Assembly (NCBI RefSeq): GCF_029255545.1
Contig: NZ_JANLJJ010000020.1
Span: 36,717 to 75,971, forward strand
DNA: 39,255 nt
Source: Ferrovibrio sp.
Lineage (GTDB): Bacteria > Pseudomonadota > Alphaproteobacteria > Ferrovibrionales > Ferrovibrionaceae
Reading direction: 5' to 3'
Part shown: positions 1 to 39,255 of the stretch, piece by piece
Numbering within the stretch: position 1 is the stretch's first letter
Layout of the letters: every line of letters starts with the position of its first letter
Position numbers and translations under genes: made by a program
Notes under the pieces: model-generated
Told to the model about the DNA's origin: nothing
Databases searched by the model: none
What the model saw: the letters and a program-made list of their open reading frames with translations, nothing else

Positions 1-944
1 GTCTGTTCGGCAAAGGCCTTGTCGAAGGCCGGCCCCATGGCCGCCTTGAAGGCGGCATTCTCCGCCGGCGTTGCGATATGCACCTTGACGCCCCTGCCCT
101 GCAGATCCTTCGGCGCATCCTTCGCCGCCTCCTGCGAGGCCTCGATCGCCCAGGCCGAGGCCTTCTCGCCGGCCACCTTCAGCGCCGCCTTGGATTTGGC
201 GCTGAGCTTGTCATAGAAATCCGGGTTGACGTAGCCATGCAGGTAGGCCGCCAGTACCGGTGTGACCGTCATGTGGTCCTGCACCTCGTAATACTTGCGC
301 GACCAGGCCGCCGCCACATCGGTGATGCCGGCATCCAGCACGCCGGCAGCGAGCGCCTGATAGACCTCGCTGCCCGGCAATGACGAGGGTACCGCGCCCA
401 TGGCGATCAGGCCCTGGTCGAACGGCCCGCCGAGGCCGCGGATCTTCACGCCCTTGAAATCCTCCGGCTTCACCAGCGCCCGGCCCTTGGAGGTGAACAC
501 GCTGGTATTGGTCTGGAACATCCAGGCGACGTTCTTCACGCCCTTTTTCAGCAGGCGGTCTTCGAGGAAGGCGGCCGCCTCCGAGGTTGGCCATTTCTTC
601 CACGCCTCGATCGACGACATGGTGTAGGGCCCGACCGTGACATTCATCAGCGGCAGCGTCTTGCCCCACTGGAAATTCAGCGAGAAGGCGCATTCGATGT
701 CGCCCTTGGCGACGGCGGCGATGTTGTCGTTGGCCTTGACCAGGCTGTCGGCGCCAAACACCTCGACGGCAAGCTCGCCGCCCGACTGGCTTTTCAGCTC
801 GGCCGCCCAGCGGTCGACCACCTTGGCGATATGATGCGCCGGCGGCAGCTGGTGGCTGCAGCGCATCTTGGTGGCGGCGAAGCCCTGGCCGCTCCACAGC
901 GCGGCAACCGCCAGTGTGGCGGCGTAAGCAGCAAACCTGATCAT
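1..944 (-). CDS. TRAP transporter solute-binding protein, DctP family (C-terminus cut by window edge)
   Basis: Periplasmic binding protein that should deliver an organic acid to a tripartite TRAP permease. About 314 residues are visible. They start MIRFAAYAATLAVAALWSG, a short Sec signal peptide, followed by a mature start near TKMRCSHQLPPAHH. Typical DctP-family stretches follow, including a region resembling FKGVKIRG and a later PSSLPGSEVYQAL segment. The start at 944 has a strong ribosome site, GGGAGGATTCA, just upstream. The frame is open to base 3, so the last few residues and any DctQ/DctM permease genes lie beyond the left edge. It is the third gene of a minus-strand set after the CoA-transferase and the lyase, which suggests its ligand is the acid those enzymes process. 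The exact ligand cannot be read from the sequence. Confidence 0.88.
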   Translation of the reverse strand, partial: MIRFAAYAATLAVAALWSGQGFAATKMRCSHQLPPAHHIAKVVDRWAAELKSQSGGELAVEVFGADSLVKANDNIAAVAKGDIECAFSLNFQWGKTLPLMNVTVGPYTMSSIEAWKKWPTSEAAAFLEDRLLKKGVKNVAWMFQTNTSVFTSKGRALVKPEDFKGVKIRGLGGPFDQGLIAMGAVPSSLPGSEVYQALAAGVLDAGITDVAAAWSRKYYEVQDHMTVTPVLAAYLHGYVNPDFYDKLSAKSKAALKVAGEKASAWAIEASQEAAKDAPKDLQGRGVKVHIATPAENAAFKAAMGPAFDKAFAEQ

Positions 945-966
945 TGAATCCTCCCGATTCGACATT

Positions 967-998
967 GCTTTGTTATGGATTAGCTTTGTTATGGATTA
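967..998. repeat. Perfect 16-bp tandem duplication upstream of the TRAP binding-protein gene
   Basis: GCTTTGTTATGGATTA occurs twice head to tail (967-982 and 983-998), with no mismatch. On the minus strand it reads TAATCCATAACAAAGC twice. It sits between the lyase stop and the binding-protein start, in the leader of the latter. It is AT-rich against a GC-rich background and could be a pair of protein-binding sites or a recent slippage duplication. Confidence 0.9.
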
Positions 999-1041
999 CC
1001 TGTAGTCCGGATGCCGGCTCCCCTCCGGCTTTTTTCCTCCG

Positions 1042-1989
1042 TCACGCCGCCGCGCCGGCCAGACGCCGCGGCAGGCCAGCCCGCGCCAGCGCGCCATACA
1101 GCGTTTCGTCCGGCATCGCAGCCTGCACTATGGCGCGCACCGCTACCAGCCGGTCGATGTCGATGCCGGTGGCAAAGCCCTTCGACTCACACAGAAAGAC
1201 CAGGTCCTCGAACACCACATTGCCGGTAGCGCCTGGCGCGAAGGGACAGCCGCCCAGTCCGCCGAGCGAACCATCCAGCGCACGCGTGCCGGCATCCAGC
1301 GCCGCCGCGGCATTGGCGATGCCCATGCCGCGGGTGTCGTGCAGATGCACCAGCACGGGCGCCGCGCCGGCCAGCCTGACCACCCGGGCGGTCAGGTCGT
1401 GGACCTGTTTCGGGCCGGCGAAGCCGACCGTATCGGCGAGACCGACGGAATCGGCGCCTGCCTCGAAGGCACGCTCCGCCAGCCGCACGACCTCGTCGGG
1501 ATCGACCGCCCCGTCCAGCGAACAGCCGAAAGCCATGGAAATGCCGACGCTGACCAGCGGCCGGTGCGCGCTGGCATCGCGCAGGGCGCAGATCTGGCGC
1601 AGATCCTCGATGGCGACATCGCGACTGCGATGGGCATTGGCCTGGGAATGCGCCTCGGTGGCCGACAGCACGCAGCTCAGCTCGGCAACGCCGGAGGCCA
1701 GCGCGTTCTGGGCGCCGCGCATGTTGAGCACCAGGGCGACCGGGTGAGCGCCAGGCAATGCATCCACTGTGGCAATCATCTCCAGCACATCGGCGAATTG
1801 CGGGAATTTCGCCGCCGGCAGGAAGGAACCGACCTCGAAATTGCGCACGCCGGCAGCATATTCCGCCTTGATCCACTGCCGCTTGGCCTCGGTGGAGGGG
1901 AAGCTCTTCACCAGTTGCAGGCCATCGCGCAGGCCGACTTCGCGCAGCGTCACGCGATCCTGCGGATAGATATCACCCACCGCCGTCAT
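1042..1989 (-). CDS. Hydroxymethylglutaryl-CoA lyase family protein
   Basis: A 315-residue TIM-barrel lyase of the HMG-CoA lyase/DRE family, expected to cleave a branched hydroxyacyl-CoA; for true HMG-CoA lyase the products are acetyl-CoA and acetoacetate. Visible signatures are the N-terminal EVGLRDGLQ with the catalytic Arg-Asp pair, the metal-binding HLHDTRGMG near residues 210-220, and GGLGGCPFAPGATGNV around 240-255, which carries the active-site Cys loop of the family. Length is normal. Its ATG overlaps the TGA of the upstream CoA-transferase gene (ATGA at 1986-1989), so the two are probably translationally coupled. Next to a CoA-transferase and a TRAP binding protein, it more likely serves catabolism of an imported acid than leucine degradation, since no other leucine-pathway genes are present. 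Citramalyl-CoA or another 3-hydroxy-3-methylacyl-CoA are alternative substrates. Confidence 0.9.
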   Translation of the reverse strand: MTAVGDIYPQDRVTLREVGLRDGLQLVKSFPSTEAKRQWIKAEYAAGVRNFEVGSFLPAAKFPQFADVLEMIATVDALPGAHPVALVLNMRGAQNALASGVAELSCVLSATEAHSQANAHRSRDVAIEDLRQICALRDASAHRPLVSVGISMAFGCSLDGAVDPDEVVRLAERAFEAGADSVGLADTVGFAGPKQVHDLTARVVRLAGAAPVLVHLHDTRGMGIANAAAALDAGTRALDGSLGGLGGCPFAPGATGNVVFEDLVFLCESKGFATGIDIDRLVAVRAIVQAAMPDETLYGALARAGLPRRLAGAAA

Positions 1990-3155
1990 GCAGCCCCCTT
2001 TCGCCCGGTCGTCGCATCATCCAGGCCCAGTTCGGCCAGAATCGCGGCGGTGTCGGCACCCAGCACCGGCACCTGCAGGCCATCGCCCAGCACAGCGCCA
2101 TTGATTTCCAGCGGCAAAGCCGGCGCGCGGAAGGGCTTGCCCTTCACATCGGTGGCGGTGACCAGGCCGCCGGGCCGCAGCACATGGGGATCGTTGAACA
2201 GGTCTTCCGGCCGGTTGATCGGCGAATAGCAGATGTTGAGGCGGTCGAGCTTGGCCGAGAGATCGGCGATGCTTTCGCGCTTCACCCGCTGGGCCACCAG
2301 CGGCAGGATGCGCGGCCGGGCAAAGATGCGGTCGGTGGTGGTTTTCAGCGCCGGATCGGTGAGCAGTTCGTCGAGGCCGAATTCGCGGCAGAATACCTGC
2401 CAGTGCTGCTCGGTGACCACGCCGATGAACAGCTTCTGGCCATCGCTGGTTTCGAAGATGTCGTAGACCGGCCAGGAATGCTCACGCTCGGGGAACGACT
2501 TCGGCGCCACGCCGGTCATCTCGTACTGCACCATGTGCTGGGCGACGAGGAACAGGCAGTTCTCGAACAGGCCGATGCGGATGGCCGTGCCCTTGCCGTC
2601 TCGGCTGCGGCTGAACAGGGCCGCCAGGATGGCGATGACGCCGAACATGCCGCCCATGATGTCGTTGGCCGAGGAACCGACGCGCAGCGGCCGCTCGCGC
2701 GTGCCGGTCATCGCGGCCAGGCCCGACATCATCTGTACGACCTCGTCCAGCGCCGGGCGGTGTTCGTAGGGGCCGGACAGGAATCCCTTGTGGCCAGCGA
2801 TGATCAGATCGGGAAAGCGGGCCTGCAGGTCGTCCTGGCTCAGGCCCTGGCCGGCCAGCTGGCCGTCGCGGAAATTTTCGAGGAACACATCGGCGGTTTC
2901 CAGCAGGCGATACATCGCCGCGCGGCCCTCCGGCTGCGCGAGATCGAGGACCATGCTGCGCTTGCCGCGATTGAACAGGGAAAAGAAGCCGACGCCCATG
3001 CCGCCCAGATTGCGCGTCTTGTCGCCCGCCGGGGGCTCGACCTTGATCACTTCGGCGCCGAGCTGGGCCAGGATCATGCCGCAGGTGGGCCCCATCACCA
3101 TGTGGCTCATCTCAACGACGCGGATGCCCGCGAGGGGCAGACCCGTTCCGGCCAT
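1986..3155 (-). CDS. CaiB/BaiF family (family III) CoA-transferase
   Basis: A 389-residue family III CoA-transferase that moves CoA from a donor thioester to a carboxylic acid. The start MAGTGLPLAGIRVVEMSHM at 3155 is chosen over two in-frame upstream ATGs (3206 and 3242) because GGGAGG lies about 8 bases upstream of it and because family members begin at this point. Recognisable parts are the N-terminal ADP-binding segment MGPTCGMILAQLGAEVIKVE, NRGKRSMVLDL, and the region RPALDEVVQMMSGLAAMTG, which holds the conserved catalytic Asp. The gene is first in the minus-strand set with the lyase and the TRAP protein, and faces a LysR gene. Inferred role: activation of the imported acid to its CoA ester before cleavage by the next gene's product. 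Confidence 0.9.
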   Translation of the reverse strand: MAGTGLPLAGIRVVEMSHMVMGPTCGMILAQLGAEVIKVEPPAGDKTRNLGGMGVGFFSLFNRGKRSMVLDLAQPEGRAAMYRLLETADVFLENFRDGQLAGQGLSQDDLQARFPDLIIAGHKGFLSGPYEHRPALDEVVQMMSGLAAMTGTRERPLRVGSSANDIMGGMFGVIAILAALFSRSRDGKGTAIRIGLFENCLFLVAQHMVQYEMTGVAPKSFPEREHSWPVYDIFETSDGQKLFIGVVTEQHWQVFCREFGLDELLTDPALKTTTDRIFARPRILPLVAQRVKRESIADLSAKLDRLNICYSPINRPEDLFNDPHVLRPGGLVTATDVKGKPFRAPALPLEINGAVLGDGLQVPVLGADTAAILAELGLDDATTGRKGAA

Positions 3156-3211
3156 ATGCGGCTGCCCTCCCGGCGACTGGTGGTTGTTGGGTGCAAGAAT
3201 ATGCATTCCCT

Positions 3212-3265
3212 TTCGATCTGAAAAATATAAAATAAATAACAATATGTTCTAAATTATAGATCGAA
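3212..3265. promoter_or_regulatory. AT-rich divergent operator/promoter region with nested inverted repeats (likely LysR site)
   Basis: This AT-rich island lies between the divergent CoA-transferase and LysR genes. A perfect 8-bp inverted repeat, TTCGATCT at 3212-3219 and AGATCGAA at 3258-3265, brackets it. Inside is TCTA-N5-TAGA at 3248-3260, which fits the T-N11-A dyad of LysR-type boxes, and AAC-N5-GTT at 3238-3248. LysR regulators usually bind such dyads between themselves and a divergent target operon. The positions are read directly. Binding is inferred. Confidence 0.6.
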
Positions 3266-3270
3266 CTGCG

Positions 3271-4203
3271 ATGGACAGCCGCCAGCTCCGCTATTTTGTT
3301 GCCATCTACGAGCAGCGGAACCTGTCCCGCGCCGCCGACCTGTGCGGCGTGGCGCAGTCGGCGCTGAGCCACCATATCGGCAACCTGGAAGCCGAATTCG
3401 CCACCCCGCTGTTCATGCGCAAGCCGCGCGGCATGCAGCCGACCGCGGCAGGAGAACGGCTGTACCAGCATGCCAAGGCGATCCTGCGCGCCATGGCCAC
3501 CGCCGAGAGGGACATCCGGCTGGCCAACGAGGACATCTCGGGCGAGGTCTCGGTCGGCATGGCCTATTCCGCCGTGAAGGCGATCGGCCTACCCTTCATG
3601 AAAACCGTGCTCGAGACCTATCCGAAGGTGAAGATGTCGCTGACGGAAAGCCTGTCGGCCTCGACCCTGATGCATCTGATGGCGGCCGAGGTGGATATCG
3701 CGCTGGTCTACAACCCGCCGATGGACCCGCAACTGGGAACCGAACCGGTGCTGGAGGAGCAGATGGTCTGCGTCGGACGGCGCAGCATCATCGGCGACAC
3801 CGATGAGCCGATCCGCTTCGACGAACTGCTGACCCTGCCGATCATCCTGCTGCGCCAGGGCGTGTCGTCTCGCGCCCTGCTCGACGATGTCGGACTGCTG
3901 CGCAAGCTGGAGGCCAACGCCAAACTGCAGATGAACTCGGTGCATGCCATCGCCGGTGCGCTGATCGCCGGGCTCGGCTGCGTGATCGGCACCACCCTGT
4001 TCATGCGCGAGGCACTGGAAAGCGGCGAATTGCATGCCCGCGTGATCAGCGAACCGACACTGACCCGCACGCTCTATCTCTGCCATCTTGCCGACCGGCC
4101 GGCGACCTTCCTGTCCGAGACGATGCGGCGGCTGATCCTCGGGCTGGTGCAGGCAGAAATAACCGCGGGCCGATGGGCGGCGCGATCGCTGATGCAGGGC
4201 TGA
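3271..4203 (+). CDS. LysR-type transcriptional regulator
   Basis: A 310-residue LysR-family regulator. The N-terminal winged helix-turn-helix begins MDSRQLRYFVAIYEQRNLSRAA, with the recognition-helix region VAQSALSHHIGNLE around residues 27-40 and PTAAGERLYQHAK around 55-67. The C-terminal two-thirds is the effector-binding domain, starting near GEVSVGMAYSAVKA. It is divergent from the CoA-transferase/lyase/TRAP genes, with about 115 bases between starts that contain LysR-box-like dyads, so it probably controls that operon in response to its substrate. The C-terminal 20 residues are not conserved in appearance. The helix-turn-helix most resembles the Nac/Cbl-like branch, but I cannot assign an orthologue. 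Confidence 0.92.
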   Translation: MDSRQLRYFVAIYEQRNLSRAADLCGVAQSALSHHIGNLEAEFATPLFMRKPRGMQPTAAGERLYQHAKAILRAMATAERDIRLANEDISGEVSVGMAYSAVKAIGLPFMKTVLETYPKVKMSLTESLSASTLMHLMAAEVDIALVYNPPMDPQLGTEPVLEEQMVCVGRRSIIGDTDEPIRFDELLTLPIILLRQGVSSRALLDDVGLLRKLEANAKLQMNSVHAIAGALIAGLGCVIGTTLFMREALESGELHARVISEPTLTRTLYLCHLADRPATFLSETMRRLILGLVQAEITAGRWAARSLMQG

Positions 4204-4217
4204 CCGGGGCGCCTGCC

Positions 4218-5597
4218 CTACTCGATGAATTCCTTCGCATCCGGGATGCGGTTGAAGGCGATCTTGGCGCCCATGAACTCGGCGCGATGGCCGGGCAGCG
4301 CACCGATATGCACGGTATCCTTGCCGAACTTGCCGTTCAGCCTGTCCATCACCGCCGAGAGCTTCGCGCGCGCCGCCGCCTGTTCCGGGCTGCGCTCGTG
4401 GCCCGAGCCGCCCGCGAAAAGATCGAGCGTGACCTGCTGTTCCGGCACCAGGCCATGCAGCGCGATGCCGACCTTCCTGAAGCGACCGCGGCGCGGGCCG
4501 GTTTCCGTCAGCATCGCCTGCCACAGCCGCGCGGCGGCATCAAGCAGCACGAAATTGTCCTGCGTCTGGGTCAGGCGGAAATCGGCGGCCCAGCGCTCGC
4601 CATTCTCGAACCGCGCCTTCAGGTAAAAGCCGGAGGCGAGATAGCCCATGCGCCGCAGCCGGCTGCCCGCCTTGGTGCAGAGGCGGCGCACGACGAGGAA
4701 GGCGGACTCGGCATCGCGGAATTGCGGCGGCAGTACATGCTCATGGCTGACGCTGCGATGCTCCGATGACTGGTGATAATCACCATAGCCACGCAGCCGC
4801 GCGCAGAAGGCCGGGCCTTCCTTGCTGCCCCAGATCTCGCGCGCCCGGCGCGGATCCAGCGCCCAGAGCTCGGCAATGCTCCCGATGCCGGCCTCATTCA
4901 GCCGGCGCTCCATGTTGGGGCCGATGCCGGGCAGGTCGCGCAGGTGCAGCGGCAGGATGCGGTCGGGCAGCTCGTGGCGGTGGATCACCGTCAGGCCGTC
5001 GGGTTTCTGCATGTCGCTGGCCAGTTTGGCGAGGAACTGGTTGGGTGCGATGCCGATCGAGCAGCGGATGCATTCGCCCAGATTCTGCCGCAGGCCGGCC
5101 TTGATGCGATTGGCCAGGGCGCGCGCCTCGGGCTCCAGCTTCTGCGGCCCCATCAATTCGCAGGACACTTCGTCGATCGACCACGACTTGTAGACCGGGA
5201 TATGGCGGTCGACCTCTTCGAGGATACGGTGATGGTAATCGACATAGACATCGTGGCGGGCATCGACCATGGCGATGCCGGGGCAGAGGCGCCGGGCCTC
5301 CCAGACCGGCGTGCCGGTCTTGATGCCGAAGGCCTTGGCTTCATAGGAGGCGGCAATGGCCGAGGTGGTCTCGCTCATCACCGGCACCACCATCACCGGC
5401 CGGCCGCGCAGGCGCGGATTCTCCTGCTGCTCGACGGAGGCGAAATAGCTGTTGAGGTCGAGATAGAGCCAGTTCAGCGAAGACGCCTCCCATAAGACGC
5501 GCTGAGCCGCGCGCTGGGCGGCGCGATCCCGGGTCGGGTTCAGGCTGGAGCTGGCGGCGAACGTCGTCATGGCTCCGAATTTTACCGGATTATCCAT
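4218..5597 (-). CDS. Y-family translesion DNA polymerase (DinB/UmuC type)
   Basis: Error-prone polymerase that copies past DNA lesions. The palm carries LYLDLNSYFASVEQ near residue 44 (first catalytic Asp and the Tyr-Phe steric-gate pair) and SIDEVSCEL near residues 140-150 (Asp-Glu metal ligands). A thumb helix-hairpin-helix follows at LRDLPGIGPNMERRLNEAGI, then a little-finger domain. A clamp-binding-like motif QVTLDLF begins at Gln388, and the C-terminus IAFNRIPD is typical of the family. Full-length 459 residues starts at 5597; an in-frame ATG at 5573 (MTTFAASS) is a real alternative, because a LexA-like box and -10 element sit only a few bases before 5597. Neither start has a well-spaced ribosome site. 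Convergent with the LysR gene. Whether it is closer to DinB or UmuC I cannot settle. Confidence 0.9.
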   Translation of the reverse strand: MDNPVKFGAMTTFAASSSLNPTRDRAAQRAAQRVLWEASSLNWLYLDLNSYFASVEQQENPRLRGRPVMVVPVMSETTSAIAASYEAKAFGIKTGTPVWEARRLCPGIAMVDARHDVYVDYHHRILEEVDRHIPVYKSWSIDEVSCELMGPQKLEPEARALANRIKAGLRQNLGECIRCSIGIAPNQFLAKLASDMQKPDGLTVIHRHELPDRILPLHLRDLPGIGPNMERRLNEAGIGSIAELWALDPRRAREIWGSKEGPAFCARLRGYGDYHQSSEHRSVSHEHVLPPQFRDAESAFLVVRRLCTKAGSRLRRMGYLASGFYLKARFENGERWAADFRLTQTQDNFVLLDAAARLWQAMLTETGPRRGRFRKVGIALHGLVPEQQVTLDLFAGGSGHERSPEQAAARAKLSAVMDRLNGKFGKDTVHIGALPGHRAEFMGAKIAFNRIPDAKEFIE

Positions 5598-5599
5598 GA

Positions 5600-5620
5600 A
5601 AACGAAATGGGAACATTATC
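5600..5620 (-). promoter_or_regulatory. Candidate LexA (SOS) box and -10 element of the Y-family polymerase gene
   Basis: On the minus strand GTTC-N7-GTTT lies at 5614-5600. This matches the alphaproteobacterial LexA site GTTC-N7-GTTC at seven of eight positions. Immediately upstream is GATAAT (5620-5615), a good -10 hexamer, so the box would cover the transcription start. I see no convincing -35. Y-family polymerase genes are classic SOS targets, which supports the reading. Confidence 0.55.
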
Positions 5621-5649
5621 CCGGCCGCTTAAGCGCCGGAGCGTTTCCC

Positions 5650-5677
5650 GGCGCCGAACGGCGCCTGAGTTTTTTTT
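5650..5677 (+). terminator. Hairpin followed by T8, oriented to the plus strand, function unclear
   Basis: GGCGCC-GAAC-GGCGCC (5650-5665) followed by TGAG and eight T residues has the form of an intrinsic terminator reading rightward. The flanking genes are both on the minus strand, so it would only stop antisense transcription. Read leftward it has no T-tract. Confidence 0.35.
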
Positions 5678-5686
5678 GCTGCGCTG

Positions 5687-6358
5687 CTATGCGCCGCAGC
5701 GTTTCCACTGGCTGATATCCCAGTGGAAATGCTTGGCATGGGCGGCGTCGGCATTGGGGCCGAGCACCACCGAGAAATAGCGGCAGGCGGCGCGGTTCAC
5801 ATCACGCAGATATGTGCCTTCCCTGCCCCGGGCGCGGAAATGATCCGTCACCGAGATGCGGCCGCCATTGGCGAGCGTGAAACCCCAGATGTCGATGGCG
5901 CGGCCATGGCCGTGTTCGCTGATGCGCTTGCCGTTGCCGGTCATGGCCTTGCAGGTGAAGCCGCCGGCATGGTTGAGCTGGGCCAGCGACTGGCCGAACA
6001 GCTTCTGCGCCTCGGGCAGCAGCACTTCCTGCTCGAACTGCACCAGCCGCAGGGCCATCGGGCAGGTCAGCTCGACCGGGCGGTTCAGCGTGAGGCCCGT
6101 GCGCATCAGCTTGACGCCGTTCTGCAGGGTGCAGCCATCCTTGCCCGGTTCGGCCTGGGCGATCAGCTCGAATTGCGCGCCGGTGGCCTGCAGGTCGTTG
6201 AGGCAGGCTGACTGGATGGCGTCGCGGTTCGGCCAGAGCAGCAGCGCGCCGCCATGGGGCAGCGGCGGCGCCGGTGGCGCCACCGGCTGTTGCGAACGCG
6301 GCGCGCAGGCGGCGGCCAGCAGTAGGACGATGACGGATGCCATCCGGAGCGAGGTCAT
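5687..6358 (-). CDS. Extensin-like family lipoprotein (LAS-peptidase-like fold)
   Basis: A 223-residue protein with the bacterial extensin-like C-terminal domain. The start MTSLRMASVIVLLLAAACAP gives a signal sequence ending in an AAAC lipobox-like site, so it is probably a lipoprotein or at least exported. A proline-rich linker (QQPVAPPAPPLP) follows. The domain contains SEHGHGRAIDIWGF and, near the C-terminus, AKHFHWDIS. This His-x6-Asp plus His-x-His pattern is shared with zinc LAS peptidases such as VanY and MepA. Peptidoglycan cleavage or binding is inferred only from that pattern. The start at 6358 overlaps the epmA stop as ATGA, and this supports it over an upstream ATG at 6376. There are several Cys residues, which may form disulfides outside the cytoplasm. 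Confidence 0.85.
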   Translation of the reverse strand: MTSLRMASVIVLLLAAACAPRSQQPVAPPAPPLPHGGALLLWPNRDAIQSACLNDLQATGAQFELIAQAEPGKDGCTLQNGVKLMRTGLTLNRPVELTCPMALRLVQFEQEVLLPEAQKLFGQSLAQLNHAGGFTCKAMTGNGKRISEHGHGRAIDIWGFTLANGGRISVTDHFRARGREGTYLRDVNRAACRYFSVVLGPNADAAHAKHFHWDISQWKRCGA

Positions 6359-7419
6359 TCTGAAACCGGCAGCCACAGCACCTCCTCGATGCGGCTGGCA
6401 CCGGCCAGCAGCATGACCAGGCGGTCGACGCCCAGGGCAATGCCGGCGCAGTCAGGCAGGCCATGCTTCAGCGCGGCGATGAAATCGGCATCGATCGGAT
6501 AATCATAGCCGTAGAGGCGTTTCTTCAGCGCCATGTCGGCCTCGAAGCGCCGCTGCTGCTCGGCAGCGTCGGTCAGCTCGGAAAAGGCATTGGCCAGTTC
6601 CATGCCGCAGGCATAAAGCTCGAAACGCTCGGCCAGCCGAGGATTGCCCGACTTGGGCCGGCTCAAGGCTGCCATGTGAATCGGATAATCGTGCAGGATG
6701 GTCGGCGCGCCGAGGCCGAGTTTTGGTTCCACGCGGTCCAGCGCCACACGGAAATAGAGATCGTCCCAGCTGTCGCCCGCGTCGACGCGGAGGCCGATCC
6801 CGGCGCAGGCCCCGCGCATGGCGGCCAGGTCGGGCCTGAGCGGATCGGGGCCGATGCAGGCCTCGATGTCGATGCCGGCATACTGCGCGAAGGCCTGCTG
6901 CACGGTGAGATACTGCCAGGATGCGGCAATCTCCGCCGTCTGGCTCTGCCAGCGCAGGGTGGTTCTGCCACAGGCCTGGGCAATGCTGCGCAGCAGGCTT
7001 TCGCAATCGGCCATGATGGCGCGGTAATCCTGGCCGGCGCGATACCATTCCAGCATCAGGAAGGCCGGATGATGGGTGGCGGCGCGTTCGCCGTTGCGGA
7101 ACACCGGGGCCAGCTGGAACAGTTTTTCCTCGCCGGCCGCCAGCAGCTTCTTCATGGCGAATTCGGGCGAGGTGTGCAGATAAAGCTGCCGGAACGCCCC
7201 ATCCGGCTGCTCCAGGCGGGTCTCGAAAGCCTTCAGATGCGGCTCCAGCCCGGGCGAAACCTGCAGGGCGGGGGTTTCCACCTCGACGAAGCGAAGCCGG
7301 CCGAACTGCGCGCGAATCGCCTGCAGCACGGCCTGGCGCAGCAGCAGGTTGGGCCGCCGCCGGGCATAAAGGTCGGGGTGCCACCAGGGGATGACGCCGG
7401 AAGGGCCGGAAAACTGCAT
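6355..7419 (-). CDS. epmA: EF-P lysine ligase EpmA (GenX/PoxA-type)
   Basis: A truncated class II lysyl-tRNA synthetase paralogue that attaches (R)-beta-lysine to the conserved Lys of elongation factor P rather than to tRNA. It begins MQFSGPSGVIPWWHPDLYA and lacks the N-terminal anticodon-binding domain, as expected. Class II core motifs are visible: FRNGERAATHHPAFLMLEWY (motif 2) and GIALGVDRLVMLL near the C-terminus (motif 3). The 354-residue length fits EpmA; the open frame extends further upstream, but that extension has no family resemblance and runs into the intergenic region. It is divergent from efp, its substrate gene, only 112 bases away. The last codon overlaps the start of the extensin-like gene. 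The partner EpmB, which makes beta-lysine, is not in the window. Confidence 0.93.
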   Translation of the reverse strand: MQFSGPSGVIPWWHPDLYARRRPNLLLRQAVLQAIRAQFGRLRFVEVETPALQVSPGLEPHLKAFETRLEQPDGAFRQLYLHTSPEFAMKKLLAAGEEKLFQLAPVFRNGERAATHHPAFLMLEWYRAGQDYRAIMADCESLLRSIAQACGRTTLRWQSQTAEIAASWQYLTVQQAFAQYAGIDIEACIGPDPLRPDLAAMRGACAGIGLRVDAGDSWDDLYFRVALDRVEPKLGLGAPTILHDYPIHMAALSRPKSGNPRLAERFELYACGMELANAFSELTDAAEQQRRFEADMALKKRLYGYDYPIDADFIAALKHGLPDCAGIALGVDRLVMLLAGASRIEEVLWLPVSE

Positions 7420-7531
7420 TTTCGCCGCGACTCGGGTTGAGCGGGGGGTTCTGACCTGATAGTTTCCGCGCGGTTTTTTAGCAAGCGGGTCCGTACCGGG
7501 CCCGCTCATTCGTTTCCGGAGATATCCATTT

Positions 7532-8104
7532 ATGGCCAAGGTGAACGCCAACCAGCTCCGCAAGGGCAATGTGGTGGAGATCAACGGCAAGCTGTTTGCC
7601 GTGATCACCGCGCAGAATATCCAGCCCGGCAAGGGCACCCCGGTGACCCAGCTCGACCTGCGCGACCTGTCGACCGGCATCAAGACCACCGAGCGCTACC
7701 GCACCACCGAGTCGGTCGAGCGCGTCTATATCGAGGATCGCGAATTCACCTACCTGTTCACCGAAGGCGACCAGGTCACGTTCATGGATGTCGAGAATTA
7801 CGAGCAGATCGGCGTGCCGGCCGAAGTGGTGGGCGACCAGGCGGTGTGGCTGCAGGATGGCATGAAGGTCGATATCGCGCTGTATGAGGGCAAGCCGGTT
7901 TCGGTCACCCTGCCGCAGACCGTGATCATGGAAATCACCGAAACCGAGCCGACCGTGAAGGGCCAGACCGCGTCGTCGTCCTACAAGCCGGCCATCGTGT
8001 CGAACGGCCAGCGCGTCATGGTGCCACCGCATGTCTCGGCCGGCACCCGCATCGTGATCAATATTCAGGAAGGCGGCGTCTACCTGGAACGCGCCAAGGA
8101 CTGA
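7532..8104 (+). CDS. efp: Elongation factor P
   Basis: A 190-residue EF-P, which binds between the P and E sites of the ribosome and rescues stalling at polyproline. The KOW-like N-terminal domain begins MAKVNANQLRKGNVV, and the modification loop QPGKG places Lys34 at exactly the residue modified by EpmA. Two OB domains follow and the C-terminus is RIVINIQEGGVYLERAKD. The leader contains an 8-bp hairpin (7485-7492 with 7498-7505, one G-T wobble) and a GGAG ribosome site 9 bases before the ATG. The gene is followed by a strong terminator at 8128-8160. Lys34 together with the divergent epmA indicates beta-lysylated EF-P, not the Arg32-rhamnosylated type. Confidence 0.98.
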   Translation: MAKVNANQLRKGNVVEINGKLFAVITAQNIQPGKGTPVTQLDLRDLSTGIKTTERYRTTESVERVYIEDREFTYLFTEGDQVTFMDVENYEQIGVPAEVVGDQAVWLQDGMKVDIALYEGKPVSVTLPQTVIMEITETEPTVKGQTASSSYKPAIVSNGQRVMVPPHVSAGTRIVINIQEGGVYLERAKD

Positions 8105-8127
8105 TTTCCGTAATCACGCTGGCAACG

Positions 8128-8160
8128 AAAAACCCGCCGGAGCGATCCGGCGGGTTTTTT
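8128..8160 (+). terminator. Intrinsic terminator of efp
   Basis: AAAAACCCGCCGGA (8128-8141) pairs perfectly with TCCGGCGGGTTTTT (8146-8159) around a GCGA loop. The run of T forms the U-tail. It lies 24 bases after the efp stop. The A-run on the other side would let it act weakly for the leftward HxlR gene as well. Confidence 0.93.
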
Positions 8161-8183
8161 CCTGGTCGCGCGACGAAGCCGGC

Positions 8184-8639
8184 TCAGGATTTTGCGTCGA
8201 AAACCTTGCGCGCCGCCGTCACCGCCGCGCCATGGCGGATCGCCCATTCCCACACGCCGCATAAAGCCTCGGTCAGCTCCACGCCCAGAGGCGTCAGCGC
8301 GTAATCCACGCGCGGCGGCACTTCTGCATACACCTGTCGCACCACCACGCCATCGCGCTCGAGCTGGCGCAGGGTCTGGGTCAGCATCTTCTGGCTGATG
8401 CCGTCCAGCCGCTCGCGCAGGCGCGAGAAGCGCATGGCGCCGCGCTCGTACAGCTCGTCCATCACGCGCAGGCTCCATTTGTCACCGAAGCGCACCATCA
8501 ACTCACGCACCAGTTCCTCGGCTTCCGGCGAAATGATGCAGACGCCCTCGCCACAGGCCGCCGGTGCACCGGGGCGCATGGCCGGCGGCATAGTTTCCGG
8601 CAGGTGCCTATCGGTCGTCGAAAGTGCCTTATTGCTCAT
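8184..8639 (-). CDS. HxlR family transcriptional regulator
   Basis: A 151-residue winged-helix regulator of the HxlR type. The DNA-binding domain runs from about residue 40: FGDKWSLRVMDELYERGAMRFSRLRERLDGISQKMLTQTLRQLERDGVV, here described by its ends, followed by the wing VPPRVDYALTPLGVEL. Two Cys residues precede the domain (AACGEGVCII). HxlR-family members often sense electrophiles or redox state through such a Cys, but this is only a possibility here. It is divergent from the molybdenum hydroxylase genes at 8906, with a 10-bp palindrome between them, so it most likely regulates them. Confidence 0.9.
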   Translation of the reverse strand: MSNKALSTTDRHLPETMPPAMRPGAPAACGEGVCIISPEAEELVRELMVRFGDKWSLRVMDELYERGAMRFSRLRERLDGISQKMLTQTLRQLERDGVVVRQVYAEVPPRVDYALTPLGVELTEALCGVWEWAIRHGAAVTAARKVFDAKS

Positions 8640-8751
8640 GATCTGCGGGGCCCGATATAGGGTTGCTGGTGCGGACAGGATACGCGTTCTGAAACGCGGA
8701 TGCGACCGGCGATATTTTGTCCGCCGTCACAGGATCAGCCAAATCACGAGG

Positions 8752-8779
8752 TCTTGCTTTCTTCGCGAAGGATTATAGT
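8752..8779 (+). promoter_or_regulatory. Candidate promoter with palindromic operator for the molybdenum hydroxylase operon
   Basis: A perfect 10-bp palindrome, CTTCGCGAAG (8761-8770), lies between a weak -35-like TCTTGC (8752-8757) and a -10 TATAGT (8774-8779), spaced 16 bases. A repressor bound there would block polymerase. It is placed between the divergent HxlR gene and the hydroxylase genes, so HxlR binding is the natural inference. About 125 bases separate the -10 from the first start codon. Confidence 0.45.
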
Positions 8780-8905
8780 TCGTTTCACCAGCAGGGGGGC
8801 CGCATGTTCGCCCCATATTCACAGCATTAAAATTCGCCGCCGGCACAATCCGTTGAATCGCCGGCTTATCCATCGCTTTCCACACCGCCCCAGTGGAGGA
8901 TCACC

Positions 8906-9367
8906 ATGGCTATTTCATTCACCCTCAACGGACGCCCGGTCACGCTGGATGTCGATCCCGACATGCCTTTGCTCTGGGCCGTGCGCGACGAGATCGGCCT
9001 GACCGGCAGCAAGTTCGGCTGCGGCATGGCGCAATGCGGCGCCTGCACCATGCATGTGGAGGGCCAGCCGGTGCGCGCCTGCTCCACCCCGCTTTCGGCC
9101 ATCGCCGGCCAGAAGGTCACCACCATCGAGGGCCTGGCGGGCAGAGTCGCCAAAGCCGTGCAGGATGCCTGGGTGAAGCATGAAGTCGCGCAATGCGGCT
9201 ATTGCCAGTCGGGCCAGGTGATGTCGGCCGTCGCATTGCTGACTGAAAACAAGCGGCCGAACGATGCCGATATCGACGCCGCCATGCAGGGCAACATCTG
9301 CCGCTGCGCCACATATGTGCGCATCCGCGCCGCCATCCACGATGCCGCCAAGACAGTGAGGGCCTGA
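8906..9367 (+). CDS. (2Fe-2S)-binding small subunit of a molybdenum hydroxylase (IorA-like)
   Basis: A 153-residue iron-sulfur subunit that passes electrons from the molybdenum centre. The plant-ferredoxin-type cluster motif is CGMAQCGACTMH with a later Cys in VRACST (residues about 40-62). The second, helical [2Fe-2S] domain has QCGYCQSGQ and NICRCATYVRIR. The CRCATYVRIR ending is typical of the isoquinoline 1-oxidoreductase alpha type rather than xanthine dehydrogenase, which has CRCTGY. The ribosome site GGAGGATCACC precedes the ATG. The large subunit begins 3 bases after its stop. It has no export signal of its own and is expected to be co-exported with the Tat-signalled partner. Confidence 0.93.
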   Translation: MAISFTLNGRPVTLDVDPDMPLLWAVRDEIGLTGSKFGCGMAQCGACTMHVEGQPVRACSTPLSAIAGQKVTTIEGLAGRVAKAVQDAWVKHEVAQCGYCQSGQVMSAVALLTENKRPNDADIDAAMQGNICRCATYVRIRAAIHDAAKTVRA

Positions 9368-9369
9368 TC

Positions 9370-11577
9370 ATGACGACCATGACCAAGATCGATCTTCCCC
9401 AGAAGGCTCTCCTGGCTTCGCGCCGCCGTTTCCTGCAGGGCGCGGGCGCTACCTCGCTGGGCCTCGTCGTCGGCTTCCACTGGGCGCCGCGCAACGTGAT
9501 GGCGCAGGCGGCTGGCAACCCGACGATGATGAATGCCTTCATCCGCATCGCGCCCGACAACACCGTGACCGTGCTGTCCAAGCATCTGGAGATGGGCCAG
9601 GGCGTCTATACCGGGCTGGCGACCATCGTGGCCGAGGAGCTGGATGCCAACTGGGCGCAGATCCGCGCCGAGGGTGCACCGGCCGATGCCAAGCTCTACA
9701 ATAACCTGGCCTTCGGCCCGGTGCAGGGCACCGGCGGCAGCACGGCGATCGCCAATTCCTGGGAACAACTGCGCAAGGCCGGCGCGACAGCGCGCGCCAT
9801 GCTGGTGGCTGCGGCCGCCGAGCAATGGAAGGTGCCGGCCGGCGAGATCGTGGTGAACAAGGGCGTGGTCAGCCACAAGTCGGGCAAGAAGGCCAGCTTC
9901 GGCCAGTTGGCCGCCAAGGCCGCGACCATGACGCCGCCGGCCGAGGTGACGCTGAAGGACCCGGCCAAGTTCCAGTATATCGGCAAGTCGGTGGCCCGGC
10001 TGGACAGCCGCGCCAAAAGCAACGGCACGGCGCAGTTCACCATCGACGTGAAACTGCCCGGCATGCTGACCGCGCTGCTGCAGCGTGCGCCTTTGTTCGG
10101 CGCCACGGTGAAAAGCTTCGATGCCAGCAAGGCGAAATCCGTGCCCGGCGTAGTGGAGGTGGTGCAGGTTTCCAACGGCGTGGCAGTGCTGGCGAAAAAC
10201 TTCTGGGCCGCCAGCAAAGGCCGCGAGGCGCTGGTGATCGAATGGGATGAGACCAACGCCGAGAAACGCGGCACCGACCAGATTATGGCCGAATACCGCG
10301 AACTGGGGAAAAAGCCGGGCCTGCCGGCTCGCAAGGAGGGCAATGTCGACGACGCCTTTGCGAAAGCCGCCAAGGTGATCGAAGCGACCTACGATTTCCC
10401 CTATCTGGCCCATGCGCCGATGGAACCGCTGGACTGCGTGGTGAAATATGATGCCAGCGGCGCGGAAATCTGGGCCGGCGACCAGTTCCAGACCATCGAC
10501 CAGATGAATGCCGCCCGCGTGCTGGGGTTGAAGCCCGAGCAGGTGAAGATCAACACCCTGTTCGCCGGCGGCAGCTTCGGCCGCCGCGCCAACACGGTGT
10601 CGGACTACATCGTGGAAGGCGCCGAGATCGCCAAGGCGATCGAGGGCAAGGAGAGTATTCGGGGGGCGCCGGTGAAGCTGGTCTGGACCCGCGAGGACGA
10701 CATCCAGGGCGGCCGATATCGCCCGATGTATCACCACGCGCTGAAGGCCGGCATCGACGCGCAGGGCAACATCGTCGCCTGGCAGCATCGCATCGTCGGC
10801 CAGTCGATCATCGCCGGCACGCCGTTCGAGCCGGTGATGGTGAAGGACGGCATCGACCATACCTCGGTGGAAGGCGCCGCCAACCTGCCCTACGCCATCC
10901 CGAACATGAGCGTGGAACTGCACACCACCAAAACCGGCGTGCCGGTGCTGTGGTGGCGTTCGGTGGGCAGCACGCATACCGCGTTCGCCACCGAGGTGTT
11001 CCTCGACGAGATCGCCGCCGAGACGAAGCAGGACCCCGTGGCCCTGCGGCGCAAGCTGCTGACCAAGCATCCGCGCCATCTGGGCGTGCTGAACCTGGTG
11101 GCCGAGAAAGCCGGCTGGGGCAAGCCACTGGCGAAGGGCCGGATGCGCGGCGTGGCGGTGCATGAATCCTTCAATTCCTTCGTGGCGGAAGTGGCCGAGG
11201 TCGCGCTGCAGCCCGACGGCAGCTGGAGGGTCGAGAAGGTGGTGGCGGCGGTGGATTGTGGCATCCCGATCAACCCGGCGATCATCCGCGCCCAGGTGGA
11301 AAGCGGCATTGGCTTTGGCCTGTCGGCCACGATCAAGCCGGGCATCAGCCTGAAGGGCGGCAAAGTCGAGCAGTCGAATTTCCACGACTACGAGGTGCTG
11401 CGCATCCACGAGATGCCGAAGATCGAGGTGCATATCGTGCCCTCGAAGGAAAAGCCGACCGGCATCGGCGAACCCGGCACGCCGCCGGTGGCGCCGGCGG
11501 TGGCCAATGCGCTGATGGTGGGCACGAAACAGGTGTTCCGCGCCCTGCCCCTGCCCGAGGCGGTGAAATCGGCGTAA
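9370..11577 (+). CDS. Molybdopterin-binding large subunit, isoquinoline 1-oxidoreductase beta type, Tat-exported
   Basis: A 735-residue catalytic subunit of a xanthine-oxidase-family hydroxylase that uses water as the oxygen source. The N-terminus has a twin-arginine signal, [19 protein letters not shown], ending near VMAQA, so the enzyme should work in the periplasm. Molybdenum-cofactor contacts include [10 protein letters not shown] (residues about 75-85), GTGGSTAI, and FAGGSFGRR around 397-405. The catalytic Glu is in GIGEPGTPP (Glu701). The IorB-type domain order, with duplicated first domain, matches the length. No cytochrome c subunit gene follows, although many relatives have one. The substrate, an aldehyde or N-heterocycle, cannot be told. 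A terminator follows at once. Confidence 0.92.
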
Positions 11578-11597
11578 GATATCCACCCTTCAATCAG

Positions 11598-11627
11598 GCC
11601 GGCGGCAGCGATGCCGCCGGCTTTTTT
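11598..11627 (+). terminator. Intrinsic terminator after the molybdenum hydroxylase genes
   Basis: GCCGGCGGCA (11598-11607), loop GCGA, TGCCGCCGGC (11612-11621), then six T. The stem is a perfect 10 bp. The end of the T-run forms part of the stop codon of the leftward MFS gene (TTA at 11626-11628), so the two convergent units are packed with no spare sequence. Confidence 0.92.
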
Positions 11628-12792
11628 ATGCCGTAAAGCGCAGGCCCTGGCGGTGGCGCCAGAGCAGCAGCACGCAGGCGCCGCCGGCCAGCGAGAAGGG
11701 CAACATCGCCAGATAGGTCAGTCCGCCGGCGAGCGGAAACAGCGGCCCGATCGCCAGCGTGGCGGTTGCCAGCACAGTGGCATTGGCGCCGGTATACAGC
11801 GTCTGCGCCGTGGCCGAGGCATCGGGAGCAACGCCATCGGCCAGCAACCGCATGGCGCCGAGATGGGCGCAGCCGAAGGTGGCGGCATGCAGGAGATTGA
11901 GCAGCACCAGCCATTCGAAGCTGTCCATCGGGCCGGTCAGGCCCCAGCGCAGGATGCCGCCCATTGCCGCCAGCGCCATCAGGCCGACGCCGCCGGTGCG
12001 CTGCGCCACGCGCTGGCCGACGGCGAACAGGATCACCTCGGCCAGCACGCCTTCGGCCCAGAGAAAACCGATCTGCGCATCAGACAACCCCGCCTCGCGC
12101 CATTGCAGCGTGCCGAAGGTGTAGAGCATCGCATGGCTGGCCTGCAGGCAGGCATTGGCGCCGAGGAAAGCCAAGAACAGCCGGTTGCGCAACAGTTGCA
12201 GCACCGGCGCACCGGCCAGCTTCGGCCGGTCCAGCGGTAGGCGCAGGTCGGGCAGCAGATGGCTGGCCAGACTTAAGGCCAGCAGACCGGCCAGCAGCAG
12301 GGCGAAAATCCAGTCGTCGTCGCGTCCCTTCAGCCACAGACCGGCCAGATAGGCGGCGATGAGGAAACTGACGCTGCCCCACAGCCGCAGCCGGCCGTAT
12401 TGCAGGCCGTAGCGCGAGGCCGCCAGCAGCGCGACATTCTCGCTGAACGGCGTGATCGGCGACCAGATCGCCGCATGCAGGATGCCCAGCAAAAAGATCG
12501 GCCAGAAGCCATGCGTCCACCAGAAGGCCGCGAACACGGCGCAACTGGCCCAGCTCAGGATGATGATGGCCTGGCGGCGGGCGCCGCTGCGGTCGACCAG
12601 ATGGGCCGCCGTCGGCCCGGCCACGAGTCGGATCAGGATCGCGCTGGACAGCACGGCGGAAATCTCAGGCGCGCTCAGGCCCCGCGATTGCAACCAGACC
12701 GACCAGAAGGGCAGATGCACCCCAGGCACGAGGAAAAGCGCGGCAAAATAGAAGCTGATCCGCCAGGCGATATTGCGACGTTCGCCGCTCAT
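11626..12792 (-). CDS. MFS transporter of the phenylpropionate-permease-like (HcaT/MFS_1-like) family
   Basis: A 388-residue inner-membrane carrier with about 12 predicted helices. It begins MSGERRNIAWRISFYFAALF, and the first repeat contains LPFWSVWLQSRGLSAPEIS and LVDRSGARRQA, the loop 2-3 region of the family. A second repeat starts near LFLAFLGANACLQASHAML. The FWSVWLQSRG pattern and the short loops are characteristic of HcaT and related sugar or aromatic-acid symporters. Its start faces the ABC/xdhABC operon across a 224-base gap that holds two copies of an 11-bp motif, so it may be co-regulated with xanthine dehydrogenase and might carry a purine or related compound. That is a guess from position only. 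Confidence 0.85.
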   Translation of the reverse strand: MSGERRNIAWRISFYFAALFLVPGVHLPFWSVWLQSRGLSAPEISAVLSSAILIRLVAGPTAAHLVDRSGARRQAIIILSWASCAVFAAFWWTHGFWPIFLLGILHAAIWSPITPFSENVALLAASRYGLQYGRLRLWGSVSFLIAAYLAGLWLKGRDDDWIFALLLAGLLALSLASHLLPDLRLPLDRPKLAGAPVLQLLRNRLFLAFLGANACLQASHAMLYTFGTLQWREAGLSDAQIGFLWAEGVLAEVILFAVGQRVAQRTGGVGLMALAAMGGILRWGLTGPMDSFEWLVLLNLLHAATFGCAHLGAMRLLADGVAPDASATAQTLYTGANATVLATATLAIGPLFPLAGGLTYLAMLPFSLAGGACVLLLWRHRQGLRFTA

Positions 12793-12830
12793 AGAAAACT
12801 CCGGATGCCCAGGAAACAGGCAGGGGAAAA

Positions 12831-12866
12831 TTGTTTACAATCTAGCCACAACAGTGTTTACAATCT
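12831..12866. promoter_or_regulatory. Duplicated 11-bp motif (candidate operator) between the MFS gene and the ABC/xdh operon
   Basis: GTTTACAATCT occurs at 12833-12843 and again, without mismatch, at 12856-12866. The starts are 23 bp apart, about two helical turns. The first copy lies within TTGTTTACAA, a partial palindrome with TTGT and ACAA arms. The region is the only AT-rich part of the 224-base divergent gap (12793-13016). Same-face tandem sites suggest cooperative binding of one regulator. No regulator gene is adjacent. The rest of the gap is GC-rich leader with no gene that I can see. Confidence 0.55.
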
Positions 12867-13016
12867 CTTCTATATGCGGCGCACAACAGGCGCCGGGGGA
12901 ATCATCCTACATTGTCCGGCCCGGCCGGGCTCGGCAGGGGGACTGGATCGCATGGTGGCGATGGTAACGGGATGCGGCCGCGAGTTTAAGCGGCGCGGCG
13001 GGGGGACGAGCGTCTG

Positions 13017-13811
13017 ATGCAGGGCCCCGCATTCGTCAAGATCGACGGCGTCAGCCTGACCTACCGGCAGGCCGAAGAGGAAACCCTGGCGGTCCAGGAC
13101 CTCAATATCGACATCCAGGAAGGCGAGTTCGTCGCTGTGGTCGGGCCTTCAGGCTGCGGCAAATCCACGCTGATGAAGCTGGTGACCGGCCTGCTCGACA
13201 CCTCGGCCGGCAGCATCACCATCGGCGGCAAGCCGGTGAAGGGCCCGGTGCAGGGTGTGGGCATGGCCTTCCAGAATTCCACCCTGCTGCCCTGGCGCAA
13301 CACGCTGGACAACGTGATGCTGCCGCTTGAGATCGTCGAGCCGCACAAGCGCCGCCTGCGCAGGGAAAAGAAGGCCTATATCGACCAAGCCATGGCGCTG
13401 CTCAAGACCGTGGGCCTGGCCGATTTCGCCGACAAGTTCCCCTGGCAGCTGTCCGGCGGCATGCAGCAGCGCGCCAATGTCTGCCGCTCGATCATCCATG
13501 AGCCGCGCCTTTTGATGCTGGACGAGCCGTTCGGCGCGCTGGACGCCTTCACCCGCGAGGAATTGTGGGGCGTGATGCAGGCTTTGTGGATGGAAAAGCG
13601 CTTCACCGCGATCCTGATCACCCATGACCTGCGCGAGGCGGTGTATCTGGCCGACCGCGTCTTCGTGATGAGCAAGCGGCCGGGCAGGATCATCATGAGC
13701 AAGGCGGTGAACATTCCACGGCCGCGCTCACTGGAAACCACCTTCGAGCCGCATTTCGGCAACATCGTGCATGAGCTGCGTGAGCATATCCATTCGGTGA
13801 GGGAATCGTGA
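13017..13811 (+). CDS. ABC transporter ATP-binding protein, NitT/TauT family
   Basis: A 264-residue ATPase of the nitrate/sulfonate/taurine importer type. Walker A is GPSGCGKSTL (around residue 43), the Q-loop region is MAFQNSTLLPWRNTL, the signature is LSGGMQQRANVCRS, Walker B is LLMLDEPFGALDA and the switch is ILITHDLREAV. The PWRNTLDNV and DEPFGALDA stretches are typical of SsuB/TauB-like proteins. It is the first gene of a plus-strand operon with a permease and xdhABC. No periplasmic binding protein of the matching NMT1/SsuA type is encoded anywhere between 11.6 and 19.2 kb, so the importer is incomplete here. The link to xanthine dehydrogenase suggests a purine-related substrate, which is an inference. 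Confidence 0.93.
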   Translation: MQGPAFVKIDGVSLTYRQAEEETLAVQDLNIDIQEGEFVAVVGPSGCGKSTLMKLVTGLLDTSAGSITIGGKPVKGPVQGVGMAFQNSTLLPWRNTLDNVMLPLEIVEPHKRRLRREKKAYIDQAMALLKTVGLADFADKFPWQLSGGMQQRANVCRSIIHEPRLLMLDEPFGALDAFTREELWGVMQALWMEKRFTAILITHDLREAVYLADRVFVMSKRPGRIIMSKAVNIPRPRSLETTFEPHFGNIVHELREHIHSVRES

Positions 13812-14581
13812 TGAACGAGAAAATGCTCATCCGCTCGATGCCCTGGCTGGTCACCATCGGCCTGTTCGTGTTCTGGGAAGCGCTCTGCGTCATCACCGGC
13901 GTCGAGACCTTCATCCTGCCTCGGCCGTCCGTGGTGTTCGCCTCCATGGTGCAATTCGCGCCACAGATCCTGCATCATTCGCTGCAGACGCTGATGACCA
14001 CCACGGCCGGCTTCGCGCTCGGCGTGGTCGGCGGTGCCCTGCTCGGCATCTTCATCGGCGCCTCGCGGCTGGTCTATGTCGGCCTGTATCCGGTTCTGGT
14101 CGGGTTCAACTCGATCCCAAAGGTGGCGATCGTGCCGGTGCTGGTGATCTGGTTTGGCATCGGCACCATCCCGGCGATCATCACCGCCTTCGTCATCTCG
14201 TTCTTCCCTATCGTGGTGAACGTGGCGACCGGCCTGGCCACTATCGAGCCGGAATTGCGCGACGTGCTGCGTTCGCTCGGCGCGTCGCGGACGGAAATCC
14301 TCACCAAGATTGGACTTCCGCGCGCCATGCCCTATCTGTTCGCCTCGCTGAAGATTGCCATCACGCTGGCCTTCGTCGGCTCGGTAATCGCCGAGACGGT
14401 GGCGTCCAACGAGGGCATCGGATACCTGATGCTGTCGGCCTCTTCGAGCTATAATGTGCCGCTGGTCTTCGCCGGGCTGATCGTCGTCGCCATCATGGGC
14501 GTGCTGATGTATGCCGTGGCGGTGTGGTTCGAGCGGCGCATGACCGGCTGGGCGTTCCGCGGCAGCGACCTGATGAGCTGA
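13811..14581 (+). CDS. ABC transporter permease, NitT/TauT family
   Basis: A 256-residue inner-membrane permease with about six helices. The start ATG at 13811 overlaps the stop of the ATPase gene (TGATG); a GTG one codon upstream is possible. The cytoplasmic EAA loop, which docks on the ATPase, is visible as ELRDVLRSLGASRTEILTKI followed by GLPRAMPYLF. FILPRPSVVF near residue 35 is a common segment in SsuC/TauC-like permeases. The gene is followed by a 51-base gap with a GGAG-type ribosome site and then xdhA. The binding protein that should accompany it is missing from this locus. Confidence 0.92.
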   Translation: MNEKMLIRSMPWLVTIGLFVFWEALCVITGVETFILPRPSVVFASMVQFAPQILHHSLQTLMTTTAGFALGVVGGALLGIFIGASRLVYVGLYPVLVGFNSIPKVAIVPVLVIWFGIGTIPAIITAFVISFFPIVVNVATGLATIEPELRDVLRSLGASRTEILTKIGLPRAMPYLFASLKIAITLAFVGSVIAETVASNEGIGYLMLSASSSYNVPLVFAGLIVVAIMGVLMYAVAVWFERRMTGWAFRGSDLMS

Positions 14582-14632
14582 CCGCGCCCGTCCTGACGGG
14601 TATGTAAACCGGAGGCAGCCGAGGAGACAGAA

Positions 14633-16099
14633 ATGTCCGAACCGACCCGGTTCGTATCGCGCGGCCAGGTAATGGTGGTGGGGCCGGATGCGCCCCATAC
14701 CATGACGGTGCTGGAATATCTGCGGCTCAGGCTGCGCCGCACCGGCTCGAAGGAAGGCTGCGCCGAGGGCGATTGCGGCGCCTGCACCGTGGTGATCGCC
14801 GAGCTCGGCCCCGATGGCGGCCTGCGCTACCGCGCGGTGAATGCCTGCATCCTGTTCGTGCACCAGCTGGACGGCAAGGCGCTGTTCACGGTTGAGGATC
14901 TGGCCGACGGGAATGGCCAGCTCCATCCGGTGCAGCAGGCGATGGTTGATGCCCATGCCTCGCAATGCGGTTTCTGCACGCCGGGCTTCGTGATGTCGCT
15001 GTTCGCCTATTTCCACGGCCACGAGAAAGCCGATGATGAATCCCTGAAGGACGCTTTGGCCGGCAACCTGTGCCGCTGCACCGGCTATCGCCCCATTCTG
15101 GAGGCCGGCCACCGCATGTTCGAAGGCGGCAGCATGGACCGTTTCGCCGCCGAGGAAGCCGCACTGACGGCACAGCTGAAGATCCTGGCCGACGGCCGCC
15201 ACCGCATGCTGCGGCATTCCACGCCCGGAGGCGACTTCATCGCCCCGCGCAGCACAGCCGAACTGGCCGAGACCCTGAGCGCCCTGCCGGCCGGAGACGT
15301 CTGGCTGCTGGCCGGCGGCACCGATGTTGGCCTGTGGGTGACCAAGCAGGGCCGGGCGCCGCGTAGCATTATCTCTCTAGGCGGCATCCCGGAGCTGAAG
15401 CGGATCGATGAGCGCCCAGACGAGACCGAGATCGGCGCGGCGGTCACGTATACGGACGCGTTCGAGGCGATCGCCCGCCTGCACCCGGCTTTCGCGCGCA
15501 TGCTGCGCCGCCTGGGCTCCACGCAGATCCGCAATTCCGGCACGCTGGGCGGCAATATCGCCAATGGCAGCCCGATCGGCGACAGCATGCCGGCGCTGAT
15601 CGCGCTGGACACCATCCTCAAATTGCAGGGCAAGGCCGGCACGCGGACCATGCCGCTGGAGGATTTTTTCCTCGGCTATCGCAAGACGGCTTCGAAATCC
15701 GGCGAATTCGTCGCCGGCGTGACGGTGAAAAAGCCCGGCCCGCAGAGCCATGTGGGCATCTACAAGCTCTCGAAACGCTTTGACCAGGATATTTCCGCCG
15801 TGCTGGCGGCTTTCCATGTGGTGCTGGAGGGTGATGTCGTGAAGCAGGCACGCCTTGCCTATGGCGGCATGGCCGGCATTCCCGCCCGCGCCAAAGAGGC
15901 CGAGGCGGCACTGGCCGGCCGACCTTTCACGCCCGACGGCATCGAGCCTGCCGTGGCAGCGCTGGCGGCCGATTTCTCCCCCATGAGCGACATACGCGCC
16001 TCGGCCGAATACCGCCTGCTGGCGGCGCAGAACCTGCTGCGCAAATTCTGCGTGGAAGTGAGTACCGGTAAACCCATCGGCGTGGAGGCGGCGGAATGA
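14633..16099 (+). CDS. xdhA: Xanthine dehydrogenase small subunit (2Fe-2S and FAD domains)
   Basis: A 488-residue subunit that carries two [2Fe-2S] clusters and FAD and passes electrons from the molybdenum site to NAD. The N-terminal cluster motif is EGCAEGDCGACTV with a later Cys in VNACIL. The second cluster has SQCGFCTPGF and NLCRCTGYRPI. The FAD domain begins near residue 190 with LAGGTDVGLWV, then NSGTLGGNIANGSPIGDSMP around 300-320. This fused FeS-FAD layout matches bacterial XdhA. Its stop overlaps the xdhB start (ATGA), so subunits should be made in equal amounts. The upstream transporter genes are in the same operon. Confidence 0.96.
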   Translation: MSEPTRFVSRGQVMVVGPDAPHTMTVLEYLRLRLRRTGSKEGCAEGDCGACTVVIAELGPDGGLRYRAVNACILFVHQLDGKALFTVEDLADGNGQLHPVQQAMVDAHASQCGFCTPGFVMSLFAYFHGHEKADDESLKDALAGNLCRCTGYRPILEAGHRMFEGGSMDRFAAEEAALTAQLKILADGRHRMLRHSTPGGDFIAPRSTAELAETLSALPAGDVWLLAGGTDVGLWVTKQGRAPRSIISLGGIPELKRIDERPDETEIGAAVTYTDAFEAIARLHPAFARMLRRLGSTQIRNSGTLGGNIANGSPIGDSMPALIALDTILKLQGKAGTRTMPLEDFFLGYRKTASKSGEFVAGVTVKKPGPQSHVGIYKLSKRFDQDISAVLAAFHVVLEGDVVKQARLAYGGMAGIPARAKEAEAALAGRPFTPDGIEPAVAALAADFSPMSDIRASAEYRLLAAQNLLRKFCVEVSTGKPIGVEAAE

Positions 16100-18414
16100 C
16101 GTCGACCGTCCATAAGCCGGTCAAACATGACAGCGCGCCCAGGCACGTGGCCGGCACGGCGCGCTATATCGACGACCAGCCCGAGCCCGAAGGATTGTTA
16201 CATGCCGCCCTGTGCCTGAGCGACCGGGCGCATGCAAAAATCCTGAGCATCGATCTTTCCGCCGCGCTGGCGCTGCCAGGCGTGGCGGCCGCAATTACCG
16301 TGCAGGATGTGCTCGGCGATCCAGACATCGCGCCGGTGGTGCCCGGCGAGCCGGTTCTGGCCCAGGGCACAGTGCAATTTCACGGCCAGCCGGTGGCCGC
16401 CATCGCCGCCCATGACCTGGCCACAGCGCGCCGCGCGGCACGATTGGTGCGCATCGCATACGAAGACCTGCCGGCAATCCTGAGCATCGAGGAGGCGGTG
16501 GAAAAGCAGAGTTTCCTGCTGCCGCCGCTGGGCCTGAAACGCGGCAACGCAGCGGTCGCGATTGCCAAAGCGCCGCATAAGCTGTCCGGCGAATTGCGGC
16601 TGGGCGGGCAGGATCATTTCTATCTGGAGGGCCAGGTCAGCATCGCCGAACCGCGCGAGGACGGCGATATGATGGTGCGCTGCTCGACGCAGCATCCTTC
16701 GGAAGTGCAGAAGCTGGTTGGCCGCGTGCTGGGCTGCCCAATGCATGCCGTGACGGTGGAATGCCGCCGCATGGGTGGCGGCTTCGGCGGCAAGGAAACC
16801 CAGGCGGCGCAGTTTGCCTGCATCGCAGCCCTGCTGGCCGCAAATTGCGCCAGGCCGGTGAAACTGCGGCTCGACCGCGACGAAGACATGATCATCACCG
16901 GCAAACGGCATGACTTCCTCTCGCGGTATCACGTCGGCTTCGACGATGAGGGTCGCATCCTGGGCTACGAGGTGACGCTGGCCGGGCGCGGCGGCTGGGC
17001 GGCCGATCTGACTGGCGCCATCGTCGACCGCGCGGTATTCCATGCCGATTCCAGCTACTGGATTCCGGATGTCAGCATCACCGGCCTGTGCTGCAGGACC
17101 AACACGGTCTCCAACACCGCCTTTCGCGGCTTTGGCGGGCCACAGGGCATGGCCACCACGGAATACGTGATCGACGAGATCGCGCGGCATCTGGGTCGCG
17201 ATCCGCTGGAGGTGCGGCTGGCCAATCTCTATGGCAAAGACGAACGCAACGTCACGCCGTATTTCCAGACCATCCGCGACAACATCCTGCCCGAACTGTT
17301 CGATGAACTGCTGGTCAGCAGCGACTACAAAAAACGCCGGCAGGAGATCGATGCCTTCAATGCGCAGAGCCCGCATCTCAAGAAGGGCCTGGCGATCACG
17401 CCGGTGAAGTTCGGCATTTCGTTTACCACCACTTTCCTCAACCAGGCCGGCGCGCTGGTGCTGATTTATGAGGACGGTTCAGTGCAACTGAACCATGGCG
17501 GCACCGAGATGGGCCAGGGCCTGTATGTGAAGGTGGCGCAGGTGGTGGCCGAGACGCTGGGCGTGTCGCTGGACAAGATCCGCATCACCGCCACCCGCAC
17601 CGACAAAGTGCCGAATACCTCGGCCACCGCCGCCTCGTCAGGCGCCGACATGAATGGCAAGGCGGCGGAGAATGCCGCACTGGATCTGCGCGGCCGGCTG
17701 GCGCAGGTGGCCGCACCTTTACTGGGCGTGCCGGCGGAGCAGGTGATCTTCAAGAACGACATGGTGAGCGGCGGCGGCAAGGCGCTGCCCTTTGCCGAGG
17801 TGGCGCACAGGGCCTGGCTGGGGCGGGTATCGCTGGCGGCATCGGGCTTCTATGCCACGCCCGACATCCATTTCGACCGCGCCAGCGGCCGCGGCAATCC
17901 GTTCTACTATTTTGCCTATGGCGTGGCGGCGACCGAAACCATCGTGGATTGCTTCACCGGCGAATACCGCTTCACCCGCGCCGATCTGCTGCATGATTGC
18001 GGCAACTCGCTCAATCCGGCCATCGACCTGGGCCAGGTGGAAGGCGGCTATCTGCAGGGGCTGGGCTGGCTGACCATGGAAGAGTTGTGGTGGGACGACA
18101 GAGGCCGCCTGCGTACCCATGCCCCCAGCACCTACAAGATTCCCACCGCGCGCGACCTGCCGGAAGATTTCCGCGTGCAGCTGGTGCATGGCCGCGCCAA
18201 TCCGGCGCACACGGTGTATCGCTCGAAGGCCGTGGGCGAGCCGCCATTGATGCTCGGCATATCGGCGTGGCTGGCGCTGAAGGATGCGGTAACGGCGGCA
18301 GCCGGCACCAACCGCGTGCATCTGGATGCGCCGGCCACGCCGGAACGTGTGCTGCTGGCCATTCAAGCCGCCAGGCAACAGGCTGAGGCACCCGTGACTA
18401 TGGCGGCAAAATGA
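16096..18414 (+). CDS. xdhB: Xanthine dehydrogenase molybdopterin-binding subunit
   Basis: A 772-residue catalytic subunit that oxidises hypoxanthine and xanthine to urate. The residues that define purine specificity in well-studied enzymes are present: Glu471 in GGTEMGQGL, Arg344 in AFRGFGGPQG, and the catalytic base Glu715 in KAVGEPPLML. Cofactor-binding GGGFGGKETQ lies near residue 230. The full set supports a true xanthine dehydrogenase rather than an aldehyde or CO dehydrogenase. There is no export signal, in contrast to the IorB-like protein at 9370, so this enzyme is cytoplasmic. Both ends overlap neighbours as ATGA, linking xdhA, xdhB and xdhC into one unit. Confidence 0.97.
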   Translation: MTSTVHKPVKHDSAPRHVAGTARYIDDQPEPEGLLHAALCLSDRAHAKILSIDLSAALALPGVAAAITVQDVLGDPDIAPVVPGEPVLAQGTVQFHGQPVAAIAAHDLATARRAARLVRIAYEDLPAILSIEEAVEKQSFLLPPLGLKRGNAAVAIAKAPHKLSGELRLGGQDHFYLEGQVSIAEPREDGDMMVRCSTQHPSEVQKLVGRVLGCPMHAVTVECRRMGGGFGGKETQAAQFACIAALLAANCARPVKLRLDRDEDMIITGKRHDFLSRYHVGFDDEGRILGYEVTLAGRGGWAADLTGAIVDRAVFHADSSYWIPDVSITGLCCRTNTVSNTAFRGFGGPQGMATTEYVIDEIARHLGRDPLEVRLANLYGKDERNVTPYFQTIRDNILPELFDELLVSSDYKKRRQEIDAFNAQSPHLKKGLAITPVKFGISFTTTFLNQAGALVLIYEDGSVQLNHGGTEMGQGLYVKVAQVVAETLGVSLDKIRITATRTDKVPNTSATAASSGADMNGKAAENAALDLRGRLAQVAAPLLGVPAEQVIFKNDMVSGGGKALPFAEVAHRAWLGRVSLAASGFYATPDIHFDRASGRGNPFYYFAYGVAATETIVDCFTGEYRFTRADLLHDCGNSLNPAIDLGQVEGGYLQGLGWLTMEELWWDDRGRLRTHAPSTYKIPTARDLPEDFRVQLVHGRANPAHTVYRSKAVGEPPLMLGISAWLALKDAVTAAAGTNRVHLDAPATPERVLLAIQAARQQAEAPVTMAAK

Positions 18415-19217
18415 CCTCGCTCTGGCTCAACGCACTGACTGACCTGGAAACGCGCGGCATTCCGGCCGTGCTGATCACGGTTGCCGCCACAGATGGGTCA
18501 GCGCCGCGCGAGGCCGGCACCAAGATGGTGGTGACACCTGACGATGCCATTGGCACCATCGGCGGCGGCACCCTGGAATTCCGCGCCATCGAAATCGCGC
18601 GCCAGATACTGGCCGGCAAACAGGGGCCATCCTTACGCAAATTCCCCCTCGGCCCCTCGATGGGGCAATGCTGTGGCGGCGCCGTGACCCTGCTGTTCGA
18701 GCCACAGCGGCCGGATCTTTTCACCATCGCTTTGTTCGGCGCCGGCCATGTGGGCAAGGCCATGGTGCAGGTTCTTTCGGCCCTGCCCTGCAAAATCCGC
18801 TGGTTCGATCCACGGCCCGACGCCTTTCCCGATCACGTGCCACCCGGCGTGGAGATCGAAGTGACCAACACGCCGGAACGCGACGTGACCAGCCTGCCCG
18901 ACAATGCCTGGCTGCTGGTGATGAGCCACAGCCATGCGCTGGACCTAGGCATCGCGGCCAAGGCATTGCAGGAAAACCGCTTCGCCTTCGTCGGCCTGAT
19001 CGGCTCGGAGACCAAGCGGGCGCGTTTCGTGAAACGCTTCCGTGAGCTGGGCCTGACCGAGGAACAGATCGGACGCCTGACCTGTCCGATCGGGATCGAC
19101 GGCGTTTCCGGCAAACATCCGGGCGAAATCGCCATTGCCACGGCGGCACAGATTCTGAAGCTGCGCGCGACACAGAAACAGGCGCTGCGCGTGGTGGACG
19201 AAAGCGCGGCAGAATAA
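18411..19217 (+). CDS. xdhC: Xanthine dehydrogenase accessory protein XdhC
   Basis: A 268-residue chaperone that binds molybdenum cofactor, supports addition of its terminal sulfur, and inserts it into XdhB. The N-terminal XdhC/CoxI domain shows GSAPREAGTKMVV and GTIGGGTLEF, and PSMGQCCGGAVTLLFE carries the conserved Cys pair region. The C-terminal Rossmann domain begins at TIALFGAGHVGKAMVQ and includes VMSHSHALDL and FVGLIGSETKRARF. Length and order are standard. It is the last gene of the operon; 80 bases of palindromic extragenic repeat follow, with no clear T-tailed terminator. Confidence 0.95.
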   Translation: MTSLWLNALTDLETRGIPAVLITVAATDGSAPREAGTKMVVTPDDAIGTIGGGTLEFRAIEIARQILAGKQGPSLRKFPLGPSMGQCCGGAVTLLFEPQRPDLFTIALFGAGHVGKAMVQVLSALPCKIRWFDPRPDAFPDHVPPGVEIEVTNTPERDVTSLPDNAWLLVMSHSHALDLGIAAKALQENRFAFVGLIGSETKRARFVKRFRELGLTEEQIGRLTCPIGIDGVSGKHPGEIAIATAAQILKLRATQKQALRVVDESAAE

Positions 19218-19227
19218 GACGAAAGCC

Positions 19228-19307
19228 GTCATGCCCGGGTTCAGCCCGGGCACCCAAACGCATTTGAACGGTAAGACGTGGATGGCCGGAACAAGTCTGG
19301 CCATGAC
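19228..19307. repeat. Palindromic extragenic repeat (REP/BIME-like)
   Basis: The whole element is bounded by GTCATG (19228-19233) and CATGAC (19302-19307). It contains two hairpins: GCCCGGG/CCCGGGC (19233-19239 with 19245-19251, loop TTCAG) and a 9-bp stem, ATGGCCGGA/TCTGGCCAT (19282-19290 with 19296-19304, one wobble). This arrangement resembles the dispersed repeats found between genes in many alphaproteobacteria. It fills the gap between convergent xdhC and the DUF2336 gene and may help end both transcripts. Confidence 0.75.
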
Positions 19308-19320
19308 AATGGACTGGAGC

Positions 19321-20577
19321 CTAAAGCCCCAGAATCTTGAGCTGCTCTTCCAGCTCGGGATTCGACATTGGATAGTCGGTACCGTTGCGAGCATTCAGCA
19401 TCATGCGCGGCGGTACGCGGGCGATGTCGCGCTGGATCATCACGGCCGTGCGCATGGAGAATCTGGCGCGCCAGACCAGCGCCGTGATCAGACGGCCGTT
19501 GCGGGCCTCCAGCGCCTTCTGGATTACTGACATCGGAATGCGGCCATTCTGCACCAGGGACTGCAGCACGAAATTGCGGTCGTTACGCTCGATGGCGTCC
19601 TGCACGGCGTCGTTGTCGAGCTTCTTGGCTTTGATCAGCTTTTTCACCTTCACCTCGGCCTCGGCCATCGGCGTCTGCCCATCGCTTTCGGCCTCGCCTT
19701 CCTCGATTTTGGCCTCTTCCAGCTTCACGTCGAGGCGCTTTTCCATCACCTGACGCACCTCGGCCAGCGCATCGGCGGGCAGGTCCTTGCGCTCGGACAG
19801 GAGTTTGAGCAGCGAGGCGGCGACGAAGCCGGCGATGCGTTTGGCTGCCTTGCCCGGCAGGTTGGGGCGATGCACCAGCGGTTCATGCCAGCTTTCCACG
19901 CTGGGCGCGGCATCGAGGATCAGGTCGAGCGTTTCCTCGCGGATCTGCGCCGAATCATTGGCCAGCAACGAGGCCACCGCCGAGATGTCGCGGGTGGCGG
20001 CAATGGCATCCGACACGCCGGTCGACAGGCCGACGCGGCGGGCGATGGCGGTGAGCGCGCCCGACTGGGCCGAGCCAGCGACGATCTCGCGCAGGTCGTC
20101 ATCGCTCAGGAGCGGCGAGAATTGCAGCACCGGCGCCGAGACGATCAGCTCGACATCCTGGGCCAGCTGCTTGACCAAGTGGTGCGGCACGTTGGTGGCG
20201 GATTTCAATGCCTCCGACAAGGCTGCGCGGATGCGGGTCAGCTCGTCCTGCGCCAGCAATTCGAGCGTCTGGATCGCCACCTCGCGTGCCTTGCTGGCCT
20301 CGTCTTCCGGCATGGCCGGCAACAGCCGGGCGACCTTCTCGGCCAGGCGGCGGCGCACTTCCTCGGAAGCATCGTTGGCCAGCAGCAGATAGGCCTGGGC
20401 CGGCGTCGCCTCGTTCTCGGCGATGGCGCGGCGCACCTCTTCGGCCGCATCGACCGCGAGGTAGTATAGGATTTCCGGCTGGGTGTCGCTGCGCTTGGCC
20501 AGTTGCAGGCGCACGGCGGGATCTTCCGATGCCGCCAGCGCCTTGGCCTTTTCATAATCCACGCCCTTGCCGATCAC
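19321..20577 (-). CDS. DUF2336 domain-containing protein
   Basis: A 418-residue soluble protein of the DUF2336 family, which is found mainly in alphaproteobacteria and has no established biochemical role that I can cite. It is built of HEAT-like alpha-helical repeats, for example DPAVRLQLAKRSDTQPEIL, AAEEVRRAIAENEATPAQ and ASEEVRRRLAEKVARLLP in the first 110 residues. A charged segment, KLEEAKIEEGEAESDG, around 290-310 separates these from a C-terminal domain with ARVPPRMMLNARNGTDYPM. There is no signal peptide or membrane segment. The GTG start overlaps the TGA stop of the upstream diguanylate cyclase (GTGA at 20574-20577), so the two proteins are probably made together, perhaps as parts of a c-di-GMP pathway. 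Confidence 0.88.
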   Translation of the reverse strand: MIGKGVDYEKAKALAASEDPAVRLQLAKRSDTQPEILYYLAVDAAEEVRRAIAENEATPAQAYLLLANDASEEVRRRLAEKVARLLPAMPEDEASKAREVAIQTLELLAQDELTRIRAALSEALKSATNVPHHLVKQLAQDVELIVSAPVLQFSPLLSDDDLREIVAGSAQSGALTAIARRVGLSTGVSDAIAATRDISAVASLLANDSAQIREETLDLILDAAPSVESWHEPLVHRPNLPGKAAKRIAGFVAASLLKLLSERKDLPADALAEVRQVMEKRLDVKLEEAKIEEGEAESDGQTPMAEAEVKVKKLIKAKKLDNDAVQDAIERNDRNFVLQSLVQNGRIPMSVIQKALEARNGRLITALVWRARFSMRTAVMIQRDIARVPPRMMLNARNGTDYPMSNPELEEQLKILGL

Positions 20578-21866
20578 GCTGCTACCTCGCCTTCCGCATC
20601 GGGCGGCAATGCGATATGGCTGCGCCCCTTGCCGCCTTTCTTGGCGGTGTACATCGCCTCGTCGGCGCGCGCGATCAGGGATTCGGTGCTTTCCGGCCCA
20701 TCAAGCCGGGAAAACACGATACCGATCGAATAGCCGAGCGGGAAGCCCTCGACGCCATACTGCCTGTCGATCTCGCGAACCGAATCATGCAGGCGGGCGG
20801 CGATGGATTCAGCCGCGGCTCGGTCGCTTTCCTCCAGCCAGAGCAGGAATTCGTCGCCGCCGATGCGCGAGGCAAGGTCGACGGCGCGCAGCATGCGCCT
20901 GGCCGCCTCGGCCACGGCCTTCAGCACCTCGTCACCGGCCTGGTGGCCATGCACGTCGTTGACTTTCTTGAAATTATCGAGATCGAAATAGATCAACGTG
21001 CCGCGCAGCTTGTTGCGCAAATGGCGCGGCAGGCGTTTCTCCAGCTCGGCCAGGAAGGCGCGGCGGTTGAGCAGGCCGGTCAGGCCATCGGTGTTGGCCA
21101 GGCGATTGAGCTGCTTGTGGGCGCGGCGCAGGGCGTCAACGCGTTCGCGCGCCTCGGTCACGTCGCGCGCCACGCCGCGCACGCCAAGCCAGGCCCCCTT
21201 GGTATCGCGCACCGGCAGGCAGGACACTTCAAAACACCCGACCGAACCATCCTTGCGGCGCAGGAAAATCTCGGCCGCTTCCATCGGCGTTTCCGTCTCA
21301 AAGGGCAGCACGGCGGGTCGCGGCGTATCGGGCGTTTCCTCGGCCAGCAGGTTGCGCGCACTGGTGCCTTCCAGCTCGCGGGCACTGAAGCCCAGCGCAC
21401 CGCGCGGCGAGACGAAACCGAAGCTGCCATCCGCCTTGGTTTCCCACGCGAAGTCGGTCGAGCAGATGACCAGATCCTTGAACAGCTGGCGCGACTGCAT
21501 CAGCGCCTGGGTCAGGTTGCGTTCCAGCGTGCTGTCGCGGCCAAGCAGCAGCAGGCGGCGCGCGCCATCGGCATCGCCATAGACGATCAGGGTGAGATGC
21601 AGGGCGATCCCGCCACGCGGACCGGGCAGATCGGCGCGATCCTGTCGCGTCCGGCCATCCTGCAACGCTGCGTCGAGCGCCGCCGCCAGCGCCGGCAGCC
21701 GTCCCGCCCCCAGTTCGGCCAGCAGGGTATCAGCGGCGGCATTGGCCAGCAGCACGCGGCCCTCGGCATCCAGCACAGCGGCGGGTCCTGGGAAAGCCGG
21801 CACCAGAGCCTCTGGCGCCAGAGCCGGCAAACCGGTCAATTGCGCTGCTGTCACGCTTTCGGGCAA
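20574..21866 (-). CDS. PAS-containing diguanylate cyclase (GGDEF)
   Basis: A 430-residue enzyme that makes cyclic di-GMP from GTP. An N-terminal PAS-like region (about 25-115) and a second, clearer PAS domain (about 125-245, with DFAWETKADGSFGFVSP and FEVSCLPVRDTKGAWLGVRG) precede the GGDEF domain at about 255-420. The catalytic motif GGDEF is intact at 336-340, and the inhibitory site RAVD lies at 327-330, exactly five residues before it, so product feedback is expected. There is no membrane segment and no EAL domain. The start is TTG at 21866, supported by GGGAGGGG about 7 bases upstream; a GTG four codons later is possible. It overlaps the DUF2336 gene. Confidence 0.93.
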   Translation of the reverse strand: MPESVTAAQLTGLPALAPEALVPAFPGPAAVLDAEGRVLLANAAADTLLAELGAGRLPALAAALDAALQDGRTRQDRADLPGPRGGIALHLTLIVYGDADGARRLLLLGRDSTLERNLTQALMQSRQLFKDLVICSTDFAWETKADGSFGFVSPRGALGFSARELEGTSARNLLAEETPDTPRPAVLPFETETPMEAAEIFLRRKDGSVGCFEVSCLPVRDTKGAWLGVRGVARDVTEARERVDALRRAHKQLNRLANTDGLTGLLNRRAFLAELEKRLPRHLRNKLRGTLIYFDLDNFKKVNDVHGHQAGDEVLKAVAEAARRMLRAVDLASRIGGDEFLLWLEESDRAAAESIAARLHDSVREIDRQYGVEGFPLGYSIGIVFSRLDGPESTESLIARADEAMYTAKKGGKGRSHIALPPDAEGEVAA

Positions 21867-21959
21867 CCCTGCCCCTCCCTGTCGTCAATCGGTCTGACGG
21901 GACCGCCAACGGCCCCGGATACTCGCCATTCTAGCCAGAACCGCCTATGCTGCGAAACC

Positions 21960-22685
21960 GTGATCGCCCCGCTTTCCCAGCCGCTTGCCGATGCCGGCAC
22001 CACCCCCGTCGTGCCGCTGCGCGATGCCGGGCTGGCACGCGCCGAGACCTGGATTTTCGATCTCGACAACACGCTGTATCCGGCCGAGTGCAACCTGTTC
22101 GCGCAGATCGATGTGAGGATGGGCCGCTTCATCGCCGACCTGTTCAAGGTGGGGCCGGACGAGGCGCGCCGACGCCAGAAGGGCTTCTTCCAGGCCCATG
22201 GCACAACCCTGCGAGGCCTGATGGTCGAGCATGGCGTCGACCCGGAAGCCTTCCTGGATTACGTGCATGACATCGACGTTTCCGTCGTCGCGCCGCTGCC
22301 GACCCTGACTGAGGCACTGGATCGCCTGCCCGGCCGCAAGCTGATCTACACCAATGGCACCGTGGCCCATGCTGACCGCGTGCTGGAGCGGCTGGGCATC
22401 TCCGACCGCTTTGACGGCGTGTTCGACATCGTCGCCTCGGCCTATCTGCCCAAGCCGCAGGAACCGCCCTATCACCAACTGGTGGAGCGTTATGGGATCG
22501 CGCCGCAGCGCGCGGTGATGGTGGAAGACATGGCCCGCAACCTGAAGCCGGCCGCCGGCCTGGGCATGACCACCATATGGGTGCCCACCGCCTCGGCCTG
22601 GGCCCAACCCGAACAGGGTGATGACCATATCCACCATGTGGCGCCCGACCTGGCGTCCTTCCTGGCCGCCCTGCCGCTGGACTAG
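21960..22685 (+). CDS. HAD-superfamily hydrolase, pyrimidine 5'-nucleotidase (Sdt1-like) type
   Basis: A 241-residue HAD phosphatase. The four motifs are present: [11 protein letters not shown] (catalytic DxDxT, near residue 30), IYTNGT, the Lys in [11 protein letters not shown], and [12 protein letters not shown]. The NTLYP pattern and the helical cap with [16 protein letters not shown] match the pyrimidine 5'-nucleotidase branch (yeast Sdt1/Phm8-like), which removes phosphate from UMP or CMP; the true substrate is not certain. The start is taken as GTG at 21960, because no ATG lies in frame close by. The ribosome site is poor, so the start is tentative. dapD follows after 94 bases. Confidence 0.88.
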
Positions 22686-22779
22686 GCCATTCCTGCAGCC
22701 GCCCCCGTTGACTTGGGGGGTATGGCGGCTATTGTCTCGCGGTTTTCGCACTCCCGCCCGATTTGACGAGGATTTCCCC

Positions 22780-23634
22780 ATGACCGACGCCACGCTCAAG
22801 GCCCAGCTGCAGCCCGTGATCGACGCCGCCTGGGAGACCCGCGACCAGGTCAATTTCAGCACCAAGGGCGAGGTGCGCGAGGCGGTGGAAGCCACGCTGA
22901 ACGCGCTGGACGACGGCAAGCTACGTGTCGCCGAGAAGATCAGCGGCAAATGGGACGTGAACCAGTGGGCCAAGAAGGCCGTGCTGCTCAGCTTCCGCCT
23001 GACCGACAACATGCTGATTTCGGATGCGCCGGGCGGCGCCCACTGGTTCGACAAGGTGCCGTCGAAATTCGCCGGCTGGAGCGAGCAGCGCTTCCGCGGC
23101 GCCGGCTTCCGTGCCGTGCCCGGCGCCGTGGTGCGCCGCGCCGCCTATATCGCGCCGGGCGTGGTGCTGATGCCCAGCTTCGTCAACCTGGGCGCCTATG
23201 TCGACAGCGGCACCATGGTGGATACCTGGGCCACGGTGGGCTCCTGCGCCCAGATCGGCAAGAACGTGCATCTCTCGGGCGGCGCCGGCATTGGCGGCGT
23301 GCTGGAGCCGTTGCAGGCCAATCCGGTGATCATCGAGGATAACTGCTTCATCGGCGCGCGCGCCGAGGTGGCCGAAGGCGTGATCGTCGAGGAGGGCGCC
23401 GTCCTCTCGATGGGCGTCTATCTCGGTGCCTCGACCAAGATCATTGACCGCGCCACCGGCGAGGTGTTCCAGGGCCGCGTGCCGGCCTATTCGGTGGTGG
23501 TGTCGGGCAGCATGCCGGGCAAACCGTTGCCCAACGGCCAGCCGGGCCCATCGCTGTATTGCGCGGTGATCGTCAAGCGCGTCGATGCCCAGACCCGCTC
23601 GAAGACCTCCATCAACGAACTCCTGCGCGACTGA
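22780..23634 (+). CDS. dapD: 2,3,4,5-tetrahydropyridine-2,6-dicarboxylate N-succinyltransferase
   Basis: A 284-residue acyltransferase of the succinylase branch of diaminopimelate and lysine synthesis. It transfers succinyl from succinyl-CoA to tetrahydrodipicolinate. The N-terminal helical domain begins [19 protein letters not shown]. The left-handed beta-helix of hexapeptide repeats runs from about [20 protein letters not shown] through [15 protein letters not shown] and [20 protein letters not shown]. The C-terminal region includes SGSMPGKP and [10 protein letters not shown]. Length is normal. The ATG has GAGGA 8 bases upstream. Works as a trimer in the cytoplasm. dapF lies 12 kb downstream in a different unit. 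Confidence 0.97.
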
Positions 23635-23690
23635 TCACGCTTCGTTAACGGAGTGCGGCAAAACTGGCCGGAATCTTTCCGAGTCGCTCC

Positions 23691-24284
23691 ATGTCACAAG
23701 ACCGCCGAATCGATCCCAAAGCCTTCCGCAACGCCACCATCCTAGTCGCGGAAGGTAACCGAGCCATGCGCCATGCCCTGCGCAATGTGCTGCTGGGGAT
23801 GGGCTTTCCCAGCATCATCTTGACCGGCAGCGTGGCCGAGACGATGCGCCAGCTGATGATCCAGACGCCCAGCGTGCTGCTGCTCGATCACAAGCTGCCC
23901 GGTGGCGACGGCCTCGCCCTGACCCGGCGGCTGCGCCGCGATCGCGAGGATGTTGGCCGCGTGCCGATCATCCTGATGGCCGAGACGCCGGATGCCGCCC
24001 TGGTGATGGCGGCCCGCGATGCCGGCGTGCATGAGATCGTGGTCAAACCGCCGGCCGTCGAGGCGCTGGTGCGGCGATTGATGTATGTGCTGAAAACGCC
24101 GCGACCTTTCGTGCGTGTCAGCAGTTTCATTGGCCCCGACCGTCGCCGGCTGAATGACCGCCGCCGCGGCAACGACCGCCGCTTCATCGAGCTGGAGCCT
24201 GAGGATATCCCGAACGCCGATCGCCGGCAGCGAGCCACGCGGCGGACCGGCAAGGACCGGCGGCGCAAAGGCGCCCCCGCCTAG
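23691..24284 (+). CDS. Single-domain response regulator with FIGPDRRR basic tail
   Basis: A 197-residue protein with one receiver domain (residues about 14-140) and a very basic tail. The phospho-acceptor Asp is in SVLLLDHKLPGGDG, and the conserved Lys is in IVVKPPA. The metal-binding pair that is normally Asp-Asp in ILVVDDN is replaced: here the text is ILVAEGN, leaving only one acidic residue. After the receiver comes FVRVSSFIGPDRRRLNDRRR, the tail common in alphaproteobacterial stand-alone regulators, then about 45 residues dominated by Arg and Lys. There is no output domain, so it probably acts by protein contact. No kinase gene is adjacent. Compare the related protein at 34981. Confidence 0.9.
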   Translation: MSQDRRIDPKAFRNATILVAEGNRAMRHALRNVLLGMGFPSIILTGSVAETMRQLMIQTPSVLLLDHKLPGGDGLALTRRLRRDREDVGRVPIILMAETPDAALVMAARDAGVHEIVVKPPAVEALVRRLMYVLKTPRPFVRVSSFIGPDRRRLNDRRRGNDRRFIELEPEDIPNADRRQRATRRTGKDRRRKGAPA

Positions 24285-24293
24285 CCCAATCCC

Positions 24294-24326
24294 AAAAAGA
24301 AAGGCCGGCCAAAAAAGAAAGGCCGG
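24294..24326. repeat. Short direct repeat AAAAAGAAAGGCCGG, two copies
   Basis: AAAAAGAAAGGCCGG is present at 24294-24308 and 24312-24326, with an 18-bp period, just after the response-regulator stop. Each copy ends in a short GGCCGG palindrome. There is no T-tract, so it is not an obvious terminator. The rest of the 24285-24556 gap holds a promoter (see 24473) and nothing else that I recognise. Confidence 0.7.
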
Positions 24327-24472
24327 TCGGGGCGGGGACACCGAAGCCGGCCGGGCGCGCAGGCGGCGCCGAGTCCAAACAGCCTAGCCTGCCGACATGA
24401 CTCCCGCGTGACACTGGCGGTGACGGCCGCGGGGCGGCAAGATCATCGGGCAAGGCAGGTAATTTTGTACAC

Positions 24473-24500
24473 TTGCATTACTATTGTTCCTCGCTACAAT
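24473..24500 (+). promoter_or_regulatory. Candidate promoter of the MarR/Liv-type operon
   Basis: TTGCAT (24473-24478), a 16-base spacer and TACAAT (24495-24500, five of six to the -10 consensus) form a sigma-70-like promoter. The palindrome TGTACA (24466-24471) sits at its upstream edge and could be part of a MarR site. Transcription from here would begin near 24507, which rules out the in-frame ATG at 24473 as the MarR start. Confidence 0.45.
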
Positions 24501-24556
24501 CCGGCGCCATAACAAGCTGCGGTCCATCGGGTCGACGGCAGGGAGGAACAACAGCC

Positions 24557-25189
24557 GTGCCGGCATCTGTCCGCAACGGAATCAGGGCTGAGGGCAAAGC
24601 CGCCGCCGCGAATGCGGCCGGTGACAAACCCGCGCGCCGCCCGGCACCGCCGGTTGATTACGGCACCCTGCCCAACCATGTCGGCTACCTGCTGCGCCTG
24701 GCTCAGTTGCGGGTCTGGGAGGACTTCTATGCCCGGCTCGGCCCAAGCGGCGTCAGCCCCGCCCTGTTTTCCGCATTGATGCTGATCGACCGCAATCCCG
24801 GCCTGCAGCAGAGCCGGCTGGGCGAAGCCCTGGGCGTCGCCCGTTCGGGCGCCATGACCATGGTGGACCGGCTGGAACGGCTGGGACTGGCGGAACGCCG
24901 CGCCGATCCGCATGATCGCCGCGCCTATGGCCTGTTCCTGACCCCGGCCGGCCAGCGGCAGATGGCCGAATTCATTGCCCAGGTCAAAACCCATGACCGG
25001 CTGATCAACCAGGTTCTGACGCGGGAGGAGCATGACACGCTGATGCACCTGCTGCGCAAGTTCGTCGCCGCGCCGGCCCTGACCGGCGAGGTGCATTCCG
25101 TACTGGACAACGACCCGGTAACATCGCGCACCAAACGCGCCGGCCAATCCGGACGGCGCCAGAATCCACCCAGGGAGGACAGACCATGA
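24557..25189 (+). CDS. MarR family transcriptional regulator
   Basis: A 210-residue winged-helix regulator. The GTG start at 24557 has GGGAGGA 9 bases upstream, and the predicted promoter lies just before it. A basic, Ala-rich leader of about 35 residues precedes the MarR domain, which starts near YGTLPNHVGYLLRLAQLRV. The recognition region is LQQSRLGEALGVARSGAMTM, followed by VDRLERLGLAERRADPHDRRAYGL, where the DPHDRRA stretch is the wing typical of the family. The stop overlaps the start of the binding-protein gene (ATGA at 25186-25189), so the regulator is the first gene of the transporter operon and likely represses it until ligand is present. Confidence 0.92.
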   Translation: MPASVRNGIRAEGKAAAANAAGDKPARRPAPPVDYGTLPNHVGYLLRLAQLRVWEDFYARLGPSGVSPALFSALMLIDRNPGLQQSRLGEALGVARSGAMTMVDRLERLGLAERRADPHDRRAYGLFLTPAGQRQMAEFIAQVKTHDRLINQVLTREEHDTLMHLLRKFVAAPALTGEVHSVLDNDPVTSRTKRAGQSGRRQNPPREDRP

Positions 25190-26418
25190 GCAGCAAGATT
25201 ACCCGCCGCCAGTTCGCCGCTTCGGCGGCAGCCGGCGCCGCCATCGTGGCCGGCGTCGCGCCGTTCAACATCGTTCGTGCCCAACCCAAGGCGCTGAAGA
25301 TCGGCTCGATCCATCCGCGTTCCGGTTTCCAGGCCCAGCTCGGCATTGCCTGCCAGCGCGGCATCGACATCGCCCCGCGCGTGCTCAAGCAGCTTGGCAT
25401 GGGCGCCGATGTCGAGATCATGAACGCCGACACTGAATCGAATGTCGACATTGCCCGCTCGCGCGCAGAAAAGCTGATCAACGACGGCGCCAATGTGCTG
25501 ATTGGCGCCTTCGATTCCGGCCAGTCGGCCGCGATTGCCCAGGTCGCCGAGCAGAAGGGCGTCCCCTACATCATCAACGTGGCCGCCGCCCCGCAGATCA
25601 CCGAACAGGGCTACAAGTTCGTGTTCCGCAATTTCCCGACCGCGCCGATGCTGGTCGGCGATGGCCTCAACCTGATGAAGGCCGTGTTCGAGAAGAGCGG
25701 TATCACGCCTAAGACCGCCGTGTTCATGCATGTGAACGACACCTTCGGCCAGGCCATGGCCGGCGCGATCAAGGCAATGGCGCCACGCTTCAACCTGCCA
25801 TTCCAGATCGTCGAGACCATCGCCTATGACCCGCAGGCCAAGGACCTGTCGGTCGAGATCGCCAAGGCCAAGGCGACCGGCGCCGAGATGGTGATGCCGG
25901 TGACCCGCCTGAACGACGCCATCCTGATGGTGCGCGAGATGGTTAAGCAGCGCTGGGAGCCGAAGATCGTGATGAGCCCCGGCGCGCCGGGCTTCTATGA
26001 GAACCAGTTCTACAAGACCCTGGGCAAGTTCTCGAATTACCTCATCACCAATGTGCCCTGGTACAACCCGCGCTCGTCGATCACCCAGAAGCTGCTCGAC
26101 GAGTTCACCAAATCCTACAAGAATGAGTTGTTCGAGCTGAATGTCGGCTTCTCGTTCGAGGCGGTGATGGTGGCCGTCGATGCCTTCAATCGTGCCAAGA
26201 GCACGGATGGCAAGGCGCTGGCCGACGCGATCCGCCTGACCAAGATCGACAACCACGTGATGGCCGGCGGCACCCTGCAGTTCAACGAAAAGGGCCAGAA
26301 CGTCAACATCAAGTCGGTGACGCTGCAGAATCTGGACCAGCGGCCGAAAGTGGTGCTGCCGCTTGACATCGCGGAGGATAACCTGCTCCTGCCGATGCCG
26401 AGCTGGAGCAAGCGCTGA
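25186..26418 (+). CDS. ABC transporter substrate-binding protein, branched-chain amino acid (LivJ/K) type
   Basis: A 410-residue periplasmic binding protein of the type I leucine/isoleucine/valine family. It starts MSSKITRRQFAASAAAGAAI, which has a twin-arginine-like motif and a signal peptide ending near IVRAQP, so it may be exported folded by Tat. The mature part begins KALKIGSIHPRSGFQAQLG and includes GAFDSGQSAAIAQVAEQKGVPYI and VFMHVNDTFGQAMAGAIK, standard segments of the family. The family also binds aromatic acids, urea and amides, and the MarR regulator makes a non-amino-acid ligand quite possible. Coupled by overlap to the MarR gene and followed by permeases and ATPases. Confidence 0.92.
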   Translation: MSSKITRRQFAASAAAGAAIVAGVAPFNIVRAQPKALKIGSIHPRSGFQAQLGIACQRGIDIAPRVLKQLGMGADVEIMNADTESNVDIARSRAEKLINDGANVLIGAFDSGQSAAIAQVAEQKGVPYIINVAAAPQITEQGYKFVFRNFPTAPMLVGDGLNLMKAVFEKSGITPKTAVFMHVNDTFGQAMAGAIKAMAPRFNLPFQIVETIAYDPQAKDLSVEIAKAKATGAEMVMPVTRLNDAILMVREMVKQRWEPKIVMSPGAPGFYENQFYKTLGKFSNYLITNVPWYNPRSSITQKLLDEFTKSYKNELFELNVGFSFEAVMVAVDAFNRAKSTDGKALADAIRLTKIDNHVMAGGTLQFNEKGQNVNIKSVTLQNLDQRPKVVLPLDIAEDNLLLPMPSWSKR

Positions 26419-26451
26419 TCTGAAACCGACCACACGCACTGTAAAACCGTC

Positions 26452-27321
26452 ATGCCAACAGAACTTGTTTTCACCGTCGCATTGCAGGGCATTCTGACCG
26501 GACTGGTCTATGGCCTGATGGCGCTCGGCCTGTCGGTGATCTTCGGTGTGGTGCGTGTGGTCAACTTCGCCCATGGCGAGATGATGACGATCGCCTCCTA
26601 TGGAGCGATCGTCGCCTTCGGCGCCTGGAATATCGATCCGCTGGTGGCGATGGTGCCGATCGCGGTGATCCTGTTCGCGCTGGGTTATGCGATGCAGGCC
26701 GCTCTGATCAACCCCTTCATCAACCGGCCGGAGCACAGCCAGTTCATCCTGCTGGCCGCCGTGGCGATCATCATGGTGAATGGCCTGCTGATGATCTTCG
26801 GCCCGGATGCCCGCAGCGTGCTGGTGGATTATTCGCTCGACTCGATCGAGATCGGCCCCCTGCTGGTCGACAAGGTGCGCGTCATCACCGCGACGATGGC
26901 GCTGGCAATCACCGCCGCCCTGTTCGCCTTCTTCAAGCTCAGCCATACCGGCAAGGCAATCCGCGCCTGCGCCGACAACCATCTCGGCGCCCTGGTGATC
27001 GGCCTCAACGTCAAGCAGCTTTATGCGCTGACCTTCGGCATCGGCTCGGCCTGCGTCGGCGCCGCCGGCGCCATGATGACGCTCTTGATCGACACCACGC
27101 CAAATATTGGTCCGGTCTTCACCCTGCAGGCCTTTGTCATCGTGATCATCGGCGGCCTGGGCTCGATGCCCGGCGCGCTGCTCGGCGGCGTACTGATCGG
27201 CCTGTCGGAAGCGATGTCGGGCCTGTTCTTCGCGCCATCGGCCAAAACCATGTTCGGCGTCGCCATCCTGATCCTCGTTCTTCTGTTCCGGCCGCAGGGC
27301 CTGCTGGGGCGCAAAGCATGA
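26452..27321 (+). CDS. Branched-chain amino acid type ABC transporter permease (LivH family)
   Basis: A 289-residue inner-membrane permease with about eight helices. It opens with FTVALQGILTGLVYGLMALG and has the conserved VVNFAHGEMM segment near residue 40, a signature of LivH. The cytoplasmic coupling region includes TGKAIRACADNHLGALVIGLNV around residues 165-185. The C-terminal FAPSAKTMFGVAILILVLLFRPQGLLG is also typical. The gene starts 33 bases after the binding-protein stop and overlaps the next permease as ATGA. It pairs with the LivM-type protein to form the pore. Confidence 0.94.
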   Translation: MPTELVFTVALQGILTGLVYGLMALGLSVIFGVVRVVNFAHGEMMTIASYGAIVAFGAWNIDPLVAMVPIAVILFALGYAMQAALINPFINRPEHSQFILLAAVAIIMVNGLLMIFGPDARSVLVDYSLDSIEIGPLLVDKVRVITATMALAITAALFAFFKLSHTGKAIRACADNHLGALVIGLNVKQLYALTFGIGSACVGAAGAMMTLLIDTTPNIGPVFTLQAFVIVIIGGLGSMPGALLGGVLIGLSEAMSGLFFAPSAKTMFGVAILILVLLFRPQGLLGRKA

Positions 27322-28319
27322 TTTCCCGCCTGATTGATGGCGTGCCGCGGCGCGCCCTGGTTCTGCTTGGCCTGCTGCTAGCCGGTTTGCTGGTCGCGCC
27401 GCTGGTGGTGGATGCCTATATCCTCTCGATCCTGATCCTGGTGCTGTATTTCGCCTATACCGGCCAGGCCTGGAACGTGATGATGGGTTTTGCCGGCCAG
27501 CTCAGCCTGGGCCATTCGCTCTATGTCGGCATCGCCGCCTATACGGCGGCCGCGCTGTATGTGCATTTCGGCATCGGACCCTGGGCCGGCGTGCTGCCGG
27601 CCATCGCCATCTCGATGGCAGCCGGCCTGGTGATCGGCTTCCTTGCCTTCCGCTTCGGCATCAGCGGCGTGTATTTCGCCCTGCTGACCATCGCGTTTGC
27701 TGAATTCACCCGCGTCGGCTTCGACCATTTCGCCTGGGTGAACGGCTCGGGCGGCTTCTTCCTGCCGGTGACGCAGCAGGCCGCCAGCGATCCGCTCAAC
27801 CTGCGCGGTTCACCGACCATGTTCTATTACATCCTGCTGGCCGTCACCGTACTGGCCTTCCTGTTCTGCCGCTGGCTGCTGACCGGACGCATCGGCTATT
27901 ATTGGCTGGCGATCCGCGAGGAACCCGAGGCCGCGCAGACGCTGGGCATTAACGTGTTCCGCTACAAGATGATCGCCGTCGCCATCTCGTCGGGCATGAC
28001 AGCCCTGAGCGGCGTGTTCTTCGCCTTCTATTACAACAACCTGTTCCCCGAGCAGATCTTCAGCATGTCGCGCTCGATCGAGCTGATCCTCGGCCCGATC
28101 ATCGGCGGCGTCGGCTCGCTGTTCGGGCCGATCCTCGGCGCCTTCGTCCTGACCGCACTGGCCGAGGTGGTCACCGAGATCATGCATGCGCTGGGCTATG
28201 AAATCCCCGGCATCAAGCAGGTCTTCTATGGCATCTGTCTGCTGGCGGTGATCATCTACCTGCCGCATGGCATCTGGCCGCCGCTGCGCAAACGACTCGG
28301 CCTGGAGGATCGGTCATGA
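27318..28319 (+). CDS. Branched-chain amino acid type ABC transporter permease (LivM family)
   Basis: A 333-residue permease, the second half of the pore. Characteristic segments are NVMMGFAGQLSLGHSLYVGIAAY (described by its ends) around residues 52-75, FRFGISGVYFALLTIAFAE near 113-130, and the coupling loop REEPEAAQTLGINVFRYKM around 196-214. C-terminal KQVFYGICLLAVIIYLPHGI is standard. About ten membrane helices are predicted. Start and stop both overlap neighbours as ATGA, giving a tight operon. Confidence 0.94.
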   Translation: MISRLIDGVPRRALVLLGLLLAGLLVAPLVVDAYILSILILVLYFAYTGQAWNVMMGFAGQLSLGHSLYVGIAAYTAAALYVHFGIGPWAGVLPAIAISMAAGLVIGFLAFRFGISGVYFALLTIAFAEFTRVGFDHFAWVNGSGGFFLPVTQQAASDPLNLRGSPTMFYYILLAVTVLAFLFCRWLLTGRIGYYWLAIREEPEAAQTLGINVFRYKMIAVAISSGMTALSGVFFAFYYNNLFPEQIFSMSRSIELILGPIIGGVGSLFGPILGAFVLTALAEVVTEIMHALGYEIPGIKQVFYGICLLAVIIYLPHGIWPPLRKRLGLEDRS

Positions 28320-29043
28320 CCGAATCCCTCCTCGTTGTCGACGGCATCTCGAAAAGCTTTCGCGGCCTGCGCGCCGTCAGCCAGGCCTCGCTGGTCGTGC
28401 CGCAGGGCGGCATCGTCAGCCTGATCGGCCCGAATGGCGCCGGCAAGACCACCTGCTTCAACATGGTGGCCGGCGTGTTCCGCCCCGATGAAGGCAGCAT
28501 CACCTTTGACGGCCGGCGCATCGAAGGCCTGCGACCGGACCAGATCTGCCATGCCGGCATCGGCCGCACCTTCCAGATCGTCAAGCCATTCAAGGAGCTG
28601 ACCGCACTGGAGAACGTGATCGTCGGCGCTTTGCGCGCGACCAGCGATGTCCGGCAGGCGCGCAGGAAGGCCGAGGCGGTGCTGGACCAGCTTGGCATGA
28701 CCGACAAGCGCAACCAGCCGGCCGCGCAGCTCACATTGCCTGAGCGCAAGCGACTGGAAGTGGCGCGCGCGCTGGCGACAGAGCCCAAACTGCTGCTGCT
28801 GGACGAGGTGATGGCCGGCCTGCGTCCGACCGAGACCGACCAGATGGTGGCGGTGTTCCGCGAACTGAACGCCAAACACGGCATGACCATCCTGCTGATC
28901 GAACATGTGATGCGCGCGGTGATGGCTTTGTCGCAGCAGGTGGTGGTGTTGCATCACGGCCAGGTGATCGCCAGTGGCGCGCCGGAGGATGTGGTGCGCG
29001 ACCCGGCCGTGCTGGAATGCTATCTCGGCGAGGAGGTGGAGGC

Positions 29044-29047
<4 letters not shown>
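28316..29047 (+). CDS. Branched-chain amino acid type ABC transporter ATP-binding protein (LivG family)
   Basis: A 243-residue ATPase. Walker A is GPNGAGKTTCF near residue 38, the Q-loop region is GIGRTFQIVKPF, and Walker B is LLLLDEVMAGL. The signature region reads LTLPERKRLEVARAL instead of LSxGQ; this LTLPERKRLE form is common in LivG-type ATPases and should not be read as loss of function. The H-loop is LLIEHVMRAVM. The insert after the Walker A is shorter than in Escherichia coli LivG, which fits its 243-residue length. Its stop overlaps the LivF-type start. Confidence 0.94.
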
Positions 29048-29751
<704 letters not shown>

Positions 29752-29754
29752 CTA

Positions 29755-29780
29755 AAAAGGCCACCTTGCGGTGGCCTTTT
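29755..29780 (+). terminator. Intrinsic terminator of the MarR/Liv-type operon, probably bidirectional
   Basis: AAAAGGCCACC (29755-29765), loop TTGC, GGTGGCCTTTT (29770-29780). The perfect 11-bp stem has A on one side and T on the other, so it can serve both the rightward transporter operon and the leftward fumarase unit, whose stop lies at 29786. Confidence 0.92.
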
Positions 29781-29785
29781 GCTGT

Positions 29786-31396
<1,611 letters not shown>

Positions 31397-31450
31397 TCTA
31401 TTCTCCGGGGCTGCGGATCGGGAAAGGCGGCTGGCTGGAGCCGTATGGGG

Positions 31451-31954
31451 TCAGGTCTTTTTCTTGCGGAAGGCATCCAGCGCGACGACATCGCCGGTCT
31501 TGCGCTCACCCGCGTCTTCGCCGGCTGGCGTGGCGGGAGTCGCCTCGGCCTCGCCGACCGGGGACGGGCTGCTGATGGCCGGCCGCGCTTCCATGTTGGG
31601 CGCGACGCGGAACTGCAGGCCGAACTGCACGCTGGGATCGGCAAAGGCGGTGATTGCCGCATAGGGGATCACCAGGCGCTCGGGCACCTTGTTGAAGCTG
31701 AGCGTGATCTGGAAGGCCTCCTCCTGCGCTTCCAGCCCCCAATACTGGTGCTGCAGCACGATGGTCATCTCTTCCGGATAGCGTTCGTGCAGGTAATCCG
31801 GCAGTTCGACGCCGGGCTGGTCGGTGCGGAAGGTGACGTAGAAATGGTGATTGCCGGGCAGGCCGAATTCAGCGACGCGCTTCAGCGCCTCGCGCACCGC
31901 ACCGCGCAGGGCAGTTTCCACCAACTGGTTGTAGTCGAGCAGCTTGCCGGCCAT
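31451..31954 (-). CDS. sspB: ClpXP adaptor SspB (alphaproteobacterial form)
   Basis: A 167-residue adaptor that binds ssrA-tagged proteins and hands them to the ClpXP protease. The substrate-binding domain covers residues 1-110 and starts MAGKLLDYNQLVETALRG, with HHFYVTFRTDQPGVELPDYL and AFQITLSFNKVPERLVIPY. A flexible Pro/Ala/Glu-rich linker (about 118-150) leads to the C-terminal GDVVALDAFRKKK, the ClpX-docking tail of this family. It is encoded on the same strand as, and about 150 bases downstream of, the ssrA gene whose tag it should recognise. Fumarase follows. Confidence 0.95.
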   Translation of the reverse strand: MAGKLLDYNQLVETALRGAVREALKRVAEFGLPGNHHFYVTFRTDQPGVELPDYLHERYPEEMTIVLQHQYWGLEAQEEAFQITLSFNKVPERLVIPYAAITAFADPSVQFGLQFRVAPNMEARPAISSPSPVGEAEATPATPAGEDAGERKTGDVVALDAFRKKKT

Positions 31955-32040
31955 GACTAATCTTCTCGGGGACGCAATGCAGGCATTTTACCCTTCCCGT
32001 TCCAGGGGTTCAATTCCAAGCCGGCCGCCAAAGGCCGGTC

Positions 32041-32070
32041 TTCCACAGGATTTCGGCCTTCCACGGGATT
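32041..32070. repeat. Imperfect 12-bp direct repeat TTCCACrGGATT
   Basis: TTCCACAGGATT (32041-32052) and TTCCACGGGATT (32059-32070) differ at one base and lie in the trailer between ssrA and sspB. The same gap holds two simple hairpins, CCGGCC/GGCCGG (32021-32038) and CCGCC-TACG-GGCGG (32075-32088). Neither has a T-tract. They may be processing or stability elements of the ssrA transcript. Confidence 0.5.
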
Positions 32071-32103
32071 AATGCCGCCTACGGGCGGATATCGGGGAGA
32101 AGT

Positions 32104-32378
32104 GGGGGGCTTCTGTTGCCCGGCGCCCCCCGAGCCGCGCTTACCTATTAGGCAGCGAGTGCAACGCTATTGTCGTTGGCACTTAGAGATTGACCCGATA
32201 ACGGCGGTATCATGCCGGGCAAAAACCGAGCCTTTATTGCGCACGTCGAGCCTGATTCGCCCCCATCATCAACCCGGCCGGGAATGTGTCCGGGCTCATG
32301 GTGGAGGCGCCGGGTACTGCCCCCGGGTCCGTTACGCCTATGCCGCGCGGCGTTTATCGCCATAGTCGGTTTCCCGAC
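32104..32378 (-). ncRNA. ssrA: Two-piece, circularly permuted tmRNA gene
   Basis: Read on the minus strand, the acceptor piece comes first and the coding piece second, the order known from alphaproteobacterial split tmRNAs. The acceptor piece ends in CGCCTCC-ACCA (32309-32299) and has a perfect 5-bp T-stem, CCGGG/CCCGG, with a non-standard loop GGCAGTA. A 34-base spacer (32298-32265) follows. The coding piece then starts GGGGGCG (32264-32258), which pairs with CGCCTCC over 7 bp, with a G-U at the third pair, the alanine identity element. The segment GAATCAGGCTCGACG is the D-like region near the 5' end. The tag frame is at 32180-32151. A hairpin GGGGGGC/GCCCCCC at 32131-32104 lies near the 3' end. 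The outer limits are approximate; mature ends are set by processing. Confidence 0.9.
32148..32180 (-). other. ssrA: tmRNA tag reading frame (ANDNSVALAA, stop)
   Basis: Codons GCC AAC GAC AAT AGC GTT, then GCA CTC GCT GCC and TAA, read ANDNSVALAA from 32180 to 32151, with the stop at 32150-32148 and a second in-frame TAG right after it. ANDN at the start and ALAA at the end are the hallmarks of alphaproteobacterial ssrA tags; the AA end is the ClpX degron and the AND region is the SspB site. The preceding UAAGU resembles the element that sets the resume codon. Confidence 0.92.
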
Positions 32379-32384
32379 AGACCC

Positions 32385-32413
32385 AATGTAGGGGGTCGGG
32401 GGCGGTTTTTGAA
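32385..32413 (-). promoter_or_regulatory. Promoter of ssrA
   Basis: On the minus strand TTCAAA (32413-32408), a 17-base spacer and TACATT (32390-32385) form a sigma-70-like promoter, four of six matches in each hexamer. Transcription would begin near 32378, just before the acceptor piece. Confidence 0.5.
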
Positions 32414-32431
32414 GGCCCGCGGCCCAAAGGG

Positions 32432-32462
32432 TTTTCCGGCGCTTTTCCGGGGGCTTTTCCGG
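32432..32462. repeat. Three helically phased TTTTCCGG repeats upstream of ssrA
   Basis: TTTTCCGG occurs at 32432-32439, 32443-32450 and 32455-32462, steps of 11 and 12 bp. On the ssrA strand these are CCGGAAAA, so four-base A-tracts lie on one face of the helix at about -55 to -85 from the predicted ssrA start. Two T5 tracts (32506-32510, 32523-32527) lie farther out. The arrangement could bend DNA or act as an UP-like element. Confidence 0.6.
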
Positions 32463-32610
32463 ACTCCCGGGCGGGTGGCCGGGAGCGGTGCGGCGGAACC
32501 GGGGCTTTTTCAGACCCAGGACTTTTTGAGACTCGGCCCGCCGGTCTATAACCACCTGCCTTTCGCCCGGCGACCCGAGTCGCCGGACTTTGCCCGCCGG
32601 AGAGACCCGC

Positions 32611-33549
32611 ATGACCATGACGCCGGAACAGGCCGCCGAGATCGCCGCCCTGCGCAGCCAGTCCCAGCCGACCCGCCGCGCCACCGTGCCGGCGCTGGAG
32701 GACATCCTCTACGAACCGCTCAATGTGCTCGATCATGGCTTCGTCCGCGTCATCGACTACATGGGCGACGACAGCGCCGTGGTACAGGCCGCCCGCGTCT
32801 CCTATGGCCGTGGCACCAAGAAGATCAGCGAGGATCGCGGCCTGATCAACTACCTGATGCGGCACCGGCATACCACGCCGTTCGAGATGTGCGAGATCAA
32901 GTATCACGTCAAGCTGCCGATCTTCGTGGCACGGCAGTGGATCCGCCATCGCACCGCCAACGTCAACGAATATTCGGCGCGCTATTCGATCCTGGACAAC
33001 GAATTCTACATCCCCGCCGCCGACCAGCTGGCGGCGCAGTCGAGCTCCAACCGCCAGGGCCGGGGCGATCTGCTGACCGGCGCGGAAGCCGCGCGGGTGC
33101 TGGACCTGCTGAAGCGCGACGCGATGCAGTCCTATGCCTCCTACGAGGAAATGCTGAACGAGCGGCCGGATGGCAGCAAGCGCGACGAAAGCCGCGAGGG
33201 TCTGGCGCGCGAACTGGCGCGTATGAATCTGACGCTGAATTTCTATACCCAGTGGTACTGGAAGACCGACCTGCTGAACCTGCTGCATTTCCTCAGCCTG
33301 CGCGCCGACGGCCATGCGCAGTATGAAATCCGCGTCTATGCCGAGGCGATGCTGGATACCGTGAAACGCTGGGTGCCGGCCTGCTACGACGCCTTCATGG
33401 AATACCGCGTTGGCGGCGCCAGCCTGTCGGCCACGGCGCTGAAAACGGTGCGGCGCATGCTGGCCGGGGAAACCGTCGATCAGGCCGGCTCAGGCCTGAG
33501 CGCGCGGGAATGGCGCGAATTAATGGCTGTGCTCAAGCCGGAGGCCTGA
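32611..33549 (+). CDS. thyX: FAD-dependent thymidylate synthase
   Basis: A 312-residue flavin-dependent enzyme that methylates dUMP to dTMP with methylene-tetrahydrofolate and NADPH. The ThyX motif RHR-X7-S is present as [11 protein letters not shown] (residues 112-122) and is followed by ARYS. Other family parts are [20 protein letters not shown] near 80-100 and [20 protein letters not shown] near 210-230. The start at 32611 has GGAGAG 6 bases upstream; an in-frame ATG at 32590 is less likely. Length is at the long end of the family, with a 40-residue N-terminal lead. It is divergent from ssrA. Presence of thyA elsewhere cannot be judged. Confidence 0.96.
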
Positions 33550-33576
33550 GCAGAACCGGGCGGCGCGAAGCCGGGA

Positions 33577-34779
33577 TCAGCGCGCCAGAGCCGCGCGCGC
33601 GGCCCGGCGGCTGATGATCCAGACCACGGCGCCGAATACAGCCGTGCCGGCGAATGCTAGGGCAAGGGCCAGCGGGTCGCCGGCCGGAACCAGCGCATTG
33701 ACCGCAGACCCCAGGCCGCCACCGGCGGTCTGCAGGAAACCCGACAGGGCCGCGCCGGCGCCGAGCGTAGCCGGATTGACGCCGACCGCGCCCACCACCG
33801 AATTGGGCATTGCCAGCCCCATGCCGATGGCCCAGATCAAGCGCAGCAGGATGATCGCCATCACGCTCGGCTCGACCAGCGCCACATACAGTGCCATGCC
33901 CACACCGCCCAGCAGGGTGAAGATCACGCCGGCATCAATCATGCGCAGCAGGCCGAGCCGGCCGCCCAGCCATGACGACAGCAGCGCGCCGATGAAGAAG
34001 CCGGCACTGCCGAGCGCGATCAGGATGCCGTAATTCACGGCGCTCAAATCCATGGTGCCAATCAGCACGGCCGGAGCGCCGGCGCTGAAGCCGTGCAGGC
34101 CGGCGAAAATCGCCAGATTGAGCAGCCCGAAGGTGAGGAAGGCGCGGTTGGACAGCAGGAAGGCATAAGCCGCGACAATGCCACGCAGCAGCGAACCATT
34201 CGCGGCAGCCGGGATATGGGTCTCCGGCAGGCGACGGACCAGGATCAGCAGCACCGCCAGGGTGATGCCGCCGTTGATCCAGAAATTGATCCGCCAGTCG
34301 AGATAATGCTCAACCAGTCCACCAAGCACCGGCGCGATGATTGGCGCCAGCGCCAGAGAGGCAGAGATCACCGAGGTCGCCCGGGCCGCCTGCTGACGGT
34401 CGTAGACATCGTTGACGATGGCACGACCGGTGGCCATCGCGCTGGCCGCGCCTAGGCCCTGCACGGCCCGCGCCCAGAGCAGGGCCGACAGGCTGTCGGC
34501 CAGGGCACACGCGACGGAACCGAATACCATGATAGCCAAGCCGCCCAGCAGCAGGGGCCGGCGGCCGTAACGGTCGCTGAGCGGGCCGTAAACCAGCTGC
34601 CCGCCGGCAAAGGTGACGAAATATACGGTCAGGGTCAGGGGCAGCATGTCGACCGGAACCGCCAATGCCTCGCTGATCGCCGGCAGCGAGGGCAAATACA
34701 TCGTCGCCGCCAGAATCCCGTTTGCGAACAGGATGGTAAGCAGCAAGAGCAGGCCTGCGGGAGGAGGCGGTTTCGACAT
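33577..34779 (-). CDS. MFS multidrug efflux transporter, Bcr/CflA family
   Basis: A 400-residue drug/proton antiporter with 12 predicted helices. Characteristic features are NGILAATMYLPSLPAISEAL in helix 1, the loop 2-3 motif GPLSDRYGRRPLLLGG, and RAVQGLGAASAMATGRAIVND in helices 4-5. These place it in the Bcr/CflA group (DHA1 family), whose members export bicyclomycin, sulfonamides or other compounds; the actual substrate is unknown. It is convergent with thyX, 27 bases between stops, and its start faces the receiver gene at 34981. No adjacent regulator is seen. Confidence 0.93.
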   Translation of the reverse strand: MSKPPPPAGLLLLLTILFANGILAATMYLPSLPAISEALAVPVDMLPLTLTVYFVTFAGGQLVYGPLSDRYGRRPLLLGGLAIMVFGSVACALADSLSALLWARAVQGLGAASAMATGRAIVNDVYDRQQAARATSVISASLALAPIIAPVLGGLVEHYLDWRINFWINGGITLAVLLILVRRLPETHIPAAANGSLLRGIVAAYAFLLSNRAFLTFGLLNLAIFAGLHGFSAGAPAVLIGTMDLSAVNYGILIALGSAGFFIGALLSSWLGGRLGLLRMIDAGVIFTLLGGVGMALYVALVEPSVMAIILLRLIWAIGMGLAMPNSVVGAVGVNPATLGAGAALSGFLQTAGGGLGSAVNALVPAGDPLALALAFAGTAVFGAVVWIISRRAARAALAR

Positions 34780-34850
34780 GCTTGAGAGGCAGCCAGAGCC
34801 AAGGGTAGAATGATCAGCCGCGCTACCCGCTTTAAAGTGTCGCGGATCGG

Positions 34851-34879
34851 TTGGCTTCGCTCGACCACCAGTATATATA
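34851..34879 (+). promoter_or_regulatory. Candidate promoter of the receiver/Hpt-like pair
   Basis: TTGGCT (34851-34856), a 17-base spacer and TATATA (34874-34879) resemble a sigma-70 promoter, four of six matches each. An overlapping TATGAT (34878-34883) is an alternative -10. The leader to the ATG at 34981 would be about 95 bases. Confidence 0.4.
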
Positions 34880-34980
34880 TGATCGCAAAAGTATTTCTAC
34901 GATTCTAGCGCCTATCGCCCGGGTGGAGGGGCGGCGCCGGAAATCGCCGCAGGGAGTCGCAAGGGGGCTTTCGCTCAGGG

Positions 34981-35478
34981 ATGTCGGAAAAAATCGATTT
35001 CAGCCACGTCCGCTTCCTCGTCGTGGATACCAACAAGCTGATGTGTCAGCTGGTGAAGGATATCCTGATGATGCTTGGCGTGACGCAGGTGACGACGGTG
35101 CGCGACAGCGAGAAGGCGATCGCGGCCCTGCGTAGTGGCGGCTATGACGTGCTGGTCACCGAATGGAACCTGAAGCCGCGCTCCGGGGCGGACCTGCTCG
35201 ATTGGCTGCGCACCGACGGCACCTCGCCCGATCGCATGATGCCCGTGATCATGCTGACGGCGAATTCGGAGATGGAATACGTGATGGAGTCGCGCGACAA
35301 GGGCGTGACCGAATTCCTCGCCAAGCCATTCACGGCAGACGGCATGTATCGCCGCCTGGTATCGGTGATCGCGCGACCACGCGATTTCGTCAGCGTGCCC
35401 GGCTATTTCGGCCCCGACCGCCGCCGCCAGCAGCTGCCCTTCGAGGGCCCTGACCGGCGCCAGAACAAGCCGGAATAA
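34981..35478 (+). CDS. Atypical single-domain response regulator, phospho-Asp replaced by Glu
   Basis: A 165-residue receiver-only protein. The fold is clear from VRFLVVDTNKLMCQLVKDIL at the start, the loop YDVLVTEWNLKPRSG, VIMLTANSE, and FLAKPF with the conserved Lys. At the phosphorylation site, where LxxDWxL is usual, the residue is Glu61 (GAA at 35161-35163). The acidic pair near Asp16 is also reduced to VDTN. Glu in place of Asp can mimic the phosphorylated state in some regulators, so this protein may be always on or may act without phosphate. The tail carries YFGPDRRRQQ and a second GPDRRQ, as in the protein at 23691. A gene for an Hpt-like protein follows 10 bases later. Confidence 0.9.
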   Translation: MSEKIDFSHVRFLVVDTNKLMCQLVKDILMMLGVTQVTTVRDSEKAIAALRSGGYDVLVTEWNLKPRSGADLLDWLRTDGTSPDRMMPVIMLTANSEMEYVMESRDKGVTEFLAKPFTADGMYRRLVSVIARPRDFVSVPGYFGPDRRRQQLPFEGPDRRQNKPE

Positions 35479-35488
35479 ACCAGCCGCC

Positions 35489-35989
35489 ATGCGCCGGAAA
35501 ATCATCCCCAATCGTGGCGAACTGAAGCGCAAGGCGGTCAACTACAAGACCGGCATGGACATCAAGCTGGACGACGATATGCGCCAGAAGATGGAAGCAT
35601 TGGTCGAGAATACCAGCGTGCAATTCCTCGACGAAACGGTCGAAACGCTGAAAAGCCTGCGCGAAGCGCTGGGCCGCGCGGCGGCCGATCCTTCGGCACG
35701 TCGCGACGTGCTTGAGCATATCCGCGAGGAGGCTTTCCAGATCAAGGGCATGGGCGGGGTCTTCGGCTATCCACTGCTGACCGAATTCGCCAAATCGCTG
35801 CACGACTTCCTCAAAGAGCTGAACGACCTGGACGAATTGCAGCAGGAAATCGTCAGCATCCATGTCGACACCCTCTATGTGGTGGTCTCGCACCGCATCA
35901 AGGGCTCGGGTGGTGCGCTGGAAGCCCAGTTGCGCGGTTCGCTGAAGGCCGCCGTCGACAAGGCAAAACCGGGCACCAAGGCGGGCTGA
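35489..35989 (+). CDS. Hpt-like helical protein lacking the phospho-His
   Basis: A 166-residue, mostly helical protein. Residues about 30-135 look like a histidine phosphotransfer domain. The central motif reads EEAFQIKGMGGVFGYPLL, where related proteins have AHxLKGxGGxFGYPL; the position of the phosphorylated His is Phe83 (TTC at 35735-35737). Lys86 and Gly87 of the motif are kept. The first 22 residues are basic and precede MDIKLDDDMRQK, where an alternative ATG (35557) exists; no strong ribosome site marks either. It probably forms an operon with the receiver gene just upstream, whose own phospho-site is also changed. No membrane segment or signal is seen. Assignment to Hpt rests on the motif and helical pattern, not on a search. 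Confidence 0.72.
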   Translation: MRRKIIPNRGELKRKAVNYKTGMDIKLDDDMRQKMEALVENTSVQFLDETVETLKSLREALGRAAADPSARRDVLEHIREEAFQIKGMGGVFGYPLLTEFAKSLHDFLKELNDLDELQQEIVSIHVDTLYVVVSHRIKGSGGALEAQLRGSLKAAVDKAKPGTKAG

Positions 35990-36080
35990 ATCCGCTTTTC
36001 CGCCCTTTCCGGGCACCGTTTTCACCTCTGGCCAGAGCGCTGTTCTGGACACTCCGGTCCCCCCGCCCTATAACCCCGCC

Positions 36081-36932
36081 ATGCACCCGACTACCGCCCT
36101 TCCCTTCGTCAAGATGCACGGCCTCGGCAACGATTTTGTCGTGCTGGACGCGCGTGCCCACCCGCTGCCGCTGGACCTGGCGTCGGTGCGCCTGCTGGGC
36201 GACCGGCGGCGGGGGGTCGGGTTCGACCAGATGATCACCATCGAGCGCTCGGACAAGGCGGATGCCTTCATGCGCATCCACAATGCCGATGGCGGCGAGG
36301 TGGAATCCTGTGGCAACGCGGCACGCTGCGTCGCGACCCTGCTGATGCGCGAAAGCGGCCGTGACGCGGTTAGCATCGACACGCTGGGCGGCTGGCTGCA
36401 GGCGCGCGGCGGCGCCAAAGGCCAGATCACCGTCGACATGGGCGAACCGCGCTTCGAGTGGCAGGCCATCCCGCTGGCACGCGAGATGAATACTCTGCAC
36501 ATGGATTACAGCTTTGGCGGTTACGATAAGCCGGGCGCGGTGAATGTCGGCAATCCACATGTGGTGTTCTTTGTGCCCGATGCCGAAGCCGTTCCACTGG
36601 CCGAGATCGGCCCAAAGATCGAGCATGATCCACTGTTTCCCCAGCGCATTAATGTCGAATTCGCCCAGGTGATCGACCGCACGCAAATCCGCATGCGGGT
36701 CTGGGAACGCGGTGCCGGCATCACGCGGGCCTGCGGCACCGGCGCCTGCGCTACTTTGGTGGCGGCGGCGCGGCGCGATCTGGTCGAACGCAAGACCGAG
36801 ATCATCCTGGATGGCGGCGTGCTGACCATCGAATGGGCAACCGACAACCATATCTACATGACCGGTCCGGCCACCGAGGCCTTCCGCGGCGAGATCCCGC
36901 CGAGTTTCTGGACCGCAGCGGACGCCACCTGA
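36081..36932 (+). CDS. dapF: Diaminopimelate epimerase
   Basis: A 283-residue PLP-independent racemase that converts LL- to meso-diaminopimelate, the direct precursor of lysine and a peptidoglycan component. The two catalytic Cys residues are Cys77 in EVESCGNAARC and Cys218 in TRACGTGACAT. The N-terminal domain has KMHGLGNDFVVLD and the middle has VGNPHVVFFV. The start at 36081 gives a short leader of 10 residues before the conserved region; ATG at 36114 would be too short. mtaB begins four bases after its stop, so dapF, mtaB and ftsY probably form one operon. Confidence 0.97.
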   Translation: MHPTTALPFVKMHGLGNDFVVLDARAHPLPLDLASVRLLGDRRRGVGFDQMITIERSDKADAFMRIHNADGGEVESCGNAARCVATLLMRESGRDAVSIDTLGGWLQARGGAKGQITVDMGEPRFEWQAIPLAREMNTLHMDYSFGGYDKPGAVNVGNPHVVFFVPDAEAVPLAEIGPKIEHDPLFPQRINVEFAQVIDRTQIRMRVWERGAGITRACGTGACATLVAAARRDLVERKTEIILDGGVLTIEWATDNHIYMTGPATEAFRGEIPPSFWTAADAT

Positions 36933-36936
36933 GGCG

Positions 36937-38190
36937 ATGGCGGACGAAACCTCCGTTCTGAATTTCGGCTGCCGCCTCAATGCCTATGAAGGCGAGGCGA
37001 TCCGCGGCCTGCTCGACAGACTGGGGCGTGATGATGTGGTGGTGGTCAACACCTGCGCGGTGACGGCGGAGGCAGAGAAGCAGGCGCGTCAGGCGATCCG
37101 CCGCCTGCGTCGCGAACGGCCCGATACCCGCATCGTCGTCACCGGCTGCGCCGCCCAGGTGAATGCCGAAGGCTTCGCCGCCATGGCGGAAGTGGATCAT
37201 GTGATCGGCAACCGCGAGAAGCTGGGCGAGGCTGCCTGGCGCGAGATCGGCGACGGTGCACCGCGCATCAGCGTCGGCGACATCCAGACCGACACGCCGC
37301 CCGCCCTGCCCGCCGTGAGCCATTTCCCCGGCCGGCCACGCGCCTATCTGGAAATCCAGCAAGGCTGCGACCATCGCTGCACCTTCTGCATCATTCCCTA
37401 TGGCCGTGGCCCGAGCCGCTCGCTGCCGCTTGGCGCCGTGGTTGAGCAGGCACGGGCCATGGCAGCACGCGGCTATCGCGAATTCGTGCTGACCGGCGTG
37501 GACATTACCTCCTACGGCCATGACCTGCCCGGCCGGCCTACACTGGGTCAGGCGACGCGGCGGTTGCTGAACCTGGTGCCGCAGATCGAACGCCTGCGCT
37601 TCTCCTCGCTTGATCCGGCCGAGATCGATGAAGACCTGCTCAGACTCTATGCCGAGGAGCCACGCGTGATGCCGCATGCGCATCTGAGCCTGCAGGCCGG
37701 CGACGATCTGATCCTGAAACGCATGAAACGGCGGCACAGCCGCGCCCAGGCCCTGGAGGTCGCAGCAAGACTGCAGACGCTGCGGCCCGGCATCGCGCTG
37801 GGTGCCGACCTGATCGCCGGCTTCCCGACCGAAAGCGACGATGCGTTCGAGTGCAGCGCCGCCCTGATCGATGACGCCGGCCTCGCCTTCGTGCATGTCT
37901 TCCCCTATTCGCCCCGCCCCGGCACGCCGGCAGCGCGCATGCCGCAACTGCCCATCGAACTGCGCCGGGCGCGCGCCGCAGACCTGCGCCGCCGCGCCGA
38001 TGCCGCATTGGGCCGTTTTCTGACCGGCCGGATCGGCAGCGAGGCGCGCATCCTGGTGGAGCAGCAGGGCCTGGGCCGCGACGAGACCTATGCGCCGGTG
38101 ATCCTGCCGGACGGCATGGAAAAAGGCAGCATCGTCACCGCGCGCATCGCAGCGGCGCGCGAGGGCAAATTATGGCTGGAGGCCGCATGA
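36937..38190 (+). CDS. mtaB: tRNA t6A37 methylthiotransferase MtaB
   Basis: A 417-residue radical SAM enzyme that adds a methylthio group to t6A at position 37 of tRNAs reading ANN codons. The N-terminal domain holds the second cluster with Cys12 (NFGCRLN), Cys40 (VVNTCAV) and Cys71 (VTGCAAQ). The radical SAM motif is QGCDHRCTFCIIPYGRG with Cys144, Cys148 and Cys151. SLQAGDDLILKRMKRRH and GADLIAGFPTE follow, then a C-terminal TRAM-like segment. NFGCRLN and the motif CxxRCTFC with FCIIPYGRG separate MtaB from MiaB and RimO. The ATG has TGAGG close upstream, overlapping the dapF stop. Its own stop overlaps the ftsY start. Confidence 0.95.
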   Translation: MADETSVLNFGCRLNAYEGEAIRGLLDRLGRDDVVVVNTCAVTAEAEKQARQAIRRLRRERPDTRIVVTGCAAQVNAEGFAAMAEVDHVIGNREKLGEAAWREIGDGAPRISVGDIQTDTPPALPAVSHFPGRPRAYLEIQQGCDHRCTFCIIPYGRGPSRSLPLGAVVEQARAMAARGYREFVLTGVDITSYGHDLPGRPTLGQATRRLLNLVPQIERLRFSSLDPAEIDEDLLRLYAEEPRVMPHAHLSLQAGDDLILKRMKRRHSRAQALEVAARLQTLRPGIALGADLIAGFPTESDDAFECSAALIDDAGLAFVHVFPYSPRPGTPAARMPQLPIELRRARAADLRRRADAALGRFLTGRIGSEARILVEQQGLGRDETYAPVILPDGMEKGSIVTARIAAAREGKLWLEAA

Positions 38191-39134
38191 GCGAGCCCGA
38201 GAACATGACTGAGAAGAAGCCGGGCTGGTTCAACCGCCTGAAGGCTGGCCTGTCGCGTTCCGCCGGCCAGCTCGGCGAGCAGATCGGCGCGCTGTTCACC
38301 AAACGCAAGCTGGACCAGGACGCGCTGGACGACCTGGAGGAAACGCTGATCAAGGCCGACCTGGGCGTGACCACGGCGGCCAAGATCGTTGCCGCGATTG
38401 CCAAGGACCGCTTCGAGAAAGATATCTCGGCCGAGGAAATCCGCGCCGCTCTGGCCGAGTCTGTCGCCGGCCTGCTGCAACCGGTGGAGCGGCCGCTGGC
38501 GCTGGACGGCGGCAAGCCGCAGGTGGTGCTGGTTGTGGGCGTCAACGGCGTGGGCAAGACCACGACGATCGGCAAGATCGCCGCGCGCCTGCGCGAGGAC
38601 GGCAAAAGCGTGATGCTGGCCGCTGGCGACACCTTCCGGGCAGCAGCGATTGAGCAGTTGAAAATCTGGGGTGAGCGCGTCGGCGCACCGGTGCTGGCGC
38701 GCGAAACCGGTGGCGATGCCGCCGGCCTGGCTTTTGATGCCCTGATCCAGGCGCGTGAGCAGAATATCGACGTGCTGCTGATCGACACCGCTGGCCGCCT
38801 GCAGAATAAGGCCGACCTGATGGGCGAGTTGGCCAAGATCGTGCGCGTGATCAAGAAACAGGCGCCGGACGCACCCCATCACGTGCTGCTGGTACTGGAT
38901 GCCACCACGGGCCAGAACGCCATCAGCCAGGTGGCCACTTTCAGGGAAATCTGCGCCGTCACCGGCCTGATCGTGACCAAACTGGACGGCACGGCGCGGG
39001 GCGGCGTTCTGGTGGCGATCGCCGACAAATTCGGCCTGCCGGTGCATTTCATCGGCGTCGGCGAACAGGCCGCCGACCTGCAGCCTTTCTCGGCCGCGGG
39101 CTTCGCTCGGGCGCTGGCCGGACTGGAGCAATAA
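38187..39134 (+). CDS. ftsY: Signal recognition particle receptor FtsY
   Basis: A 315-residue GTPase that docks SRP-bound ribosomes at the inner membrane. The start at 38187 overlaps the mtaB stop as ATGA and has GGAGG 5 bases upstream, so it is preferred over the in-frame ATG at 38172. The N-terminal acidic A domain of Escherichia coli FtsY is absent, as in many alphaproteobacteria; a short amphipathic segment, KKPGWFNRLKAGLSRSAGQL, may bind membrane. The NG domain shows GVNGVGKTTTIGKIAARL (G1), DTFRAAAIEQLKIW (G2), DTAGRLQNKADLM (G3), TKLDGTARGG (G4) and GVGEQAADLQPF (G5). Confidence 0.97.
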   Translation: MSEPENMTEKKPGWFNRLKAGLSRSAGQLGEQIGALFTKRKLDQDALDDLEETLIKADLGVTTAAKIVAAIAKDRFEKDISAEEIRAALAESVAGLLQPVERPLALDGGKPQVVLVVGVNGVGKTTTIGKIAARLREDGKSVMLAAGDTFRAAAIEQLKIWGERVGAPVLARETGGDAAGLAFDALIQAREQNIDVLLIDTAGRLQNKADLMGELAKIVRVIKKQAPDAPHHVLLVLDATTGQNAISQVATFREICAVTGLIVTKLDGTARGGVLVAIADKFGLPVHFIGVGEQAADLQPFSAAGFARALAGLEQ

Positions 39135-39139
39135 GGGAA

Positions 39140-39255
39140 TCAGTAATTGCCGAACTCGCCCGGTGGGTTGGTGTGGGCTGGAAAGCGTGTCTGTCCTTGG
39201 ACCGCTCGGTAATGATTGAGCGCCCAGTGCACCGACGGAAAAGCAAGATCGCTCC
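39140..39255 (-). CDS. Possible C-terminal end of an unidentified protein, cut by window edge
   Basis: On the minus strand a frame is open from the right edge to a TGA at 39142-39140, giving 38 residues that end with PPGEFGNY. I do not recognise a family. Third-position GC is lower than in the neighbouring genes, which argues either for a foreign or decayed gene or for a chance frame. It would be convergent with ftsY. No terminator hairpin is visible in the five bases between the two. Confidence 0.25.
   Translation of the reverse strand, partial: SDLAFPSVHWALNHYRAVQGQTRFPAHTNPPGEFGNY

Follow-up and report, generated by a model that had tools for sequence, protein, structure and literature searches.

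A permuted ssrA gene of alphaproteobacterial type between thyX and sspB in a Ferrovibrio genome

The gap between sspB and thyX in the analyzed DNA of Ferrovibrio sp. (39,255 nucleotides, in the following called the window) holds, with near certainty, a permuted ssrA gene of the alphaproteobacterial type, which is the only copy that the assembly shows; this is the best explanation of the locus, its mechanism included. The gene form, the tag, the pairing potential, the single copy found, and the presence of smpB and sspB are direct observations. The locus is an ordinary one with the permuted form usual in its class, and a preliminary description of it was correct in both observation and interpretation.

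When the whole window was searched with cmscan, only two Rfam matches exceeded their cut-offs, and both are located at the ssrA locus. The alpha_tmRNA model (RF01849), on which the preliminary description had staked its reading of a two-piece ssrA gene on the minus strand, matches positions 32417-32101 (-) over model positions 1-355 of 355 with 247.1 bits and an E-value of 8.9e-71, the curated gathering cut-off being 50 bits. This match extends slightly beyond the interval 32378-32104 because it takes in the apparent promoter at one end and the final bases of the coding piece at the other. The tmRNA_permuted model (RF04321) matches positions 32361-32148 (-) with 149.6 bits. Independently of Rfam, ARAGORN also reports a permuted tmRNA and yields the same tag, ANDNSVALAA. 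The elements appear in the permuted order of acceptor piece, spacer, and coding piece (Table 1), and the CGCCTCC-ACCA acceptor end, the 34-base spacer, the GGGGGCG start, and the tag all lie on the minus strand where they had been placed beforehand. As also described earlier, the acceptor strands pair at seven of seven positions when aligned by eye (G-C, G-C, G-U, G-C, G-C, C-G, and G-C); the third pair is G3-U70, and the CCA end is encoded. G3-U70 is the alanine identity pair that is read by alanyl-tRNA synthetase. The tag frame starts with an alanine resume codon, has a hydrophobic tail, and ends with two stop codons.

Table 1. Features of the ssrA locus and its direct neighbors, in window coordinates.
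Feature	Position	Strand	Description and basis
Likely ssrA promoter	32385..32414	-	CTTCAAAA at 32414-32407 and TACATT at 32390-32385
Acceptor piece, ~80 nt	32299..32378	-	Rfam, ARAGORN, and sequence; exact 5' end inferred
5' hairpin of acceptor piece	32378-32365	-	GTCGGGAAACCGAC
T-arm	32326-32310	-	CCGGG-GGCAGTA-CCCGG; loop GGCAGTA at 32321-32315
Acceptor 3' strand	32309-32303	-	CGCCTCC
Encoded ACCA	32302-32299	-	
Internal spacer, 34 nt	32265..32298	-	Removal expected
Coding piece, ~164 nt	32101..32264	-	Acceptor 5' strand, tag frame, and 3' hairpin; exact 3' end inferred from model
Acceptor 5' strand	32264-32258	-	GGGGGCG
Tag frame	32145..32180	-	GCC AAC GAC AAT AGC GTT GCA CTC GCT GCC TAA TAG (ANDNSVALAA)
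3'-terminal hairpin of coding piece	32104..32131	-	GGGGGGC / GCCCCCC around conserved GCAACAGAA
sspB	31451..31954	-	PF04386, E 2.9e-44; directly downstream of ssrA, same strand
thyX	32590..33549	+	PF02511, E 4.3e-56; divergent upstream neighbor

The gap itself, first put at 650 bases, measures 635 bases from the sspB start at 31954 to the first possible thyX start at 32590, so that the earlier figure was close. Open reading frames overlie it on both strands; a Pfam scan of four of these gave no match at E 0.001. One minus-strand frame of 185 codons (32705-32148) terminates in the tag itself. The finding is of value for annotation, as an ssrA gene under overlapping spurious frames is easily missed by readers of open reading frames, and it supplies the tag of this organism, ANDNSVALAA.

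In the alpha_tmRNA alignment, the coding piece has a gap of about 40 model positions following the tag, and the segment between the tag and the 3' hairpin is therefore short. The region of this hairpin, folded alone, was no more stable than shuffled sequences (z 0.18). The missing positions could point to a decayed, non-functional copy of ssrA. This is highly improbable, as both the tag frame and the acceptor pairing are preserved, an equally short segment is seen by eye in eight of nine loci of the same genus (it is longer only in locus L003), and no further copy was found in the genome, which is 97.59% complete; a pseudogene was rejected on these grounds. The genome assembly (4.1 Mb in 116 contigs) contains one alpha_tmRNA copy. 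No match to the standard one-piece tmRNA (RF00023) exceeded the cut-off of 47 bits anywhere in the genome, and none lies at the ssrA locus; there are 12 weak matches, the best of which reaches 43.4 bits over 76 nt. A single SmpB is encoded in a frame of 157 amino acids without stops (PF01668, E 1.6e-58).

Permuted tmRNA genes of this type are the rule among the relatives. Of 18 genomes in the family, 16 have an RF01849 match over the cut-off, and all 11 of good quality have a match; among the ten genomes sampled from the genus, one, 72% complete, was without a match. In a sample of 142 genomes from the class, including the one analyzed here, 133 had a match at E 0.001, 131 of them over the cut-off, and nine had none. 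The two with a match below the cut-off are G075 and G100, whose tmRNA is instead of the standard one-piece kind. In G100, RF00023 matches with 152.9 bits (L068:359-762), and in G075 with 73.2 bits at a locus cut by the contig end (L069:352-605); both also have an alpha_tmRNA match below the cut-off.

For a comparison of individual traits, 123 loci were collected. Twenty-four were excluded beforehand as weak or partial matches or as pattern-search hits that often repeated other loci (L017, L018-L033, and L064-L070), and of the remaining 99 loci eight could not be parsed (L039, L062, L071, L076, L085, L107, L116, and L120). The parser required seven of seven acceptor pairs, and the resulting 91 loci include that of the window and the odd locus L003. 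Their T-loops are GGCAGTA (42 loci), GGCGGTA (35), GGCAGTG (12), GGCAGAG (1), and TGCGACT (1), whereby these counts, like those of tags and spacers, lean to typical members because the higher-scoring loci of the class were taken. The T-loop of the window had been described as departing from the usual TTCGA form. This is literally true, but GGCRGTR is the rule in the class (89/91) as well as the Rfam alpha_tmRNA consensus, and GGCAGTA is its commonest variant. Tags of 10 and of 12 codons are equally frequent (32/91 each); a 2025 paper on a tmRNA database with 97,179 sequences counts 11,946 permuted ones and gives 10 amino acids as the most frequent tag length (PMC11915505). Spacers range from 5 to 232 nt with a median of 38 nt (90 of 98 loci parsed, L003 left out). 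T-loop, tag length, and spacer length were thus dropped as distinguishing traits, and the novelty implied at first by the missing label, the T-loop, and the spacer does not hold because all of these traits are typical of the lineage across the parsed loci. The tag follows the pattern ANDN[SR]VALAA in eight of nine loci of the genus, including the window's own. A degenerate tag pattern found 16 stretches in the GTDB genome collection, among them ones from Elstera litoralis and Desertibaculum subflavum, and a search of genome contigs for the exact 33-base tag stretch gave no match. A literature search returned no paper that combines Ferrovibrio and tmRNA.

The likely promoter of ssrA falls within positions 1-38 of the Rfam model. 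Among 16 loci of the family, CTTCAAA precedes the tmRNA at the corresponding position in 12, including that of the window, and a -10-like element, sought with a loose pattern, is present in all 16. A scan for the E. coli-type consensus called no promoter for ssrA. By analogy with homologues and from established knowledge, one transcript would start near 32378 (-) from the promoter at about 32414-32385 and fold, with the acceptor strands pairing across the 34-nt spacer, which is probably itself a hairpin. Processing of the tRNA type would then excise the spacer and leave two pieces joined by base pairing, an acceptor piece ending in CCA and a coding piece. Charging with alanine via G3-U70 and binding of SmpB would allow entry into stalled ribosomes, where A+ANDNSVALAA would be added before the ribosome terminates, and the tagged protein would be degraded by ClpXP with the aid of the neighboring SspB. 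Cleavage into two pieces of ~80 and 164 nt is what Caulobacter and Sinorhizobium lead one to expect. In Sinorhizobium meliloti, pieces of 82 nt and 204 nt have been seen by northern blot (PMC2245857), and the form and function of the two-piece tmRNA of Caulobacter have been described in a review (PMC3985003). The general picture of trans-translation is unchanged by this locus.

The spacer of the window contains two arms, AGCCCGG (32296-32290) and CCGGGTT (32277-32271), that can pair. Folded alone, the spacer region of the window was no more stable than shuffled sequences (z -0.29), and the structure line of RF01849 draws the spacer unpaired. Paired arms were examined in spacers from the 90 parsed loci, without a fixed register in 76 loci (spacers of at least 24 nt) and in a defined register in 66 loci (at least 30 nt). 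With both spacer ends counted from 0, offset 4 denotes the register that matches base p of the 5' side with base p+4 of the 3' side. In 15 loci of the family with 14 distinct arm pairs, 89.5% of positions 1-7 form standard pairs at offset 4, a register whose choice is not independent of the data because it was suggested and counted on the same family sequences. Neighboring registers gave 41.9% and 46.7%. When the 3' arms were swapped between species, which are related so that the swaps leave their kinship in place, the value was 75.8% (sd 2.6), and none of 1000 swaps reached 89.5%. At offset 4, 14 of the 15 family loci contain five or more consecutive pairs, and both arms vary, for example with G-C in place of C-G at two positions.

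Across 51 loci of the class, the signal is weaker and no longer confined to one register. True partners exceed swapped ones at offset 4 (52.4% vs 42.8%), offset 3 (50.7% vs 41.4%), and offset 2 (47.1% vs 39.0%); runs of at least five pairs were found in 9/51 loci at offset 4 and in 6/51 at offset 3, with 42/51 lacking such a run at offset 4. A register-free helix score was higher for true partners than for swapped ones both in the class (15.74 vs 11.45, sd 0.36; n=61, 300 swaps) and in the family (19.93 vs 14.23, sd 0.88; n=15). From the sequences, the precursor can be read as a single extended hairpin, with the CCA and the nucleotides before G1 opposite each other in an internal loop between the acceptor stem and the spacer stem; such a shape might help the cutting. 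It is conceivable, though somewhat doubtful, that the spacer is not filler and that its arms, whose distance from the two cut sites is fixed, form a processing signal resembling an extended acceptor stem. As part of the same reading, and with the same reserve, this stem would be one that the Rfam structure does not contain and that differs in strength among alphaproteobacterial lineages. No paper on pairing of the spacer arms was recognized in a literature search whose reach did not extend to older key papers. The paired arms represent a small, testable point on the cutting of permuted tmRNA precursors.

The same arms, pairable in 14 of the 15 family loci, could also hold both parts together in an RNA that is transcribed, left uncleaved, and active as a permuted single molecule. 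This was rejected as very improbable, since charging needs a free CCA end, whereas the encoded ACCA is internal in the precursor, and since the homologues of S. meliloti (PMC2245857) and Caulobacter (PMC3985003) consist of two pieces.

Besides sspB and thyX, a fumarase gene identified with Pfam neighbors ssrA on the minus strand, and the order thyX-ssrA-sspB-fumarase is kept within the genus Ferrovibrio. ThyX is encoded beside ssrA in nine of nine loci of the genus and SspB in eight, the exception L003 ending at a contig end. Within flanks of up to 1.5 kb, ThyX, SspB, and fumarase are each present at 12 of 16 loci of the family; among 30 loci of the class the values are 23/30 for SspB, 10/30 for ThyX, and 8/30 for fumarase. 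Conservation of both genes flanking the tmRNA in alphaproteobacteria has already been reported (PMC2245857). For the SspB of the window, three different sequences with solved structures gave matches (PDB 2nys, 2qas, and 2qaz). SspB is an adaptor thought to hand tmRNA-tagged proteins to ClpXP. About 30 bases upstream of sspB, the scan for the E. coli-type consensus found the promoter-like site TTGAAC-17-TAAAAT (32013-31985, minus strand), which suggests that sspB need not depend on transcription of ssrA. An origin from a phage or genomic island was rejected as extremely unlikely: permuted tmRNAs do occur in the phage RcRudolph and in a probable prophage region (L064 within L134), but thyX, sspB, and fumarase also adjoin ssrA in relatives, sequence and tag follow the genus, and a phage collection gave a single record with a 37-nt match.

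Several unusual tmRNA loci were encountered elsewhere. Rhodobacter phage RcRudolph (OP009285.1) has a full-length permuted tmRNA match at about 49.09-49.45 kb (L133:2939-3303; alpha_tmRNA 94.8 bits, tmRNA_permuted 103.6 bits), which overlaps the CDS RCRUDOLPH_61, annotated as 'hypothetical protein', with no tmRNA label among the features shown. A divergent permuted tmRNA with 72.8 bits, the tag ANDNSPVAMAA, and the T-loop TGCAAGT (L064:210-550, minus strand, G112:C5, in L134) adjoins a tRNA-Pro gene and accompanies a normal permuted tmRNA (L073) in the same genome. Four nearby open reading frames, compared with PHROGs, gave a terminase large subunit, a major head protein, an unknown phage family, and no match, respectively, and this tmRNA is probably prophage-borne. 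For L071 (G150:C49), ARAGORN reports the 21-codon tag ANQNNAFVVACNDNAPIAIAA, which exceeds all 91 parsed tags in length and may result from a misread start. In L003:1-355 (minus strand, G007:C123), at a contig end, the sequence is almost that of L013, a locus of the same genus, from the upstream region through the acceptor piece; beyond the CCA, both the spacer and the coding piece are different, and the tag reads ANDNHKAPVALAA. The contamination of this genome is 6%. L003 is probably an assembly chimera, although an integrated element could look alike. A weak 83-nt alpha_tmRNA match below the gathering score (L017:1501-1583, G011:C67, 23.4 bits) has its recognizable similarity in GCCGGGCAACAGAAG, a stretch known from the 3' hairpin of coding pieces.

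Among known systems, the alpha_tmRNA family RF01849, which includes ssrA of Caulobacter crescentus and Sinorhizobium meliloti, shares with the window's ssrA the gene order, the acceptor stem, the GGCRGTR T-loop, an ANDN-type tag, and the 3'-terminal GCAACAGAA hairpin. The window's gene differs from it in the shorter segment between the tag and the 3' hairpin and in its own 10-codon tag sequence. The tmRNA_permuted family RF04321 is alike in the tRNA-like domain of the permuted form, with no difference seen; the base pairs of this model are confined to the shared tRNA-like domain (PMC11915505). The ssrA genes of other Ferrovibrio spp., Elstera, and Desertibaculum resemble that of the window in tag type, neighbors, and spacer stem. 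Within the genus (eight loci, L003 excepted), the spacers are 34-90 nt long and vary in length and in loop sequence.
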